Positions 1 through 64,000 of a stretch of 64,000 nt of DNA are shown here, in pieces. The notes under the pieces are model-generated. The model was not told the origin of the DNA. It did no database searches and saw only the letters and a program-made list of their open reading frames with translations. Position numbers and translations under genes: made by a program. Within the stretch, counting starts at the first letter, position 1; each line of letters opens with the position of its first letter. Source of the stretch: Anaerolinea sp. (GTDB taxonomy: Bacteria > Chloroflexota > Anaerolineae > Anaerolineales > Villigracilaceae); NCBI GenBank assembly GCA_020723805.1, contig DYID01000009.1, positions 62,001 to 126,000 on the forward strand, written 5' to 3'.

Positions 1-641
1 CCCATCTGACGCTCCGGTGAACGGTTGAGCACGCCGCTGGCAGAAAGCGGCATGACGCATGCCGCGGCAACAATGCGTCCGTCGGCGATGATGACCGCCC
101 CGTCGTGCAAAGGGGTGTCGGGATAGAAGATTTGCAGGAGCAGTTCGGGGGTCACGTGGGCGCGCATTTGGACGCCGGTCTCGATGTATTGTTCGAGGCT
201 GTCCTGCCGCTGGATGACGATGAGTGCGCCATGCTGTCGGGCGGAGAGACGTGTGGCGGCTTCCACGATGGCTTTCAGGACTTTGGGCGTATCCACATCC
301 GAGGGGCGGGCGGCGGTGGCGGCGAGGGTGAAGATGCCGGCGCGTCCCAGACGTTCGAGGGCGCGGCGAATTTCCGGAGCAAAGACGACAGGAATTGCCA
401 CCAGCAAAGCAGGCAGGGCGTTTTGTACCAGCCAGGAGAATGCAGGCAGTTCGACCAGGGTGGTGAAGAGGACCAGGGTGACAACCAGGAAGATGACACC
501 GCGCAGTAACACCATCGCCTGTGTGTCTCGGAACGAGTAGAGCACGGCAAAAAAGATGAGCGTGACGAGCAGGATGTCGAGAACGCTCAACCAGTTGAGT
601 CTTTGAAAGATGTAGAGGAGGTTATCGAGGAAGGTGGTCAT
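1..641 (-). CDS. cdaA: Diadenylate cyclase CdaA, 3' part outside window
   Basis: Makes cyclic di-AMP from two ATP at the membrane; this messenger governs osmolyte and cell-wall homeostasis. Seen: translation from the ATG at 641-639 gives three hydrophobic segments in about the first 80 residues, followed by a DAC (DisA_N) domain with the catalytic motif HDGAVII encoded around 88-110 and the downstream stretch SASGVLNRSPERQMG. This order (three membrane helices, then DAC) is that of CdaA/YbbP and not of DisA. The frame is open to base 1, so the C-terminus, including the RHRAA-type motif, lies beyond the window. No clear Shine-Dalgarno sequence precedes the ATG. Its neighbour coaE is on the same strand, 190 bases away. 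Confidence 0.9.
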   Translation of the reverse strand, partial: MTTFLDNLLYIFQRLNWLSVLDILLVTLIFFAVLYSFRDTQAMVLLRGVIFLVVTLVLFTTLVELPAFSWLVQNALPALLVAIPVVFAPEIRRALERLGRAGIFTLAATAARPSDVDTPKVLKAIVEAATRLSARQHGALIVIQRQDSLEQYIETGVQMRAHVTPELLLQIFYPDTPLHDGAVIIADGRIVAAACVMPLSASGVLNRSPERQM

Positions 642-830
642 TCGAGTGTGTGCAGAGGCTTTCTATAAACGCATCTGCATTCGCCAGCCGGAATGGTTCG
701 ACCTGCTTGCGCTTTCCGCCCTATGATAAACCAGTCTGAGGGTTTGCGGTATTGTCGGTGGGTTGCGAAAATTCTGTGTAGTTTGCGTTTTTTGCGCAGT
801 GCAAGCGGCGCCGGCTCGCACTTTACGGGA

Positions 831-1976
831 TTAGATGGGGCGAAGAACGCGGTCTGCACGGAGTTGTTTGAAGAACATGGCGGAACCTTTGGGCATGGAT
901 TCGAGGGCGGCATCGGTCCATGCCTGCACGCCGAGGGTTTCGGGGGTGCGGCGTTCGTAGCCGGTCTGTTTCCAGACGGCGTCGAAGCCGACCAGTTCAA
1001 TGGGCGGGAAGACAAGCGACGCTTCGCATTGCAGTTCGCCGGAGGCGCGTTCGATTTCGCTCAACAGGAGCGGCAGGGCGCGGGCGGCGGGAACTTTGGG
1101 ATCGAGGTAGAGGTCGGTGGTGCGGGCGACGAGGTTTTCCACCTGCCAGCCTGCCACGCCCACGAGTTCACCGCCCATGCTAAGGAGCAGGAAGGCTTTG
1201 TCGCCGAAGTCGTTCATCACTTCTTCGCGGGTCAGGGAACGTTTGCCGCGACTCAGACGGGTGATGAGGTCGGCGATTTTTTGCGCGTCGCGCGGTCTGC
1301 CGCGCTGGAGGGAGAACGCTTCGGGACCCGCTTCGGGCGGGGTGAGGGTTCGGGCGGCCGGTTCCGCTTGCGGGGCGGGGAGGATGCGTTTCCATGCCGC
1401 GTCCACCTGCTTCCACAAGTCTTCGATGGAGCCGTTGTTTTTGAGGACGACGGTGGCGGCGTTGATCTTTTCTTTTTGCGGGGGTTGGGCGTGGATGCGC
1501 TGGAGGGCGTCTTCCATGCTCATGCCGCGTTTTTGAACGAGGCGTTCGATCTGGACCTTTTGGTCTGCTTCGGTGACCCAGATGCTGTCACACTTGTTGC
1601 GGAGGTCGGTTTCGAGCAGTTTGATGGCTTCGATGACGATGACGTTTTGGGGGGCGCGGCGGACGAGCAGGTCAATTGCCTGGGCGACGAAGGGGTGAAT
1701 GATGTCTTCGAGTTCGGCAAGCGCCTGGCTGTCTGAAAAGACGAGGCGTCCGAGGCGGGCGCGGTTGATTTGCCCGTCGGGGTCGAGCAGCCATTTGCCG
1801 AATTTGTCCAGCACGGGCTGGTAGCCGGGCGCGCCTTTGGCGATGACGCGGTGGGCGAGGGCGTCGGCGTCAATGGTGTAGGCGCCGAGGTGTTCGAGCA
1901 TGCGCCGCACGACGCTTTTGCCGGTGGCGATGTTGCCGGTGAGACCGATGACGATTTTGCCTTGCCAGTTGCTCAA
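831..1976 (-). CDS. coaE: Dephospho-CoA kinase with extra C-terminal domain
   Basis: Last step of coenzyme A synthesis: phosphorylates the ribose 3'-OH of dephospho-CoA. Seen: P-loop GLTGNIATGKS at residues 11-21, the DADALAHRV motif, and HPFV; the kinase part ends near residue 205. It is followed by about 170 residues not present in ordinary CoaE (about 200 aa). These contain a pattern resembling a GNAT fold (GELVGVAGW strand, helix ALPLLLSEIERA, WKQTGYE), which is a guess. Start: I choose TTG at 1976 because GGAG lies 5 bases before it, and because a good promoter (2011-2039) would start RNA near 2008, downstream of the longer ATG alternative at 2069, which has no ribosome site. Confidence 0.85.
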   Translation of the reverse strand: MSNWQGKIVIGLTGNIATGKSVVRRMLEHLGAYTIDADALAHRVIAKGAPGYQPVLDKFGKWLLDPDGQINRARLGRLVFSDSQALAELEDIIHPFVAQAIDLLVRRAPQNVIVIEAIKLLETDLRNKCDSIWVTEADQKVQIERLVQKRGMSMEDALQRIHAQPPQKEKINAATVVLKNNGSIEDLWKQVDAAWKRILPAPQAEPAARTLTPPEAGPEAFSLQRGRPRDAQKIADLITRLSRGKRSLTREEVMNDFGDKAFLLLSMGGELVGVAGWQVENLVARTTDLYLDPKVPAARALPLLLSEIERASGELQCEASLVFPPIELVGFDAVWKQTGYERRTPETLGVQAWTDAALESMPKGSAMFFKQLRADRVLRPI

Positions 1977-2010
1977 GTTGACTCCATGACGTGTGAGATG
2001 CTGTGTGCTT

Positions 2011-2039
2011 ATTCTAATGTCTTTTAGGGGATTTTCCAA
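2011..2039 (-). promoter_or_regulatory. Sigma-70-like promoter of coaE
   Basis: On the minus strand TTGGAA (2039-2034) and TAGAAT (2016-2011) are 17 bases apart. Transcription would begin near 2008, which supports the TTG start at 1976. Confidence 0.55.
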
Positions 2040-2156
2040 TGTTTGTCCCTTTTCAAGAGTGTCGGTCATCCGGCGCTTGAGGGAGCGTCTCTTACGCTGT
2101 GGCGCAGGGGACGTTCTCTAACGTCTTCCCAAAATGTTTTGTCTGCACGCTGGCGG

Positions 2157-2185
2157 TTGACTTGTAACTTTCAAGCGTGTATGAT
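2157..2185 (+). promoter_or_regulatory. Promoter of RNase P RNA
   Basis: TTGACT (2157-2162) and TATGAT (2180-2185) are separated by exactly 17 bases. The predicted start near 2192 coincides with the first base of the P1 helix of rnpB. Diverges from the coaE promoter. Confidence 0.75.
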
Positions 2186-2192
2186 GAGAATG

Positions 2193-2666
2193 CCTCAGGC
2201 TGGTCGGGCGGTCGCGGTCCTGCGTTGACGGGATCGAGGAAAGTCCGCACTCCATAGAGCACGACGTCGGGCAGCACCCGGGGCGGGGAACCCTCCGCGA
2301 GGAGCTAACCTGCCGGATGAGGGCCACAGAAACAGACTGCCGTCCCTCACCCCAAGCCCCTTTCCCTTTGGGAGAGGGAGTAGGGGTGGGAGGCGGTGAG
2401 GGTGAAAAGGTGGTGTAAAAGACCACCGGCATCCGTAGTAATACGGATGGCCAGGTAACCCCCGTCGGGAGCAAGACCAAGCAGGGACGAAGCCATCGGT
2501 TGATGGCGGGAGGCTGCTCGCCTTCATAAGTACCTTCCCATGCGATGGGAGGGTCAGTCCCGGGTAGGTCGCATCGAGCGGCGCGGCGACGCGCCGCCCA
2601 GAGAGATGATCGCCCAGTGGCGCTGCGGCGCCATGGACAGAATGCGGCTTATAGACCAGCCTGAGG
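2193..2666 (+). ncRNA. rnpB: RNase P RNA (rnpB), type A, with palindromic insert
   Basis: Catalytic RNA that trims the 5' leader from tRNA precursors. Seen: the universal core GAGGAAAGTCCGCACTCC at about 2234; ACAGAAACAGACTGC at about 2327; GCAAGACCAAGCAGGGACGA at about 2470; the 3' core with ACAGAATGCGGCTTATAGACC. The P1 helix closes the molecule: CCTCAGGCTGGTC at 2193-2205 pairs with GACCAGCCTGAGG at 2654-2666. At about 474 nt it is longer than the usual 350-400, because the P12 arm is replaced by a GC-rich palindrome at 2344-2402. Boundaries follow P1 and the promoter. Confidence 0.93.
2344..2402. repeat. CCCTCACCCC-type palindrome inside rnpB (P12 arm)
   Basis: CCCTCACCCC ... GGTGAGGG arms with an inner CTTTCCCTTTGGGAGAGGG hairpin. 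Relatives of the same composition occur at 10899-10980, 53027-53079 and 63513-63566, so this looks like a copy of a dispersed element lying in the variable P12 helix, where extra length is tolerated. Confidence 0.75.
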
Positions 2667-2735
2667 AGCCTGTTCGAATTACGAACATTTCAGCAGGCGG
2701 GAGGGGAGTAAAATATACTCCAATATTTATAGCAC

Positions 2736-5474
2736 ATGTCCCGCCGCCTCTCCGAAGAGCAAACCCGCAAGCAACTGATTGACCCGCAGCTGGAACGCGC
2801 CGGCTGGTTTCTGCGCGACCATAGCAAGGTCAAAATCGAAGTGCCTGTAGATGGCTACGACAAAGAACCCTGGAATGGGGTGAGCGACTACTGCCTGTAC
2901 CGCGAAAACGGGGAGATTCTGGCGGTGGTGGAAGCCAAAAAGACAGCGGTGGACGTCAAACTCGCCGAAGCGCAACTGACCCATTACGTCACCGAAATCG
3001 AAAAGCATCAGAGTTTTCGCCCGTTTGGGTTTCTCGCCAACGGGCGCGAGATCCACTTTGTGGATGTGGGCTACGCTCCGCGCCGCGAAGTGGCGGGATT
3101 CTTCACCCGCGAAGATTTGGAAAACCTGCTCTACCTGCGCCAGCACGCCCAGCCGCTCGGCTCGGTGGACATCAACCCCGACATTGTGGACCGCTCCTAT
3201 CAACACGAAGCGATTCGGCGGGTGTGCGAAGAATTCGCAAAGGGCAAACGCAAAGCCCTTATCGTCATGGCGACAGGGACAGGTAAGACGCGCACCACGA
3301 TGGGGCTGATTGACTTGTTCATGCGCGCGGATCAGGCGCGGCGGATTTTGTTCGTGGCGGACCGCGACGCCCTGGTGGAGCAGGCGAAGGAAGATGGTTT
3401 CGAGAAGTTTCTGCCGCAAGAGCCATGCACTCGTTTGCGGAGTTGGAACGTAGAAACCAGTCAACGCCTCTACGCAGTGACACTCCAAACGCTGAGCAAC
3501 ATCTTCGAGCAGTTTTCGCCTGCTTTCTTTGATCTGATCATCTTCGATGAAGTCCACCGCTCCATCTTCAACAAGTTCAATGAAGTGCTGGAATATTTTG
3601 ACGGCAGACAAATCGGCTTGACCGCCACGCCCGCCAATTATATCAACCGCGATACCTTCCTTGCCTTCGATTGCACGGATGGCAAACCCACCTATCTCTA
3701 TACTTATGAGCAAGCCATTGCCGACGGCTGGCTGGTTGATTTTGAACTCTACGCCGCGCGCACCAAGTTCCAACGGCAGGGCATCCACGGCGTGGACTTG
3801 ACCGAAGAAGAGCGCAACGCGCTCATCGAAAAGGGACTCGACCCCGATGACATCAACTACGAAGGCACGGAACTGGAAAAGACCGTCAGCAACAAAGACA
3901 CTCTCCGCAAGCAGTGGGAAGAGATTTTGGATGTGTGCCGCAAAGACGCGTCGGGGCAGTTGCCTGGCAAGACCATCGTCTTTGCAATGACTCAGGAACA
4001 TGCCCTGCGCCTGCAAGCGGTCTTCGATGAGATGTATCCGCAATTCCCCGATTTGGCAAAGGTCATCACGCACAAATCCGAATATCGCGGCACGCTGGTG
4101 GAAGCCTTCAAGAAGAAGGATTTCCCACGCATTGCCATCTCTGTGGACATGCTCGATACGGGTATTGACGTTCCCGAAGTCGTCAATCTGGTGTTCATGA
4201 AGCCCGTGCAGTCGCCCATCAAGTTACAGCAAATGATTGGGCGCGGGACGCGGGCGCAGGCGGCATGCAGAAATCTGGCGTTACTGCCGAACTTTGAGAA
4301 GAAGGATTTTCTCATCATTGACTTCTGGGAAAACAACTTCAGCCGCGACGCCAAGGAAGTCGTTGACCAATCCGCGCCTGTGCTGGTGACGATTTTCAAT
4401 ACGCGCCTGCAGCTGCTGGAGACCTATCTCAAAGATCAGAAAAACCCCGATTGCCAGCAGGTAATCGCCGACCTGCGCGGGCAGATTCAACAAATCCCGA
4501 CCGACTCGTTCACCGTCCGCAAGCACATGTCAGAGATCGAAGAGGCGTGGACAGATGCCTTCTGGGACTATCTCATCCCCAGCAAGATCGAGTTCCTGAA
4601 GTTGAAAGTTGCCCCACACCTGAGGCTCGTCCCTGGCGTGGATGTCGCTGCGGCGACCTTCATCAGCAAGGTGGAACGCTTGAAATTGCTCAAGCGCACA
4701 GGCAGGGATGCTTCACAGGCAATCCAATCCATCGCCGAAGACGCCGCTATCCTGCCCGATTTCGTGGTGAACGACCCGAAACTCAAGCCACACGTGCAGA
4801 AGTGCATCCCCGAAGAATTGATGAACGCCAGCCTGAGCGATCTGACCGAATTGCGCGATGGGCTTGCGCCGCAGATGCGTTACAAAAAGAAACTGGACGC
4901 CTTCCTCGAACTCGACCTGGTGGATTCCATCGCGGTCAGCGGTTACATTTTGCTCACCAAGAGCGGAGAGAAAATGTACGTGACTGAATATCGCCGCCTG
5001 GTGGAACAGCGCATTTTGGAATTGGTCGCCAACCACCCGACCATCAAGGCAATTCAGAACGGCGAAAAGATTGACGACTGGCAACTGCTCGAACTGGAGC
5101 GCACACTGACCCGCGAACTCGGCGAAGGCGACTTGGAAGTGACGCCCGAAAACTTGAAGAAGGTCTTTGCCCACACCGCCGATAGTTTTCTTGGCTTGGT
5201 GCGGCAGGTGTTGGACATGCAATACCTGCCCGATTACAAGGATGTGGTGGCGCGGCAGTTTGATATTTACACAACAAGCCATAAATTCATTGGCGACCAG
5301 ATTCGCTTCCTGCGCGCGGTGCAAAGCGTGTTCCTGCAAAAGCGTCATCTCGACCCCGCCGACCTGTACGAGCCGCCGCTGGATATGTTTGGCTCGGACG
5401 CGGTGGACAGGTGGTTTACGGAAGAAGAAGTGGAAGAGGTGGTGGCGTTTGTGAATCAAATGGCGGTGGAGTGA
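2736..5474 (+). CDS. hsdR: Type I restriction enzyme R subunit (EcoEI/HsdR type)
   Basis: Motor and nuclease of a type I restriction-modification complex: translocates DNA from unmethylated sites and cuts at distance. Seen in 912 residues: a PD-(D/E)xK nuclease near the N-terminus (D51, E66-A-K68); Walker A ATGTGKT near 179; DEVH at 271-274; LTATP at 295; motif V DTGIDVPEV and motif VI QMIGRGTRAQ; then a long helical C-terminal region as in EcoEI R. Length is normal. The start ATG has no obvious ribosome site. The operon partners hsdM and hsdS lie 4 kb downstream, separated by a toxin-antitoxin pair and a Gabija-like pair. A fragment of a sister hsdR lies at 6164-6236. Confidence 0.93.
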   Translation: MSRRLSEEQTRKQLIDPQLERAGWFLRDHSKVKIEVPVDGYDKEPWNGVSDYCLYRENGEILAVVEAKKTAVDVKLAEAQLTHYVTEIEKHQSFRPFGFLANGREIHFVDVGYAPRREVAGFFTREDLENLLYLRQHAQPLGSVDINPDIVDRSYQHEAIRRVCEEFAKGKRKALIVMATGTGKTRTTMGLIDLFMRADQARRILFVADRDALVEQAKEDGFEKFLPQEPCTRLRSWNVETSQRLYAVTLQTLSNIFEQFSPAFFDLIIFDEVHRSIFNKFNEVLEYFDGRQIGLTATPANYINRDTFLAFDCTDGKPTYLYTYEQAIADGWLVDFELYAARTKFQRQGIHGVDLTEEERNALIEKGLDPDDINYEGTELEKTVSNKDTLRKQWEEILDVCRKDASGQLPGKTIVFAMTQEHALRLQAVFDEMYPQFPDLAKVITHKSEYRGTLVEAFKKKDFPRIAISVDMLDTGIDVPEVVNLVFMKPVQSPIKLQQMIGRGTRAQAACRNLALLPNFEKKDFLIIDFWENNFSRDAKEVVDQSAPVLVTIFNTRLQLLETYLKDQKNPDCQQVIADLRGQIQQIPTDSFTVRKHMSEIEEAWTDAFWDYLIPSKIEFLKLKVAPHLRLVPGVDVAAATFISKVERLKLLKRTGRDASQAIQSIAEDAAILPDFVVNDPKLKPHVQKCIPEELMNASLSDLTELRDGLAPQMRYKKKLDAFLELDLVDSIAVSGYILLTKSGEKMYVTEYRRLVEQRILELVANHPTIKAIQNGEKIDDWQLLELERTLTRELGEGDLEVTPENLKKVFAHTADSFLGLVRQVLDMQYLPDYKDVVARQFDIYTTSHKFIGDQIRFLRAVQSVFLQKRHLDPADLYEPPLDMFGSDAVDRWFTEEEVEEVVAFVNQMAVE

Positions 5475-5478
5475 AACG

Positions 5479-5508
5479 CGTCCCGAAGGCTTAAGAGCCT
5501 TCGGGACG
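5479..5508. repeat. CGTCCCGAAGG palindrome after hsdR
   Basis: Perfect 11-bp arms CGTCCCGAAGG (5479-5489) and CCTTCGGGACG (5498-5508), four bases after the hsdR stop. Can act as a terminator hairpin although no long T-run follows. Same family as 11259-11313, 13401-13431, 26310-26363 and 59301-59333. Confidence 0.8.
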
Positions 5509-5514
5509 TTATGA

Positions 5515-5520
5515 TATAAT
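5515..5520 (+). promoter_or_regulatory. Candidate -10 box for vapBC
   Basis: TATAAT directly after the palindrome and 38 bases before the antitoxin ATG; no convincing -35 box. The toxin-antitoxin unit is probably transcribed on its own. Confidence 0.4.
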
Positions 5521-5557
5521 CTTTTTACAATTACCGTTCGATAAAGGATTTGTAAAA

Positions 5558-5773
5558 ATGGAAGCCTTGACCACCATTTCCAGCAAGTACCAGATTATGA
5601 TTCCGCGCGAGGTGCGCGAGCAATTCAACCTGAAGCCTGGACAAAAGGTGCTATTCATCCCCTACAAAAACTCCATTCGGCTTGTGATTGTCCCGTCCAT
5701 CAAAGACGCGCGGGGGATTTTTAAGGGAATGAATACCGATAACCTCCGCGAAGAAGTTGACGAGGAGCGCTGA
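5558..5773 (+). CDS. vapB: AbrB/SpoVT-type antitoxin (VapB)
   Basis: 71-residue swapped-hairpin DNA-binding protein: TTISSKYQIMIPREVREQF and LKPGQKVLFIPY are the typical AbrB/MazE fold; the acidic tail (residues 50-71) would wrap the toxin. It neutralises the downstream PIN toxin and normally represses the pair. The stop and the toxin ATG overlap by one base (TGATG at 5771-5775), so the two are co-translated. AAAGGA (5544-5549) serves as ribosome site. Located between hsdR and the Gabija-like pair, where it may stabilise the island (inference). Confidence 0.88.
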   Translation: MEALTTISSKYQIMIPREVREQFNLKPGQKVLFIPYKNSIRLVIVPSIKDARGIFKGMNTDNLREEVDEER

Positions 5774-6147
5774 TGAACGTCGTTGACTCATCGGGTTGGA
5801 TTGAGTATTTCACCGATGGCGGGAACGCCGATTTCTTCGCCCCGCCCATCCGCGATGTGGACAAATTGATTGTCCCGACGATTTGCATTTACGAAGTCTT
5901 CAAGCGCCTGCTGACGGAACGCGACGAAGATTCCGCCCTGCTCTCGGTGGGACTCATGTCGCACGGGCGCGAAGCCGAGTTAAGCCGCAATATCGCCATC
6001 GAAGCCGCGCAGATTTCCCGCGAACTGAAACTCGCCATGGCGGACAGTATCATCCTTGCCACCGCCCGCGCTCACAACGCGACCCTGTGGACGCAGGACG
6101 AGCATTTCAAAGGGATGGCTGGGGTGAAGTATGTTGAGAAGAAATAA
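5773..6147 (+). CDS. vapC: PIN-domain ribonuclease toxin (VapC)
   Basis: 124-residue PIN-domain nuclease; family members cleave tRNA or rRNA and arrest growth when not bound by VapB. Acidic metal-binding positions are visible: D5 in NVVDSSGW, the Glu of CIYEVFKR, the Asp of LAMADSIIL and the Asp of WTQDEHF; the ADSIILATARAHNATLWTQD block is typical for VapC. Length is normal and all four acidic residues are kept, so it should be active. The RNA target cannot be read from the sequence. Confidence 0.9.
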   Translation: MNVVDSSGWIEYFTDGGNADFFAPPIRDVDKLIVPTICIYEVFKRLLTERDEDSALLSVGLMSHGREAELSRNIAIEAAQISRELKLAMADSIILATARAHNATLWTQDEHFKGMAGVKYVEKK

Positions 6148-6163
6148 GCCGCCCCGCTTCGCT

Positions 6164-6236
6164 CCTGCGCGCCGTGCAAAGCGTGTTCCTACAGAAGCGC
6201 CATCTCGAAACAGCTGTTGAGATTAGGAGGAATTAA
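6164..6236 (+). pseudogene. Remnant of a second hsdR 3' end
   Basis: Bases 6164-6208 match hsdR 5309-5353 at 41 of 45 positions; all four differences are silent third-codon positions, so this came from a functional diverged homologue and not from a fresh copy. Read in the hsdR frame it encodes LRAVQSVFLQKRHLE, then a divergent tail ending at TAA 6234-6236. The ribosome site of the next gene (AGGAGG, about 6226) lies in this tail. Confidence 0.8.
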
Positions 6237-6237
6237 C

Positions 6238-8034
6238 ATGAAATTGGTAAACCTGAAAATCCGAAACTTCCGAGGTATTCGAGAGCTGGATTGGAACATC
6301 AAAGGAAATATGATTTGTCTAATAGGCTCTGGAGATTCTACAAAGAGTACGATACTGCTTGCTCTTGAATACTTATTTACACCTGGTTGGAATCTTGCCG
6401 TAGGTGAGTCAGATTTCTATCAAAGAAAAACCGACTCTCCGATTGAAATTTCCGCTATTGTTACGGATTTGCCCAAAAAATTTTTGGATGAAGATAAATT
6501 TGGTTTGCTTTTAGGATTTTTTTACAATTCTGATAATGGCACAGTGTCCGAAAGTCAAGAAGATAATAGTCATCCTGCAATAATGATAACCTTGACAATC
6601 AAGGATGATTTTGAGCCTGTGTGGGAAGTAATTTCGCCAAAATCATTAAATTACCAAGCCGAACCAAGGAAAATCAATTCACAAGATCGAAAATTGTTAG
6701 GGGTTGCGCGCATTGGTAATTATATTGATGCCGATTTAACTTGGGGGCGGAATTCGGCAATCAGTCGCCTTACCAGCGAATTGACCAATCAGACCGACCA
6801 AGTTCCAAAATTATTAGCGGATTTAGAACGACAAATTTTGCTTGCTTTGCGAAACCCTAATTTGAACGTTTTAAGTGAAACCATTGAAGCCTTCAAGGTA
6901 AATTGCCAGTTATTAGGCATAGACAGCGGGGAGGATTTGAAAGCAGGAATTGATCCTAATCGCGTAAGCCTGCGACAAGGCGCCATTGCGCTGCTTGATG
7001 GTAACTTGCCCTTAACGCTTCGCGGTGCGGGAACTCGGCGATTGATGGCTATGGCTGCGCATAAAGCGTCAGTAAAAGAAGGGGCGATTATTTTAATAGA
7101 CGAGATTGAAAACGGTCTTGAACCTTACCGCTTGCGGCACTTAATTCGCCAACTCCGACCCCAAGAAGAACAGAAACATCAAGTTATTTTTACGACCCAT
7201 TCGTCTGTAGCAATTGAGGAATGTTTTGCAGACGAGCTGTTTGTTGTCCGTAACGAGAACGGCAAAATCATCATTCATCATATGGACAGTAATTTGCAAC
7301 GTGTTGTGCGCGCAGCATCGGAGTGTTTTCTGGCGAGAAAAATAGTTGTATGTGAAGGAAAAACTGAAGAAGGTTTCTTGATAGGTATCGAACAAAATTA
7401 CTGGCAGCCACGCAGAAGACAAAACAAAATGAAATATCAGACGTTGGCAGAATCTGGTATTACGCCAGTGCTTGGGGGGGGTAGTAGTTCTCCACAAATG
7501 GCGGCAGATTTACTGTCTTTAGGTTACGAAGTGGTGTTCTTTGGGGATTCAGATAAAATTAATGAGCTGAAAATTTCACCCGAAGAAATGCAAAAACTGG
7601 GCATTGCAGTGGTTTTGTGGGAGAAGGACGACATCACAGGAGAAGGTCTTGCTATTGAGCAACGCCTTTGTCTGGATTTGCCAATAGATGCTTTGACAGA
7701 ACTTATCAATGAGGCAATTAAATTCAAGAAACTTGATGACGATATATCAGAAGAACGCGCTCGCATGTCTGTTCAAGATCAGCTATGTGAATACGCAAGC
7801 GGGTTATTTTCTCGCAATAGTGTTTTTGATTTCATCACTAGTTTGGACGAATCCAATGGTTTAGAATTTAGGAAACTACTTGGGAAAACTGCAAAGGAAA
7901 AAGGTTGGTTTAAGCGGCGTGACAAAGGCGAAAAACTTGGCGAATTGCTCTCTCGCTATCTGGATAGGATGAACAACACCCCCACAGAGAAAACTATAAA
8001 AGAATTGGAAGTATGTTGCTATGACAGAATTTGA
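6238..8034 (+). CDS. OLD-family ATPase/TOPRIM nuclease (GajA-like)
   Basis: Predicted first component of a Gabija-like antiphage system: an ATPase that gates a TOPRIM DNA nuclease. Seen: SMC/RecF-like start KLVNLKIRNFRGI; P-loop LIGSGDSTKST near 30-38; a signature-like LRGAGTRRL near 261; Walker B IILIDEIENGLEP near 285-297; TTHS switch; then TOPRIM motifs VCEGKTEEG near 370 and FFGDSDK near 436. The P-loop has Thr where GxxxxGK[ST] expects Gly before the Lys. Start at 6238 because TTAGGAGGAATTAAC precedes it; a longer start at 6217 lacks a site. AT-richer than its surroundings, suggesting transfer. It overlaps the next gene by 14 bases. Alternative: a stand-alone class 2 OLD nuclease subtype. 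Confidence 0.8.
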   Translation: MKLVNLKIRNFRGIRELDWNIKGNMICLIGSGDSTKSTILLALEYLFTPGWNLAVGESDFYQRKTDSPIEISAIVTDLPKKFLDEDKFGLLLGFFYNSDNGTVSESQEDNSHPAIMITLTIKDDFEPVWEVISPKSLNYQAEPRKINSQDRKLLGVARIGNYIDADLTWGRNSAISRLTSELTNQTDQVPKLLADLERQILLALRNPNLNVLSETIEAFKVNCQLLGIDSGEDLKAGIDPNRVSLRQGAIALLDGNLPLTLRGAGTRRLMAMAAHKASVKEGAIILIDEIENGLEPYRLRHLIRQLRPQEEQKHQVIFTTHSSVAIEECFADELFVVRNENGKIIIHHMDSNLQRVVRAASECFLARKIVVCEGKTEEGFLIGIEQNYWQPRRRQNKMKYQTLAESGITPVLGGGSSSPQMAADLLSLGYEVVFFGDSDKINELKISPEEMQKLGIAVVLWEKDDITGEGLAIEQRLCLDLPIDALTELINEAIKFKKLDDDISEERARMSVQDQLCEYASGLFSRNSVFDFITSLDESNGLEFRKLLGKTAKEKGWFKRRDKGEKLGELLSRYLDRMNNTPTEKTIKELEVCCYDRI

Positions 8035-9448
8035 TGAAATTGTTAAGCAACTATCTATATCAAAAGAGCCTGTATTTGTTGAGGCTGCTGCTGGTTGCGG
8101 GAAGACTGAAGCCATCGTACAGGCAGTAAAGCATGCAAGCGGAAAACAATTGGTATTAACCCACACCCATGCAGGAGTAGCTGCTTTACGCTCTCGCTTT
8201 CGAAAACACAATATTCCAGAGGCACGGTATCGCGTGGCAACCATTGCTAGTTGGTTACTCCGATATGCGTTGGCTTACCCTTCTATGTCAGGTTTCACTA
8301 ATCCAAATCCAACACGCGATGAGTGGGGAAAAATCTACCCTGCTGTATTAGGATTGTTTGAGCGTCCATTTATCAAAAGCGTTCTTCAAAATAGTTATGC
8401 AGGCATTTTTATAGATGAATACCAGGATTGTACTTTTTTACAAGATCAGGTAATTAAAAAATTATGCGTCTTCTTACCCGTTCGTGTTTTAGGTGATCCT
8501 CTACAGGGAATTTTTAACTTTAGCAATGATCGCAAAGTCAACTGGCAAACTGAAGTAAAGACATTTTTCAGGCAATTGCCACCGCTTGTTGAGCCTTATC
8601 GCTGGACAAAAGAAGGAAATAATAGGGAACTTGGTGATCAATTGAAGAAAATTCGAGATAGCCTTATTAATGGTGAAGAAATTAATCTATTTGAGTACTC
8701 GCAAATACAGTGGTTTCCTTGGTCTGACCAGCAAGAAATTCAAGTGCTACTTAACCTTAGTGCTGATGGATATATAGCAGGGATTCATGCAGGTCAGCCC
8801 GTTAACATTGGCAATGGAAAAAAAGAACACCTTGATCGTCTGACAGGCAGACATACTCAAGGAATATACCAATGCATTGAGGAGATGGATTGTTACGATT
8901 TGATGAAAACAGCGCATAACTTCGACATGGCGTTATCGAGCCAAAACATCAATCAGTTCAAGTGGGCGCTGAGAGAATTTATTCAAGAGGGAGTTGTAGA
9001 GGGAGTAGATGGATTACAAAAGATCATTTCTAGAGTAGATGAAATACATTCATTCAATGAGATTCGCCTTCCCCAATTTATCCAGGATGTGCTTGCATCA
9101 GTAGTGAGAACTCTTCCAGTCTACCGAAGAGAGCTTTTCGTTGAAATGAATAGAGCCGCACGAGAATTTTCCACAGGAAAATTTTCGACGTTTAAAGAAG
9201 CGTCCTATGCGGCGCGCAATAAAACGCGCCTGAATGGGAGAAAGTTAGAAAAACGGATCATTTCAAGAACGTTGCTTATCAAAGGACTTGAGTTTGATCA
9301 TGCAATAGTTCTAAATGCAGACCAAATGCAAAATGCCGAGAATTTTTATGTGGCTATTACACGCGGCTCAAAAAGCCTAACAATTCTTTCAGCCAAACCC
9401 ACGAAAAGATTCAAAGTGCCAGAGTTTTTGAATACCCAAGTACAATGA
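8021..9448 (+). CDS. UvrD-like SF1A helicase (GajB-like)
   Basis: Predicted second component of the Gabija-like pair. In 475 residues the SF1A motifs appear in order: Walker A AAAGCGKT (22-29), DEYQDC near 132, GDPLQGIF near 158 (motif III), KGLEFDH near 421 (motif V) and YVAITRGS near 443 (motif VI). It is much shorter than housekeeping UvrD/PcrA (about 700 aa), matching GajB in size. Overlap with the nuclease gene implies translational coupling. AT-rich like its partner and unlike hsdR/hsdM, which frame the pair. Family function in Gabija: senses DNA ends or nucleotide loss with GajA; the detail for this subtype is unknown. Confidence 0.82.
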   Translation: MTEFDEIVKQLSISKEPVFVEAAAGCGKTEAIVQAVKHASGKQLVLTHTHAGVAALRSRFRKHNIPEARYRVATIASWLLRYALAYPSMSGFTNPNPTRDEWGKIYPAVLGLFERPFIKSVLQNSYAGIFIDEYQDCTFLQDQVIKKLCVFLPVRVLGDPLQGIFNFSNDRKVNWQTEVKTFFRQLPPLVEPYRWTKEGNNRELGDQLKKIRDSLINGEEINLFEYSQIQWFPWSDQQEIQVLLNLSADGYIAGIHAGQPVNIGNGKKEHLDRLTGRHTQGIYQCIEEMDCYDLMKTAHNFDMALSSQNINQFKWALREFIQEGVVEGVDGLQKIISRVDEIHSFNEIRLPQFIQDVLASVVRTLPVYRRELFVEMNRAAREFSTGKFSTFKEASYAARNKTRLNGRKLEKRIISRTLLIKGLEFDHAIVLNADQMQNAENFYVAITRGSKSLTILSAKPTKRFKVPEFLNTQVQ

Positions 9449-9483
9449 TATTCGCAATACATCACACTACGGGATAGTACCCC

Positions 9484-11253
9484 ATGCTCACCGACCCCAA
9501 ACTCCGCGCGCAAGTCGACTCCCTCTGGGATAAATTCTGGACGGGCGGACTTGCCAACCCGCTCGATGCCATTGAGCAGTTTTCGTATCTGCTCTTCCTC
9601 AAACGCCTGGATGACCGCGAGAATGCCGCCGAAAGGCAGGCAAAACGCAAGGGGACCGCGTATCAGCCCAAGGTCAAGAAAGAGATGCGCTGGAGCGTCT
9701 GGAAGCAGATGCAAGCCGAAGAGATGCTCAAACATCTCAAGACAGTTGTCTTTCCCAAACTTTCCACTCTTTCAAACGGAGACTCCTCCTTCGCCGAGTA
9801 CATGCGCGGGGCGGAGTGCAAAATCAACAAGCCCAGCCTGCTGGTGGAGGCGGTCAATCTGATAGACGAGATGAAAATCTCCGAGCAGAATCAGGACGTG
9901 CAGGGCGACCTGTACGAGTACCTGCTCAGCCACCTCAGCATTGCGGGGCGCAACGGACAGTTCCGCACGCCGCGCCACATCATCCGCATGATGGTGGAAA
10001 TGCTCGACCCCAAGCCGCGCGAACGCATCGGCGATTTGGCGGGCGGCACGGCGGGATTCCTCGTCAACGCGCATCAGTATATTTTGGAGAAGCACACATC
10101 AGCGGGGATTTTGGAGTATGACGAAGAGGGGCAGGCGCACCATCTCATCGGCGACCTGCTCACGCCCGAAGAACGCGCCTTCATGAAGTCGCCCAAATAC
10201 CTGCGCGGATTCGACAACGATTCGGGCATGACCATCCTGCGCATCGGTTCGATGAACCTGATGCTGCACGGGATTGAGTCGCCGCAGTTCTTTTACAGGG
10301 ATACGCTCTCGAAAGCCTTCGACGACGAGCGCGAGTACGACGTGATTTTGATGAACCCGCCCTTCAAGGGCGCGGTGGATAAGGGGACGATTCATCCCAC
10401 CCTGCCCTCGGACACGACCAAGAGCGAACTGCTTTTTTTGCATCTGATTTTGCGCGCGCTGGATATGGGCGGACGGGCGGCGGTGATTGTGCCTGACGGC
10501 GTGCTTTTCGGCTCCAGCCGCGCCCACGTGGAGATTCGCAAAAAGATAATCGAAGAGAACCGTCTCGACGGCGTGGTCTCGATGCCTTCGGGCGTGTTCA
10601 AACCCTACGCGGGAGTCAGCACGGCGGTTCTGCTCTTCACCCGCGGCGGGCGGACGGACAAAATCTGGTTCTACGACATGGCGCACGACGGTTTTTCGCT
10701 GGACGATAAGCGCGTGAAGGTGGCGGAGAACGACATCCCCGATATTTTGGAATGCTGGCGAAACCGCTTCGATGCGAAGTTTCGAGAGAGTAGAGAACAG
10801 CGAGTAGTGGAGTTGCGGAAGCGATTGGCTCCGCTCAAGGAAGAACGGCTGAAGTTGCAGGCGGAGGTCAATCGGCTGATGTTTGAACAGGCGCTGACCC
10901 CGCCCCCTCCGTCACTGCATGACACCTCCCCCAAATTCGACAGAAGTACCGTCGAATTTGGGGGAGGACGGGAGGGGGCAAAACTCGCCAAAGCAAACGA
11001 ACTGCTCTCTAATCTCCAATCTCTAATCTCTCCCCTTCAGGGAGAACTCGACCGCCTGACCCGCCAGTTTTGGGTGACGAAGGAACAGGTCAAAGCGAAT
11101 AAATACGACCTCTCCGCCAGCCGCTACCGCGCCGTGGACGCCGACGCCGAGTACCACGAAAAGCCGTCTGTGACGCTGGAACGGTTGGCGAGGCTGGAGC
11201 AGGTGATGTTGGAGGAAATTCGGGAACTTGGGAAGTTGGTGAATGGTGAATAG
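9484..11253 (+). CDS. hsdM: Type I DNA methyltransferase subunit (HsdM)
   Basis: N6-adenine methylase of the type I system; forms M2S with HsdS and the full enzyme with HsdR. Seen in 589 residues: HsdM N-terminal helical domain; SAM motif I region GDLAGGTAGF (183-192); catalytic NPPF at 291-294; GRAAVIVPDGVLFG. Two oddities. Residues about 472-499 (PPPPSLHDTSPKFDRSTVEF and following) are encoded by a large in-frame palindrome (10899-10980), followed by a heptad array (11006-11033). And the last codons are echoed at 11322-11401, so the present C-terminus (QVMLEEIRELGKLVNGE) is probably not the ancestral one. Confidence 0.93.
   Translation: MLTDPKLRAQVDSLWDKFWTGGLANPLDAIEQFSYLLFLKRLDDRENAAERQAKRKGTAYQPKVKKEMRWSVWKQMQAEEMLKHLKTVVFPKLSTLSNGDSSFAEYMRGAECKINKPSLLVEAVNLIDEMKISEQNQDVQGDLYEYLLSHLSIAGRNGQFRTPRHIIRMMVEMLDPKPRERIGDLAGGTAGFLVNAHQYILEKHTSAGILEYDEEGQAHHLIGDLLTPEERAFMKSPKYLRGFDNDSGMTILRIGSMNLMLHGIESPQFFYRDTLSKAFDDEREYDVILMNPPFKGAVDKGTIHPTLPSDTTKSELLFLHLILRALDMGGRAAVIVPDGVLFGSSRAHVEIRKKIIEENRLDGVVSMPSGVFKPYAGVSTAVLLFTRGGRTDKIWFYDMAHDGFSLDDKRVKVAENDIPDILECWRNRFDAKFRESREQRVVELRKRLAPLKEERLKLQAEVNRLMFEQALTPPPPSLHDTSPKFDRSTVEFGGGREGAKLAKANELLSNLQSLISPLQGELDRLTRQFWVTKEQVKANKYDLSASRYRAVDADAEYHEKPSVTLERLARLEQVMLEEIRELGKLVNGE
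10899..10980. repeat. In-frame palindromic element inside hsdM
   Basis: Inner perfect 17-bp arms CCTCCCCCAAATTCGAC (10925-10941) and its complement (10951-10967), outer arms CGCCCCCTCC / GGGAGGGGGC. It stays in frame and adds about 28 residues to HsdM in a linker ahead of the C-terminal helices. Confidence 0.8.
11006..11033. repeat. Heptad array inside hsdM
   Basis: Four 7-bp units TCTCTAA, TCTCCAA, TCTCTAA, TCTCTCC, in frame, encoding part of LLSNLQSLISPLQG. Confidence 0.75.
11168..11208 (+). repeat. 41-bp direct repeat, copy A (within hsdM 3' end)
   Basis: Identical over 41 bases to 11322-11362; the two copies bracket the palindrome 11259-11313. Confidence 0.9.
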
Positions 11254-11258
11254 CGAAA

Positions 11259-11313
11259 CGTCCCGAAGGGTTGACTTGCAGAACTTTGACGATTCCCCGA
11301 AACCTTCGGGACG
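11259..11313. repeat. CGTCCCGAAGG palindrome between hsdM and its 3' echo
   Basis: Arms CGTCCCGAAGG (11259-11269) and CCTTCGGGACG (11303-11313) with a 33-bp centre; lies between the two 41-bp copies of the hsdM 3' end. Confidence 0.85.
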
Positions 11314-11321
11314 GTTTTGGG

Positions 11322-11401
11322 CTGTGACGCTGGAACGGTTGGCGAGGCTGGAGCAGGTGATGGCAAGCGAAATTGAAGAACTCAAGGCTTTGTTGAAATG
11401 A
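11322..11401 (+). pseudogene. Echo of the hsdM 3' end (probably the ancestral terminus)
   Basis: Bases 11322-11362 repeat 11168-11208 exactly. In the hsdM frame it reads VTLERLARLEQVMASEIEEL and runs to a TGA at 11399-11401 that overlaps the hsdS ATG (ATGA), the arrangement expected of an intact hsdM-hsdS junction. I therefore infer that the sequence between was inserted later. Confidence 0.8.
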
Positions 11402-12561
11402 GTTACGAACTTGTGCCACTTGGCGATTTAGGAGAGATAGTTACAGGCTCTACGCCTGATACCACCAATAAAGATTATTGGGACGGTAATATCCCTTGGA
11501 TTACGCCTGCCGACTTAACGAACCACGAAGGAATTTATTTCACTGGAAACTTGCGGAAAATAACAGAAGCAGGATACAAAAGTTGCTCAACAAAGATGAT
11601 TCCTGCTGGGAGCATTGTATATAGTACTCGTGCGCCAATTGGACATTGTGCTGTAACTTCTTTTCCGCTTTGCACAAACCAGGGCTTTAAAAGCATTGTC
11701 CCAAACGAAAGACTCGATGCAGTTTACGGTTTCTTCGCGTTGAAATATTTCACTCCACAATTGGAAGCACTGGGAAGAGGGGCAACTTTTGCAGAAGTAA
11801 ACAAAGAAACATTTGAAAATTTTCGCATCCCCCTCCCCCCGCTGGAGGAGCAAAAGCGGATCGCCTCCCTGCTGGCGCGCGCCGACCGCCTGCGTGGACT
11901 GCGCCGCGCCGCCCGCCGTCTCGCCGATTCCCTGCTCCAGTCCGTGTTTTTGGAGATGTTTGGGGAGCCGAAGATAAACCCGAAAAAATGGGACATTGGA
12001 GCAATTGGCGAATTTGTAAAACAAACAAGGCAAATAAATCCGCAGTTGTTAGGGCGTGCTGATTTTTGGTATGTTGATATAACGTCAATTGACAGGCAAA
12101 GCAAAACAATCGTTGAACCAAAATTATTGAAAATCGAAGATGCGCCAAGCCGAGCAAGAAAACTTATTTCTTCTAATGATATTTTGGTATCTACTGTGCG
12201 CCCAAATTTGAATGCTGTGGCAAAAGTTCCAGAACACCTTGACAATCAAATTGCATCAACAGGTTTCTGTGTTTTGAGACCAGACAAGCAAAACTTAACT
12301 TCGGAATATTTATTTGCCATAGTTCAGTCAAAATATTTTATTGATTATTTGGTTCAGAATGAGACTGGCGCAAATTACCCTGCCGTAAGTGATGGAATAG
12401 TTCTTGATACTCCCATCCCCGTTCCCCCTTTCCCCCTGCAAGAGGAATTTGCGCGGGTTGCGGCGCGGGTGGAGGGTCTGCGCGCCCGTCAAGCCGAGGC
12501 GGAGCGTCAGGCGGAACATCTTTTCCAAAGTTTACTGGCTGAATCATTTGGTGGTGCATGA
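11398..12561 (+). CDS. hsdS: Type I specificity subunit (HsdS)
   Basis: Reads the bipartite target sequence of the type I enzyme. 387 residues: target-recognition domain 1 (about 1-140, starting YELVPLGDLGEIVTGSTP), a central conserved helix (LPPLEEQKRIASLLARADRL), domain 2 (about 195-345), and a second conserved helix (PLQEEFARVAARVEGLRARQ). The recognition domains are AT-rich and the helices GC-rich, the usual sign of domain exchange. It overlaps the next gene (ATGATGG at 12558-12564). Its last 120 bases are echoed at 13228-13395, on the other side of that gene. Confidence 0.93.
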   Translation: MSYELVPLGDLGEIVTGSTPDTTNKDYWDGNIPWITPADLTNHEGIYFTGNLRKITEAGYKSCSTKMIPAGSIVYSTRAPIGHCAVTSFPLCTNQGFKSIVPNERLDAVYGFFALKYFTPQLEALGRGATFAEVNKETFENFRIPLPPLEEQKRIASLLARADRLRGLRRAARRLADSLLQSVFLEMFGEPKINPKKWDIGAIGEFVKQTRQINPQLLGRADFWYVDITSIDRQSKTIVEPKLLKIEDAPSRARKLISSNDILVSTVRPNLNAVAKVPEHLDNQIASTGFCVLRPDKQNLTSEYLFAIVQSKYFIDYLVQNETGANYPAVSDGIVLDTPIPVPPFPLQEEFARVAARVEGLRARQAEAERQAEHLFQSLLAESFGGA

Positions 12562-13211
12562 TGGAAGAAAGACGCGCTGCACGAGAAGATATTTTTGAAC
12601 ATCTTCGAGGCTTACTTGGCAATGATGCAGTCAAGATTTCTCAAGAAGTTGTAAGGAAATACATAACAGGTGAGCAAGACGAGGCTTTGAAATCACTCAA
12701 AGAATACGATGCCACTATCGGAGGCATTGGCATCTATCGAGGTGGCGGGAAAAAACTGCCGGGAATATATCGTGCGCTATCGTACAATGAAATACCTATG
12801 CTTCACGGTGCTGCTCACGAAGAAGGGCGTTTCATGATTGCTTCTTCGTGTGGATATTTGGAAGAACTTATCAAAAAATTGGTATTCCTTTGGCCGTGGG
12901 AAACATTCAAAGTTGATGGTCTCCCTTTGGGTGTTCTGATAAAGAGAATTCAAAAGCGTCTTCCAGAATCGCTTGCCCAGGAACTTTCGTGGCTAAATAA
13001 ATCCGTTTATGTGTTTGCAAAACATCACTATAACCTTGAGCGTCAGCGCCAAGCAGGAAACGAACCAGAACACTACTTTGAACTGGACGAGGCTATTGCA
13101 GTGTATTTCATTGTCCGAGTTTTGGGAAAGCAACTGGAAGAACTAAGCGGAAAACCACAAGAGGTATTTCTGGAAGGCTGGGCTTTGAATGATGAGAGAA
13201 AAACATGGTAA
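12561..13211 (+). CDS. Unknown 216-217-residue protein in the type I operon
   Basis: Not recognised. Soluble, mixed alpha, no signal or membrane segment. Visible: a helical N-terminus (EERRAAREDIFEHLRGLLG), GIYRGGGKKLPGIYRALSYNE, HGAAHEEGRFMIASSCGYLE, and a helical C-terminal half with FAKHHYNLERQ and DEAIAVYFIVRVLGKQLEEL. Translationally coupled to hsdS: ATG at 12558 overlaps the hsdS stop, ATG at 12561 directly follows. AT-richer than the hsd core. It lies exactly between hsdS and the echo of the hsdS 3' end, so it arrived as cargo. A role in defence or in modulating HsdS is inference from position only. Confidence 0.75.
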   Translation: MEERRAAREDIFEHLRGLLGNDAVKISQEVVRKYITGEQDEALKSLKEYDATIGGIGIYRGGGKKLPGIYRALSYNEIPMLHGAAHEEGRFMIASSCGYLEELIKKLVFLWPWETFKVDGLPLGVLIKRIQKRLPESLAQELSWLNKSVYVFAKHHYNLERQRQAGNEPEHYFELDEAIAVYFIVRVLGKQLEELSGKPQEVFLEGWALNDERKTW

Positions 13212-13227
13212 TACCCGAAACCACTCC

Positions 13228-13395
13228 CGACAAGAGGAATTTGCGCGGGTCGCGGCACGGGTGGAGGGGCTGCGACCGAAGGAAGTCCCTTTGGGACGCG
13301 CCCGTCAAGCCGAGGCGGAGCGTCAGGCGGAGGAGTTGTTTCAAAGTCTGCTTGCCCTGAGTTTCACCGAAGGGCTGGCGGAGGCGTTCGCGTGA
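13228..13395 (+). pseudogene. Echo of the hsdS 3' end
   Basis: Open frame matching hsdS 12439-12561: 20 identical bases at 12439/13231 and 35 identical bases at 12481-12515/13297-13331, encoding EEFARVAARVEGLR and ARQAEAERQAE. It holds an in-frame 24-base insert with the small palindrome GTCCCTTTGGGAC and keeps a longer tail (LLALSFTEGLAEAFA). No start codon or ribosome site of its own; it may be the original hsdS terminus. Confidence 0.8.
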
Positions 13396-13400
13396 AGAAT

Positions 13401-13431
13401 CGTCCCGAAGGTTTGACAAATCTTCGGGACG
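13401..13431. repeat. CGTCCCGAAGG palindrome / convergent terminator
   Basis: CGTCCCGAAG (13401-13410) and CTTCGGGACG (13422-13431). Ends the plus-strand defence operon; faces the minus-strand kinase gene ending at 13450, so it may terminate both. Confidence 0.7.
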
Positions 13432-13449
13432 TTGTCCTTGCGGGCGCGG

Positions 13450-15663
13450 TTACTCTTCCTGTTTTTGGAGGGTGAGGCTCACTACATTCCCCAGAATGCC
13501 GATGGGCAGGGAGACGCCAAGCGCTGTCAGTGCGACTTGCGTCAGCGACCAGGCGTAGTCGTAGCGGAAGAGCGGGGTCAGTTGTTCGGGGGAGGAAGCG
13601 TAGCGGGTGTGAAGAAGCCAGGCTGCCAGAATGGTTCCCCAGATCGTGAGGCTGGTCAGGAAGACGCGGAAAAGGTAGGAACGGGTTAATCCGCCGGCGG
13701 CAAACGCCAGGGCGATGAGGAGACTGCTCGCGATAATGAGAAATCCCTGCGGCGGCGTCCGCACAAAAAGGATGTGAAAGACGAGCAGGGCAAGGTTCAT
13801 GAGCAGGGCGCCGGTGAGCGTGCCAAACAGGAGGCGCGGGAGCAGGCGGGAAGCGTGAAAGCGTTCCACCGCCACGCGCGTAAGGAAGATGCCCAAGCCA
13901 AAAACGAAGCCGGTAATCAGCCCGCGCTCCAAAGAGATGGCAATGCGGGCGCTGTCGAACAGCCCGGTGAGGTTGATGGTGAGGTAGACCTGAACGGCAA
14001 TGCCCAGGGAAGAACCAAGAAACGCCATGAAGTAAGCGCCCACCAGGCTGACAGGTTTTTGGATGAGCCGCTGGAAGACCCATTCGAGGGAAAGGCGCAG
14101 GCGAATGCCGCCCTTCACAAAGGAAGGCAGGCTTCCCGCCGTTTGCTGGATGAGGAGCAGGGCGTCCACGCTGCGGCTGTCGTCGTGATGATTGGTGATG
14201 ACCTGCACCGCCGGCGCGGCACGCAGGTGACCGATGAGTTCGGCGGCGGCGTCACCGCTTGCCGAGTCTTCGAGGGCGAGGTCGCCGAGTTGTTGAATTT
14301 GGGGGATGTTCAGCGGCAGTTTTTTCCCCCCCCAAGTGTGTGAAGGAGGGACAAGCGCACGGATGCTTTGCAGGATGCGGCGGCGCAGGTCATTGTCGCC
14401 GGTGCGGGTTCCGATGTCGAAGAGCGCCATGACCACGCTCTCGGGCAAGCCGCGGGAAAAGGCGCGAATCTCCATGTCTGCCGTGAGATGGTCGAGGATG
14501 CGCGAGGTGATGACATCACTTTCACGGCGAAGGAGGAGAGATGCAATGGAAAGCCTTTCACGCGGGTCACTGACTGCCGCCCACCAGTAATCGTCCTGAT
14601 AACCGTAGGTCAGCGCCTGGGAGAGCAGGAAGCCGCCGAAGACGCGCGTATCTATGTGACTGCGTTCCAAGTCTGCCATGGCGAAGCGGGTGAGACCGAG
14701 ATTGTACATGCCCTCTGTGGCTTTCCACTGCGCCAGCCCCTGCCAGAGCAGCTGCTCCACGTCCTTTTGATGCGCCGCCGCTTCGTCGTATTCGCCTTCG
14801 TCAATGGGCGGGCAGGGCACGCCGAAGAGGTGACAGATCACCCGCATGATTTCGCCCGCCGAACGCGGACGCAGGTCGGGGTTGGCGGAGGTGACGCGGC
14901 GCAGCACGTCCACCAGGCGGGGCGGCAGGGAGGTGTTGACTTCGCGCGGGTCGGGCAATTCGGCATCGGAGTGGAGTTGTTCCATGCCCAGTTGTTTCCG
15001 TCCGTTCCAAGGCAGTTGCCCGGTGAACAGCTCAAAGAGCAGAATGCCAAAACTGAAAATGTCGGACTTGGGAGTGATTTCTTTCAGGCGGTTTTGTTCG
15101 GGAGGGGCGTAGGGGGGCGTGCCATGCCCGGTGTGAAAAGCCAGGGTGGAGGTCGAGACGACGCGCGCCAGTCCAAAATCGGAGAGGTAGGAATGGTTGC
15201 TCAGGTTCAGCAAAATGTTCGAGGATTTGAGGTCGCGGTGGATGACTCCTCTGGAGTGGAGGAAATCCAGCGCGGAGGCGATTTCCATCCCATAACGGAT
15301 CGCTTCTTCCACCGACGGAGGGCTGGTTCTGATTTTCTGGGTAAGAGTCCCCCCGGCAATGAACGGACTGACGGTAAAACGTTTGTTGCTCTCCACCCCA
15401 AATTCGCGAAGCGGCAGGATGTGGGGATGCCGCAAGTGAATCAGTTGTTCCTGCTGGTGAGCGGTTCGCTCGTCCTCCATCAGGGCTTCGTCGCCCTCCA
15501 TGATTTCGTTGAACTTGACGGCGTAGATGCGTCCCTCGCGCGGTTCCAACGCCGACCAGACCACGCCCTGCCCGCCGACGCCGATTTGTTCGAGCAGGGT
15601 GTACTGGCGAAAGGAGGAGCCAGGCACAAGCGTACTCAGCGGCGGATGGGCGGGGGTTGTCAT
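13450..15663 (-). CDS. PknB-type Ser/Thr protein kinase with C-terminal membrane domain
   Basis: Hanks-type kinase. Seen in 737 residues: Gly-loop GVGGQG (28-33), AVK with Lys 50, HRDLKSSN with catalytic Asp 144, DFG at 162-164, and APPE; the kinase domain ends near 285. A middle region (about 310-520) has no recognised domain. The last 190 residues hold about six hydrophobic segments (such as GIAVQVYLTINLTGLF and LLMNLALLVFHILFV), so the kinase is anchored by its C-terminus, unlike PknB with its single helix and outer PASTA repeats. It is last in a minus-strand run after an FHA protein and a FecR-like protein, likely substrate and sensor partners (inference). Confidence 0.88.
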   Translation of the reverse strand: MTTPAHPPLSTLVPGSSFRQYTLLEQIGVGGQGVVWSALEPREGRIYAVKFNEIMEGDEALMEDERTAHQQEQLIHLRHPHILPLREFGVESNKRFTVSPFIAGGTLTQKIRTSPPSVEEAIRYGMEIASALDFLHSRGVIHRDLKSSNILLNLSNHSYLSDFGLARVVSTSTLAFHTGHGTPPYAPPEQNRLKEITPKSDIFSFGILLFELFTGQLPWNGRKQLGMEQLHSDAELPDPREVNTSLPPRLVDVLRRVTSANPDLRPRSAGEIMRVICHLFGVPCPPIDEGEYDEAAAHQKDVEQLLWQGLAQWKATEGMYNLGLTRFAMADLERSHIDTRVFGGFLLSQALTYGYQDDYWWAAVSDPRERLSIASLLLRRESDVITSRILDHLTADMEIRAFSRGLPESVVMALFDIGTRTGDNDLRRRILQSIRALVPPSHTWGGKKLPLNIPQIQQLGDLALEDSASGDAAAELIGHLRAAPAVQVITNHHDDSRSVDALLLIQQTAGSLPSFVKGGIRLRLSLEWVFQRLIQKPVSLVGAYFMAFLGSSLGIAVQVYLTINLTGLFDSARIAISLERGLITGFVFGLGIFLTRVAVERFHASRLLPRLLFGTLTGALLMNLALLVFHILFVRTPPQGFLIIASSLLIALAFAAGGLTRSYLFRVFLTSLTIWGTILAAWLLHTRYASSPEQLTPLFRYDYAWSLTQVALTALGVSLPIGILGNVVSLTLQKQEE

Positions 15664-15687
15664 GTGGACGGAAACAATTTGGAGAGA

Positions 15688-17658
15688 TTATTTCGACCCA
15701 GATACCTGACAGCCAATGTCGAAAACGATATGCACATCGTAGCCAGTGGCTTCCAGAGCGTTTTGAAAGCGAAGGATGAGTTGGCGCGTTTGGGTGCTTG
15801 CAATGGTACGGTCAGCACCAGAAATAAAGTCGCCTGCAGTGATGTCGCTGGGCGAATCAGGATCGGATGTGTTCCATAGTACGTTGCCATCCAACAGAAT
15901 TTGGTCAAGTTTTTGTGATTGAACCGGCTTGACCCAATAGGCAAACACGCGGTTGATGGTAATCGTCCCGTCATTGCTGTTGGTGATGTCCATGATGAGG
16001 TCAGTGCCGCTCGAGGTGAGCGGGCTGAGCGTCACGTTGACACATTGAGGCTCAGTGGGACCCGAGGGGGTGTTGGTCGGGATTGGGGTGTTAGTGGGCG
16101 TGAAAGTATTCGTGGGGGTGAAAGTATTCGTGGGCGTGAAGGTCTGTGTGACAGTGGCGGTCGCAGTGGGAGTCAAAGTATTGGTGGCGGTCGGCGTGCG
16201 CGTTGGCGTGGGGGTGTTGGTGCGGGTGAAGGTCGCTGTGATGGTTGGCGTGCGGGTGATGGTCGGCGTGGGGGTGATGGTGGGCGTCCGCGTGGGCGTG
16301 CGGCTGGGACCGGGCGTCCGCGTGGGGGTGCGGGTGGGCGTGAGGGTGACGCGCCGCGTGGGCGAGGTAACGGGCAGCACAAGGAGCGTGTTCGTCGGGA
16401 AGATGGTGGGCGAGGGGGTCAACGTGCGGGTGGGGGTGAGGGTCAATGTGGGGGTGGGCGTGATTTGGCTTTCGATTTGGCTGCGCGCCTGCTCCTCGGA
16501 AACGGGCGTGATTTCAGCCGGCGAACAAAACTGCCCGGTCATGGTGCAAGCCATGTTCAGTTCTTCCTGACTGAGCGGCTCCGGCTCAGAAGGCGGGCTG
16601 ATGGATTGAACGCCGCCCTCGCCTCCCAATTTGACGCGGGATTTCTGCCCCGCCCCAACGTACTGCTCCTCGCCGTTGGAAACGATGCGGGCGGAGCCTT
16701 TGTACACGGTCACTTCCATATCGCCATTTTTGATTGCCTTGACGCTGGCAGTGCCCATCAGGGTCAATTCCGAACCGTTGACGGTGAGGCGGATGCCGCT
16801 GCCATCCGGCGAATTGATCAACAAACCATCGAAGGGGACTTTTTCGCAAACCATCTGTCCCAGTTCGCTGGAGAAATAGAACGACTCCAGGCTGTCGCTG
16901 TTTTTGCTTTGATTATCCAAAGTGGCGTTGCCAAAGACCACCATCGTCACGGTCTCGCCGGGCAGAGAGCGGGGCAGGTTGGCAATCAGTTTGAAGACGG
17001 CAATCCCCCACTCCTGAGTGGACAGGTTGAGGGGCGAGGCGGTCATGCGGCTCAAATCGCGCACGGGGATGATGTCGCCGCGTTCGGCAAATTGTTGTGA
17101 TGCGGTTTGCGCCAGTTCTGCTTTGATCATCGTATTGCCATAGCAAACGCGGTTTGCGCCGGTCTCATCACAATAACTGTCGGAGGCTTGAATTGCACGA
17201 TCAATCAACACCTGGCAACTGGCGCTGTTTTCTGCAAGGGCGGTTGCCGTAAGATTTGCAAAGCCGAAGGGGATGTAACCGCTGCGCCACAGGGCAATCC
17301 CGCCAATTCCCAGGCACAGAATGGAAACCAAAGAACCGAACAATAACAATAAAACAGCCGCCTCCCGCTGCTTTCTGCGTGAGGAACGCGCCGAAGGTCT
17401 GCCAGCGGAGCGAAGCGCCTCCAAGCGGCGTTTGGCGGCAAGATGATTGGGGTCAATTGCCAAAATGCGCTTCAGGCAGTGCATTTCCTCGCGCACGTTG
17501 TACACGGCGCGCCAGAGCAGTTCCCAGGTCGCCAAGTTGTTGCGGTCCATCTCGAGCGCTTCCCGCAGCAAGCGGCGCGCCTCCTTCTTCTGACCAGCCC
17601 GCAGGAACTCAGCCGCAGCGCGGAGTTTTTCGCTCAGAGAATCGCCGGAAGCGTTCAT
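15688..17658 (-). CDS. FecR-like membrane protein with TPR-like start and Thr/Pro linker
   Basis: 656 residues. Cytoplasmic N-terminus with a tetratricopeptide-like pair (about 1-85: [37 protein letters not shown]), a basic stretch, one membrane helix (about 101-125), then an outer FecR-like part ([29 protein letters not shown]). About 150 residues of Thr-Pro repeats follow (units such as PTRTPT and PTNTFT; 16060-16470), then a C-terminal beta domain of about 100 residues ([20 protein letters not shown]). The layout suggests an envelope protein that carries its outer domain on a stiff stalk. It lies 24 bases before the kinase gene. Function unknown. Confidence 0.75.
16060..16470. repeat. Degenerate hexamer/codon repeat encoding the Thr-Pro stalk
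   Basis: On the plus strand this reads as GTGGGCGTG/GTGGGGGTG-like units. It is coding repetition (Thr-Pro codons on the minus strand), not an intergenic element, but is prone to slippage. Confidence 0.7.
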
Positions 17659-17681
17659 ACGCCTAATGATAACCGATAAAG

Positions 17682-18224
17682 TTACTCTGGATTCTTCTTT
17701 TTACGGGGGTTATATAGTACCAGCAGACGCATCCGCCCAAAACGCAGCTGTGCGCCGCTCGACAAGCGATAGGGCTTGTTGGGGACCATCCGCTCATCGT
17801 TCAGCCAGGAACCGTTCGTGCTGAACAAATCAATGAGTTCGTACCCTTCATCCGTGCGGCGGATCATGGCATGCCGCCTCGACAATCCCATTTGATACCC
17901 GCCCAACTCCGTCAGGTCGAGAATCGGCACGTCTGACGGTTCATCCGTCTTGCGTCCAAAAATCAATTCCGTATCGAAACGCAGATAGACCGGCTTGGCG
18001 GAACCAGCCACATAAATGGCGATGCCATCTTCCGGTATCAATTCCTTTTCGATGGGCGCATTCAAGATTTCCCCTGCAATCAAATCGGGGATGTCTGCAT
18101 TCTTGGTGGTCACCCCCGTCTCCGGCGGATAGCGGTCGAACGACGCGCCGCAATGAATACAGACCACTGCATTGCGGTCGTTCTTATTCTTGCAAACGGG
18201 GCAAAACTTCTCGTTGAATTCCAA
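17682..18224 (-). CDS. Zinc-ribbon plus FHA domain protein
   Basis: Phosphothreonine-reading partner expected for the kinase two genes downstream. Seen: a zinc ribbon CPVCKNKN...VVCIHCG at the N-terminus, then a linker, then an FHA domain with [16 protein letters not shown] and [10 protein letters not shown], the residues that hold pThr. Start: I take TTG at 18224 (GGAGAAAG about 8 bases upstream); a GTG at 18302 would add 26 residues upstream of a candidate -10 (ATCATA, 18273-18278 on the plus strand) and is less likely. It ends 23 bases before the FecR-like gene: one operon. Confidence 0.85.
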
Positions 18225-18435
18225 GCGGCTTTCTCCATCAGCGAACTTTAGAAGTCCGGACTTGTTGAGCGAATCATACCACCCTGGGGGTCGAATCACC
18301 ACCGGACAGCAGAATAATCACATTTCAAAAACGTAAAACCCGGCTTTCAGGTACATACAAGAGGGAAAATTCCGCATTCGGTTACAGACTTCCTGCTGCC
18401 GAGCCAGTCGCAATGTGACGGCAGGGAGGCTGGAG

Positions 18436-19227
18436 ATGGCTTTTTGCTTCCCCTCTTGCCGCGCAATCCATCTTCGGGCAAAATGGATTGTGCCAACGTT
18501 TCGCCTCACCCTATTTCTCCTGCTGACCGCCTGCACTGCCGCCACATCCATCCCTCAGAGGATACCCGCCTCTCCCCCTACGCTGGAGCCTGCGTACATG
18601 CCCCCCATCCGTTACCTCGCCCTGGGCGACTCTTACACCATCGGCGAAAGCGTCGCCGAACAAGACCGCTGGTCCAATCAACTTACGAATCTGCTCTCCC
18701 CCCATCTTGGGGGGAACAGGAGGGGGGTGGAAGTCACCTTCATTGCCCGCACCGGCTGGACGGTGGACGAACTCTGGCAGGGGATTCAAGCAAGCAAAAT
18801 CGCCCCGCCCTACGACTTGGTTTCGCTCCTCATCGGCGTCAACGACCAATATCGCGGCTACCCTGTCGCAGGCTACCGCGAAGACTTCCGCTTCATGCTC
18901 GGCAAGGCAATTGAATATGCAGGCGGTGACCCGAAGCGCGTGATGGTGTTGTCCATCCCCGATTGGGGCGTCACGCCGTTTGCCGCGGGGCGCAACCGTG
19001 AACAAATCGCCGCAGAAATAGACGCCTTCAATGCGGTCAACCGCGACGAGACCGAAAAAGCGGGGGCGCACTACATTGACATTACATCCATCTCACGAAG
19101 TGCAATCAACGATTCGTCGCTCATTGCGGAAGATGGCTTGCATCCCTCGGGTAAAATGTATTTGCTGTGGGCGGAAAAGGTCTTACCCGTTGCGCTGAAA
19201 ATCTTATCGGAAGAAAAAGGAGAATGA
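18436..19227 (+). CDS. SGNH/GDSL hydrolase, probable lipoprotein
   Basis: Secreted or lipid-anchored esterase of the SGNH family; substrate unknown. Seen: signal helix TFRLTLFLLLTAC with lipobox Cys near residue 33; block I GDSYTIG; Gly of RTGW; block III GVNDQY; block V DGLHPSG with the catalytic Asp and His. About 263 residues, normal. Start at 18436 because GGGAGG stands 6 bases before it; a GTG at 18490 would give a tidier signal peptide but has no ribosome site. A small CCCCCC/GGGGGG palindrome (18694-18727) lies in frame between the Ser and Asn blocks. It is divergent from the FHA gene and 1 base from the next gene. Confidence 0.88.
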   Translation: MAFCFPSCRAIHLRAKWIVPTFRLTLFLLLTACTAATSIPQRIPASPPTLEPAYMPPIRYLALGDSYTIGESVAEQDRWSNQLTNLLSPHLGGNRRGVEVTFIARTGWTVDELWQGIQASKIAPPYDLVSLLIGVNDQYRGYPVAGYREDFRFMLGKAIEYAGGDPKRVMVLSIPDWGVTPFAAGRNREQIAAEIDAFNAVNRDETEKAGAHYIDITSISRSAINDSSLIAEDGLHPSGKMYLLWAEKVLPVALKILSEEKGE

Positions 19228-19228
19228 C

Positions 19229-19876
19229 ATGCCAGGCATTGATTACGACAAAACGCAGGACTACCTCGCCTCTCTCGTCCCGCCGCGCGAACCCGAACTG
19301 CAAAAAATGGAAGCGTATGCCGAAGAACATGGCTTCCCCATCATCGGTCCCGCCTGCGGGTATTACTGTTATCAACTGGCGCGCATGAATGGGGCAAGGT
19401 CGGTGTTTGAGCTCGGCTCAGGCTACGGCTACTCAACCGCCTGGTTTGCAAAAGCCGTGCGCGAGAATGGCGGCGGAGTGGTACATCACACCGTTTGGGA
19501 CGCGAAACTTTCGGGGATGGCGCGCGCGCATCTCTCCAAACTGGGCTTCGACGGTCTCGTCGAATATCACACCGCCGAGGCGGTGGAAACCCTCCGCAAC
19601 ACCGCCGGCAAGTTCGACCTCATCTTCAACGACATTGACAAGGAGACGTATCCCGATTCGCTCCCCGTCATCAAAGAGAAACTGCGTCCAGGCGGCTTGC
19701 TCATCGTGGACAACATGCTCTGGCACGGGCAAATCCTCGACCCGCGCGACCGTGAAAAATCCACCGCAGCCATCCGCCGCTTCACGCGTGACATTACGAC
19801 GGACCCCGATTGGATCGTTTCCCTCGTCCCCATGCGGGACGGGATGATGGTGGCATACAAAGTCGCGCAAGATTAA
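19229..19876 (+). CDS. SAM-dependent O-methyltransferase (CCoAOMT-like)
   Basis: Class I methyltransferase of the caffeoyl-CoA/catechol type; 215 residues. Seen: motif I VFELGSGYGYSTAWFA, then FDLIFNDIDKETYP (metal-site Asp and motif II/III), LRPGGLLIVDNMLWHG and the C-terminal strand GMMVAYKVA. The family methylates small hydroxylated aromatics using Mg or Ca; the substrate here cannot be read. AAAGGAGAATGAC precedes the ATG. It forms a tight run with the SGNH hydrolase upstream and the PLP enzyme 26 bases downstream. Confidence 0.88.
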   Translation: MPGIDYDKTQDYLASLVPPREPELQKMEAYAEEHGFPIIGPACGYYCYQLARMNGARSVFELGSGYGYSTAWFAKAVRENGGGVVHHTVWDAKLSGMARAHLSKLGFDGLVEYHTAEAVETLRNTAGKFDLIFNDIDKETYPDSLPVIKEKLRPGGLLIVDNMLWHGQILDPRDREKSTAAIRRFTRDITTDPDWIVSLVPMRDGMMVAYKVAQD

Positions 19877-19902
19877 TCCTACGCCCGCAACAAGGACATC
19901 CC

Positions 19903-21072
19903 ATGAAATACAATTTCGCCCGCACCCCCAACCGCCGCGACCCGAATGTTCTCAACAAATGGACGTGGTATCCCCCAGATGTGCTTCCCATGTGGGTGGC
20001 AGATATGGATTTCCCCGCGCCGAAACCCATTCTGGACGGACTGCGTAAAGTCGTTGCTCAGGGCGTACTCGGCTATGAACTGCCCTCGAACGCTTTGAAG
20101 GAAACGGTCGCCAAACGAATGGAGCGGTTGTACCGTTGGAAGGTCGAGCCGGAGGCGGTGACTGCGGTCACAGGCATCGTCAGCGGGTTCAGTGTGGCGG
20201 CGCGCGCCTTTTGCACTGCCAAGAGAGGCGTCCTTGTCCAAACGCCTGTTTACAACGAGTTTCATGAGCTCAAGAACAACGTGGGGATTCCGCAACTGAA
20301 TGCCCCTCTCGTGAAGCGCGTGAATGGAAACATCCTCACTTACGAGATTGATTGGGACATCTTCGAGAAGCAGGCAAAGAAGGCAGGCATGTTCCTGCTG
20401 TGCAATCCGCACAACCCGCTGGGCATCATCTTCTCGCGTAAAGACCTGCGGCGAATGGCGGAAATCTGCATCGAGAACGATGTCCTCATCGTTTCCGATG
20501 AGATTCACTCTGAACTGCTGCTGGGCGACAGCAAGTTCATCCCCATGGCGAAGTTATCGTCAGAAATCGCCAATCACACCATCACCCTGGTTTCCCCGTC
20601 CAAAACATTCAATGTGCCGGGGTTGTTTTGCGGCTTTGCAATCATTCCAAACCAGGAACTGCGGGAACGGTACAACCGCGAGGTGGAACACCTGCGCCTG
20701 CACGTCAGCAGTTTGGGACTACATGCCGCGCGGATTGCATTCTCAGGTCAATGTGACGACTGGCTGGCGGAATTACGCTCCCACCTGACCTCGAACCGCG
20801 ATTTTCTGGTTGAGTACGTCACCAGATACATGCCTCAGGTCAGGACGACCATCCCTGACGCGACCTATCTCGGCTGGCTGGATTTCACGCAAACGCCCAT
20901 CGAGGATTCGCCTTACGATTTCTTCCTAAAAGAAGCCAGGGTTGCCCTCAGCGATGGGAAGATATTCGGCGCTGAGGGGAAAGGTCATGTACGGATCAAT
21001 TTTGGGACCTCCCGCAAAATCCTCCAGCAGGGACTTGACCGCATGCGCCGGGCGCTTCGCACAATACAATAA
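19903..21072 (+). CDS. PatB/MalY-type PLP C-S lyase (cystathionine beta-lyase family)
   Basis: Fold-type I PLP enzyme, 389 residues. Seen: N-terminal LPMWVADMDFPAPKPI, typical of the MalY/PatB group; NPHNPLG; SDEIHSELLL; and the PLP lysine in SPSKTFNVPGL; the tail VRINFGTSRKILQQGLDRM is also typical. Family members split cystathionine or other cysteine conjugates to a thiol, pyruvate and ammonia; an aminotransferase role is possible. Start at 19903 gives the canonical N-terminus; a longer frame upstream overlaps the methyltransferase and has no ribosome site. Confidence 0.88.
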   Translation: MKYNFARTPNRRDPNVLNKWTWYPPDVLPMWVADMDFPAPKPILDGLRKVVAQGVLGYELPSNALKETVAKRMERLYRWKVEPEAVTAVTGIVSGFSVAARAFCTAKRGVLVQTPVYNEFHELKNNVGIPQLNAPLVKRVNGNILTYEIDWDIFEKQAKKAGMFLLCNPHNPLGIIFSRKDLRRMAEICIENDVLIVSDEIHSELLLGDSKFIPMAKLSSEIANHTITLVSPSKTFNVPGLFCGFAIIPNQELRERYNREVEHLRLHVSSLGLHAARIAFSGQCDDWLAELRSHLTSNRDFLVEYVTRYMPQVRTTIPDATYLGWLDFTQTPIEDSPYDFFLKEARVALSDGKIFGAEGKGHVRINFGTSRKILQQGLDRMRRALRTIQ

Positions 21073-21114
21073 AAAAGACGGATGGGAAACCTCTTACAGG
21101 AATGCCCATCCGTC
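21071..21114 (-). terminator. Terminator for minus-strand transcription
   Basis: Arms GACGGATGGG (21077-21086) and CCCATCCGTC (21105-21114), with A6 at 21071-21076, which is U6 for RNA made from the minus strand. It therefore fits the 21404-21841 gene, or may act as a convergent terminator. Confidence 0.65.
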
Positions 21115-21403
21115 GAATGAAACGTACTATTAGGCTGGCGGCAAGGAGCGGGGGAATTGCGAGCCTTCTTTTCGTTTGGAGAACGTCTGGTGCTAAAGCC
21201 GTACTCCTGCTTTTGACCAGGTCAAGGCTTCCCGGTCCTGCCGTGAATGAAGATTTCCGGTGGAGTCTCTATGGGTACCTCCTTTCTGTTGTCATCATCA
21301 TACAACAAACCGGGGGGCGTTGCATTAAAGAAAACTTACAATCTTGCAACACCTGTCACAAACTTGTCATGACAAAAAACATCAACTATTGTTTGATTCA
21401 ACC
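21115..21403. other. Non-coding spacer
   Basis: No convincing gene on either strand. Contains a 12-bp palindrome TTGTCATGACAA around 21364-21375 and AT-rich sequence; nothing else recognised. Confidence 0.5.
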
Positions 21404-21841
21404 TCATCTTGGTTCGATGTTTTCCGCCATCATGCCACTTTGCCTTCGACCCGCAATTCTTGAAACCAACACACCTGCCGGCGCAGCCAGCGCAAACGCC
21501 AGCACGGCAGACACAAGCAACCCCACCCCAGCAAAGATTCCAACCCAAATGAACGCAAAGGCAAGCGGGTCTTCCTTGACTACATTTCCGCTTTCGTCCA
21601 CGCACTGCATCACATAGGCTGTGCTGGGCTGGTTGTCGGTTGAGGTCGTTGCATAGGTGCGGAATTTGGCGGTCGTTCCCTCCGGGCAAATCAGCGGTTC
21701 CAGCGTTTGCAAAGCAAAATCCGTCATCCATGTGAAGCCCCCAATCATCATTCCTGCCGGAACCAGGCAAGTACCCAAAAGCCCAAACACAATAAACCAG
21801 ACCACACACCCCGAAACCGCGCCCGCTTTTGTGGATTTCAT
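21404..21841 (-). CDS. Small two-helix membrane protein, unknown
   Basis: Not recognised. 145 residues from the ATG at 21841, which is preceded by AGGAGAG at proper distance. A first membrane helix near residues 10-32 (GCVVWFIVFGLLGTCLVPAG), an extracytoplasmic loop with two Cys (ICPEG and MQCVDES), which could form a disulfide, a second helix near 98-122 (FIWVGIFAGVGLLVSAVLAF), and a short basic tail. Divergent from the PLP enzyme at 21941, ending at a minus-strand terminator. Function unknown. Confidence 0.7.
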   Translation of the reverse strand: MKSTKAGAVSGCVVWFIVFGLLGTCLVPAGMMIGGFTWMTDFALQTLEPLICPEGTTAKFRTYATTSTDNQPSTAYVMQCVDESGNVVKEDPLAFAFIWVGIFAGVGLLVSAVLAFALAAPAGVLVSRIAGRRQSGMMAENIEPR

Positions 21842-21904
21842 ATTCGCTCTCCTCTCATGACAATATTCTGCCAATAAAGTGAATGTCGCCGTTTCCCGCA
21901 AGAG

Positions 21905-21936
21905 TATAATGCACTTGTTAGACAAATTTCAGGAGG
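21905..21936 (+). promoter_or_regulatory. -10 box and ribosome site of the PLP-synthase gene
   Basis: TATAAT at 21905-21910 and AGGAGG at 21931-21936, five bases before the ATG. No clear -35 sequence. Confidence 0.5.
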
Positions 21937-21940
21937 AACC

Positions 21941-23407
21941 ATGACCACCATTGACCTGACCGTGCATCCTGACCGGCGCGCGCGAGCCATTCAACGCGCC
22001 CGCGAACGCAACATCATCATCCCCACCTACGCCCAGATGAAAGACCCCTCGAAAATTCCCGCCAAAATCAAGGAGGAATTGAAGAGCATCGGACTCTGGG
22101 ACCTTCACCCCCGCAACCTCTTCCGCATCACCTGGCACAACCAGCCCACCGCTTCCGGCGGAACGTTCGGCGGAGTCAACTATCTCGAACTTCCCTCCAC
22201 GCTGACGGGTGTTCCCGCGCGCATTATCGTGTTGGTCGGCAAATGGTTTCCGACCGGCGCGCACAAGGTTGGGGCGGCGTTCAGTTGTCTCGTGCCGCGG
22301 CTGGTCACAGGTCAGTTCGACCCGACCACGCAAAAAGCGGTCTGGCCCTCCACAGGGAACTACTGCCGCGGCGGCGCATACGACTCCGCTCTCCTGGCAT
22401 GCGACTCCATCGCCATCCTTCCCGAGGGCATGTCCAAAGAACGTTTCGACTGGCTTGCCAGCGTCGCGGGAGAGGTCATCAAAACCCCCGGCTCCGAATC
22501 GAACGTCAAAGAAATCTTCGATAAATGCTGGGAACTCCGCAAATCGGGGCAGGATTTGATGATCTTCAATCAGTTCGAAGAATTTGGCAACTACCTTTGG
22601 CACTACGAGGTAACGGGGCACGCGATGGAGGAAGTGTTGAAGCAGGCGATGGGTCCGCATGACCGCTATCGCGGCATGGCGTCTGCCACCGGCTCGGCGG
22701 GGACGATTGCCAGCGGCGACTACATGAAGCAGTTGTTCCCCGACAGCAAGATTATCGCCAGCGAGGCGCTGCAATGCCCAACCCTGCTCGAAAACGGATT
22801 TGGCGCCCACCGCATCGAAGGCATCGGCGACAAGCACGTGCCCTGGATACACAACGTCAAAAACACCGATGTCGTCGTCGCCATTGACGATAATGCCGTG
22901 GTCAACCTTGCCCGCCTGTTCAACGAAGAGAGCGGGCGCGCCTACCTTGTCGAGAAGGGCGTCCCCGAAGCAGTGGTCAATCAACTCGACCTGCTGGGTT
23001 TCTCCGGCATCTCGAACGTCCTGTCCGCCATCAAAGCCGCCAAATACTACGAGATGGGCGAGAACGACATCCTGCTCACCGTGCTGACCGACTCGATGGA
23101 CCTGTATCGCTCGCGCCTGCACGAAATGAGGGAGGAATACGGCGAATACACCGAGCGCGATGCCGCCGCCGACTTCGCCCGCTACCTGCACGGGCAGTCA
23201 ACGGACAACCTGCTCGAACTGCGCTACACCGACCGCCGCCGCGTCCACAACCTGAAATACTACACCTGGGTCGAACAGCAGGGCAAAACCTACGAAGAGA
23301 TTCAACAGCAGTGGTACGAGCCCAATTACTGGACCGACGTGCAAAAGCAGGCGGATGAAATTGACGAACTGATCATCGAGTTCAATAAGGAAGTTGGGCT
23401 GATTTAA
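21941..23407 (+). CDS. PLP-dependent cysteine-synthase-fold enzyme
   Basis: Fold-type II PLP enzyme (PALP family: cysteine synthase, threonine synthase, TrpB beta-like), 488 residues. Seen: PLP lysine in WFPTGAHKVGAAF; phosphate loop ATGSAGTIASG; substrate-side STGNYCRGGAYD. Family length is 300-400, so it carries an extra N-terminal region and a C-terminal helical tail (about 120 residues) that I cannot assign. The precise reaction is not decided by sequence; a lyase or thiolase-type role has been given to relatives. Own promoter; followed by a small basic protein. Confidence 0.8.
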   Translation: MTTIDLTVHPDRRARAIQRARERNIIIPTYAQMKDPSKIPAKIKEELKSIGLWDLHPRNLFRITWHNQPTASGGTFGGVNYLELPSTLTGVPARIIVLVGKWFPTGAHKVGAAFSCLVPRLVTGQFDPTTQKAVWPSTGNYCRGGAYDSALLACDSIAILPEGMSKERFDWLASVAGEVIKTPGSESNVKEIFDKCWELRKSGQDLMIFNQFEEFGNYLWHYEVTGHAMEEVLKQAMGPHDRYRGMASATGSAGTIASGDYMKQLFPDSKIIASEALQCPTLLENGFGAHRIEGIGDKHVPWIHNVKNTDVVVAIDDNAVVNLARLFNEESGRAYLVEKGVPEAVVNQLDLLGFSGISNVLSAIKAAKYYEMGENDILLTVLTDSMDLYRSRLHEMREEYGEYTERDAAADFARYLHGQSTDNLLELRYTDRRRVHNLKYYTWVEQQGKTYEEIQQQWYEPNYWTDVQKQADEIDELIIEFNKEVGLI

Positions 23408-23472
23408 CTCCCTTGACAACCCGCTGCCGCGATTTTTAAAATTTCCTTCGACATTCATGTAGGAGGTGCCGT

Positions 23473-23640
23473 ATGGGTTATCGCGTTCGACGCAGACACG
23501 AACTCCTGCGCAGGCGGCACCGCCGCGAAAAAATCGAAAAACTGAAAAAGAGACTTGCGGCGGCAACAAAGCCCGAGCGGGAGAAACTGATTGCGAAGAT
23601 ACACCGCATCAGTCCCTTTGAACCCGTTCCCGAAAAATAA
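23473..23640 (+). CDS. Small very basic protein, 55 residues
   Basis: AGGAGG at 23461-23466 stands six bases before the ATG, strong support for translation. The protein is almost all helix and highly basic (MGYRVRRRHELLRRRHRREK, then EKLKKRLAAATKPEREKLIA and KIHRISPFEPVPEK). It resembles small basic proteins (I tentatively recall DUF6800) with a KIxRISP tail; a nucleic-acid or ribosome partner is plausible but unproven. Directly followed by the pyrimidine heptad array. Confidence 0.65.
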   Translation: MGYRVRRRHELLRRRHRREKIEKLKKRLAAATKPEREKLIAKIHRISPFEPVPEK

Positions 23641-23690
23641 CCCTTAACTTTACGGAAAGTGGAAAGCAGCGGGTAAAATCCAATTGCGGC

Positions 23691-23802
23691 TTTCCACTTT
23701 CCACTTTTCACCCTCCACTTTCCACCCTCCACTTTCCACTTTTTACTTTCCAACCTCCACTTCCCACTTTCTACTTTCCACCTCCCACTTTCTTCTTCCT
23801 TC
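23691..23802. repeat. Sixteen-unit pyrimidine heptad array
   Basis: About sixteen consecutive 7-bp units of the type TTTCCAC, CCTCCAC, TTTTCAC, TTCCCAC, TTTCTAC. A complementary GGAAAGTGGAAAG stands at 23654-23666, so the transcript can fold back. The pyrimidine run continues into the start of the next gene. Confidence 0.9.
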
Positions 23803-23838
23803 TTTTTTCTTTCCTCTTTCCCTCTTTCCTCCCCTCCC

Positions 23839-24408
23839 ATGCCCCTCTCCCCCTCCTCCCTCATCCTCGTCTGCCTCCTCCCCTCTCCTCGGGATTTAGA
23901 AATCGCGCGGCTCCTCGGCTGGTACCGCATCCCGCTTCGCACCGCCCCGAAAGTTGTCGCCGTGGACTACCTGGCTTTCTACCAGCCCTCGTCCTTTGGC
24001 GGGCACGGCGGGCAGATCGAATACATCGCCCCCGTGCGCGGACACGAACTGACCACGCGCGCCGAACTGCTCAAAGATGAGGCAGATCATCCGCGCGCAA
24101 AGGAAGAATATTACAAAATCCAAATCGGCACGCTGGAGAAGTTGAAAGAGCCCATCAAATCCGAAAGATGGAAGCGGCTGACCTTCCTCTACACCACAGG
24201 CGAATACCTGCTCAAAGCCCAATCCCTGAACGACCTCGTGGTGGGCGGCGATGAACGTCACCTCCTCTGGCGCTCCCTGCGCGAACGGGCGGAAAACAGC
24301 CAGCTCTACAAAACCGACCTCCCCGAAGCGGACATCCCGCCCGAGGTGCTGATGGCGCTGTTGGGAATCAAAGAGGTGCAGGAGCCATATGACTCAGATG
24401 AACCATAA
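23839..24408 (+). CDS. Conserved hypothetical protein, 189 residues
   Basis: Not assigned to a family. Core reads PSPRDLEIARLLGWYRIPLR, VVAVDYLAFYQPSSFG, PVRGHELTTRAELLKDE, and IGTLEKLKEPIKSERWKRLT; the regular pattern of charged residues and strands suggests a compact nuclease-like or adaptor fold, without a decisive motif. The first 15 residues (MPLSPSSLILVCLLP) are encoded by the tail of the pyrimidine tract and the true start may be later. Spacing to the next gene is 47 bases. Confidence 0.65.
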   Translation: MPLSPSSLILVCLLPSPRDLEIARLLGWYRIPLRTAPKVVAVDYLAFYQPSSFGGHGGQIEYIAPVRGHELTTRAELLKDEADHPRAKEEYYKIQIGTLEKLKEPIKSERWKRLTFLYTTGEYLLKAQSLNDLVVGGDERHLLWRSLRERAENSQLYKTDLPEADIPPEVLMALLGIKEVQEPYDSDEP

Positions 24409-24455
24409 GCTCAGAAGAGCCAAAGGTTTTACACCCCAAAGAACAGGAGGAACAC

Positions 24456-24836
24456 ATGATCGAGAAGACTGATAGAAGTGGAAAAGGTTTCCGTAAGTTG
24501 ATTGTGTGGCAAAGGGCGCACCAGTTGGTTTTGCAAGTTTATAAACTCACCGAAAAATTTCCTAAGCATGAAATGTTTGGATTGACAAGTCAATTAAGGC
24601 GGGCGGTAGTTTCTGTCTCTGCGAACGTGGCGGAGGGTTACGCGGCAGGTGGAAAGGGACAATTCAAGCGTTATCTTGATATCGCACAAGGCTCATTGGC
24701 AGAAGCGGAATATTACCTGATCCTTGCACAGGACCTGAATTACATTACACCGTCTCAATACGAACAGGCAGAGACCCTGCGGGCGGAAACTGGCTTTCTG
24801 CTTCACCGTCTGCTCGAATCTCTTGACCGCAAATAA
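24456..24836 (+). CDS. Four-helix-bundle protein (S23/IVS-encoded family)
   Basis: 126 residues of the family first found as 23S rRNA intervening-sequence proteins: FRKLIVWQRAHQLVLQVYKL, FPKHEMFGLTSQLRRA, VSVSANVAEGYAAGGKGQF and a C-terminal helix ETGFLLHRLLESL. Family members form pentameric helical bundles of unknown role. AGGAGG precedes the ATG at good distance. It lies outside any rRNA gene here, as is common for stand-alone copies. Confidence 0.88.
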   Translation: MIEKTDRSGKGFRKLIVWQRAHQLVLQVYKLTEKFPKHEMFGLTSQLRRAVVSVSANVAEGYAAGGKGQFKRYLDIAQGSLAEAEYYLILAQDLNYITPSQYEQAETLRAETGFLLHRLLESLDRK

Positions 24837-24879
24837 AACCTTTGATCCTTTGGCTCTTTTGCAACATCTGGAGCATTTT

Positions 24880-26292
24880 ATGGCAACCATCCTCAAACAC
24901 GGCACCCTCCTCACCGCCTCTGAAACCTTTCAGGCAGACCTCCTCATCGAAGGCGAGACCATTGCCAAAATCGGCGCAGACCTCCAATACCCCAACGCCG
25001 AGGTCATTGACGCAACCGGCAAACTCATCCTGCCCGGCGGTGTGGACCCGCATGTGCACCTCGATTTGCCGATGTTCGGCACCGTTTCCTCCGACGACCA
25101 TTACACCGGTCACAAAGCCGCGGCGTTCGGCGGAACGACGACCGTTATGGACTTCGTCGTTTTGGAAGAGAAGGGCTTTCAATATTCGGTGGACATCTGG
25201 ATGAAGATGGCGGAAAAAGCCGCGATTGACTATTCCTTCCACATGAACCTGACGAAGTTCAACGCGGTGATTGCCAAGGAGATTCCGTCCCTGCGCGAAA
25301 TGGGGATTACCACGCTCAAAGTCTTCACCGCCTACAACGGACGCCTCCGCCTGGACGATGGCAGCATCTTCCGCGCCCTGCAAATCGCCCGCGACAACGG
25401 CATGTTGGTCATGGCACATTGCGAAAACGGCGATGTCATCGAAACGCTGACGGAGCAGGCATTAGCCGCCGGTCACACCACGCCCGAATGGCACGCATTG
25501 ACTCGTCCCGCCTGGGGGGCGGTGGAATCTCTTTTGCGGCTGGCAGGCATGGCGTCCGCGGCGGATGCGGCGGTGTACATTGTCCACATGAACACCGCCG
25601 GCGAAGTGGACATGCTCAAGTACGCGCGCGAACGCGGCGTCAAAGTGATGGGAGAGACGTGTCCGCAATATCTGTTCTTCACGGTTGATGATTTGCGTAG
25701 ACCCGACGGCGCAAAATGGATTTGCTCTCCGCCGATGCGCACGAAGGAGGATAATGCGCGGTTGTGGGAAGGGCTTTCGCAGGGGATTTTGCAGACCATC
25801 GGCACGGATCATTGCCCGTTCTTTTTTGACGGGACCAAGCCCATCGTCTATGAAGGACGCGAGGTCGCCATCCCCGGCAAAGAGTTGGGCAGGGACGACT
25901 TCACCAAAATCCCCAACGGTCTGCCGGGTATTCAGGACCGTATGCCCGTGCTGTGGACGACCGGCGTGCGCACAGGGAAAATCACGGCGAATCAGTTTGT
26001 GGCATACATGAGCACGAACCCCGCGAAGATTTTCGGTCTGTATCCGCGCAAGGGCGCCTTGCTCGAAGGCTCGGATGCCGATATTGTGATTTGGGACCCC
26101 GAAAAGAAGGTGAAGTATGGCGTGGCAATGTCGCACCAGCGCACAGACTATAACCTGTACGAAGACTGGGAATTGACCGGTTACCCCGAAAAGGTCTTCC
26201 TGCGCGGGCAGTTGATTGTGGATGGAAGCGAATGGAAAGGCAAACAGGGGATGGGACGGTTTTTGAAGAGAGGAGAGGGAGAGGTGATTTAA
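24880..26292 (+). CDS. hydA: Dihydropyrimidinase / D-hydantoinase
   Basis: Zinc amidohydrolase opening dihydrouracil, dihydrothymine or hydantoin rings. 470 residues, normal. Metal ligands visible: H58 and H60 in VDPHVHLD, carbamylated K147 in TTLKVFTAYNG, H180 in VMAHCENGD, H236 in YIVHMNTAG, D310 in GTDHCPF. Start at 24880 gives the normal N-terminus (MATILKHGTLLT); the frame extends upstream into the previous gene. No other pyrimidine-degradation gene is adjacent. Its stop codon and tail are copied downstream (26370-26398), around two palindromes. Confidence 0.9.
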   Translation: MATILKHGTLLTASETFQADLLIEGETIAKIGADLQYPNAEVIDATGKLILPGGVDPHVHLDLPMFGTVSSDDHYTGHKAAAFGGTTTVMDFVVLEEKGFQYSVDIWMKMAEKAAIDYSFHMNLTKFNAVIAKEIPSLREMGITTLKVFTAYNGRLRLDDGSIFRALQIARDNGMLVMAHCENGDVIETLTEQALAAGHTTPEWHALTRPAWGAVESLLRLAGMASAADAAVYIVHMNTAGEVDMLKYARERGVKVMGETCPQYLFFTVDDLRRPDGAKWICSPPMRTKEDNARLWEGLSQGILQTIGTDHCPFFFDGTKPIVYEGREVAIPGKELGRDDFTKIPNGLPGIQDRMPVLWTTGVRTGKITANQFVAYMSTNPAKIFGLYPRKGALLEGSDADIVIWDPEKKVKYGVAMSHQRTDYNLYEDWELTGYPEKVFLRGQLIVDGSEWKGKQGMGRFLKRGEGEVI

Positions 26293-26309
26293 GATTTGAT
26301 GTTACGCAC

Positions 26310-26363
26310 CGTCCCGAAGGTTTGGCTGGAAAACAGGCGCAATTTGCAAGAACCTTCGGGACG
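26310..26363. repeat. CGTCCCGAAGG palindrome after hydA
   Basis: Arms at 26310-26320 and 26353-26363, 32-bp centre; flanked on both sides by copies of the hydA 3' end. Confidence 0.85.
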
Positions 26364-26399
26364 TTTCGCGTAAGGTGAGTTAAGATTTGATGTTACGCG

Positions 26400-26449
26400 G
26401 TAGCGCGAGATTCATCTCGCGTTTTCAGGCGACATAAATGTCGCGCTAC
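26400..26449. repeat. GTAGCGCGA palindrome
   Basis: Compound inverted repeat: GCGAGATTCATCTCGC and GCGACATAAATGTCGC hairpins enclosed by GTAGCGC / GCGCTAC arms; REP-like. Confidence 0.8.
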
Positions 26450-26478
26450 GAAGGAACTGCGTAAGGTGAGTTAAGATC

Positions 26479-27513
26479 TCAAATGCGTCTTCCTCCCATG
26501 AAACCCGAAAGTTCCTGCTGGGCGTGCTCGATCATCCTCAGGCGGGATTCTTTTTTCAATCGGAATCCTGCTTCCTCCGCCACCGGTTGAAGGAGCAGGT
26601 AGAGCATCTCATCTTTCACCAGAACCTCCTTGGGCGGGAAACCCTCCGCCAGTTTCTCCACGACGACGGCGGGAACCTCCGACCACATGGCTTCCATGGA
26701 TGGAAGGGGAGTCAACATCTCAAAGCCCAGGATCATGCCGCTGTCATGATCTACCAGCATCAGCATGAAGGGGAAATACGGTCTTTCATTGGCTTTTTCC
26801 TGGACTGGCTCCATCATCATGTGCATGTCAATTTCCAACGTCAACTTTCCCGGCATCATTTTACGAAGATATTCGAGCGCTTCTTCGTTCATCATGAGAT
26901 CGAGCGTCACCTCCCGGTGGAAGGTGATGCGCTGGATGCTGTCTTCCCAAAGGTCGTTTTTCTTCACGCGCACGAGGTACTCATACTCGACATCGGTCGG
27001 TGTGAGCATATCGGGGTTTTCCTTGAAGCGCGGCGCCACATCCAGCAGCTGCTCCAGCGCACAGATCAGCATGTCAGCTTCATCCTTTTCGATATACCAG
27101 GGAAAATACCCGGGGCGGTAACTGCGGAAGAGGGGCCAAGCATTCGCGCCGCGGAACTTGAGTCCCAGTTGTTTCATCACCTCGCGGTCTGCCTTCTCAA
27201 CCATCTCGCGGTCTTCGAACGATGCCTGCACTTGCGGGATCTGCAGAACGAGTTCCGGCGGAGCGGCATAGCCCAGCGACTGGATGTTCCAGAACCCGCC
27301 CAATCCCTTTGCGCCCTGATAAACGGCAATAGCAAAATGCTCACCCAGCATCCCCATCACGCTGACGAAACCCTGTTCGCCCGTCTCGGGCATTTGGACG
27401 CCAAAGATGTCATCTTCCTGCATCCATTCCCATGGCGCAAGTTCCTTGACCTGCGCCATCAGATCGTACAACCTTTTCCACTCTTCAAGTGTGGGAGAAT
27501 TTTTTTTCGACAT
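26479..27513 (-). CDS. Conserved protein of the DUF7309/DUF6930 type
   Basis: 344 residues, soluble. The N-terminal half (TLEEWKRLYDLMAQVKELAP, DDIFGVQMPETGEQGFVSVM, GEHFAIAVYQGAKGLGGFW) resembles what I recall as DUF7309, and the C-terminal half (YFPFMLMLVDHDSGMILGFE, VEKLAEGFPPKEVLVKDEML) resembles DUF6930; names are from memory. No catalytic motif is evident. Its 5' end overlaps the 3' end of the acyltransferase gene by 29 bases, so it is translationally linked to it on the minus strand. Confidence 0.75.
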   Translation of the reverse strand: MSKKNSPTLEEWKRLYDLMAQVKELAPWEWMQEDDIFGVQMPETGEQGFVSVMGMLGEHFAIAVYQGAKGLGGFWNIQSLGYAAPPELVLQIPQVQASFEDREMVEKADREVMKQLGLKFRGANAWPLFRSYRPGYFPWYIEKDEADMLICALEQLLDVAPRFKENPDMLTPTDVEYEYLVRVKKNDLWEDSIQRITFHREVTLDLMMNEEALEYLRKMMPGKLTLEIDMHMMMEPVQEKANERPYFPFMLMLVDHDSGMILGFEMLTPLPSMEAMWSEVPAVVVEKLAEGFPPKEVLVKDEMLYLLLQPVAEEAGFRLKKESRLRMIEHAQQELSGFMGGRRI

Positions 27514-28189
27514 ATTGTGTCCTTTCTTTTTTTTCGAGCAACTCCCTCAGCCTCGGATGCTCCGCATAGACACCGCGATACTTTTCCGGCAACAGTGCCG
27601 CGATGCGACACATGATTTCGTCGGTGTATTGTTTGAGGGCTTCGTCACGGTTCTCTTTGGGGAGCGGAGGCAGGGTAAAGGCGGGTCCCGCAGTGACCGT
27701 CATGCGGGTCCGTTTGAGGCGTTTCAAATTGGCAAGCAGGGCTTTATCTTCAGTTCCGGTCAAAGCGACGGGGAGAATCGGGCGGTTCAACTTTGCCGCC
27801 AGATAACTGACGCCCGGCTTTGCCTCGATCAGCGCCCCGGTACGGCTGCGCGTCCCTTCCGGCGCAATGACCAGGATGTTCTCCTCCTCCATCAACTTGA
27901 TGACCTTGCGCAGGGTCTTGACATCGGGATTGTAACGGTCAATGAAAATCAGATTGAAGTATTTGCTCAACCAGCGGAACAACGCCACCTTCTCCCATTT
28001 TTCCGCCACCAGCACGAACATGTCCCAGCGGTCGAGCGCATAAAACGCCATCGGCGCATCCACAATGCCGAGGTGGTTGGTGGCAATGACGAAACTCCCC
28101 GCCTTGGGGAGGTGTTCATACCCCGTCACCTCCACACGCGCGATCAGATTGAACAAAGCTCGAATCAGCCAGCGAAGAAAATACTTCAT
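27485..28189 (-). CDS. 1-acyl-glycerol-3-phosphate acyltransferase-like (PlsC family), copy 2
   Basis: Membrane-associated acyltransferase of phospholipid synthesis. 234 residues from the ATG at 28189 (MKYFLRWLIRALFNLIARVE, an amphipathic membrane-binding start). NHLGIVDAPM gives the HX4D catalytic box; FIDRYNPD and APEGTRSRTG are the glycerol-phosphate-binding boxes; PVALTGTEDK follows. Overlaps the upstream paralogue by 4 bases. The C-terminal tail ALLPEKYRGVYAEHPRLREL is nearly identical to that of the paralogue, showing a tandem duplication. Confidence 0.88.
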   Translation of the reverse strand: MKYFLRWLIRALFNLIARVEVTGYEHLPKAGSFVIATNHLGIVDAPMAFYALDRWDMFVLVAEKWEKVALFRWLSKYFNLIFIDRYNPDVKTLRKVIKLMEEENILVIAPEGTRSRTGALIEAKPGVSYLAAKLNRPILPVALTGTEDKALLANLKRLKRTRMTVTAGPAFTLPPLPKENRDEALKQYTDEIMCRIAALLPEKYRGVYAEHPRLRELLEKKERTQYVEKKFSHT

Positions 28190-28848
28190 GCCTTCAGCAG
28201 CTCCTTCAAGCGTGGATGCTCGGCGTACACCCCGCGATATTTTTCCGGGAGCATCGCGCCGATGCGGCACATGATTTCATCGGTTGCCTTGCGCATCGCC
28301 TCCTCGCGCCCCTTGCCTTTGGGGATTTCGATGGTGAACGGTTCGCCGGCAGCGGCGGTGATTCGCAAACGCCGCAGCCGCTTCAGGTTCTGAACGACGA
28401 GCCGGTCCTCCGTCCCAGTGACCGCCACCGGGATGACCGGATAGCCGCTCTTCGACGCCAGAAACGCCACCCCCATCTTCCCCTCCTGCAGCGCCTCGGT
28501 CTTGGACCTCGTGCCTTCCGGCGCGATGACGAGCAATCCACCCTGTTCCATCCTCTCCAAAATCTGGCGCAGGGCGGAGTAATCCGTCTCGAAACGGTTG
28601 AGCCAGATGCCGTTGGCGGCGCGTCCGAGCGCACCGAAGATCGGATGGTTCTTATACTTCTCGGCGATGGGCATGATAATGTCTTCGCGGTCAATGACAG
28701 CCATCAGCACCGCCGTATCCAGCCTGCCCAGGTGATTTGCCGCGATAATGGCGTTCCCTTCGGGCAGGTGTTCCAAGCCGCGCACCTCGATGTGCGCAAT
28801 CAACTTCATCACAAAACGGACAATGGAGCGTAGTGTTCGGTATTTCAT
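28186..28848 (-). CDS. PlsC-family acyltransferase, copy 1
   Basis: 220 residues from the ATG at 28848 (MKYRTLRSIVRFVMKLIAHI). NHLGRLDTAV supplies HX4D, WLNRFETDYS and APEGTRSKTE the acceptor boxes, PVAVTGTEDR the fourth block. Paralogue of the following gene; the two overlap by ATGA-type coupling. Substrates could be lysophosphatidate or another lyso-lipid; two adjacent copies suggest different chain or acceptor preference (inference). Confidence 0.88.
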   Translation of the reverse strand: MKYRTLRSIVRFVMKLIAHIEVRGLEHLPEGNAIIAANHLGRLDTAVLMAVIDREDIIMPIAEKYKNHPIFGALGRAANGIWLNRFETDYSALRQILERMEQGGLLVIAPEGTRSKTEALQEGKMGVAFLASKSGYPVIPVAVTGTEDRLVVQNLKRLRRLRITAAAGEPFTIEIPKGKGREEAMRKATDEIMCRIGAMLPEKYRGVYAEHPRLKELLKA

Positions 28849-28938
28849 CCCGCCAATTGTACAACAACACGGCAAAACAAAACGGGCGGTTGTTCCGCCC
28901 GTTCATCAATAGCCTCATCCAACCTGCTTTTGCGTAAG

Positions 28939-28954
28939 AGACGTTCTCTAACGT
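28939..28954. repeat. GACGTTCTCTAACGTC mini-hairpin
   Basis: 6-bp stem GACGTT/AACGTC with CTCT loop. The same hairpin occurs near 2109-2124 upstream of rnpB, and a variant (GACGTTCTCTTGCGTC) near 35253-35268 upstream of ilvC. Confidence 0.6.
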
Positions 28955-28991
28955 CGGTTGATTATGCAAGAGGTCAAATGTTTTCCCATTG

Positions 28992-29375
28992 TTACTTCCA
29001 CAAGTAATCGCTGCTGTTTTTTCTGGAGGCTTGTTCCCTGCCATACTTCTCGAAAATGCGCTGAAAGATCATCACGTCGCTGGGCGCCATGTTGATGATC
29101 TCGAAACCCACGTTGAAAGAAGTCGGGTCAATGTGATCGGGACGGCACCACTTGCTGCGCGCAATGAACACCATCGTCGTTTTATCTGCCACATCCGCCG
29201 TCAGGTCAATCTGCATACGGAAATCCTGTCCCGGCGGGATCTGCTTCGGGCAATCCAGTTTGAAACCGCCTGTGCTGATGTCGGAAAGATAACCGATAAT
29301 CTGTTTAGTCGCCTCGTCTTTGACTTGCATGTAATAGGTAAATTCGCGCCGATCCTTTTTTCGTTTGTCAGCCAT
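28992..29375 (-). CDS. PilZ-domain protein (cyclic di-GMP receptor)
   Basis: 127 residues, a single PilZ domain: the basic RxxxR-type motif DRREF near residue 8-12 and the DxSxxG motif LSDISTGGFKL near 31-41 are both present, the residues that bind cyclic di-GMP. The C-terminus (VMIFQRIFEKYGREQ) is helical and could contact a partner. No flagellar, pilus or cellulose gene is nearby, so its output is unknown. A clear start: GGAGCGTG lies just upstream of ATG. Confidence 0.88.
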   Translation of the reverse strand: MADKRKKDRREFTYYMQVKDEATKQIIGYLSDISTGGFKLDCPKQIPPGQDFRMQIDLTADVADKTTMVFIARSKWCRPDHIDPTSFNVGFEIINMAPSDVMIFQRIFEKYGREQASRKNSSDYLWK

Positions 29376-29487
29376 GAGACACGCTCCTTTTCACTGCCGC
29401 AAACACGGCAAATACAAGGGATTCCCACTGCGACACAACGGTTCGACGAAAACGAAAACGCCGTTGCAACGTCTTTGCAAAGATATT

Positions 29488-30645
29488 TTACTCCGCTTTT
29501 AGAATGTGAGTGATAATCGTTGCACCCGAGCCGCCGATGTTCTGCGCCATGCCAATCTGCGCCCCGTCCACCTGGGTTTCGCCGCATTCGCCGCGCAGCT
29601 GCTGAACAACCTCCACAATCTGATACATCCCCGTTGCGCCCACCGGGTGACCTCGCGCCTTCAGCCCTCCGCGCGTGCAGATCGGCACGCGCCCCTTCGG
29701 ACCGATCTCACCCTCCAAGCCCAGCCTCACACCCTGCCCCCGCTCCGCAAAGCCGCACGCCTCCAGCGAAAGCGCCGCCATAATGGAAAACGCATCGTGC
29801 AGTTCGAATACGTCAATGTCATCCTTTGTGACGCCCGCCATTTGATACGCCCGTTTGGATGACTCATACGCGGCGGCGAGAAACAACGGGTCTTTCCTCG
29901 AATGGACGGCAATCGTATCGGTCGCGGACGCCGAACCTGCCACCACCACCCTGGGCTTTCCCTTCACCGACGCCACCCGCTCCGCCGGCACAATGACCGC
30001 CGCCGCCGCCCCATCGCCGATTGGCGAGGCGTCCAGCAAATTGATCGGCGTAGCCACCATGCTCGACTTCTCGAACTTCTCCACGGTGATGCGTTCATGC
30101 AGGCGGGCAAAGGGATTGTGCATGGCGTTCTCATGCGAGTTGATGGAAAACGGCGCAAAGTCGGCATGTTTCCAGCCGAACTCGTGCATGTAACGCCGCA
30201 TGATGAGCGCATTCAACCCAACGAATGAGATACCCTGCTCCACTTCGTAATCCGCATCGGCGGCGGTGGCAAGGGCAGAGGTGACCTCACGCCCGGGTTT
30301 GTCGGTCATCTTCTCCACGCCCACCACCAGCGCCGATTCGATCTCGCCGGAGGCAACCGCCATCAGCGCGGAACGAAACGCCGCCGCCCCCGAAGCACAG
30401 GCGGCTTCCACCTTCACCGCTTCCTGCCCCCACAGCCCAATCCAATCCGAAAGAAACGTCCCTAGTTGATTCTGCCCGTTGATCATGGGCGAAAGCATGT
30501 TGCCCACAAAGAGCGCGTCAACCTTATCCATGCCGGCATCCTGCATGGCGGCAAAAGCCGCGTTACCCCCAATCTCGCGCAGGGAAAGTTCCCAGTGCTC
30601 GTCAATTTTCGTCTGTCCGATTCCCAGAATGGCTACTTTTCTCAT
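29488..30645 (-). CDS. Thiolase-like acetyl-CoA acetyltransferase
   Basis: 385 residues of the SCP2/archaeal-type thiolase group. Active Cys in VEAACASGAAAF, His in FELHDAFS, second His in ARGHPVGATGMYQ; the GQNIGGSG-like end (MAQNIGGSGATIITHIL) is typical. In many archaea and Chloroflexota it works with an OB-fold DUF35 protein and HMG-CoA synthase, but neither is present here. Start at 30645 with GGAGAT upstream; a start at 30684 adds 13 unlikely residues. The reaction (acetoacetyl-CoA formation or thiolysis) is by family. Confidence 0.88.
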   Translation of the reverse strand: MRKVAILGIGQTKIDEHWELSLREIGGNAAFAAMQDAGMDKVDALFVGNMLSPMINGQNQLGTFLSDWIGLWGQEAVKVEAACASGAAAFRSALMAVASGEIESALVVGVEKMTDKPGREVTSALATAADADYEVEQGISFVGLNALIMRRYMHEFGWKHADFAPFSINSHENAMHNPFARLHERITVEKFEKSSMVATPINLLDASPIGDGAAAAVIVPAERVASVKGKPRVVVAGSASATDTIAVHSRKDPLFLAAAYESSKRAYQMAGVTKDDIDVFELHDAFSIMAALSLEACGFAERGQGVRLGLEGEIGPKGRVPICTRGGLKARGHPVGATGMYQIVEVVQQLRGECGETQVDGAQIGMAQNIGGSGATIITHILKAE

Positions 30646-30740
30646 GGTATCTCCGCTGCGTATTTTAACCGAAGGCGCTCTCATCTTCTATCATCTTCCA
30701 CTGCGGAGAGTGTCTAAAAGAATGGGCTAAAGATTTTTCT

Positions 30741-30799
30741 GCCACAGAGCTCACAGAGATCTCTGAGAAAAATCTCAAAATCTCTGCGCTCTCTGTGGC
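30741..30799. repeat. GCCACAGAG...CTCTGTGGC long palindrome
   Basis: Outer arms GCCACAGAG (30741-30749) and CTCTGTGGC (30791-30799), with inner CAGAGAT/ATCTCTG pairing. One of three related elements (48781-48846, 55118-55182). Confidence 0.75.
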
Positions 30800-30839
30800 T
30801 AAACCCACGACATTGGGCGCTCCCAATGAAACTCATCCC

Positions 30840-30867
30840 TTGACAAATTATCGCTTCTGCCTATAAT
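30840..30867 (+). promoter_or_regulatory. Strong promoter of the branched-chain amino acid operon
   Basis: TTGACA (30840-30845), 16-base spacer, TATAAT (30862-30867): consensus in both boxes. Transcription would start near 30874, 16 bases before the leader peptide. Confidence 0.85.
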
Positions 30868-30889
30868 CCAGCGAAATTTCAGCAGCAAA

Positions 30890-30991
30890 ATGAATCCCGT
30901 CTTCTCTCTCTCCCTTATCGTCGTCCTTCTTGCGGTCCTTATTATTAAGGACCTGTTTGTGGTTGGGACGGCAACGGTGAGAGTGAGATAA
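30890..30991 (+). CDS. Branched-chain amino acid leader peptide (attenuator)
   Basis: 33 codons from ATG 30890 to TAA 30989-30991. Of the residues 8 are Val, 6 Leu and 3 Ile (17 of 33), including SLIVVLLAVLII in one block. Low charged Val-, Leu- or Ile-tRNA would stall the ribosome here and let RNA polymerase read past the terminator at 31020-31049 into ilvD. The hairpin GGTCCTT(ATTATT)AAGGACC at 30934-30953 lies inside the coding stretch over the Leu-Ile-Ile codons and may be the pause hairpin. Antiterminator pairing was not worked out. Alternative: a small membrane peptide; position and composition favour attenuation. Confidence 0.8.
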   Translation: MNPVFSLSLIVVLLAVLIIKDLFVVGTATVRVR

Positions 30992-31019
30992 ACTCGCACA
31001 CCCAGTCTGGAAACATAGA

Positions 31020-31049
31020 GCCGCTCCGACCACATCGGAGCGGCTTTTT
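31020..31049 (+). terminator. Attenuator terminator before ilvD
   Basis: GCCGCTCCGA / TCGGAGCGGC (31020-31044) followed by T5: intrinsic terminator between leader peptide and ilvD. Confidence 0.85.
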
Positions 31050-31102
31050 GTTATCCCACACCCTTCTCCCAAAGAGAGGGGAGAAATTGCCAAAGGAGCC
31101 GT

Positions 31103-32770
31103 ATGCGATCCGACACCGTAAAAAAAGGGTACGACAAAGCGCCGCACCGCGCGTTATTGCGCGCCACAGGACTGCAAGACAGCGATTTCGAGAAGCCGTT
31201 CGTTGCCATTGTCAATTCGTATGTGGATGTGGTGCCGGGGCATGTCCATTTGCAGGAGTTCGGCAAACTGGTGAAGGAAGCGGTACGCGCCGCAGGCGGG
31301 GTGCCTTTCGAGTTCAATACCATCGGCGTGGACGACGGGATCGCGATGGGACATGCCGGCATGAAATACTCGCTCCCTTCGCGGGAATTGATCGCCGACT
31401 GCGTGGAGACCATGATCGAGGCGCACCGCTTCGACGCGATGGTCTGCATCCCCAACTGCGACAAGATCGTGCCGGGCATGTTGATGGCGGCAATGCGCGT
31501 CAACATCCCGACCATTTTCATCTCCGGCGGACCGATGAAAGCGGGGCTGACGCCCGAAGGCGAAACGATTGACTTGATCTCTGTGTTCGAGGGGGTTGGC
31601 GCGTATTCGGCGGGGAAGATAGACGACCGGCGCCTTGCCGTTCTCGAAAAATTTGCCTGTCCCTCCTGCGGTTCGTGTTCGGGGATGTTCACCGCCAACT
31701 CGATGAACTGTCTGATGGAAGCGCTGGGCATGGCGCTGCCGTTCAACGGGACCGCTCTGGCGAAGACCGCCGAACGCGAGGCGCTGGCGCGTCGAGCCGC
31801 GGCGCAAATCATGACCCTGATCGAACTCGACCTGAAGCCGCGCGACATTGTTACCGCCGACGCCATTGACGACGCCTTTGCGCTGGATATGGCGATGGGC
31901 GGTTCGACGAATACCGTGCTGCATACGCTGGCGCTCGCGCACGAAGCGGGGGTGGACTATCCGCTGACGCGCATCAACGCCGTAGCCGACAAGGTGCCGC
32001 ATCTGTGCAAGGTTTCGCCCTCGGGCAAATGGCACATGGAGGATGTCCATCGGGCGGGCGGCATCCCGGCGATATTGAACGAAATCCAGTGGGGGACGGG
32101 CATGCTGCATTTCGACCGCATGACGGTGAGCGGCAGGACGCTGGGGGAATCCATTCAAGGCGCAGACATCAAGGACGAAGAGGTCATCCGAAGATACGAC
32201 AACGCGCATTCCCGCCGCGGCGGGCTGGCGGTTCTGTTCGGCAATCTCGCTCCGCACGGCGCGGTGGTCAAAACCGGCGGGGTGAGCGAAGCCATGATGA
32301 AGTTCAGCGGACCGGCGCGGATTTACGAGTCGCAGGACCAGGCGCTCGCCGGAATCCTGGCAAAGGAAGTCCAGCCGGGCGATGTGGTTGTGATCCGTTA
32401 TGAGGGTCCCAAAGGCGGACCGGGAATGCAGGAGATGCTCTCGCCCACTTCCGCCATCATGGGGCAGGGACTGGGCGACAAGGTGGCGCTCATCACCGAC
32501 GGACGCTTCAGCGGCGGAACGCGCGGGGCGTGCATCGGTCACGTCTCGCCGGAGGCGGCGGCGGGAGGTCCGATTGCCGCGCTCCAGCCCGGGGATGTGA
32601 TCGAGATTGATTTGGCGGCGCGCCGTCTCGAGGTCCGCTTGAGCGAGGCGGAGATTCAAAGGCGGTTAGCCGCGCTGCCTCCCTTCCAGCCCAAAGTCCA
32701 GAGTAAGTGGCTCAGGCGTTATTCGCAGTTTGTGACCAGTGCGGATACGGGAGCAATTCTGAATTCATAA
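31103..32770 (+). CDS. ilvD: Dihydroxy-acid dehydratase
   Basis: Fe-S dehydratase giving the 2-keto acids that precede valine and isoleucine. 555 residues. Cluster cysteines lie in CIPNCDK and [58 protein letters not shown] are canonical. First structural gene after the attenuator, so the whole pathway depends on that switch. The last codons (AILNS) and the stop lie in a heptad array (32755-32789), so the C-terminus may have been rewritten by the repeat; homologues usually end near here. Confidence 0.95.
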
Positions 32771-32789
32771 TTCAGAATTGTGAATTCAG
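32755..32789. repeat. Heptad array over the ilvD stop codon
   Basis: Five units AATTCTG, AATTCAT, AATTCAG, AATTGTG, AATTCAG; the ilvD stop (32768-32770) is inside. Confidence 0.85.
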
Positions 32790-32802
32790 AAAAGGAGAGA
32801 GA

Positions 32803-34488
32803 ATGAAAAAAACAGGCGCAGAAATTTTGTGGGAGTGTGTGGTGCGGGAGGGGGTGGAGGTGGTGTTCGGCTACCCCGGCGGCGCGAACATGCCCATCTA
32901 CGATGCCATGTTGAACTATCCGATTCATCATGTGTTGGTGCGTCACGAGCAAGGGGCGGCGCACATGGCGGATGGATACGCGCGCGCCTCGGGCAAGGTG
33001 GGCATGGCGCTGGCGACTTCGGGACCGGGCGCGACGAATCTCGTGACGGGTATCGCCACGGCGATGATGGATTCGGTGCCGGTGGTCTTCGTGACGGGTC
33101 AGGTCGCGGCGCATTTGATCGGCGGAGACGCGTTCCAGGAAACCGACGTGACGGGCATCACCCTGCCGATTACCAAGCACAACTATCTGGTGACCCGCGC
33201 CGATGAAATTGCCGAGGTGGTGCGCGAAGCGTTTTACATTGCTCGCAGCGGACGCCCGGGTCCCGTGCTGATTGACATTTGCAAGAACGCGCAGGTGGAA
33301 CAGACCGAGTTCGTTTACCCGGAGAGCATCAGGCTGCCCGGCTATCAGCCGGTCACCCGCGCCCCGTCCGACGCTTTGGAGCGCGCCGCGCAATTAATCG
33401 AGCGCGCGCAGCGTCCGGTGATTCTGTGCGGGCATGGCGTGTTGATTTCGGGCGCGGAGGAGGCGCTCATGCACTTCGCGGTCAAGACGCAGACGCCGGT
33501 TGCCAGTACGCTGTTGGGGCTGGGGGCGTTCCCCGCTTCGCATCCGCTTTCCCTCGGGATGATGGGCATGCACGGCGAGGTTCACACCAACCTGGCGATT
33601 CAAAACGCGGACCTGCTGCTGGCGTTCGGTATGCGCTTCGACGACCGCGTAACGGGCGCGCTCAAAGCCTACGCGCCGCGGGCGAAGAAAATTCACATCG
33701 AGATTGACCCGTCCGAAGTCCACAAGAACGTGGCGGTGGACGTGCCGCTCATCGGCGACTTGAAGACCGTATTGCACGATCTGATCCCGCTGGTGGGGGA
33801 ATACGATCACGATGAATGGCTGAAGACCATCGCAGCGTGGAAAGCCGAAGCGGACGCGCGCTCGATCATGAACTGGTCTCACGACGACAAGCTCTACGTG
33901 GCGCATCTCATCACGGACATTTGGAAAGCCACCGACGGAAACGCAATTGTGGCGACGGATGTCGGTCAACATCAAATGTGGACGGCGCAATATTACGCGC
34001 TCGAAAAACCGCATCGCTGGCTTTCTTCGGGCGGGGCGGGGACGATGGGCTACGGTCTGCCTGCCGCGCTGGGGGCATGGTTCGCGCACAAGGACGAGGA
34101 GATTTGGGTGGTGGCGGGCGATGGCGGCTTTCAAATGACACAGGCGGAACTTTCCACCGTTGTGCAGGAAGGCGCGAATCTGAAAATCGCCATCATGAAC
34201 AACCACTTCCTCGGCATGGTGCGTCAGTGGCAGGAGTTCTTCTTTGAGAAGCGCTATTCGGGCGTCCACATGAAGACTCCCGATTTCGTCAAGATTGCCG
34301 AAGCGCATGGAATCCCCGGACGACGCGTGACGACTCGCGCCGAAGTGGACGACGCCATCGCCTGGGCGCGCCGCACCGAAGGACCGGCGCTGCTGGAGTT
34401 TCTCGTGGAGCAGGAAGACGCCGTCTATCCGATGGTGCCCGCCGGGGCGGCGCTGGATCAGATGCTGCAAAGACCGGTGAGGGCGTAA
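32803..34488 (+). CDS. ilvB: Acetolactate synthase, catalytic subunit
   Basis: ThDP enzyme condensing pyruvate with pyruvate or 2-ketobutyrate. 561 residues. Seen: catalytic Glu in [28 protein letters not shown] region, and the ThDP/Mg motif [12 protein letters not shown]...[10 protein letters not shown]. Start at 32803 with AAGGAGAGAGA; in-frame upstream codons belong to the repeat. The stop codon TAA is the first unit of the next heptad array. Pairs with ilvN downstream. Confidence 0.95.
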
Positions 34489-34566
34489 TTACCAATTACC
34501 AGTTACCAGTTACCACCTACCAGTTACCCATGAGAAACCATCGAGATTGGTAAATGGTAATTGCAG
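34486..34566. repeat. Heptad array and inverted arm between ilvB and ilvN
   Basis: TAATTAC (containing the ilvB stop), CAATTAC, CAGTTAC, CAGTTAC, CACCTAC, CAGTTAC at 34486-34527; a complementary arm TTGGTAAATGGTAATTG near 34547-34563, so the spacer can form a hairpin in the mRNA. Confidence 0.85.
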
Positions 34567-34581
34567 AAACGGAGAATGAAT

Positions 34582-35136
34582 ATGAATCACACCTTCATTG
34601 CATTGGTCGAAAACAAACCAGGCGTGCTGAACCGCGTGGCTTCGCTGTTTCGCCGCCGTAATTTCAACATCGAGTCGCTGGCGGTGGGGCGCACCGAGAA
34701 ACCCGATGTCTCGCGCATGACCATCGTGGTGGACTGCCCCAACGGCGAGATGGACGCGCACAAGATCGAAGCCAACCTGTACAAACTGGTCAACGTGATT
34801 GACGTGCAGGACGTGACGCATCAGCCCGCCGTGACGCGCGACCTTGCCCTGATCAAAGTGAGGGTGTCGCCCGAAAGGCGCGCCGAGGTCAACAGCCTGG
34901 CTGAAATTTTCCGCGCCCGCATCGTGGACGTGGCGGCGGACTCGGTCATCGTGGAAATCACCGGCACCGAGGACAAGATCGAAGGCATGATCGAGTTGCT
35001 GCGTCCCATCGGCATCGTGGAGATGGTGCGCACGGGACAGGTTGCCATGACGCGCGGCGTCAATGACGGTGTGCGCCGTGTTCCGATGAGCGCCAACCGC
35101 CTGGAAATGTATGAGGCGGCGGAAATGCTGCCGTGA
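34582..35136 (+). CDS. ilvN: Acetolactate synthase, regulatory subunit
   Basis: ACT-domain subunit that binds valine and restrains IlvB. 184 residues: HTFIALVENKPGVLNRVASL, FRRRNFNIESLAVGRTE for the ACT domain, and the C-terminal half PAVTRDLALIKVRV...IEGMIELLRPIGIVEMVRTG. GGAGA stands 6 bases before ATG 34582; ATG 34576 would add two residues. Typical long (about 160-190 aa) form with both ACT-like domains. Confidence 0.94.
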   Translation: MNHTFIALVENKPGVLNRVASLFRRRNFNIESLAVGRTEKPDVSRMTIVVDCPNGEMDAHKIEANLYKLVNVIDVQDVTHQPAVTRDLALIKVRVSPERRAEVNSLAEIFRARIVDVAADSVIVEITGTEDKIEGMIELLRPIGIVEMVRTGQVAMTRGVNDGVRRVPMSANRLEMYEAAEMLP

Positions 35137-35141
35137 GGAGG

Positions 35142-35183
35142 TTGGTAATTGGTAATTGGCGATTGGCGAACGGAGATTGAAAT
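35142..35183. repeat. Heptad array after ilvN
   Basis: TTGGTAA, TTGGTAA, TTGGCGA, TTGGCGA, ACGGAGA, TTGAAAT starting six bases after the ilvN stop. Confidence 0.8.
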
Positions 35184-35320
35184 CTTGCTTTGCGAAAGGT
35201 AACGGCGAATAAACGAACGCGCGCTTAAAACATTTCAGACGATGGAAGCGCAGGAGACGTTCTCTTGCGTCTGACGGTTGACACCTGGGCGTGCGCACAT
35301 CCCAAAAAGGAGAGTTGATT

Positions 35321-36376
35321 ATGGCAAAGATCAATTTTGGCGGCGTGGAAGAGGAAGTTGTGACGCGCGAGGAATTTTCGCTCGAAAGAGCGCGTGAGGT
35401 GTTGAAGAACGAGGTCGTGGCGGTGATCGGGTACGGCGTGCAGGGACCGGCGCAGGCGATGAACATGCGCGATAACGGCATCAACGTCATCGTCGGTCAG
35501 CGCGCCGGCACGAAGAATTGGGAGAAGGCGCTGGCAGACGGCTGGGTGCCGGGCGAGACGCTCTTTTCCATCGAAGAAGCCGCCGAACGCGGCACGATTG
35601 TCCAGTATCTGCTTTCGGATGCCGGTCAGCGCAGTCAGTGGAGCAGGATTGTGGAATGCCTGAACGAAGGCGATATGCTCTACTTCTCGCACGGTTTTTC
35701 TGTGACGTACAAAGAGGATACCGGCGTCGTCCCGCCGCCGAACGTGGACGTGGCGCTGGTGGCGCCCAAAGGTTCCGGCACGAGCGTGCGGCGTAACTTC
35801 CTGGCGGGAAGCGGCATCAATGCCAGTTTCGCCGTTCACCAGGATTACACCGGGCGGGCATGGGAGCGGACGGTCGCGCTCGGCATTGCCATTGGCGCGG
35901 GCTATCTCTTCCCGACCACCTTCCAAAACGAGGTGTTCAGCGATTTGACCGGCGAGCGCGGCGTCTTGATGGGCGCACTGGCGGGCGTGATGGAAGCGCA
36001 GTACAACGAACTCCGCAAGCATGGTCACAGCCCCAGCGAAGCGTTCAACGAGACAGTGGAGGAACTCACCCAGTCGCTCATCCGCCTGGTGGGCGAAAAC
36101 GGCATGGACTGGATGTATGCCAACTGTTCCACCACTGCCCAGCGCGGCGCGCTCGATTGGAAGAACCGCTTCCGCGACGCGGTGGCGCCGGTCTTCGAGG
36201 AACTCTATGAGCGCGTCGCCGACGGCACGGAAGCCCGCATTACCCTGGAAGCCAACTCCCGCCCCGATTACCGCGAACAACTCGAAAAGGAACTGGCGGA
36301 AATGCGCAATTCGGAAATGTGGCAAGCCGGCGCGGCGGTGCGGGCGCTGCGACCGGAGAATTGGAAGATACAGTAA
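35321..36376 (+). CDS. ilvC: Ketol-acid reductoisomerase
   Basis: Isomerises and reduces acetolactate/acetohydroxybutyrate with NAD(P)H and Mg. 351 residues, class I. Seen: dinucleotide fold VIGYGVQGPAQAMNMRDNGI; metal/active-site region PKGSGTSVRR, AIGAGYLFPTTFQNEVFSDL (acidic ligand), GVMEAQYNELRKHGHSPSEA. The N-terminal motif NMRDNGINVIVGQR resembles the form found in eukaryotes and Bacteroidota more than the short actinobacterial form. Start at 35321 with AAGGAGAG; the stop lies inside a CAGTGAG heptad array. Confidence 0.94.
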   Translation: MAKINFGGVEEEVVTREEFSLERAREVLKNEVVAVIGYGVQGPAQAMNMRDNGINVIVGQRAGTKNWEKALADGWVPGETLFSIEEAAERGTIVQYLLSDAGQRSQWSRIVECLNEGDMLYFSHGFSVTYKEDTGVVPPPNVDVALVAPKGSGTSVRRNFLAGSGINASFAVHQDYTGRAWERTVALGIAIGAGYLFPTTFQNEVFSDLTGERGVLMGALAGVMEAQYNELRKHGHSPSEAFNETVEELTQSLIRLVGENGMDWMYANCSTTAQRGALDWKNRFRDAVAPVFEELYERVADGTEARITLEANSRPDYREQLEKELAEMRNSEMWQAGAAVRALRPENWKIQ

Positions 36377-36412
36377 TCAGTGAGCAGTGATCAGTGAGCA
36401 GTGAGCAGTGAC
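36371..36412. repeat. Heptad array over the ilvC stop codon
   Basis: CAGTAAT (with the ilvC stop), CAGTGAG, CAGTGAT, CAGTGAG, CAGTGAG, CAGTGAC: six units in register. Confidence 0.9.
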
Positions 36413-36430
36413 GAGTTTGGAGAAGCGAAG

Positions 36431-38089
36431 ATGACCAGTTATATAAAAATCTTTGATACAACCCTGAGAGACGGCGAACAATCGCCCGGCGCGACGATGA
36501 CCTCTGCTGAAAAATTGGAAGTGGCGCGCGCGCTGGCGCGGATGGGGGTGGACATTATCGAGGCGGGATTCCCAGCCGCCTCACCCGACGACCTGGAAGC
36601 CGTCCGCAGAATTGCGCTCGAAGTGGGCAACCCGCCTCGAGGCGCCGCCCTGAGCGAGTCGAAGGGTCAGCCTGATGCGAGAGTCCCCGTCATCGCGGGG
36701 CTGGCGCGGGCGAACAAGTCCGACATAGACAAGGCGTGGGAAGCGGTCAAAGAAGCGCAGAAGCCGCGCATCCACACCTTCCTTGCCACCTCGCCAATCC
36801 ACATGAAGCACAAATTGAAGATGGACCCCGAGGAGGTCGTCCAGCGCGTGGCGGAGATGGTGGCTTATGCACGCTCGCTCTGCGCCGATGTGGAGTTCAG
36901 CCCGGAGGACGCTGGGCGTTCCGATCCCGAATTTTTGTACGTCGTGCTGGGCGAAGCCATCAAGGCAGGTGCGACCACGCTCAACATCCCCGATACGGTG
37001 GGCTACACCACGCCCGATGAATTCTACAAATTGATTGACGGCATCATCAAAAACACGCCGGGCATGCACGAGGGCATCACTGTCTCGGTGCATTGCCACG
37101 ACGACCTGGGTCTCGCCACCGCCAACACGCTGGCGGGAATCCGCGCCGGGGCGCGTCAGGCGGAGGTGACGGTCAACGGCATCGGCGAACGCGCCGGCAA
37201 CACCTCGCTCGAGGAAGTGGTGATGGCGCTCAAGACGCGGCACGCGGTCTTCGGTCTCGAAACGGGGATTGACACAAAGCAGATTGCGCGCGTCAGCAAA
37301 CTCGTCAGCAATTACACGGGTATCCCGGTACAGCCGAACAAAGCCATTGTCGGGGCGAACGCCTTCGCGCACGAGGCGGGCATCCATCAGGATGGTATGC
37401 TCAAACACAACCTCACTTACGAAATCATGCGCCCCGAAGACGTGGGCGTGAGTCAGTCCAAACTCGTGCTCGGCAAACACTCGGGACGACATGCGCTTCG
37501 CACCCGTCTGGCGGAGATGGGATACTCGCTCGACGAAGCCGAACTCGACCTGGCGTTTGCCCGCTTCAAGGAATTGGCGGACCGCAAGAAGGTCATCACC
37601 AACGCCGACCTCGAAGCGCTCATCGCCGACGAATTCTACCGCCCGCGCGACGTGTATCATCTCGACGGTTTGCAGGTGGCTTGCGGCACGCTGGGCATGC
37701 CTACCGCCACGGTGCGTTTGCGCGGTCCTGACGGCAAAATTCACGTTCACGCCACCACCGGCACCGGTCCAGTGGACGCCACCTACAAGGCGATTGACCA
37801 TATCGTCAAAACGCCAAATACCCTGCTGGAATTCAACATCCATGCCATCACCGAAGGCATAGACGCGCTCGGCGAGGTGACGGTGCGCATTCAGGGCGAA
37901 AACGGACTGCACACCATGGACGCGCAAAGCGAAATCGAACATCCGCGCGTCTTCGGCGGTCACGGCGCGGATACCGACATCATCGTCGCCAGCGCTAAAG
38001 CCTACCTCAACGCCCTCAACAAACTCATCATTGCCAGGACCGAAGGCGTCGAAGCGCGCCAGCACGATTATGGCGTGATGCTGGGATGA
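36431..38089 (+). CDS. leuA: 2-isopropylmalate synthase
   Basis: Condenses 2-ketoisovalerate with acetyl-CoA, first step to leucine. 552 residues: [15 protein letters not shown], the metal-site HCHDDLG (after ITVSV), [18 protein letters not shown], and the C-terminal regulatory LeuA dimer domain ([20 protein letters not shown]). An unusual insert of about 18 residues, [18 protein letters not shown] near 67-84, is encoded by palindromic sequence (36630-36685, with CCCTGAGCGAGTCGAAGGG). The insert interrupts the stretch ahead of [14 protein letters not shown] and keeps frame. Start at 36431. Confidence 0.94.
36630..36685. repeat. In-frame palindromic insert in leuA
   Basis: GCCTCGAGGC (36634-36643) plus CCCTGAGCGAGTCGAAGGG (36648-36666); adds about 18 residues to LeuA. 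Confidence 0.65.
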
Positions 38090-38118
38090 AGAAAGGAATG
38101 AATTAGGAAGGATGAAGG

Positions 38119-38286
38119 ATGAAAGAAGAAAATGAAAATTTAGACGCCGTCCAATCGCATTGCTTCGACCCGTTCCCCGAACCGCAGACCGTTCCCTCCG
38201 GCTGGGATGTCAGCGTTTTCTATGCCGCTCCCTCCGCGGCTTCTTCCTCTGAAACAAAATTATTGAGCGAAGCAGAATCCTGCTGA
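38119..38286 (+). CDS. Possible 55-residue protein between leuA and leuC
   Basis: Small frame from ATG 38119 to TGA 38284-38286: MKEENENLDAVQSHCFDPFP, then EPQTVPSGWDVSVFYAA and an Ala/Ser-rich end. AAGGATG upstream serves poorly as ribosome site since it belongs to an AAGGATG heptad run (38094-38120). Aromatic- and proline-rich middle looks protein-like, but no homologue is known to me. Could be a relic. Confidence 0.35.
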   Translation: MKEENENLDAVQSHCFDPFPEPQTVPSGWDVSVFYAAPSAASSSETKLLSEAESC

Positions 38287-38290
38287 CCTC

Positions 38291-38325
38291 AACAAATTAC
38301 CAATCACCAATTACCACTTACCAAT
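38291..38325. repeat. Heptad array before leuC
   Basis: AACAAAT, TACCAAT, CACCAAT, TACCACT, TACCAAT, ending four bases before the leuC ATG, where a ribosome site would be expected. Confidence 0.85.
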
Positions 38326-38328
38326 CCC

Positions 38329-39729
38329 ATGCCCAAAACTCTCTTCGATAAAATCTGGGACTCCCACGTCGTCGCGGAGCAGCCCGATTCTCCCGCCATC
38401 CTCTACATTGACCTGCACCTCGTCCACGAGGTGACCTCGCCGCAGGCGTTCACGGGTCTGCGTCAGCGCGGGTTGAAAGTCCGCCGCCCCGACAGGACCC
38501 TCGCCACGCTGGACCATTCCATCCCAACCACCCCGCCCGATGTTCCGATGGCAGATGCGCTGGCTGCCGCGCAAATCAAACAAATGGAAATGAATGCGGC
38601 GGAATTCGGAATCCCCCTCTACGGCATGGACAGCCCGCAGCGCGGCATCGTCCACGTCATCGGTCCCGAATTGGGGCGCACCCAGCCCGGCATGACCATC
38701 GTCTGCGGTGACAGTCACACCGCCACGCACGGCGCGTTCGGCGCGCTGGCTTTCGGCATCGGCACCTCCGAGGTCGAGCATGTGCTGGCGACCCAGTGCC
38801 TCCTCCAGCGCAAGCCGAAAACCTGCGAAGTCCGCGTGGAAGGCAAACTCAAGCCTGGCGTGACCGCCAAAGACATCATCCTCGCGCTGATTGCCAAAAT
38901 CGGCGTCGGCGGCGGGACGGGACACGTTTTCGAATACACGGGCGAAGCCATTCGCGGGCTTTCAATGGAAGAACGCATGACCATTTGCAACATGTCCATC
39001 GAAGGCGGTGCACGCGCGGGCATGATCGCCCCCGACGACACCACCTTTGAATACCTCTACGGGCGCGAATTCGCCCCCAAAGGCGCAGACTGGGACAAAG
39101 CCGTCGCCAAATGGAAAACGCTTCCTTCCGACGAAGGCGCGGTTTACGACCGCACTGTCACGCTCGACGCCTCGTCGCTCGAACCGATGATCACCTACGG
39201 CACCAACCCCGGCATGGGCATGAGAATCACCGACCGCATCCCCGCCGTCGAATCGTTCGGCGACGCCGCGCAAAAATCCGCCTTTGAAAAAGCCATGACC
39301 TACATGGGACTCCAGCCCGGTCAATCCCTGCTCGGTCACAAAGTGGACGTGGTCTTCATCGGCTCTTGCACCAACTCGCGCATCTCCGATTTGCGCCTCG
39401 CCGCATCCCTCCTCAAAGGGCGCAAGGTGGCAGACGGCACGCGCCTGCTGGTCGTCCCCGGCTCGCAGCACGTCAAGAGACAAGCCGAACAGGAGGGGCT
39501 CGACCGCATCTTCAAGGAAGCGGGCGCGGAATGGCGCGAAGCGGGCTGCAGCATGTGCATCGCCATGAACGGCGACCAACTCCAGCCCGGTCAATATGCC
39601 GTCTCCACCAGCAACCGCAACTTCGAGGGGCGTCAGGGCAAAGGCGGGCGCACCTTCCTCGCCAGCCCCCTCACCGCCGCCGCGACCGCTGTCAACGGGA
39701 AAATCACAGACCCGCGGACGCTTCTATAA
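38329..39729 (+). CDS. leuC: 3-isopropylmalate dehydratase large subunit
   Basis: Aconitase-family Fe-S isomerase, works on 2-isopropylmalate and, in this pathway, on citramalate as well. 466 residues: [26 protein letters not shown], and the three cluster cysteines in GSCTNSRI (about 347) and GCSMCIAMN (about 407 and 410). Immediately before the ATG there is a heptad array instead of a purine-rich ribosome site. Partner leuD follows after 38 bases. Confidence 0.95.
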
Positions 39730-39767
39730 CGCCTCATCTATAAACAAATCCAAAATCGCAAATTCTT

Positions 39768-40352
39768 ATGCCCCACTTCATCACCCTCACCTCCCGCGTC
39801 GCGCCTCTTCCGGTCAACGACATTGACACCGACCAGATCATCCCTGCGCGCTTCCTCAAGGTCACCGATAAAAACGGTCTCGCCGATGCGCTCTTCTTCA
39901 ACTGGCGTTACAACGACGACGGCTCTCCCAAAGCGGATTTCGCCCTCAACCAGCCCGCCTTCCGCGGCGCGCAAATTCTATTGGCGGGCGACAACTTCGG
40001 GTGCGGGTCGAGCCGTGAACATGCGCCTTGGGCGCTCACTGCCTATGGATTCCGCGCCGTCATCTCCACCTCCTTCGCCGACATCTTCCGCAACAACGCC
40101 CTCAAAAACGGACTGCTTCCCATCCTCGTGGACGGAGCGACTCACAAGATGCTCTTCGACCTGGCGGAAGAAGCGCCTCATGCCGAACTGACAGTTGATC
40201 TTGCCTCCCAAACCGTGACCTTCCCTGGCGGCTCTTTCACCTTCCCGATTGACTCCTTCAACAAGACCTGCCTGCTCAACGGCGTGGACGAACTTGGCTA
40301 CATCCTCGGCTTTGAAGAACAAATTACCAATTACGAATTACGAATGACGTAA
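39768..40352 (+). CDS. leuD: 3-isopropylmalate dehydratase small subunit
   Basis: Swivelling domain of the isomerase. 194 residues: [31 protein letters not shown] with the substrate-contact Ser/Arg, [13 protein letters not shown]. The last residues, [10 protein letters not shown], are encoded by heptads CAAATTA, CCAATTA, CGAATTA, CGAATGA (40321-40348), so the natural end probably was near FEE and the array has extended the protein. Confidence 0.94.
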
Positions 40353-40355
40353 TAC
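40321..40355. repeat. Heptad array encoding the LeuD C-terminus
   Basis: CAAATTA, CCAATTA, CGAATTA, CGAATGA, CGTAATA: five units; the leuD stop is in the last. Confidence 0.85.
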
Positions 40356-40364
40356 GGAACGCTT

Positions 40365-41939
40365 ATGTCCCTCATCCAAATCTACGACACCACCCTGCGC
40401 GACGGAACTCAGGCGGAAGGCTTCAACCTTTCGGCAAACGACAAAATCCGCATCGCAAAAAAACTCGATGACATCGGTGTTGCCTTCATCGAGGGCGGCT
40501 GGCCCGGCTCCAACCCCAAAGACGCGGAATTCTTCGAGCGCGCCCGTGACCTCGAATGGAAGCACGCCCTCATCGCGGCGTTTGGCTCCACCTGCCGCGT
40601 CAAAGGCGGACCCGAAGACGACGCCAACATCCAAGCCCTGCTCGACTCGGGCGCGCCCGTTTGCACCCTCTTCGGCAAGACGTGGACTCTGCACGTCAAG
40701 GAAGTTTTGCTTACCACGCTTGAAGATAATCTGCGCATCATCGAACAATCCGTTGCTTATCTCAAAGCCAACGGCAGGCGCGTCATCTACGACGCCGAGC
40801 ACTTCTTCGACGGCTACAAAGCCGACCCTGCCTACGCCATCGAGACGCTCCAGGCTGCCATCCGCGGCGGAGCGGAGATGGTCGTCTTGTGCGACACCAA
40901 CGGCGGGACTCTGCCCTGGGAGGTGGAACGCATCCTTCGCGAGGTTTCGACGGGGCTCAACCCAAGCCCGGCTCTGCCTGTCCCGTTCGGAATCCACACT
41001 CACAATGACGCCGAGTGCGCCGTGGTCAATTCGTTGATTGCCGTCCGCGAAGGCGCAACGCAGGTGCAGGGAACGATCAACGGCGTCGGCGAACGCTGCG
41101 GCAACGCCAACCTGATTTCGGTCATTGCCAACCTCGAACTCAAGATGGGCTACAAGTGCCTGCCGGAGGGCAGTCTCGCCCGGCTGTATGACCTTTCGCA
41201 TTTTGTCTCCGAAGTCGCCAACGTGACCCCCAACGAACATTTGCCCTTCGTCGGCAAATCTGCCTTTGCGCACAAGGGCGGAGTCCACGTGGCAGCCATG
41301 CGGCGCAGCGCCTCCTCCTACCAGCACATTGACCCGGCGCTGGTCGGCAACAAAATGCGCGTGGTGGTCTCGGATCTGTCCGGGCGCGGCAACCTGCTCA
41401 GCAAAGCCGAGGAACACGGCGTCGAAGTGGAGGGCGAGGAGGTCGTGCCGGTCCTGCATGAGGTCAAGGAATTGGAGGCGCGCGGCTTTTCGTTCGAGGC
41501 GGCGGAGGCATCGGTCGCCATCATGCTCAAGCGGCAGGAATACGGCTACCAGCCGCCCTTCGAGTTGATTGATTTCTTCGTCAACGTAGAGCACCGCGAC
41601 AAACGCGGCGTGTTCGCCGAGGCGATGGTCAAAGTCCGCGTGCGGGGCGAAGTGCTGCACACCGCCGCCGAGGGCAACGGACCCGTCAACGCCCTCGACC
41701 TGGCTCTGCGCAAGGCGCTGCTTCCCTACTACCCGCAGATTGCCCATTTCCACTTGTCTGATTACAAAGTGCGCATCCTCGATTCCGAACGCGGCACCGA
41801 AGCCACCACGCGCGTCCTGATTGACACGCGCAACGCCGCCTCCCGCTGGAGCACCGTCGGCGCGGGGACGAACATCATCGAAGCCAGTTGGCGCGCCCTC
41901 GCCGATGCGATGGAGTACGGATTGATGATGGCGCACTAA
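40365..41939 (+). CDS. cimA: (R)-citramalate synthase
   Basis: Condenses pyruvate with acetyl-CoA to citramalate, giving 2-ketobutyrate for isoleucine after LeuCD and LeuB, so threonine deaminase is not required. 524 residues: DTTLRDGTQAEGFNLSANDK, the CimA-type GGWPGSNPKD, YDAEHFFDGYKADP, CDTNGGTLPWEV, metal-site HTHNDAECAVVNS, NGVGERCGNANL; these separate it from LeuA. The C-terminal regulatory domain (about 400-524) suggests isoleucine feedback. The stop lies in the CACTAAT heptad. Confidence 0.94.
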   Translation: MSLIQIYDTTLRDGTQAEGFNLSANDKIRIAKKLDDIGVAFIEGGWPGSNPKDAEFFERARDLEWKHALIAAFGSTCRVKGGPEDDANIQALLDSGAPVCTLFGKTWTLHVKEVLLTTLEDNLRIIEQSVAYLKANGRRVIYDAEHFFDGYKADPAYAIETLQAAIRGGAEMVVLCDTNGGTLPWEVERILREVSTGLNPSPALPVPFGIHTHNDAECAVVNSLIAVREGATQVQGTINGVGERCGNANLISVIANLELKMGYKCLPEGSLARLYDLSHFVSEVANVTPNEHLPFVGKSAFAHKGGVHVAAMRRSASSYQHIDPALVGNKMRVVVSDLSGRGNLLSKAEEHGVEVEGEEVVPVLHEVKELEARGFSFEAAEASVAIMLKRQEYGYQPPFELIDFFVNVEHRDKRGVFAEAMVKVRVRGEVLHTAAEGNGPVNALDLALRKALLPYYPQIAHFHLSDYKVRILDSERGTEATTRVLIDTRNAASRWSTVGAGTNIIEASWRALADAMEYGLMMAH

Positions 41940-41998
41940 TCACCAATTACCAATTACCATCCTCCTCGGTCTCCAGTAAATAGTAATTGGTAATTGGA
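41934..41998. repeat. Heptad arrays forming a hairpin between cimA and leuB
   Basis: CACTAAT (with the cimA stop), CACCAAT, TACCAAT, TACCATC at 41934-41961, and an opposite-strand array TAGTAATTGGTAATTGG at 41981-41997. The arms are complementary over about 16 bases. Confidence 0.85.
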
Positions 41999-42010
41999 CT
42001 ACGGAGAACC

Positions 42011-43069
42011 ATGAACTTCACCATCACCCTCCTCCCCGGCGACGGCATCGGTCCCGAAGTGATTGCGGAAGCCGTGCGCGTGCTGGATGTGGTTGCCGGC
42101 AAATACAATCACCGCTTCAACTTCATCGAGCGTCTGATGGGCGGATGTTCGATTGACCGCTATGGCTCCTCCCTCACCGACGAGACCCTCGCCGATTGCC
42201 AGTCTGCCGACGCGGTACTGCTGGGAGCGGTCGGCGGACCAAAATGGGATGACCCTGCCGCCAAAGACCGACCCGAGCGCGGCTTGCTTGCCCTGCGCAA
42301 GGGATTGGGTGTATTCGCCAATCTGCGCCCGGTGAAGGTATATCCCGCGCTGGCAGATTCGTCCCCGCTCAAGCCCGAACAACTTCAGGGCGTGGATATC
42401 TTGGTCGTGCGCGAACTCACGGGCGGGTTGTACTTCGGTCAGCCCAAGACGCGCGAAACGATGAACGGACGCGTCCGCGCTGTGGACACGCTGGAATACT
42501 ACGATTACGAAATCCGGCGCGTGGTCGAACTCGCCTTCTCATTGGCGAAGGGACGCAGGAAAAAGGTCACCTCGGTGGATAAAGCCAATGTGCTGGAATC
42601 GTCGCGGCTGTGGCGGCAGATTGCCGCGCAAGTGGGCGGGGAAAATCCAGAAGTGGAGTTGGAGCATACGCTGGTGGATACTGCCGCCATGCGCCTCATC
42701 ACTGCTCCCGCCCGCCTGGATGTGGTCGTCACCGAGAATATGTTCGGCGATATCCTCACGGACGAGGCTTCAGTGCTGGCAGGCTCGATGGGGATGCTGC
42801 CTTCCGCCAGTTTGTCGGAATCCGCATTGGGATTGTATGAGCCGGTTCACGGCTCCGCGCCCGATATTGCCGGGCAGGGAATCGCCAACCCGCTGGGCGC
42901 CATCCTTTCGGCGGCGTTGATGCTGCGTCATTCTTTTCACCTCGAGCGCGAGGCGTCCTCCATCGAAAACGCCGTGGATGCCGCCCTCAACGCCGGCTGC
43001 CGCACGGCGGACCTCGGCGGAACGTTGTCAACCCGTCGGATGACGGACGAAATCATTTCACGAATTTAA
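42011..43069 (+). CDS. leuB: 3-isopropylmalate dehydrogenase
   Basis: NAD-dependent oxidative decarboxylation of 3-isopropylmalate (and of methylmalate in the citramalate route). 352 residues: [109 protein letters not shown]. Start at 42011 with CGGAGAACC. Followed by ilvE after 12 bases. Confidence 0.95.
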
Positions 43070-43081
43070 GGAGAATATCTC

Positions 43082-44050
43082 ATGGGCATGGAATCCAAAT
43101 TCATCTGGCTGAACGGCGAACTCGTCCCTTACGAGAAGGCGACCATTCACATCCTCACGCCCGCCCTGCACTATGGCGCGGCGGTGTTCGAGGGCATCCG
43201 TTCCTACAGCACCGACAAAGGTCCCGCCGTCTTCCGCCTGACCGATCACGCCGAACGCCTGCTCGACTCGGCACGCGTCTTCGGCTTTCGCAACCTGCCG
43301 TGGACGACGGAGGACGTGGCGCAGGCGGTCAAACAGACCGTGAAAGCCAACGGCTTTGCCGACTGCTACATCCGCCCGCTTCTTTACCTGGACGGGGGAG
43401 GCTGGAATCTGAATGTGGACGGCGGCAAACCCTCGCTGGCGATTGCAGTGTGGGAATGGAGTAACTACCTCGGCGAGGAGGCGCTCGCCAAAGGCATCCG
43501 CGCCAACATCTCCTCGTTCACGCGGCATCATCCCAACGTAATGATGACCAAGGCAAAGGTGGCGGGCAACTACGCCAACTCGTTCCTCGCCAAGACCGAA
43601 TCGGTGCGGCTGGGATTCGAGGAAGCCATCATGCTCGACCCGCAGGGCTACGTGGCGGAATGCACGGGCGAGAATCTCTTCCTCGTCCGCCGCGGCAAGA
43701 TTGTCACGCCTTCGGCGGAGCCTGTGCTGGAAGGCGTGACGCGGCACGTGGTGCATACCATCGCCAAGGACCTGGGGTATCGCATTATCGAACAGCCCGT
43801 CTCGCGCGACCAACTCTACAACGCCGACGAGGTCTTCGTGTGCGGCACAGCCGCCGAAGTGATTGGCTTGCGCGAGATTGACTTCCGCGTCATCGGCGAG
43901 GGCAAAACAGGTCCCGTTACACAGCAGATTCAAAAGGTCTATCACGAGGCGATTCGCGGACGGTTACCCCAATATGAGGCGTGGTGTGAGTATGTGGAGG
44001 ATGGCGCGGAGGTCTTGTCTGCGCCTAAAATGATGAAAGGAGCAGTCTAG
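43082..44050 (+). CDS. ilvE: Branched-chain amino acid aminotransferase
   Basis: Last step for Val, Leu and Ile: amino transfer from glutamate. 322 residues, fold-type IV PLP enzyme: FEGIRSYST, RLTDHAERLL, YIRPLLYLDGGGWNLN, PLP lysine in MTKAKVAGNYANSF (about 158), ECTGENLFLVR, GVTRHVVHTIA. AAGGAGAATATCTC gives a good ribosome site. Last gene of the operon; a strong terminator follows. Confidence 0.94.
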   Translation: MGMESKFIWLNGELVPYEKATIHILTPALHYGAAVFEGIRSYSTDKGPAVFRLTDHAERLLDSARVFGFRNLPWTTEDVAQAVKQTVKANGFADCYIRPLLYLDGGGWNLNVDGGKPSLAIAVWEWSNYLGEEALAKGIRANISSFTRHHPNVMMTKAKVAGNYANSFLAKTESVRLGFEEAIMLDPQGYVAECTGENLFLVRRGKIVTPSAEPVLEGVTRHVVHTIAKDLGYRIIEQPVSRDQLYNADEVFVCGTAAEVIGLREIDFRVIGEGKTGPVTQQIQKVYHEAIRGRLPQYEAWCEYVEDGAEVLSAPKMMKGAV

Positions 44051-44070
44051 GCTGAAGCCGTTGGATGGAC

Positions 44071-44104
44071 AAAAAAGCCGGGTCCGCAAGGACCCGGCTT
44101 TTTT
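44071..44104. terminator. Bidirectional terminator after ilvE
   Basis: A6-GCCGGGTCC-GCAA-GGACCCGGC-T6: perfect 9-bp stem with A- and T-runs on both sides; serves ilvE and the convergent nuclease gene. Confidence 0.92.
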
Positions 44105-44123
44105 ATCGTTTGCGGCGCAATAA

Positions 44124-47100
44124 TTATGGTCTCAAGCCAAATTGCACCGTGAAGGTCTGCCCGTTATACGGGATGGTGACTGTGATGAGGTAAGTGGCGG
44201 AGGAGTCGGGCAGGGGCTTTGTGGCGAGGTTGTAGATGTATTGATTGGTGCTGAAGCGCATGACGCCGGTGGTATCTGCCGCGCTGGTGGAAATGGGTTC
44301 GTTGATTTCCAGCCCGGGCGTTGCGCCGGTAAGCATGGTCAGTTTGATGGTGGGGGCGAGATTGCCTGGCACAGACCCGTTGCAGTCGGTGAAACTGATT
44401 TTGACCGGGATGGTGCTGTTGTATTTGAAGACGCTCGTCCCATTCGCGTTGATGGGCTGGAGGAAGCCGCTGGTGTTGAATTTCACCATGACGGTCGCCG
44501 TCGTCGAGCCGGTGCCGCCGTCGTCATCGGTCACGGTCACGGTGGCGGTGTAAATGCCTGCCGCGGCGTAGGTGTGAGCGAGCGAGAACGGGCTGACCGC
44601 CGGGTTGATGGTTTGGGTGTTGCCGTCGCCCCAGTTGATGACCGCGCTGTGCGTATCCGCAGCGCCGGGGTCGGTGAAGGAAATATCCAGCACGGCATTG
44701 TTCACGCCGCAAGCGACGTTGGCGGTGGCGAAGGAAGCGTTGACCATCGGCGAGACGTTGAAGACGTTCACGGTGGCTGCCGCTTCGGCGGAGAGCCCCA
44801 GCGGGTCGGTGGCTTTGACTTTGACGGTGTAGGCAGAGGGTCCGTCGAGCAGGGAGGCGTCGAAGGTCACGCTTTGTCCGCTGGTTTCATAGGAGCCGTT
44901 GTTGTCGAGGTCCCAGGCGTAGGTAAGGCTGTCGCCGTTCGGGTCGAAGCCGCTGGCGGTGAGGGTGACCGTATAGCCTTCGTTCACTGCGTAGGGACCG
45001 CCGGCGTCCACGGTGGGCGGCGCGTTGGGGTCGAGCCCGATGACCACCGGATCGTGGTCGGAGGAACGGTAGGGATTCGGCTCATAGAGCGCATCCTGCG
45101 AGGCGGGTTTGAAGGATGTGTCGTAATCCAGCACATCCGGCTCATCCGAGTTGATGTGCCAGTCTGCCGCGCCGGTGATTTGCGGGAACAGGCTTGTATT
45201 CGCCAGCGCATGGTCGAGGTAACCAGCCTGTCCGTCGAAGGTGTAGGAGTAGGCGTAGGCGCCCTGGAAGTGGCTGATCAGGTTGGTGTAGTCGTCGCTT
45301 GTTCCGACGGTGTCATCCGAGCCAGCCTTGATCGCGTCAATCGGGTCTTCCATGGCGTAGGAGTTCAGGTCGCCGATGATGATGAAGTCGGGGTCGCCGC
45401 TGCCGGTTGGGTCGGTGGCAAGCCAGTCCACCAATGCCTGTGCCGCGAGTGTACGCGTGCCATTGCAGTTGCCCTGACCATCGCCGAGATCGGGATCGCC
45501 CACATCGTCACAGGCGGAGCCTTTGGATTTGAGATGGTTGACCACCACGGTGAAGCGTGCGCCGGTGGCATTGACTTCGAAGGTTTGCGCCAGCGAGGGG
45601 CGGCTCTTGGTATCTATGAAGCGCGGGTCAACAGCCGAGGTCAGCAGTTTGAAATCGCCAACCGGGGTGACGACCGCCGGGCGATAGATCATGCCCACTT
45701 TAATCGCATCCGTGCCGATGGTGCCGGTGTCAATGTAGGCGTAACCGGGCAAGCCAGCCACAATGTCTGCCAGCGGTTCGACGCCGGTGGAGTTTTCGAG
45801 TTCGTTCAGACCGATGATGTCGGCATCCAGCCCGGCGAGGGCGGCAAGCAGTTTGGCACGCTGGCGGGTCAGTTCGTCGGGCTGGTCGCTGTCCCAGCCG
45901 CGGCATTCCAGGTTGTTGAGGGGTCCGCATTTGTTATCGAGCGGGTTGCCGGTGGGGTAATCTGCGGTGAGGAAGTAGTTGAGCGTGTTCATCGCCGCGA
46001 TACGCAGCGTGCCGCCGACCGGTTCGGGCGCCGCCGGGCGCGGGTTCACAGCCGTGTAATCCGCAGGTCCGGTGGGAATGATGCGGTAGAGGCTGAAGTC
46101 GTAGCCGAGGATGCCGGTGGCGTTGGTGACGATGTCGCCGCCGCGGAAGCGGTTGCTGAGCGAGAACGGCAGTCCGTTCGGGTGGCGAAGGGTTGCCGGG
46201 TTTTGCGCGCTCTGTGCATCGTCCAGGGTGATGCGGCTCAGGCTGTTGGCGAGGGTGCGGGCAAGCGCCGCAGCGCCGGGCTCCTCAATGGCTGTCCCTG
46301 TGAAGGGGCGAGTCTCGCCGGGGAGCGGCAAGGCAAGGACGATTTCGCCGAAGCGGTCATAGTTGAAGTATTCGGCGATGACCAGGTCCTGCGGGAAGCG
46401 CACCAACATGCCTTCATAACGTTCGAAATCGTCAATGCTGGTGACAGGCAGGGTCACGTCCAGCGGTGCAACCGATCCGCTGCCGCATTGGACGATGTTG
46501 GCGGCAGGCACGGCGGCAGTGTTGCTGTTCGAGCCGTTGAGTGTGGTCTGGTTGAAGCGTTCGCGGGCGTAACCGGTCACGCGGACGACCTGCCCGACGC
46601 TCACAAGGTTGGACGAGCCGGTGTAAACGAAGATGCCGTCGGATGTGGCGGGGTCGCCGTCGCCGTTGAGGTCCTGGAGGTAGAAACCGGATGCGGCGGC
46701 AGTCCCTTCGAAGTCACCCACCACGACGCCTTTGGTGGTCACGGTGCCGGTGATTGCGGCGGAGAGCCCGCTTCCCTGAATCTGATAGATGGGGGTGTAG
46801 GCGGTTGTGCAAATATCGAAGGGTGAGAAACCAACCGTGAAGTTGACCGCCATGTTATCGGGCGGATCGTTTGCGTCCTGGTCGCTGACCTGATCTGCCA
46901 ATACGGTCAATGTGCAGGTTTCGCCGCCGACCAGCGGAACGCTCGGGTCGAGCGTAAAAGTGGTGGGTCCGCCGCTGAAGGTTGTCGCAACGTTGCCGCT
47001 TGTCGAACAAACCAGCGTGAACCAGGAGGAGGTCACGTTGACGGGTTCGCTGAATGTCACGGAGAGGTTGGCATTGATGGGGAAGTCTGTGGCGCCGTTG

Positions 47101-47807
47101 ACCGGATAGGTGCCGGCGACTTCGGGCGCGTCATCTGCAACGACGCACGGGTTCAACGGAGAGGAAGTGTTGCGGGGGGTTGGGGTGCCTGCGGCGAAAT
47201 CCATGGCGTTGCTGTCGGTTTCGGCGCAGCCGTTGCCGAGACGCAGGACCGCAGTGGAATTGGTGGTTGCAGGGGCGGGGGCGGTTTCATAGAAGTTTGC
47301 GCCATCCCAGCCTACCAAATCCTTGATGAGCGCCAATTGGGCAGGTGTACAGGGGGTTGAACTGCCATTGCAGGCGAGACCAGTCGTCGAATTCACCAAC
47401 GCAACCTTGCCGCCGGTTGCGCTCATGTTGATGGTGCCGGTGGCGTTGGGGGTCGGAAGCAAAGCCCCGTTTGTTCCACCCGAAGCGAGTTGAACAAGAT
47501 AATATTGCCCGGGGGCAAGTGAGCCAGACAGCAAGACCACCGGTTGCTGGCTGAACAGACCTGTTCCTGTTGCGCTCGTATATTGGATGGATAATCCGTT
47601 CAGGGATACGGTTGTTGTCCCACGATTGAACAATTCGACGAAATCATTTCGTAGAACCGCTCCAGCATTACCGCCGCCGCCATACACCTGACTGATGACG
47701 ACATCGGCGGATAAGGCTTGAACCGGTCTTGCATTGGTTGGCAGCGCTCCCAATGTCAGTGCCAGTACCAGCGCCAGCGAAAAGATTTTCGAAAACAGTT
47801 TAGTCAT
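44124..47807 (-). CDS. Large secreted ExeM/NucH-like endonuclease
   Basis: Extracellular nuclease of 1227 residues. Order: signal peptide (MTKLFSKIFSLALVLALTLG); lamin-tail domain (VVISQVYGGGGNAGAVLRND) to about 215; Ig-like Big_5 domain (YPVNGATDFPINANLSVTFS); OB-type domain (YQIQGSGLSAAITGTVTTKG); then an endonuclease/exonuclease/phosphatase domain with MNTLNYF, GLNELEN, VVNHLKSKG, GDLNSYAMEDP and SSDHDPVVIGL, all catalytic motifs kept; two PKD domains (DAGGPYAVNEGYTV; NWGDGNTQTI...TDDDGGTG) and a C-terminal beta region. No sorting signal seen. Start at 47807 with GAGGAGAAC. Likely scavenges external DNA or loosens matrix. Confidence 0.9.
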   Translation of the reverse strand: MTKLFSKIFSLALVLALTLGALPTNARPVQALSADVVISQVYGGGGNAGAVLRNDFVELFNRGTTTVSLNGLSIQYTSATGTGLFSQQPVVLLSGSLAPGQYYLVQLASGGTNGALLPTPNATGTINMSATGGKVALVNSTTGLACNGSSTPCTPAQLALIKDLVGWDGANFYETAPAPATTNSTAVLRLGNGCAETDSNAMDFAAGTPTPRNTSSPLNPCVVADDAPEVAGTYPVNGATDFPINANLSVTFSEPVNVTSSWFTLVCSTSGNVATTFSGGPTTFTLDPSVPLVGGETCTLTVLADQVSDQDANDPPDNMAVNFTVGFSPFDICTTAYTPIYQIQGSGLSAAITGTVTTKGVVVGDFEGTAAASGFYLQDLNGDGDPATSDGIFVYTGSSNLVSVGQVVRVTGYARERFNQTTLNGSNSNTAAVPAANIVQCGSGSVAPLDVTLPVTSIDDFERYEGMLVRFPQDLVIAEYFNYDRFGEIVLALPLPGETRPFTGTAIEEPGAAALARTLANSLSRITLDDAQSAQNPATLRHPNGLPFSLSNRFRGGDIVTNATGILGYDFSLYRIIPTGPADYTAVNPRPAAPEPVGGTLRIAAMNTLNYFLTADYPTGNPLDNKCGPLNNLECRGWDSDQPDELTRQRAKLLAALAGLDADIIGLNELENSTGVEPLADIVAGLPGYAYIDTGTIGTDAIKVGMIYRPAVVTPVGDFKLLTSAVDPRFIDTKSRPSLAQTFEVNATGARFTVVVNHLKSKGSACDDVGDPDLGDGQGNCNGTRTLAAQALVDWLATDPTGSGDPDFIIIGDLNSYAMEDPIDAIKAGSDDTVGTSDDYTNLISHFQGAYAYSYTFDGQAGYLDHALANTSLFPQITGAADWHINSDEPDVLDYDTSFKPASQDALYEPNPYRSSDHDPVVIGLDPNAPPTVDAGGPYAVNEGYTVTLTASGFDPNGDSLTYAWDLDNNGSYETSGQSVTFDASLLDGPSAYTVKVKATDPLGLSAEAAATVNVFNVSPMVNASFATANVACGVNNAVLDISFTDPGAADTHSAVINWGDGNTQTINPAVSPFSLAHTYAAAGIYTATVTVTDDDGGTGSTTATVMVKFNTSGFLQPINANGTSVFKYNSTIPVKISFTDCNGSVPGNLAPTIKLTMLTGATPGLEINEPISTSAADTTGVMRFSTNQYIYNLATKPLPDSSATYLITVTIPYNGQTFTVQFGLRP

Positions 47808-48016
47808 GTTTGTTCTCCTCAAATGAAAGCCTTGAAAGTGTGCAGCCGATTTTCCATAGCACCCTGCTTTGAATTGTGCGAGTCCACCTCCTCAAAAACT
47901 CTGCCAGAAGTTTTCGACAAATGACGCCGTCTCTCCCTCTCCTTGCGACAAAAGCGATTGTATGAAATACCTAATAAAAATGCAAGGCATTTGTAACCTA
48001 TTGGTGGTTCAAGAAC

Positions 48017-48044
48017 AATGTGGAACTCGAATGAGTTCCACATT
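48017..48044. terminator. Perfect hairpin downstream of the DUF3597 gene
   Basis: AATGTGGAACTC / GAGTTCCACATT, a 12-bp perfect stem with a 4-base loop; a terminator-like hairpin for the minus-strand gene ending at 48065, though without a T-run. Confidence 0.6.
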
Positions 48045-48064
48045 GCTGATGAATGTTTTTTCGG

Positions 48065-48592
48065 CTAGTCGAACAATTCCCTGGGAATGTTGCCGCCGTT
48101 TGCCGCAATCTGGCGCAACACTTCTTTGTGGAGCCAGGTGTTCATCTTGGAATAGTCGCCGCCGATGTATTCCGGCGGGCAGCCAAGTTCCTTGGCAAGT
48201 TCGATGCGGGCGGATTTGCTCGCGTCCAATTCGAGCAGGGTCAGCAGGTCCGCGATGGAAGTTTTCCAGTTCAGGTTCTTGCCCTTGCTCATTTCCTCCA
48301 GTTTCTTGACCACGTCCACTTCCGAAATGGGAGCCGGCTTGCGGGCGGCGGTTTCACGTTCCTTGATTTCCTCGTCCATGACCGGTTTGGGCTGGGATGC
48401 GGCAGGAGGCGGTGTTGCGGGCTTTGCTGCCAGCGCGGGCGCAGCCGTTTTGGCAGGTGCAGCTGCGGCGGGTTTGGCGGGAGCCGGCGCAACAGACGGC
48501 TTGGCGCTCAAGCCAGCCGATGCGGATTGTACGGGCGTCTCCTCCTTTTTGCCGAGACCTAACTTTCCGAGAATTTTGCTGAAGAGACTCAT
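48065..48592 (-). CDS. DUF3597 domain protein
   Basis: 175 residues from ATG 48592 (MSLFSKILGKLGLGKKEE). An Ala/Pro/Lys-rich flexible segment (about 20-90) joins an amphipathic start to a C-terminal DUF3597 domain: VVKKLEEMSKGKNLNWKTSI, ADLLTLLELDASKSARIELA, YIGGDYSKMNTWLHKEVLRQ, ANGGNIPRELFD. The LNWKTSIVDLLKLL-type block is diagnostic. DUF3597 proteins are LysM-free relatives of small peptidoglycan/envelope proteins; function unknown. The longer frame to 48709 lacks a ribosome site. Confidence 0.88.
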   Translation of the reverse strand: MSLFSKILGKLGLGKKEETPVQSASAGLSAKPSVAPAPAKPAAAAPAKTAAPALAAKPATPPPAASQPKPVMDEEIKERETAARKPAPISEVDVVKKLEEMSKGKNLNWKTSIADLLTLLELDASKSARIELAKELGCPPEYIGGDYSKMNTWLHKEVLRQIAANGGNIPRELFD

Positions 48593-48946
48593 GTATGTTT
48601 TCCTTTCCTCTTGAAATGATGCCTGATTTGTAAGGCAACGCTCATTATACCGCCTTACAAGTTTGCAAGGTAAGCGAAGCCCGCCCCACCGGTGTGGTTT
48701 CCAATCCAATGGACTCTATCCGAAATAAAAAAAGGCTCTCCCGTTTCGGGCGGGATTACGCCTCATGAGTAAGATTTTATGCCACGAATTTACACGGATG
48801 TTCACGAATTTTTAGACAATCCGTGTGAATTCGTGAAATCCGTGGCTAAGGGTTTTGGGCTTTCCCGTTAAAAGAGAAACCGTGCTTCTTCCTGAACTTC
48901 GTGGAACAATAAGGTACCTTGGATAAAGTCTAATATAATCGGCCGC
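48593..48946. other. Divergent spacer with long palindrome
   Basis: No gene seen. Contains the GCCACGAATT...CGTGGC palindrome (48781-48846), and at its right end a TATAAT (48934-48939) only seven bases before the next ATG. Confidence 0.6.
48781..48846. repeat. GCCACGAATT...GTGGC long palindrome
   Basis: Outer arms GCCACG / CGTGGC with inner CACGAATT / AATTCGTG and ACACGGAT / ATCCGTGT-like pairing; followed by TAAGGG. Related in layout to 30741-30799. Confidence 0.75.
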
Positions 48947-49765
48947 ATGGACTCGACCAGCGACGCCCGCCCGCGCTTCTGGACGCGCGATTCCTCCATC
49001 CTTCTCGGCGGGTTCCTCCTCACCATCTTCCTCATCGTTTACATCTGGTGGCCCCTGGCAGAGGAAGTCCTTGCGTATGTGGACTGGAGCGGCGCATGGT
49101 GGCGTTACCTCGACTGGCTGCTCTTCGGCATCTTCGGCTTTATGTCCCTCACCATCGTCGCCCGCGCCGACCTGAAAACGGACTGGCTCATCGTCTTCGT
49201 CGGCGTGTGCGGCGGTCTTGCCATCGAAAGTTGGGGCACGCAGACCAACCTCTGGCATTACTACACCGCCGAACGCCCGCCGCTGTGGATCATCCCCGCC
49301 TGGCCCATCGCGAGTCTGTCCATTGACCGAATCACAAGAGCATTGAATTGGATGCTTGAACGCCTCAAGGATTGCCTCCCATTCATCCTTCATCCTTCTG
49401 CTTTCATCCTTCTGTATTGGCTCACCTTCGCCTCTTTCCTGACCCTGATGCTGGTCTTCGTTTCCCCAACCTTCGACAAACCCTATACCCTTCTCTCCCT
49501 CGCCCTGTGCATTCTCCTCATCCTCACGCCGACTGATCACCGTTACGCCTTGCTCACCTTCCTCGCCGGCGCGGGGCTGGGATACTTTCTCGAGTTATGG
49601 GGGACGACCCGCGAATGTTGGACATATTACACCTTCGAAAAGCCGCCTCTCTTCGCTGTGCTGGCGCACGGCATGGCGGCGGTCGCGTTTTGGCGGGCGG
49701 GGCTGGTGGTGAAGGCGGTAATTGGTAAATGGAGATTGGGAATTCGTTACATTCATCACCATTGA
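48947..49765 (+). CDS. Polytopic membrane protein with internal duplication
   Basis: 272 residues, about seven hydrophobic segments. Two repeats are clear: AIESWGTQTNLWHYYTAERP plus PLWIIPAWPIAS, and FLELWGTTRECWTYYTFEKP plus PLFAVLAHGMAA; conserved Glu-Trp-Gly and Tyr-Tyr positions suggest a binding site at the membrane. Function unknown. TATAAT (48934-48939) ends 7 bases before the ATG, so the mRNA is likely leaderless. Two heptad arrays lie in the coding region (49371-49412, encoding CLPFILHPSAFIL, and 49716-49743, encoding the C-terminal AVIGKWRLGIRY). Confidence 0.75.
   Translation: MDSTSDARPRFWTRDSSILLGGFLLTIFLIVYIWWPLAEEVLAYVDWSGAWWRYLDWLLFGIFGFMSLTIVARADLKTDWLIVFVGVCGGLAIESWGTQTNLWHYYTAERPPLWIIPAWPIASLSIDRITRALNWMLERLKDCLPFILHPSAFILLYWLTFASFLTLMLVFVSPTFDKPYTLLSLALCILLILTPTDHRYALLTFLAGAGLGYFLELWGTTRECWTYYTFEKPPLFAVLAHGMAAVAFWRAGLVVKAVIGKWRLGIRYIHHH
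49371..49412. repeat. Heptad array inside the membrane-protein gene
   Basis: ATTGCCT, CCCATTC, ATCCTTC, ATCCTTC, TGCTTTC, ATCCTTC, in frame. Confidence 0.75.
49716..49743. repeat. Heptad array at the 3' end of the membrane-protein gene
   Basis: CGGTAAT, TGGTAAA, TGGAGAT, TGGGAAT; encodes part of the C-terminal tail. Confidence 0.75.
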
Positions 49766-49789
49766 CGCGCGGGCGAATCTGCCTATAAT
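49762..49789 (+). promoter_or_regulatory. Promoter of the tetR-ABC export operon
   Basis: TTGACG (49762-49767), 16-base spacer, TATAAT (49784-49789). The -35 box overlaps the end of the preceding gene. Confidence 0.8.
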
Positions 49790-49790
49790 G

Positions 49791-49820
49791 TGACCTGCTG
49801 GTCATGTGACCAGTAGGTCA
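49791..49820. promoter_or_regulatory. TetR operator, near-perfect 30-bp palindrome
   Basis: TGACCTGCTGGTCA-TG-TGACCAGTAGGTCA: 14-bp arms with one mismatched pair. It begins one base after the -10 box and covers the transcription start, seven bases before the regulator's ATG region, so bound repressor would block the promoter: autoregulation. Confidence 0.88.
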
Positions 49821-49826
49821 TATTGT

Positions 49827-50504
49827 ATGCCCAAGCCCACCTTTTTCAACCTCCCCGAAGAGAAACGCGAAAAGATTATCAACGCGGCGATTGACGAATT
49901 CGCCGAGTATGGTTTGGAGAAAGCCTCCATCAACCGCATTGTCGCCAACAGCGGAATCGCCAAAGGCAGTTTCTACCAATACTTCGAAGACAAACACGAC
50001 GTTTTCCTGCATCTGCTGGCGGTGTTGGAGCGCGAGAAGATGGAATATTTCAAGGACAAACATCCGCCAGCCCGAAACATGGATACCTTCCAGTATTTCC
50101 GCTGGATGATCAAGACGGGCATGGAGTTCAACTCCGCCTATCCGCGCTTGGTGCAGGCAGTCAGCCGCGTGATGCTGAACGAGGGGATGTATTACCTGGA
50201 CTTTGCCAACATCCGCGAGCGCACCACACAGGGACTGCGGACGATGATCCGCCAAGCCATCCAAAACGGCGAAGTGGACCCCAGCGTGGATGTGGACCTG
50301 GCAGTGATGATCATGGAGACGTGGAGTAACGCCATCAGCAATTACATCTTGCAGGAAGGCATGAAGCAAAAGGACATCATGAAATGGGTGCGCTCCGCAA
50401 AGACGCAGGAAACGATTGACAAGATGCTGTACGTGATGGAATACGGATTGCGCAAGACCGAATCGGATTTCGCAAAGACCTTTCAAGAAAGGACAACCTC
50501 ATGA
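49827..50504 (+). CDS. TetR/AcrR-family repressor
   Basis: 225 residues. N-terminal helix-turn-helix domain REKIINAAIDEFAEYGLEKA, SINRIVANSGIAKGSFYQYF, EDKHDVFLHLL; C-terminal ligand and dimer domain (about 75-225) with no recognised ligand. Directly downstream of its operator and co-transcribed with two permeases, an ATPase and a membrane-fusion adaptor; its stop overlaps the permease start (ATGA at 50501-50504). Likely relieves export when the exported compound binds. Confidence 0.92.
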   Translation: MPKPTFFNLPEEKREKIINAAIDEFAEYGLEKASINRIVANSGIAKGSFYQYFEDKHDVFLHLLAVLEREKMEYFKDKHPPARNMDTFQYFRWMIKTGMEFNSAYPRLVQAVSRVMLNEGMYYLDFANIRERTTQGLRTMIRQAIQNGEVDPSVDVDLAVMIMETWSNAISNYILQEGMKQKDIMKWVRSAKTQETIDKMLYVMEYGLRKTESDFAKTFQERTTS

Positions 50505-51730
50505 TCCTCTATCTGCGCCTGGCATGGCGTAACGTGTGGAGACAGCGCCGCCGCACCTTTCTCATCGCCGCCGGCATGGGGGTGACGATGGCAATGCTCG
50601 TGTTCTACGATGGACTCATCGGCGGGTTCGAGCAAGCCATCTATGGCAACGCCATTCAACTGCTGGGCGGCAACATTCAAGTTCATGCGGTGGGCTACAA
50701 CGAAAAGATCGGACGCAACCCCCTGCTCCCGCTGGCAGACCCCGATGCGGTCGTGCAGGCGGCGGAGGCGCGCCCGGAGGTGGTCGCCGCCTCGAAGCGC
50801 ATCGTGACCGGCGGGCTGGTCACCAACCGCGAGGGCGCGTTTGCCGTCTCGGTCATCGGCATCGAAACCGACAAGGAAGCCGGCATCACGCCCGTCGCCG
50901 CCAACATCACGAAGGGACGTTACCTCAACCCCGACGACGGCGATGTCATCGTCATCGGGCAGGGACTTGCCGCCGCCATGAACGTGGAGGTGGGCGACCG
51001 CATCACGATGGTAGGCAACGCCGCCCATGAGCAGACGCGTCAGCGCACGATGACCGTCGTCGGCATTTACGATGTCGGCGTGCCGTCGGTGGAAAAAGCC
51101 ATGATTTACCTCTCGCTGCAAGAGGCGCAGGACCTCTTCGGGCTGGAGGGGCAGGTGACCGAAGTGGTCGTCTCCCTCAAACAAATCGGGCAGGAGCCGC
51201 CGGTGGTGCAAGCCATTCAGCGCGCTGTGCCCGGCTGCGAAGTGGATACGTGGGAAAACTCCTTCCCCGACCTGAAGCAAACCATGGAAATGAAAACCGG
51301 CGTGATGCAGGCGCTGGGCATCTTCCTGCTGGGCATCGCCGCCATTGGCATCCTCAACCTGTTGATGATGGCGGTCTTCGAGCGCACGCGCGAAATCGGC
51401 ATCATCGGAGCGCTGGGATTGAAGCCGTATCAGATTACCTTCCTGTTCCTGCTCGAAGGGATTTTGATTGGCTTGCTGGGCGCGTTCTTCGGCGCCATCC
51501 TCGGCACGCTTCTCAACGGGACCTTGAGCGTGGTCGGTCTCGATTACAGTCAATTCGCCAACCTGACCGAATACACCGCCCTCATCAGCGGAAAAATCTA
51601 CCCTCAACTTGCGCCGCTGAAGGTGATTCAACACTCCGTCACGGTGGCGGTCATTTCCGCGCTGGCGGCGTTGTATCCCGCCATGCAAGCCTCCCAACGC
51701 GAACCTGCCGAGGCGCTGCATTATGTGTGA
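50501..51730 (+). CDS. ABC exporter permease, MacB/FtsX type (first)
   Basis: 409 residues: N-terminal membrane helix (FLIAAGMGVTMAMLVFYDGL), a large outer MacB-PCD domain (about 40-270), then three helices (LGIFLLGIAAIGILNLLMMA; FLFLLEGILIGLLGAFFGAI; TVAVISALAALYPAMQASQR) with the FtsX signature AVFERTREIGIIGALGLKP. Pairs with the second permease. The gene is followed by a pyrimidine/purine inverted repeat before the partner gene. Confidence 0.92.
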   Translation: MILYLRLAWRNVWRQRRRTFLIAAGMGVTMAMLVFYDGLIGGFEQAIYGNAIQLLGGNIQVHAVGYNEKIGRNPLLPLADPDAVVQAAEARPEVVAASKRIVTGGLVTNREGAFAVSVIGIETDKEAGITPVAANITKGRYLNPDDGDVIVIGQGLAAAMNVEVGDRITMVGNAAHEQTRQRTMTVVGIYDVGVPSVEKAMIYLSLQEAQDLFGLEGQVTEVVVSLKQIGQEPPVVQAIQRAVPGCEVDTWENSFPDLKQTMEMKTGVMQALGIFLLGIAAIGILNLLMMAVFERTREIGIIGALGLKPYQITFLFLLEGILIGLLGAFFGAILGTLLNGTLSVVGLDYSQFANLTEYTALISGKIYPQLAPLKVIQHSVTVAVISALAALYPAMQASQREPAEALHYV

Positions 51731-51738
51731 CCCTTTTC

Positions 51739-51786
51739 TTTCCTCTTTCTTCTTTCGTTGGCAGAAAGAAAAATGAAAGAGGAAAG
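51739..51786. repeat. TTTCCTCTTTC inverted repeat between permease genes
   Basis: TTTCCTCTTTC (51739-51749) and GAAAGAGGAAAG (51775-51786), heptad-like pyrimidine/purine tracts that fold back on each other in the operon mRNA. Confidence 0.7.
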
Positions 51787-51806
51787 AGCCAGCGAAGAGA
51801 GCAACC

Positions 51807-53024
51807 ATGATCAACTACTTCAAACTTGCATACCGCAACCTGGGCAGGCATCGCCGCCGCTCCTTCCTTTCGGGGCTGGCGCTCGCCCTCGGCACGGCGC
51901 TGCTGATGTTCATCGCCGCCTTCTTCCAGGGCGAGATGCGCAGCGCCATGGAATCCACCCTGCGCCTCAACAGCGGACACCTCCAGGTGCGCGACGCCGA
52001 CTACGACCCCGACAAACTCAGCGTGGCATGGGATTACCTGGTCGAGAACCCGATGCAAATCGCCGCGCAGATACAGACGCTGGATGTCGTCCAAACGGCG
52101 ACGCCGCGCCTGTTTGCCAGCGGCATCGTCTCGGTCCGCGATGAATCGGTGGGCGTCCAAATCATCGGCATTGACCCCGCCTCCCCGGCGAACGATCCGT
52201 ACCGCACGCTGACGGCGGGCGAGTTCCTCACCGCCGACGACCGCGAGGGAATCCTCATCGGGTATCCGCTTGCCCAAAGTCTGAGGTTGAGTGTGGGCGA
52301 TACGCTCACACTGCTGGTCAACACCGCCGACGGCAGCGTGGACCAACAGCCGTTCACCGTGCGCGGCATCTTCACCACCGGCACCACCGCCTACGATAAA
52401 GGCATTGTGTTCCTACCGCTCGCCAAGGCGCAGGCGTTCTCCGGCGCAGGCGACCGCGCCAGCATCATCTTCGTTCTGCTCAAAGACCGCGAGCAGGCGG
52501 AGGCGGTAGCCGCCGCGATTTCCAGTCCCAATTATCAGGTCAAGACCTGGCGCGAGTTGAATCAACTGCTCGTGCTGGTCAACGACTTTTCAGACGCCTA
52601 TCTGGTCGTCATCAACCTCATCATCCTCGGCGTGACCGTCACGGTCATCGTCAACACCCTGCTCATGTCGGTCTTCGAGCGCACGCGCGAGATTGGCATC
52701 CTCTCCGCCATCGGCATGAAGGGACACCAGATCATCACGCTGTTTCTGGCAGAAGCGTTCCTGCTGGCTGCGGGCGGCGTGACCGCCGGCACGCTGATTG
52801 GCTGGGCAGCCTCCGCCTACTTTGGCAAAGTCGGGATTTACTTCGGCGACCTCGGCTTGAGCGCCGACATGCTCCTCGAAGACCGCATCTACACCGTCCT
52901 GACCTTCGACGCCGCCGTCAATCTGATTATCACGGCATTCGTCATCACCCTGCTCGCTTCGCTCTACCCCGCGCGGATGGCTTCCCGCATGGAGCCGGTC
53001 GAAGCGTTGCACAGCGCACAATAA
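51807..53024 (+). CDS. ABC exporter permease, MacB/FtsX type (second)
   Basis: 405 residues, same architecture as its neighbour: N-terminal helix, outer domain (about 45-265), and three helices near the end with SVFERTREIGILSAIGMKGH and SLYPARMASRMEPVEALHSA. The outer domain differs enough for a heterodimeric transporter. AGCGAAGAGAGCAACC precedes the ATG. Confidence 0.92.
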   Translation: MINYFKLAYRNLGRHRRRSFLSGLALALGTALLMFIAAFFQGEMRSAMESTLRLNSGHLQVRDADYDPDKLSVAWDYLVENPMQIAAQIQTLDVVQTATPRLFASGIVSVRDESVGVQIIGIDPASPANDPYRTLTAGEFLTADDREGILIGYPLAQSLRLSVGDTLTLLVNTADGSVDQQPFTVRGIFTTGTTAYDKGIVFLPLAKAQAFSGAGDRASIIFVLLKDREQAEAVAAAISSPNYQVKTWRELNQLLVLVNDFSDAYLVVINLIILGVTVTVIVNTLLMSVFERTREIGILSAIGMKGHQIITLFLAEAFLLAAGGVTAGTLIGWAASAYFGKVGIYFGDLGLSADMLLEDRIYTVLTFDAAVNLIITAFVITLLASLYPARMASRMEPVEALHSAQ

Positions 53025-53026
53025 TG

Positions 53027-53079
53027 CCCTCACCCCCCGTCCCCTCCCCCAATTTTGGGAGAGGGGACGGGGGCGAGGG
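53027..53079. repeat. CCCTCACCCC-type palindrome between permease and ATPase genes
   Basis: CCCTCACCCCCCGTCCCCTC...GAGGGGACGGGGGCGAGGG around a CCCAATTTTGGG loop. Same class as the rnpB insert. Confidence 0.82.
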
Positions 53080-53096
53080 AACAAAGGAGAACCAAC

Positions 53097-53792
53097 ATGG
53101 AAGTCGCAAAACTGACCGATGTCACCCGCATTTACAAAGTCGGGCAGGTGGAAACCCGCGCCCTGAACGGCATCAATCTGACCATTGAAAGCGGCGAATT
53201 CACCTCGCTCGTCGGTCCCTCCGGCTCGGGCAAGACCACCCTGCTGCAACTCATCGGCTGTCTCGACCAGCCCACCAGCGGCAGCGTCGTCATCAACGGC
53301 AAAGAGACCACCGGTCTCAACCGCAACCAGCGCGCCGATTTGCGCAAAGGCACGATTGGCTTTGTGTTCCAATTCTTCGCGCTCATTCCCACCCTCACCG
53401 CCTACGAGAACGTGGAAATGCCGCTCCTGCTCAACGGCAAGAGCGCGGCGGAACGGCGCAGGCGTGTGATGGAATTGCTCGAAGCGGTTGGCATGGCGGA
53501 TCGCGCGAACAACCGCCCCGACCAACTCTCCGGCGGACAGCAGCAGCGCGTCGCCGTCGCCCGTGCGCTTGCCACCAACCCCAAACTGATCCTCGCCGAC
53601 GAACCCACCGCCAACCTCGACACCGAGAACGGCGAGCAGGTCATGGAAATCATGAAGAAACTCAACCGCGAGACCGGCACCACCTTCGTCTTTGCCACGC
53701 ACGACCCGCGCGTCATCAAATACGCCAACCGCGTGGTCACCTTGCAGGACGGCGTGATTGTCAAAGACGCGCCGGGCAATGGAAAATCCTGA
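53097..53792 (+). CDS. ABC exporter ATPase (MacB/LolD type)
   Basis: 231 residues: Walker [14 protein letters not shown]-loop [20 protein letters not shown], signature [15 protein letters not shown], Walker [14 protein letters not shown]-loop FATHDPR. Drives the two permeases. Start at 53097 with AAAGGAGAACC; the GC-rich palindrome lies just upstream. An adaptor lipoprotein follows after 11 bases. Confidence 0.94.
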
Positions 53793-53803
53793 AGCAGGTG
53801 AGA

Positions 53804-54982
53804 ATGAAGAAGATCAATTTACTTTTGTTGACTGCATTGGCTCTGCTCCTCTCCGCCTGCGGTTCATCCGCGACACCGACGCCCATTCCCACCCTTGTGT
53901 TGGGAGGCGGCGATGTCACCCCCGCGCCTCGTCCCGTTTCCAGCGCAGGCAATATTATCGCTTCGGCGGTCCTCGTCCCAGCGCAGGAGGCGCATCTGGC
54001 TTTCGCCGCCGGCGGGACTGTGCTCAAGGTCAATGCCAAAGTGGGAGACCGGGTCACAGCCGGATTCATCCTGGTGGAACTGGACGACACCCTCGCCCGG
54101 CTGGAAGTGGAACGTGCCCAGCGCGTCCTGCGTGAACTGACCTCGCCCGCCGCCGTTGCTGCGGCGGAACAGGCTGTGGCAAACGCCCAGGAAGCCTACG
54201 ACGAAGCCAAGAAGAAAGCCGACAGCCTCAACCGCCGTTTTGCCGACAATGTCACCCTTGACTATCTCGAAGCGCAGGTCACTTTGGCACAGCAGGCTTT
54301 GGATTTTGCGCGGGAGGCATACAACCGCACGCGCGGACTTTCTTCCGCCGACCCTGCGCGGGCGAAAGCCGCCACCGACCTCTACAACGCGCAAAAGGCA
54401 TACAACACCGCTCTGGCAAACCTCAACTGGTTTACCGAAAAACCATCCGATACCGAAGTCGCCCGCATCACAGCCGACCTCAATGCCGCTTCCGCCGCTT
54501 TGCAGGAGGCGAAGTGGTATCTTGCCGAGTTGAAGGGCGAAGCCGTTCCAGCAGAAGCCAGCGGGGCGCAACTTGCCCAACTTCAGCAGGCACGCGCCGA
54601 CCTGCAAGCCGCACAGACGCGCCTTGCCCAAACCCGCCTCGTCGCCCCCATTGACGGCACGGTGGCGCAGGTGAATGTGATTGCCGGCGAGTATGCCGCG
54701 CCGGGCAAAGTGTTGATCGTCCTCAGCAACGTGGATCGGTTGCAGGTCAAGACCACCGACCTGAGCGAGCGCGATGTCACGAAGGTCAAAGTGGGCGATC
54801 CGGCGGTCATCCTTGTTGATGCACTCAATCAGGAATTCGGCGGCACGGTCATCAGCATTTCGCCGCTGGCGTCCATGCTCGGCGGGGACGTGGTGTACGA
54901 GGTCACGCTTGCCTTCGATGAACAACCCTCCGGCGCCCTTGCCGGCATGACGGCGGATGTGACGTTTGGGGAGGGGGAATAG
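53804..54982 (+). CDS. Membrane-fusion adaptor lipoprotein (HlyD/MacA type)
   Basis: 392 residues. Lipoprotein signal LLLLTALALLLSACGSS; lipoyl-type half (HLAFAAGGTVLKVNAKVGDR, VTAGFILVELDD); a long coiled-coil hairpin (about 110-265); second lipoyl half (APIDGTVAQVNVIAGEYAAP) and a beta domain (VKVGDPAVILVDALNQEFGG). In a single-membrane or atypical envelope it may guide the substrate away from the permeases, not connect to a TolC. The stop is in the TAGTTAG heptad. Confidence 0.9.
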   Translation: MKKINLLLLTALALLLSACGSSATPTPIPTLVLGGGDVTPAPRPVSSAGNIIASAVLVPAQEAHLAFAAGGTVLKVNAKVGDRVTAGFILVELDDTLARLEVERAQRVLRELTSPAAVAAAEQAVANAQEAYDEAKKKADSLNRRFADNVTLDYLEAQVTLAQQALDFAREAYNRTRGLSSADPARAKAATDLYNAQKAYNTALANLNWFTEKPSDTEVARITADLNAASAALQEAKWYLAELKGEAVPAEASGAQLAQLQQARADLQAAQTRLAQTRLVAPIDGTVAQVNVIAGEYAAPGKVLIVLSNVDRLQVKTTDLSERDVTKVKVGDPAVILVDALNQEFGGTVISISPLASMLGGDVVYEVTLAFDEQPSGALAGMTADVTFGEGE

Positions 54983-55028
54983 TTAGTGATCAGTGATCGG
55001 TAATCAGCGATTGGTAATTGGTAATTGC
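54980..55028. repeat. Heptad array over the adaptor stop codon
   Basis: TAGTTAG (with the stop), TGATCAG, TGATCGG, TAATCAG, CGATTGG, TAATTGG, TAATTGC: seven units in register. Confidence 0.88.
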
Positions 55029-55066
55029 AGACGCGGATGGGCTATAATCTCCGCGTCTTTTTTTAC
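55029..55066 (+). terminator. Terminator after the export operon
   Basis: GACGCGGA / TCCGCGTC stem followed by T6-7. The loop contains TATAAT, so the region might also carry a promoter. Confidence 0.65.
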
Positions 55067-55117
55067 CTGATACTGAAGAAACCTCAATTCGGGATAAACA
55101 TCCGTGTCCGAAAATTT

Positions 55118-55182
55118 ACCGCCGAGATGCTGAGTGCGCAGAATATTTTGGTTTTTCTCAGCGTTCTCTGCGTCTCTGCGGT
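55118..55182. repeat. ACCGCCGAGA...TCTCTGCGGT long palindrome
   Basis: Arms ACCGCCGAGATGCTGAG / CTGCGTCTCTGCGGT with inner GCGCAGAA / TTCTCTGC; related to the elements at 30741 and 48781. Confidence 0.65.
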
Positions 55183-55238
55183 GAGAAAGTCCTTACACCC
55201 GAACTGACGTGAAAAACGCTGACATTGGAGCAACTCTC

Positions 55239-56633
55239 ATGACTCTTCCCACAAAAATCACGGTCATTGGCGCAGGCTCGGCATCGTTCGGCGAGAACAC
55301 CCTCTCCGCCATCATGCGCTCGAAGCGGCTCAAAGGCTCCACCCTCGCGCTCGTGGATCGAAATGCCGAGGCGTTGGATATTGTCCATCGTCTGGCGAAC
55401 AGGCTCAATGTCGAGTGGGATGCGGGGTTTGTGGTCACGGCGCATACGCATCACGCCGAGGCGCTGCCGGGCAGTCAATTCGTTGTCAATGCCATCGAGG
55501 TCGGTGCGCGTGAAAATTTGTGGAAGCGCGATTTCGAAATCCCGCTCCAATATGGCGTGCGCCAGCCGTATGCCGAAAACGGCGGACCCGGCGGCTTTGC
55601 CCATGCCGCGCGCAACATCGGACCCATTTTGCAGATTGCGCACGATATGGAAGCGGCTTGCCCCGATGCGTGGTTCGTCAACTTCACCAACCCGATGATT
55701 CGCATTTGCGACGCGGTCAATCGTCACAGCAAAATCAAAGCCGTGGGGTTGTGTCATCAAATTTACGCGGGTTATGTGATGGTCGGTGTGGCACTGGCGA
55801 AAGACCTCGGCATCGAAGTGCCGGAAGGACTCACCGGCATGCACGCCGCGGTGGATCAGCATCCGCTTCAGCATCGCGTGCGCGAGCAGATTGTGCCGCT
55901 GGTGGATATTCGCGCAGCGGGATTGAATCACTTTACCTGGATTCTTTCCATCACAGACCGCCGCAGCGGCGAGGACCTTTATCCGCTCTTTCGCAAACGC
56001 TTCTTCGAACTGGACCCGAACTTTGAACCGCTCACGAGGGATATTTTCTCCGCCTTCGGTTTGTTCCCCGTCCCCGGCGATACGCATCTGTGCGAATACC
56101 TGCCCTGGATGAGCGACCCGCAAACCAAGCCCTGGGAAAAGTACAACATCCGCTTGTATGACTGGGACTTGATGGCGGCGGTGCGCGAATTTGAATTGTT
56201 CCGTTTGAACGAAATGGCAAACGGCGAGGCGACCATCGAAGGTCTGCTCGATACCGATTCGGAGGGCGCGTTGGAAATGATCGAGAATGTGGCGGGCGCT
56301 GGAAATCACTATCACCTTGCCGCAAATCTGCCGAATGCAGGGCAAATTTCCAACCTGCCGCTTGGCGCAACGGTCGAGACGCCGGTGCAGGTGAATGGGG
56401 CGGGGATTCATCCAGTTCACGTCGGCGCACTGCCCGAGCCGATTGCTGAACTTCTGCGGCGCGAGATTACCACCGCCCAACTTTGCGTGGATTCCGTTGT
56501 CGAAGGCTCGCGCGAAAAAGCCTTGCAATGCCTCCTGCTCGACCCGGTCATCACCGATATTGAAACTGCCAAGAAGATCCTCGATGATTACCTGACCGAA
56601 TACAGAGACTATCTTCCGCAGTTTTGGAAATAA
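55239..56633 (+). CDS. Family 4 glycoside hydrolase
   Basis: NAD- and Mn-dependent glycosidase (GH4: alpha-galactosidase, alpha-glucosidase, 6-phospho-glycosidase or galacturonidase). 464 residues: Rossmann start KITVIGAGSASFGENTLSA, Asp of ALVDRNAEAL, NP of FVNFTNPMIRICD, Mn ligands Cys172 and His173 in AVGLCHQIY, His231 in GLNHFTW. The exact sugar is not decided. Start at 55239 (GGAG 8 bases before). No transport or sugar genes are adjacent. Confidence 0.9.
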   Translation: MTLPTKITVIGAGSASFGENTLSAIMRSKRLKGSTLALVDRNAEALDIVHRLANRLNVEWDAGFVVTAHTHHAEALPGSQFVVNAIEVGARENLWKRDFEIPLQYGVRQPYAENGGPGGFAHAARNIGPILQIAHDMEAACPDAWFVNFTNPMIRICDAVNRHSKIKAVGLCHQIYAGYVMVGVALAKDLGIEVPEGLTGMHAAVDQHPLQHRVREQIVPLVDIRAAGLNHFTWILSITDRRSGEDLYPLFRKRFFELDPNFEPLTRDIFSAFGLFPVPGDTHLCEYLPWMSDPQTKPWEKYNIRLYDWDLMAAVREFELFRLNEMANGEATIEGLLDTDSEGALEMIENVAGAGNHYHLAANLPNAGQISNLPLGATVETPVQVNGAGIHPVHVGALPEPIAELLRREITTAQLCVDSVVEGSREKALQCLLLDPVITDIETAKKILDDYLTEYRDYLPQFWK

Positions 56634-56640
56634 GCCTCGT

Positions 56641-56675
56641 CAATTACCAATCACCAATTACCAATTACCAATTAC
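56641..56675. repeat. Heptad array before the GNAT gene
   Basis: CAATTAC, CAATCAC, CAATTAC, CAATTAC, CAATTAC, ending two bases before the ATG and replacing a normal ribosome site. Confidence 0.88.
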
Positions 56676-56677
56676 TT

Positions 56678-57229
56678 ATGGACATCAAAGACTTACATCC
56701 CTCCGATGAAAACTTGATTCGCCAAGCCGCCCAACTGCTGGTGGATGCCTTCCGTGAGCATTGGGCTGGCGCATGGCAAACCTTCGAAGAGGGGCTGGAT
56801 GAAATTCGGGAAATGCTGGTCCCTGAGCGTATTCTCCGCGTGGCGGTGGACGATGACGGAAATCTGCTGGGCATCATCGGTGGGATTCCCGAATATGATG
56901 GCAGAGTCTGGGAGTTGCACCCGCTGGCGGTACAACCCTCCATGCAGGGACAGGGAATTGGGCGCGCGCTAATTGAGGATTTCGAGGCGCAGGTCCGCCA
57001 GCGCGGCGGATTGACCATCACCCTCGGCACCGACGACGAAGACGGCATGACTTCGCTTTCCAATGTTGACTTGTATGACAACACGTGGGAAAAGATACGC
57101 GACATCCGCAATCTGAAGGGACATCCTTACACGTTCTATCAGAAGATGGGCTTTGTCATCACCGGCGTCGTCCCCGATGCGAACGGCAGAGGCAAGCCGG
57201 ATATTTGCATGTCGAAGAGGGTGGAATAG
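56678..57229 (+). CDS. GNAT-family N-acetyltransferase
   Basis: 183 residues. Acetyl-CoA site LHPLAVQPSMQGQGIGRALI (the QxxGxG/A motif) near 88-107; C-terminal FYQKMGFVITGVVPDANGRG. The arrangement resembles aminoglycoside 6'-acetyltransferase-like proteins (HPYTFYQKMGF), but substrate is unknown and resistance must not be assumed. Start at 56678 gives the normal beginning (MDIKDLHPSDENLIRQAAQL). Confidence 0.88.
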   Translation: MDIKDLHPSDENLIRQAAQLLVDAFREHWAGAWQTFEEGLDEIREMLVPERILRVAVDDDGNLLGIIGGIPEYDGRVWELHPLAVQPSMQGQGIGRALIEDFEAQVRQRGGLTITLGTDDEDGMTSLSNVDLYDNTWEKIRDIRNLKGHPYTFYQKMGFVITGVVPDANGRGKPDICMSKRVE

Positions 57230-57612
57230 CCTTCCTTCGATTTGTAAAAGCGTTTTGCGTTTATATTCCGTTGAATTGAATGTTCGCTTTCATTGGGGAA
57301 GAATTTCAAGAAAGCCGTTTTCATGTTTGTGTTTGACAAAGAATCTTTATGTGCAGCGTTGTGACTCATATGCTTCATCAAAGATGTTGCGCGAAAAAAA
57401 TTTTAAAGTTATTTCATCATCAAAAAACCTTTACATAAATTCAATAATAGATACAATCTGTAATGGTTGTACATCATCATTGCATGATTCAATGCAACAA
57501 ATATATTGAATCAAATCAAACGATACTTTGCATGATGATTGTATGAAACAATCAAGATACAAAAACAAGTTCATAAAAGACTATCTTGATTGAATGAAGA
57601 AAAGGACTCGAC
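57230..57612. other. AT-rich structured leader region
   Basis: No gene seen. A candidate promoter TTTACA (57430-57435) - 16 - TACAAT (57452-57457) starts a leader of about 150 bases with several inverted repeats: TTGCAT/ATGCAA (57480-57497), TGATTCAA/TTGAATCA (57486-57514), CAATCAAGATA/TATCTTGATTG (57549-57593) and CATCATCATTGCA against TGCATGATGAT. Confidence 0.6.
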
Positions 57613-58635
57613 ATGTATATTTGTGTACTCTCCTCTTCTCCGGAGGACCCAAACGACAAACCCTATGATCCGTCGCCGCACATGAACGGCTTCAAGTGGA
57701 AGCATCATCTTGTCCAGCCGTTGAATGTGGAAAAGCAGCTGCGCGACCTCGTCAACGAAGGCGTGGACGTGTTTGTCAATCTTTGCGATGGTACCCCCGA
57801 TGATGCGCTCTCCGGCATCGGGCTGGTGCAGCTCATGGAGAAAATGGGCTTGGCGTTCACCGGCGCCGATTCGAAATTCTTCGATCCCTCGCGCCAGGAA
57901 ATGAAAGCCCATGCCAAAAAGGCGGGCGTGCCTTCCCCCGCCTGGGTGATGGTGGACCGCGTCGAAGACGTGGAACGCGCCGCGAAAAAGTTGCGCTACC
58001 CGGTCCTCGTCAAACCGCCGCACGGATACGCCAGCGTCGGCATTACGCGCAAATCCCGCTGCGAGAACCTCGAACAGCTCAAAGAGCAGGCGGCAGTGGA
58101 AATCGAGCAGTTCGGACGCGCCCTGCTCGAAGAGTTCATCGAAGGGCGGGAGTTCACCTGTCTCATCGCCGAGAATCCAGACGACCCGAAAAACCCCATC
58201 ACCTTCAAGCCCGTGGAATTCATCTTCCCGGAGGGGGAGTCGTTCAAGCACTACGATATGAAATGGGTGGAATACGAAAAAATGTCGGTTGCGCCGGTGG
58301 ATGACCCCCGCATCGAAAAGGTTTTGCGCGAGCAGACCGCCCGTCTGTTCAAAGCCATGAACGGCAACGGCTATGCCCGCTGTGATTACCGCATGGGCGC
58401 CGACGGCACCATCTACATGCTCGAAATCAACCCCAACTGCGGCATTTTCTACGCGCCGCACGAACCGGGCTCGGCAGATTTCTCCCTGCTCAACGACCCC
58501 GTCTATAACCATCACAAATTCCTGAACCTCATCATCCGCGCCGGGCTGAATCGCCAAGCCAGGATGCTTGCCGCGAAGATGAAAAAACGCCACGTCCGCA
58601 AACAGCCTGCCGAACAGCAAATGGTGTATGCATAA
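57613..58635 (+). CDS. D-Ala-D-Ala-ligase-like ATP-grasp enzyme
   Basis: 340 residues of the ATP-grasp fold. Seen: YPVLVKPPHGYASVGITRKS (ATP lysine and P-loop), LLEEFIEGREFTCLIAE, ARCDYRMGADGTIYMLEINP with Mg ligands and NPNCG. It departs from Ddl in the N-terminal part (VNEGVDVFVNLCDGTPDDAL) and in having a basic C-terminal tail. Likely joins two amino acids or a peptide and an amine; substrate not decided. It has an unusually long, repeat-rich AT leader and its own terminator. Confidence 0.85.
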   Translation: MYICVLSSSPEDPNDKPYDPSPHMNGFKWKHHLVQPLNVEKQLRDLVNEGVDVFVNLCDGTPDDALSGIGLVQLMEKMGLAFTGADSKFFDPSRQEMKAHAKKAGVPSPAWVMVDRVEDVERAAKKLRYPVLVKPPHGYASVGITRKSRCENLEQLKEQAAVEIEQFGRALLEEFIEGREFTCLIAENPDDPKNPITFKPVEFIFPEGESFKHYDMKWVEYEKMSVAPVDDPRIEKVLREQTARLFKAMNGNGYARCDYRMGADGTIYMLEINPNCGIFYAPHEPGSADFSLLNDPVYNHHKFLNLIIRAGLNRQARMLAAKMKKRHVRKQPAEQQMVYA

Positions 58636-58639
58636 CGCA

Positions 58640-58671
58640 AAACTTCCGAGGCAGCCCCTCGGAAGTTTTTT
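58640..58671 (+). terminator. Intrinsic terminator
   Basis: AACTTCCGAG-GCAGCCC-CTCGGAAGTT followed by T5. Confidence 0.92.
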
Positions 58672-58757
58672 ATTGCCGTCTCCCCCGACATAATCCATCC
58701 CCGAATCTCAGCCTCTTGTGGTTAAATACTGCCATCAACTCAAAGGAGAGAAAGAAC

Positions 58758-59282
58758 ATGCCAACGGAACGCAACAACTTTTTCAAATTGGGCGATAACT
58801 TCGCCACCATCATCGGCGACGATGTAAAGGTCGGAGACCCGGCTCCCGAATTTACCTCGGTCGTGCCGGGTTGGGGAAAGGTCAATCCGCTTCAGGAATC
58901 CAAAGGCAAGGTCATCATCCTTTCCGCCGTTCCCTCGCTGGATACCGATGTCTGTGACCGCGAGACCCGCCGCTTCAACCAGGAAGCCGCCAAACTCAGC
59001 GATGACATCGTCATCTACACCATCAGTTGTGATTTCCCCATGGCGCAGAAACGCTGGTGCGGCGCCGCCGGCGTGGACAAGGTCAAAGTTGTCTCGGATG
59101 TGGTCGAGGCGGAATTTGGCATCAAGTATGGCTTGCTCATCAAAGAACGCCGCTACCTGCGCCGCGCGGTCTTCATCGTGGGGCGCGACGGCAAACTGAC
59201 CTACGTCAACTACCTGCCGACGCTTGGGCAGGAACCCGATTACGACGAGGTGATTGCCGAAGCCAAAAAAGCGCTTGGATAG
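58758..59282 (+). CDS. tpx: Thiol peroxidase (Tpx-type peroxiredoxin)
   Basis: Reduces hydroperoxides with thioredoxin. 174 residues: peroxidatic Cys66 in PSLDTDVCDRETRRFN, Arg/Thr positions kept, resolving Cys101 in MAQKRWCGAAGVDKV; C-terminal VNYLPTLGQEPDYDEVIAEA. CAAAGGAGAGAAAGAAC precedes the ATG. Stands alone between two terminators. Confidence 0.94.
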   Translation: MPTERNNFFKLGDNFATIIGDDVKVGDPAPEFTSVVPGWGKVNPLQESKGKVIILSAVPSLDTDVCDRETRRFNQEAAKLSDDIVIYTISCDFPMAQKRWCGAAGVDKVKVVSDVVEAEFGIKYGLLIKERRYLRRAVFIVGRDGKLTYVNYLPTLGQEPDYDEVIAEAKKALG

Positions 59283-59300
59283 ACCCGTCCCTGCAAGCCG

Positions 59301-59340
59301 CATCCCGAAGGTCTTTTGCAAACCTTCGGGATGTTTTTAT
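59301..59340. terminator. CATCCCGAAGG palindrome, convergent terminator
   Basis: Arms CATCCCGAAGG (59301-59311) and CCTTCGGGATG (59323-59333) followed by TTTTTAT. A compensated G-to-A variant (C/G pair replaced by A/T pair) of the CGTCCCGAAGG family, here clearly used as terminator for tpx. Confidence 0.9.
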
Positions 59341-60170
59341 CCCAGCACCACGTTGTCAATCAGCCGCGTCTTGCCGATGAAAACCGCCATCGAAAGCAGG
59401 GCTTTGCCTCGGATTTCGGTCAGTTCTTCCAGCGTGTCGTAATCGGCGCACGAGACGTATTGCACCTCCGCCAGCGGCTCAGCCGCCAGCACCTCTCTCA
59501 TCTTTCCCCTCAACGTTTCCGCATTTCTTTCTCCCGCCTCATACAACGCTTTTGCCGCGTTCAACGAGCGGAACAGCACCGTCGCCGCCTTGCGCTGTTC
59601 GGGATTCAGGTACACGTTGCGGCTGGACATCGCCAGCCCATCCGCCTCGCGCACGGTGGGACAGACCACAATCTCGATGGGGAAGTTCAAATCCAGCGTC
59701 ATCCGCCGGATGACCGCCGCCTGCTGGGCATCTTTCTGTCCGAAATATGCTTTGTGCGGCTGAACGGCGTTGAACAACTTGGCGACCACCGTCGTCACCC
59801 CGCGGAAGTGACCCGGCCGCATCGCACCCTCCAGTGGACGCGTCACCGCTTCGACCTCCACCCAGGTCTGGTACCCCGGCGGATACATGACCTCCGCTGT
59901 GGGCGTCCACACCAAATCCACGCCGAGCGGCTCGATGAGTCTCAGGTCGCGTTCGAGGTCGCGCGGATACTTGGCGAGGTCCTCGTTCGGTCCAAACTGG
60001 GTGGGGTTGACGAAGATGGAGACGACGACCGCCTCGCACTCCTCCTTCGCACGGCGGATGAGGGAGAGATGTCCTTCGTGTAGATAACCCATTGTTGGGA
60101 CGAATCCGACCGTCCCGTCGAGAGAGAGGCGGGCAGAGCGGAGTTCCTCCAGAGTAACTACTCTTCGCAT
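59337..60170 (-). CDS. panC: Pantothenate synthetase
   Basis: Joins pantoate and beta-alanine using ATP, leading to coenzyme A. 277 residues: PTMGYLHEGHLSLIRRA with HxGH, FVNPTQFGPNEDLAKYPRDL, FFGQKDAQQ-type YFGQKDAQQAAVIRRM, and SSRNVYLNP (KMSKS-like). Start at 60170; the frame runs on upstream without a ribosome site and across the divergent promoter. Confidence 0.94.
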   Translation of the reverse strand: MRRVVTLEELRSARLSLDGTVGFVPTMGYLHEGHLSLIRRAKEECEAVVVSIFVNPTQFGPNEDLAKYPRDLERDLRLIEPLGVDLVWTPTAEVMYPPGYQTWVEVEAVTRPLEGAMRPGHFRGVTTVVAKLFNAVQPHKAYFGQKDAQQAAVIRRMTLDLNFPIEIVVCPTVREADGLAMSSRNVYLNPEQRKAATVLFRSLNAAKALYEAGERNAETLRGKMREVLAAEPLAEVQYVSCADYDTLEELTEIRGKALLSMAVFIGKTRLIDNVVLG

Positions 60171-60187
60171 AGTCAATCCTCCAGTCG

Positions 60188-60217
60188 TTGACAGATATAG
60201 AAAATCTGTGCTACACT
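60188..60217 (+). promoter_or_regulatory. Promoter of the small-protein gene
   Basis: TTGACA (60188-60193), 18-base spacer, TACACT (60212-60217); AAGGAG at 60237-60242 serves as ribosome site. Confidence 0.7.
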
Positions 60218-60247
60218 GACTTCCAAACCAATTCACAAGGAGAAAAA

Positions 60248-60460
60248 ATGGCTTACGCACATACCAATTCCAAAGGCACCACCTACTACCTGCACTCCAA
60301 AGGCAAGATGTTCTTCTTCTCCCGCGAGGTCAAGGAAGGCGCGCTCGACGCCGTGCCGGCCGGCTACACCGTGGTGGAAATGAAGACCGGCATGCTTGCC
60401 CTCAAAAAAGTTCAGGCGGAAGAAGCGGCGGCTGAAAAACCTGCCGACGTTCAATCGTAA
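60248..60460 (+). CDS. Small conserved protein, 70 residues
   Basis: Good promoter and ribosome site. Sequence AHTNSKGTTYYLHSKGKMFF, FSREVKEGALDAVPAGYTVV and EMKTGMLALKK predicts a small beta-sheet domain; I recall similar small proteins in Chloroflexota and Actinomycetota without assigned role. The acidic Ala/Glu tail is probably disordered. Upstream of ssb, 126 bases apart. Confidence 0.75.
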   Translation: MAYAHTNSKGTTYYLHSKGKMFFFSREVKEGALDAVPAGYTVVEMKTGMLALKKVQAEEAAAEKPADVQS

Positions 60461-60586
60461 CCGAAGTATAACCTGTTCGCCGCCCGGTCTTTTTGGCTGG
60501 GCTCCACCATTGCGCTTTTAGATCAACGAAAACACGTCCCCTGTCACTGCGTCTAAAAGAACCTGTAACCAGAAAGCGAGGAAGAC

Positions 60587-60967
60587 ATGCCAGCATTAAA
60601 CCGCGTTCAGCTCATCGGCTACCTGGGCAAAGATCCGGAGAGCAAATACACCCCCACCGGCAAAAAAGTGGCGCACTTCAGCCTTGCCGTCACACAGCGC
60701 TGGAAGACCGGCGGCGAAACAAAAGAATACACCGAATGGGTGAACATCGAAGCATGGGGGCGGCTCGGTGAAATCTGCCAGGAGTATCTCAAAAAGGGAA
60801 GCCTGGTGTACATCGAAGGCAGGCTCAAGACGGACAAGTACGAAGACAAGGGCGAGACAAAGTATTACACGAAGGTCGTCGCCCTTGCCATGCAAATGCT
60901 CGACCGCAAACCCAGCGAAGAACCCATGCTCACCGTCGAAGAGGCAGCCGCTGAGTACGAGGCATGA
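60587..60967 (+). CDS. ssb: Single-stranded DNA-binding protein
   Basis: 126 residues. OB fold ALNRVQLIGYLGKDPESKYT, VAHFSLAVTQRWKTGGETKE, YTEWVNIEAWGRLGEICQEY, KGSLVYIEGRLKTDKYEDKG. The C-terminus (TVEEAAAEYEA) lacks the usual DDDIPF-type acidic tip that recruits partner proteins, and the linker is very short, so this may be an accessory SSB and not the main replicative one (inference). GCGAGGAAGAC precedes the ATG. Confidence 0.92.
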   Translation: MPALNRVQLIGYLGKDPESKYTPTGKKVAHFSLAVTQRWKTGGETKEYTEWVNIEAWGRLGEICQEYLKKGSLVYIEGRLKTDKYEDKGETKYYTKVVALAMQMLDRKPSEEPMLTVEEAAAEYEA

Positions 60968-61003
60968 TTGCAGGAGCAGCGCTCCTGACTTCCCAAAAAA
61001 ATC

Positions 61004-61034
61004 AAAGGCGTCACGCCCCGCGCGTGACGCCTTT
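61004..61034. terminator. Bidirectional terminator between ssb and the sigma-factor gene
   Basis: AAAGGCGTCACG / CGTGACGCCTTT with a CCCCGCG loop, A7 upstream; serves both converging genes. Confidence 0.85.
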
Positions 61035-61053
61035 ACGTTTGCATACCTTGTTC

Positions 61054-61671
61054 TCACGAGACGGCGGGCATCAACTCGCGCTGATAGAACGAAGGCAGCA
61101 GGCTCTGGTATGACCGCAGTGCCTGGCGGATTTGCATCCGCGCCCGCGCCAGTCGGCTCTTCACCGTTCCCACCGGCACCCGCGCCGCTTGTGCGGCTTC
61201 CTCATAGGACATTCCCTCCATATCCACCAGGATGACCATCAGGCGGTAATCGGGCGTCAGGGATTTGATGCAGTGATGCAGCGCCCTCTGTAACTCGGAC
61301 ATTTCGGCTCTTTCCTCTGGACCTGAGACTGGGTCCCGCATCCATTCCGGGGACTCGATCTCCTCGCCTTCGTTCGTGAACTGTTCCAGCGGCAGCCCCA
61401 GGTGACGTTTGCCGCGCCGCAGTTCGTCGTAACTGGCGTTGACCGTTACCCGCGCCAGCCAACTCTTGAAGTTCCCGCCGCGGAAGGAACGGATGTGCCG
61501 AAAGGCGTGGATGAGCGCCTCCTGCACGGCATCCTCTGCCAGGCTTTCATCGTGGACGATGCGCAGGGCGATGCGATACAGCATATCCTGATGAGTTTGC
61601 ACAAGTGCGTTGAAAGCATCCAAATCGCCCCGTTGCGCCGAAAAGATGAGGGAGTTTTCCGATGGCTTCAT
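61054..61671 (-). CDS. ECF-type RNA polymerase sigma factor
   Basis: 205 residues: sigma-2 region AFNALVQTHQDMLYRIALRI, ESLAEDAVQEALIHAFRHIR, FRGGNFKSWLARVTVNASYD (ECF-type -10 recognition), sigma-4 region ALHHCIKSLTPDYRLMVILV, SYEEAAQAARVPVGTVKSRL. No anti-sigma gene is next to it; the neighbour is a histidine kinase on the same strand after 140 bases. Targets unknown. Confidence 0.92.
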   Translation of the reverse strand: MKPSENSLIFSAQRGDLDAFNALVQTHQDMLYRIALRIVHDESLAEDAVQEALIHAFRHIRSFRGGNFKSWLARVTVNASYDELRRGKRHLGLPLEQFTNEGEEIESPEWMRDPVSGPEERAEMSELQRALHHCIKSLTPDYRLMVILVDMEGMSYEEAAQAARVPVGTVKSRLARARMQIRQALRSYQSLLPSFYQRELMPAVS

Positions 61672-61812
61672 GTTTTAATCATACTTTCCCCCTGTTACAA
61701 GCCTGTCCCGGAGATGTTACAGTTTTGTAACATGGTCTCGGTACGGTGGCGTTGGTCGAGTAGCCCCAAAAGGGCATATCGAGACTCGCCGCCTACTCGA
61801 CCATCAAAAACC

Positions 61813-62787
61813 CTATCGTCTTGGCAGCCTCAGTGTAAACACCGTGCCGCGCGGATCGGTCTGGCTGGAACGCACGCCCACGCCGCCCCCGTGCAAAGCG
61901 GCAATGCGGTTGACCAGCGCCAGCCCCAGACCGCTTCCCTCTGTGCCGCGCGCATTCGAGCCGCGGTACAACTCCTCGAAGATTTTGGGCAGGTCTTCGG
62001 GCGGGATGCCCGGTCCCGTATCCGCCACTTCGATGACGATTGCCCGCCCGTCCTCCAGTGCGCGCACCTCGATTGAATCTTCCGCGCACGTGAACTTGAG
62101 CGCATTCTCGACGAGGTTGTACACCGCCAGAAGCAGCAGGTCGGGGTCGCCGGTGATGAGCGGAAACGGCGACGGGACTTTGGGAATCAGCAGGTTGATT
62201 TCGCGCTTTTCGTAGGCAGGGTTGACGTGCGCCGCGGTGACCACGTCTTCCAGCAGTTCGGGGACGTTGACCGGATACCGCTCGATGACGCGCTCTTCGA
62301 GTTCGGATAATTTTCGCAAGTCGGTCAAAAGGCGGATGAGGCGTTCCACGGCGCGGTTGGCGTTCCCCACCGCCTGCTGACGTTCCTCTTCGGTTTTTCC
62401 TTCCTTGAGGTTCACCAGCGCGGCGCGCAGACCGGTGAGCGGATTCTTGATTTCATGGTCGAGGCGGCGCATGAAGTTGCGGCGGTTGTCCCTCTCTGCC
62501 TGAAGGTAATCGGCGTAGAGGGTGCGGCTTTGGGCGAGGTGGCGTTGATCCCAGGCGCGGATGACGATGACGGTCAGAGCGGCAAAAAAGCCGAGCAGAA
62601 AAGCGACCAATCCCGCATTGCGGACGCTCATGCCAAAGACGATGCCCGTAAAGCCCAACTCCACCGAGAGCAGGAAGGGAAATTCGGGCGGGAGGAAGAG
62701 GCGGGCAAGCAGGGCGAGGAGCAAACCAACTCCAAGCGGAATTCCCAGCCAGGTGACCCACCAGCGCCAATCTTTGAGGCGGTACAT
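61813..62787 (-). CDS. Membrane sensor histidine kinase
   Basis: 324 residues. Two or three hydrophobic segments in the first 80 residues with almost no outer domain, so it senses in or at the membrane. H-box FMRRLDHEIKNPLTGLRAAL with phospho-accepting His111; N-box NLVENALKFT; G1 DTGPGIPPED; F-box FEELYRG; G2 GSGLGLALVNRI. Its start is one base past the stop of the regulator gene, so the pair is translated together. Confidence 0.93.
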   Translation of the reverse strand: MYRLKDWRWWVTWLGIPLGVGLLLALLARLFLPPEFPFLLSVELGFTGIVFGMSVRNAGLVAFLLGFFAALTVIVIRAWDQRHLAQSRTLYADYLQAERDNRRNFMRRLDHEIKNPLTGLRAALVNLKEGKTEEERQQAVGNANRAVERLIRLLTDLRKLSELEERVIERYPVNVPELLEDVVTAAHVNPAYEKREINLLIPKVPSPFPLITGDPDLLLLAVYNLVENALKFTCAEDSIEVRALEDGRAIVIEVADTGPGIPPEDLPKIFEELYRGSNARGTEGSGLGLALVNRIAALHGGGVGVRSSQTDPRGTVFTLRLPRR

Positions 62788-62788
62788 G

Positions 62789-63508
62789 TCAGCCTTCTCC
62801 GCGGACGGGGGCGATGAAGCGATAGCCTTCGCCGGCGATGGTTTCGATGAAGCGCGGTTCGAGAGGGTCGTCGTTCAGGGTGCGGCGGAGTTCTGCGATG
62901 CGCGTGTCCACAGTGCGGGTGCCGGCGGGATATTCCCAGCCCCACACCACCTCCAACAGGCGCTCGCGGGTGACGGCTTCGTCGGGATGGGTCATCAGGT
63001 GTTCGAGAACCGCCAGGGCTTTGGGGGTGAGTTCCAGCGGTTTGCCGTCGAGTGTGGCGCGGCGGGCGCGCCGGTCAAGGACGAGGTTTTCGGCGGTCAG
63101 AAGCCAGGCGGTGGAGAGTGACCGCTCACCGGGACGGGCGCGCCGCAACACAGCACGGACTCTTGCCAGCAGTTCGTGGGGATCGAAGGGTTTGTTGAGG
63201 TAGTCGTCTGCGCCTTCTTCGAGGGCAAGCGCCCGTTCAGACGCCTCGCCAACCTGGGTGAGGAGGATGGTGGGCGTCCAGAGCCCGGCTTTGCGCAGAC
63301 GGCGCAGGGTTTCGCGCCCGTCCATGCGGGGCATGAGGACATCCAAGATGATGAGGTCGGGGTGGTGCTTTTGGGCTTTGTCGAGGGCGCTCGCGCCATC
63401 GGAGACGACCAGCACGTGGAAGCCGGCGCGCTCGAGGAAGGGCGCGAGGCTGTCGGCGATGGTGGGGTCGTCGTCGGCGAGCAGAAGGGTGGGGCGGTCG
63501 TGAGGCAT
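62789..63508 (-). CDS. OmpR/PhoB-type response regulator
   Basis: 239 residues. Receiver domain LLADDDPTIADSLAPFLE with phospho-acceptor Asp56 in DLIILDVLMPRMDG, Lys in YLNKPFDPHEL; winged-helix output domain (about 125-235) with ELTPKALAVLEHLMTHPDEA, TRERLLEVVWGWEYPAGTRT and TVDTRIAELRRTLNDDP. Precedes and pairs with the kinase. A GC-rich palindrome (63513-63566) covers its upstream region. Confidence 0.93.
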   Translation of the reverse strand: MPHDRPTLLLADDDPTIADSLAPFLERAGFHVLVVSDGASALDKAQKHHPDLIILDVLMPRMDGRETLRRLRKAGLWTPTILLTQVGEASERALALEEGADDYLNKPFDPHELLARVRAVLRRARPGERSLSTAWLLTAENLVLDRRARRATLDGKPLELTPKALAVLEHLMTHPDEAVTRERLLEVVWGWEYPAGTRTVDTRIAELRRTLNDDPLEPRFIETIAGEGYRFIAPVRGEG

Positions 63509-63512
63509 AGGT

Positions 63513-63566
63513 TTTCTCCCTCACCCCTGCCCTCTCCCAAGGGGAGAGGGCTAAAAGTGAGAGAAA
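63513..63566. repeat. CCCTCACCCC-type palindrome upstream of the response regulator
   Basis: Outer TTTTCTCCCTCAC / GTGAGAGAAAA, inner GCCCTCTCC / GGAGAGGGC. Same class as the rnpB and ABC-operon elements. Confidence 0.82.
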
Positions 63567-63591
63567 AGCCTGGTCGCGGGGACCAGGCTTT
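63564..63591 (-). terminator. Terminator of the partial gene at the right edge
   Basis: AAAAGCCTGGTC / GACCAGGCTTT; read on the minus strand it follows the stop at 63613 and is succeeded by TTTT. Confidence 0.8.
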
Positions 63592-63612
63592 CGGTCGGGG
63601 TGGAGGCGGGCG

Positions 63613-64000
63613 TCAGCCGGTCCAGTCGAAGGTATTAATGATCTGGTCGAAGATCGCCGATTCGGCTGCCTTGTCGAAGACCGGCGGAGGGGTGGGGTAG
63701 TTGCCGGGGTTGGTGGAGTGCAGGATGAAGGTGAGGCTTACGCAGGTGTTGTTGGATTCGGCGGAGTAGGCGACGAATTCGTAGATGTTGCCCGCGCCAG
63801 CGCCGGCTCCGCTCTCTTTGAAGAATTGAACGCCGTTGATGGTGACGGTTTCGGTGGTGGAAGGTTCGCCGCCGATGTCGGGCGAGCGGCAAACGGCGAG
63901 TCCTTCGGTGACGGTCACGTCGAGGTATTTTTCGGAGAGGTTGGTGCCGGCGGTGACGATGGGCAGGGCAATGCGGACGTGGTTATCGGACTGGTCGGAG
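63613..64000 (-). CDS. C-terminal part of an unknown, probably secreted protein
   Basis: Open to the window edge. Visible 129 residues: HVRIALPIVTAGTNLSEKYL, LAVCRSPDIGGEP, VQFFKESGAGAGAGNIYEFV, NNTCVSLTFILHSTNPGNYP, FDKAAESAIFDQIINTFDWT. Beta-rich, with two Cys that may pair; the ending resembles bacterial lipoproteins of the PsbP/DUF type that bear a HSTNPGNYP-like loop before a final helix. No family named with confidence. GTG at 63918 is an internal codon, not a likely start. Confidence 0.65.
   Translation of the reverse strand, partial: SDQSDNHVRIALPIVTAGTNLSEKYLDVTVTEGLAVCRSPDIGGEPSTTETVTINGVQFFKESGAGAGAGNIYEFVAYSAESNNTCVSLTFILHSTNPGNYPTPPPVFDKAAESAIFDQIINTFDWTG

What the first reader, a model, noticed from the sequence alone, without database searches (positions are those of the whole stretch)
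26282..26478. Two different palindromes each bracketed by copies of the hydA 3' end, at an exact 91-bp period
Copies at 26282/26373 and 26368/26459 are both 91 bp apart, although the palindromes between them are unrelated in sequence. This is a second locus where palindromes are flanked by direct repeats taken from the upstream gene end. It supports the view that such palindromes move and duplicate the target, or replace each other in a tandem unit.
Basis: seen in the sequence. Interest (0 to 1): 0.68.

Follow-up and report, generated by a model that had tools for sequence, protein, structure and literature searches.

The report
Two mobile palindromes sharing one target
Two short, gene-less mobile DNA elements landed one after the other in the same seven-base spot at the end of a gene, which explains the regular 91-base repeats; it is an ordinary kind of bacterial mobile element, in a family for which a probable parent transposon was found in relatives.

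Summary
The repeats are real and are explained. Positions 26296-26379 (E1) and 26387-26470 (E2) are two 84-bp MITEs with unrelated palindromic cores but the same 12-bp ends (TTGATGTTACGC...GCGTAAGGTGAG). They form TTAAGAT-E1-TTAAGAT-E2-TTAAGAT. Element (84) plus target duplication (7) gives the 91-bp period. Only TTAAGAT, which holds the hydA stop codon, is duplicated host DNA. The rest of the "hydA 3' end copies" is element terminus plus a chance likeness to the last hydA codons. In this genome 59 of 129 end-pairs examined have an exact 7-bp duplication at the predicted edges (shuffled mean 1.5). Four relatives with the same gene pair have no element there. Seven sites hold such chains, and one further doublet seems to have moved as a 175-bp unit. 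The assembly has no detectable transposase of the kind, but genomes of the same order, Thiothrix and Piscirickettsia carry ~1.1-kb IS with the same ends. Seven of 11 such copies have exact 7-8-bp duplications; three transposases tested belong to NCBIfam IS701_2 and show a YREK signature. The chain is best read as sequential insertion into one preferred target (about TTANTAA), which alone predicts enough re-insertions. Known kind; I found no description of the family.

The parts
24823..26292 (+). hydA, D-hydantoinase/dihydropyrimidinase; stop codon 26290-26292 lies in the first target repeat
   Evidence: ORF; TIGR02033 521 bits against a cut-off of 393
26289..26295 (.). target repeat 1, TTAAGAT (host DNA, includes the hydA TAA stop)
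   Evidence: sequence; exact 7-bp duplication (locus L079)
26296..26379 (+). E1, 84-bp class-A MITE, core GTCCCGAAGGTT...AACCTTCGGGAC
   Evidence: 35 class-A copies of 84 bp; hairpin -23.8 kcal/mol
26296..26307 (+). left end of E1, TTGATGTTACGC
   Evidence: 93 left-end matches genome-wide at up to 1 mismatch, control 6
26368..26379 (+). right end of E1, GCGTAAGGTGAG
   Evidence: 183 matches of GCGTAAGGTGAGTTA genome-wide at up to 2 mismatches, control 3
26380..26386 (.). target repeat 2, TTAAGAT, shared by E1 and E2
26387..26470 (+). E2, 84-bp class-B MITE, core GTAGCGCGAGAT...GCGACAT...GCGCTAC
   Evidence: 26387-26474 is 100% identical to G000:C31:66056-66143; 37 class-B copies of 84 bp; hairpins -20.1 kcal/mol
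26471..26477 (.). target repeat 3, TTAAGAT
26479..27513 (-). convergent ORF of unknown function, used as the synteny marker for the empty site
   Evidence: ORF; no NCBIfam match; 68-76% identical orthologues next to hydA in G001, G007, G005, G012

Best explanation
E1 and E2 are two non-autonomous miniature transposons (MITEs) of one terminus family. A DDE transposase of an IS701_2-type insertion sequence recognised their shared 12-13-bp inverted ends (CTSAYSTTACGC) and inserted them with a 7-bp staggered cut at an AT-rich target close to TTANTAA. One element entered TTAAGAT at the hydA stop codon and duplicated it. The other then entered one of the two TTAAGAT copies, giving target-E1-target-E2-target and a period of 84+7=91 bp. 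The order of arrival is unknown. Shown: boundaries, duplication, genome-wide copies, syntenic sites without the element, and same-ended IS with transposase in genomes of the same order and in another phylum. Inferred: mobilisation in trans by that transposase, sequential rather than joint arrival here, and loss or non-assembly of the IS in this genome.
For: 129 end-pairs from 120 loci: 59 exact 7-bp duplications at the predicted edges, null mean 1.5; 72 of 129 are 84 bp long. Both core classes show it: exact duplications in 14 of 43 class A and 44 of 84 class B. Nine adjacent pairs lie exactly 7 bp apart, 7 of them A next to B; at seven sites all three heptamers agree within one mismatch per element. 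Syntenic gene pair without the element in four relatives. Eleven IS copies of 1102-1148 bp with the same ends; 7 of 11 have exact 7- or 8-bp duplications, the seven all AT-rich. Three transposases score 352-355 bits against NF049921 IS701_2, cut-off 250. Some MITE and IS ends agree beyond 12 bp: class-B CTCACCTTACGCAGTTTT equals the left end of the IS in L209. A target-weighted model expects 1.7-18.7 re-insertions.
Against: No such transposase gene in this genome's assembly, even at E 10, so the link to the IS rests on other genomes. 70 of 129 end-pairs lack an exact 7-bp duplication; some are old, some probably spurious pairs. Four of the 11 IS copies lack an exact duplication, and four of the seven that have one show 8 bp, not 7. 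The IS are cut off at contig ends in many genomes, so intact ends were seen in few. Only 4 of the 12 other genomes tested keep the neighbouring gene, so the empty site rests on four, and they are species apart from this one. Within the window alone the loose end patterns (2 matches each) do not exceed chance; the case rests on the genome-wide copies.
Confidence: 0.88

Rival explanations
1. The doublet arrived as one composite unit (E1-TTAAGAT-E2, 175 bp) that had been assembled elsewhere.
For: Such a move is visible once: L057 carries B-TTACTCA-A (175 bp, identical to L001) between its own repeats TTATATC, while L001 has TTACTCA three times.
Against: Here the inner and both outer repeats are all TTAAGAT, as expected for re-insertion into the same site. 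A composite arriving from elsewhere would as a rule carry a different inner heptamer, as in L057.
Confidence: 0.1
2. A tandem array formed by unequal recombination or slippage, with the core of one unit later replaced by another palindrome.
For: Seven of nine adjacent pairs are A next to B, which could come from core exchange.
Against: Both classes occur alone with their own 7-bp duplications elsewhere in the genome. The target-preference model predicts enough independent re-insertions. Like-like tandems would be expected to be lost by recombination or merged in assembly, which also leaves mostly A-B pairs (inference).
Confidence: 0.07
3. Repetitive extragenic palindromes moved by a Y1 (RAYT/IS200-type) single-strand transposase, the flanking repeats being incidental.
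For: Small size and strong hairpins.
Against: IS200/IS605-type movement leaves no direct repeats (PMC8944449, passages seen; also recalled); here the 7-bp duplication is exact and the ends are inverted. The same-ended full-size IS encode a DDE transposase.
Confidence: 0.02

Closest known systems
Bacterial MITEs mobilised by a co-resident IS, e.g. MITEAba12/ISAba12 (PMC6382973; abstract and passages seen)
   Same: Short, no gene, ends shared with a full-size IS, fixed-length target duplication in part of the copies (40% there; 59 of 129 end-pairs here), AT-rich targets.
   Different: 9-bp duplication and a resident IS there. Here there are several unrelated palindromic cores behind one set of ends, no resident IS in the assembly, and chains sharing one target repeat.
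IS701 family, NCBIfam IS701_2 (NF049921); IS701 as defined in PMC2266710 (passages seen)
   Same: Transposase above the NF049921 cut-off; DDE_5 (PF13546) match.
   Different: PMC2266710 gives IS701 as 1400-1550 bp, ends ---YACT-Y--YR, 4 bp duplicated. These IS are about 1.1 kb, end in CTSAYSTTACGCA and duplicate 7-8 bp. Longer duplications (4-9 bp) are reported for ISGka1/ISGka2 of IS701 (PMC8024623, passages seen).
ISPepr1 subgroup of the IS4 family (PMC2266710, passages seen)
   Same: 7-8 bp duplication, ends starting CT with a partly similar pattern (YT-AA-YTT---A), YREK signature.
   Different: IS 1500-1600 bp there; two of the conserved end positions differ; the NCBIfam IS4 models score below their cut-offs for these transposases.
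REP / GTAG- and CGTC-tagged palindromes (PMC3733652, search listings only)
   Same: Small palindromes in many copies per genome.
   Different: These have inverted ends plus target duplications, and carry the palindrome inside.

Membership tests
MITE (non-autonomous DDE transposon) | no transposase gene, under a few hundred bp | tested here: met
   84 bp each; 72 of 129 end-pairs are 84 bp
MITE (non-autonomous DDE transposon) | terminal inverted repeats | tested here: met
   CTGATGTTACGC / CTCACCTTACGC at the two ends; imperfect at positions 3, 5 and 6 when the two kinds face each other
MITE (non-autonomous DDE transposon) | fixed-length target duplication | tested here: met
   59 of 129 exact 7-bp; null mean 1.5
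MITE (non-autonomous DDE transposon) | ends shared with an autonomous IS | tested here: met
   11 IS copies: L209, L211, L213, L221, L222, L224, L225, L227, L231, L267, L268, none of them in this genome
MITE (non-autonomous DDE transposon) | transposition in trans demonstrated | not testable with these tools
   needs an assay
IS701 family (parent IS) | transposase above the curated IS701_2 cut-off | tested here: met
   351.8-355.3 bits, cut-off 250, 3 of 3 proteins
IS701 family (parent IS) | 4-bp duplication, YREK tyrosine mostly absent (PMC2266710) | tested here: not met
   7-8 bp in 7 of 11 copies, none exact in 4; Y-2-R-3-E-6-K is readable in P0001-P0003 (spacing recalled)
ISPepr1 subgroup of IS4 (parent IS) | 7-8 bp duplication, CT ends, YREK | tested here: met
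ISPepr1 subgroup of IS4 (parent IS) | assignment by an IS4-family model | tested here: not met
   NF049925 99.6-106.5 bits against a cut-off of 250; the other IS4 models are lower
REP/RAYT, IS200/IS605-type | no target duplication | tested here: not met
   exact 7-bp duplications

The most novel reading that the evidence does not exclude
One set of transposase ends has been fitted with several unrelated palindromic cargos (at least A, B and a rarer C). The elements pile up by re-insertion in one heptamer that often contains a stop codon, and finished doublets can then move as a single composite. Cargo palindromes would thus be collected and spread as hairpin cassettes at gene ends, where the duplication regenerates the stop codon and the inserted hairpin could act on the 3' end of the transcript.
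Probability: 0.2. Interest if true: 0.55.

Novelty: new member of a known kind. Interest (0 to 1): 0.36.

Why it matters
It turns a puzzling repeat into a clean case: period, boundaries and target follow from one rule. It ties several abundant palindromes of one bacterial family (probably within Anaerolineales or close to it) to a shared set of transposon ends, and points to a group of short IS701_2 elements that does not fit the published IS701 description (4-bp duplication). The chains, and the one doublet that seems to have moved as a unit, give a small natural test of target preference and composite movement in bacterial MITEs.

Tried and rejected
Parent sought among DDE_Tnp_1 (PF01609) genes of this genome: five matches, none with convincing ends. 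An IS4-like IS of G024 (13 matches of its tail) seemed to carry the end CTCACCTTACG, but its own end is CTATCTATTACCC and the match was a neighbouring fragment: rejected. Complete or nearly complete relatives G011, G015, G025 hold few ends (5, 3 and 2 matches, controls 2, 2 and 4); no parent sought further there. A search for ends followed by unusual bases in eight genomes gave mostly further short elements. Covariation of the palindrome arms: class A (41 distinct sequences) and class B (37) each show one compensatory change; the arms are nearly invariant, so this is uninformative; 40 of 81 class-A strings, mostly the opposite-strand reading of the same copies, were dropped before that count. 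Rfam: no match in 26200-26560; no intrinsic-terminator-like site in 26150-26600. Stop-codon targeting: a first comparison gave p 0.0009 with unlike tests for sites and controls; with the same test it is 29 of 70 sites against 8 of 42 non-coding control heptamers of the window, odds ratio 3.0, p 0.022. Suggestive only: crude gene calls, control from one window. Seven paper searches listed nothing that by title or abstract start describes this family; the library holds open-licence papers only, and ISfinder was not available.

Full report
What is there. The two direct-repeat pairs and the 91-bp period are in the sequence. Read with the genome-wide copies, the stretch parses as TTAAGAT (26289-26295), element E1 (26296-26379), TTAAGAT (26380-26386), element E2 (26387-26470), TTAAGAT (26471-26477). 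Both elements are 84 bp and have the same ends, TTGATGTTACGC on the left and GCGTAAGGTGAG on the right. Hence 84+7=91. The hydA stop codon TAA (26290-26292) lies in the first heptamer. hydA scores as a D-hydantoinase (TIGR02033).

The 26-bp pair is made of TTAAGAT, the left end of each element (TTGATGTTACGC), and AGGTGA before the heptamer. In the second copy AGGTGA belongs to the right end of E1; in the first it is hydA coding sequence. Relatives keep hydA codons there (G001 ends in GEGVVL, G007 in GEGEVL, this genome in GEGEVI). Among 70 insertion sites the upstream hexamer matches GGTGAG at 5 or 6 of 6 bases in two, this site (5 of 6) and L078; on the downstream side in two, L053 and L094. 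At L078 and L094 a neighbouring element really ends there. I take the likeness at hydA as chance.

Genome-wide test. The window is part of G000 (3.69 Mb, 54 contigs). GCGTAAGGTGAGTTA with up to 2 mismatches has 183 matches against 3 for the reversed pattern; TTGATGTTACGC with up to 1 mismatch has 93 against 6. Inside the window alone the loose patterns have 2 matches each, not beyond chance. The tool listed 100 of the 183 right ends. From these and the left-end list I planned 125 regions and fetched 120. Allowing 2 mismatches in each end, 129 left-right pairs 53-202 bp long were found. 72 are exactly 84 bp. 59 have an exact duplication of 7 bp; counts for other lengths are 9 (8 bp), 2 (6 bp), 0 (5 bp) and 9 (3 bp). 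Pairing flanks at random gives a mean of 1.5 and a maximum of 4 in 200 trials. Pairs made by chance or by decay are included in the 129.

Classes. By core, 43 pairs are class A (GTCCCGAAGG palindrome, as E1), 84 class B (GCGAGAT/GCGACAT palindrome, as E2) and 2 other. One of the two, L015, has a third core, GTGCGACGCA, with an exact duplication; a like core is seen at L101 and L119. Exact duplications: A 14 of 43, B 44 of 84, other 1 of 2. The heptamer consensus is close to TTANTAA.

Chains. Nine neighbouring pairs are separated by exactly 7 bp: L001, L025, L050, L057, L063, L074, L078, L079 (this locus) and L092; seven are A beside B and two B beside B. In L078 the left element is truncated, and in L057 the inner heptamer differs from the outer ones. 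In the other seven all three heptamers agree within one mismatch per element: with that rule 77 pairs reduce to 70 sites, 7 of them chains. L094 looks like a further chain whose left member has a decayed end. A target-weighted model gives 1.7-3.7 expected re-insertions if the whole genome is available and 8.7-18.7 if only non-coding DNA and gene ends survive, for 130 or 190 elements. So seven to nine chains need no special mechanism.

One composite move. L001 (reverse strand) has TTACTCA-B-TTACTCA-A-TTACTCA. L057 has TTATATC-B-TTACTCA-A-TTATATC. The B-TTACTCA-A unit of 175 bp is identical in both, including a variant end CTGATGTTAAGC. The simplest reading is that a doublet built at one site was later moved as a unit. 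It is a single case.

Empty site. A hydA search in 41 genomes gave 30 loci. For 12 genomes other than this one I looked for the convergent neighbour ORF (26479-27513). Four keep it next to hydA (G001, G007, G005, G012; 68-76% identity), and neither E1 nor E2 is seen after their hydA stop. In the other eight the ORF was not found in the locus held, and they say nothing.

Distribution. The 197-bp query finds matches in 26 of 61 genomes: 26 of 37 of the same GTDB family (this genome included) and 0 of 24 of other families. Two named records hold an exact 27-base class-A stretch: an Anaerolineales bacterium MAG and a Chloroflexi bacterium MAG.

Parent IS. Contig ends of G012 and G039 run from a CTCACCTTACGC end into the tail of a reading frame whose stop codon lies in the end itself. 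That tail led to 29 of 400 genomes of the order. Of the 30 loci returned, nine hold a frame of 304-367 codons between paired ends 1102-1147 bp apart (L209, L211, L213, L221, L222, L224, L225, L227, L231); many of the others are cut at contig ends. Relatives of the transposase on plasmids of Piscirickettsia salmonis (L267, 1148 bp) and Thiothrix unzii (L268, 1108 bp) have the same ends. Of these 11 copies, L209, L225 and L267 have exact 7-bp and L211, L222, L227 and L231 exact 8-bp duplications; L213, L221, L224 and L268 have none that is exact. Ends are of the CTCACCTTACGC kind on both sides in some and of the CTGATGTTACGCA kind on both sides in others, with mixed cases (L213, L222); the MITEs often carry one of each. 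Three transposases (352, 357, 360 aa) score 352-355 bits against NF049921 IS701_2 (cut-off 250) and match DDE_5 and DDE_Tnp_1. All three show Y-2-R-3-E-6-K (spacing recalled). In PMC2266710 (passages seen) IS701 is 1400-1550 bp with 4-bp duplications, and the ISPepr1 subgroup of IS4 has 7-8 bp duplications and YREK. So the IS group fits IS701 by model and ISPepr1 by duplication and signature. PMC8024623 (passages seen) reports 4-9 bp for two IS701 elements.

No transposase of this kind was found in the G000 assembly (E up to 10; with fragments). Multi-copy IS end contigs in several of these genomes, so it may be lost or just unassembled.

Function. Nothing here shows a role for the host. Elements fold as hairpins, but there is no intrinsic-terminator-like site, no Rfam match and no informative covariation. 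The tendency to sit on stop codons (29 of 70 sites against 8 of 42 control heptamers, p 0.022) may follow from the TTANTAA target and from selection against hits inside genes.

Verdict. Mobility and target duplication are right; the extent and origin of the repeats were misread. The thing is a new member of a known kind.

Noticed in passing
class-B copies such as L012, L025, L092, L100; 103-bp class, 19 end-pairs: Further palindromes sit at the tips of the class-B hairpins: a 19-bp CCCC..GGGG insert in one tip and a 23- or 47-bp CCCTGAGC..GCCGAAGGG insert in the other. Palindromes nested in palindrome tips.
   Followed up: partly
L088, L089, L045 (ends of G000 contigs C40, C41, C13): Class-B cores break near GCGACAT into another repeat (TTGCACTTTTCC... 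or a similar one) at contig ends; another mobile element seems to enter the palindrome centre.
   Followed up: no
L015, L101, L119: A third core, GTGCGACGCA-like, behind the same ends.
   Followed up: partly
G024, 13 matches (e.g. L192, L194, L196, L198, L201 at contig starts): A multi-copy IS4-like IS with end CTATCTATTACCC.
   Followed up: no
L228 (G019:C13): An ORF that reads like a reverse transcriptase (YVDD motif) near an IS fragment; by eye only.
   Followed up: no
window 23679-23797; 36371-36405; 54977-55011: Heptamer-based tandem repeats (TCCACTT-like; CAGTGAT-like).
   Followed up: no
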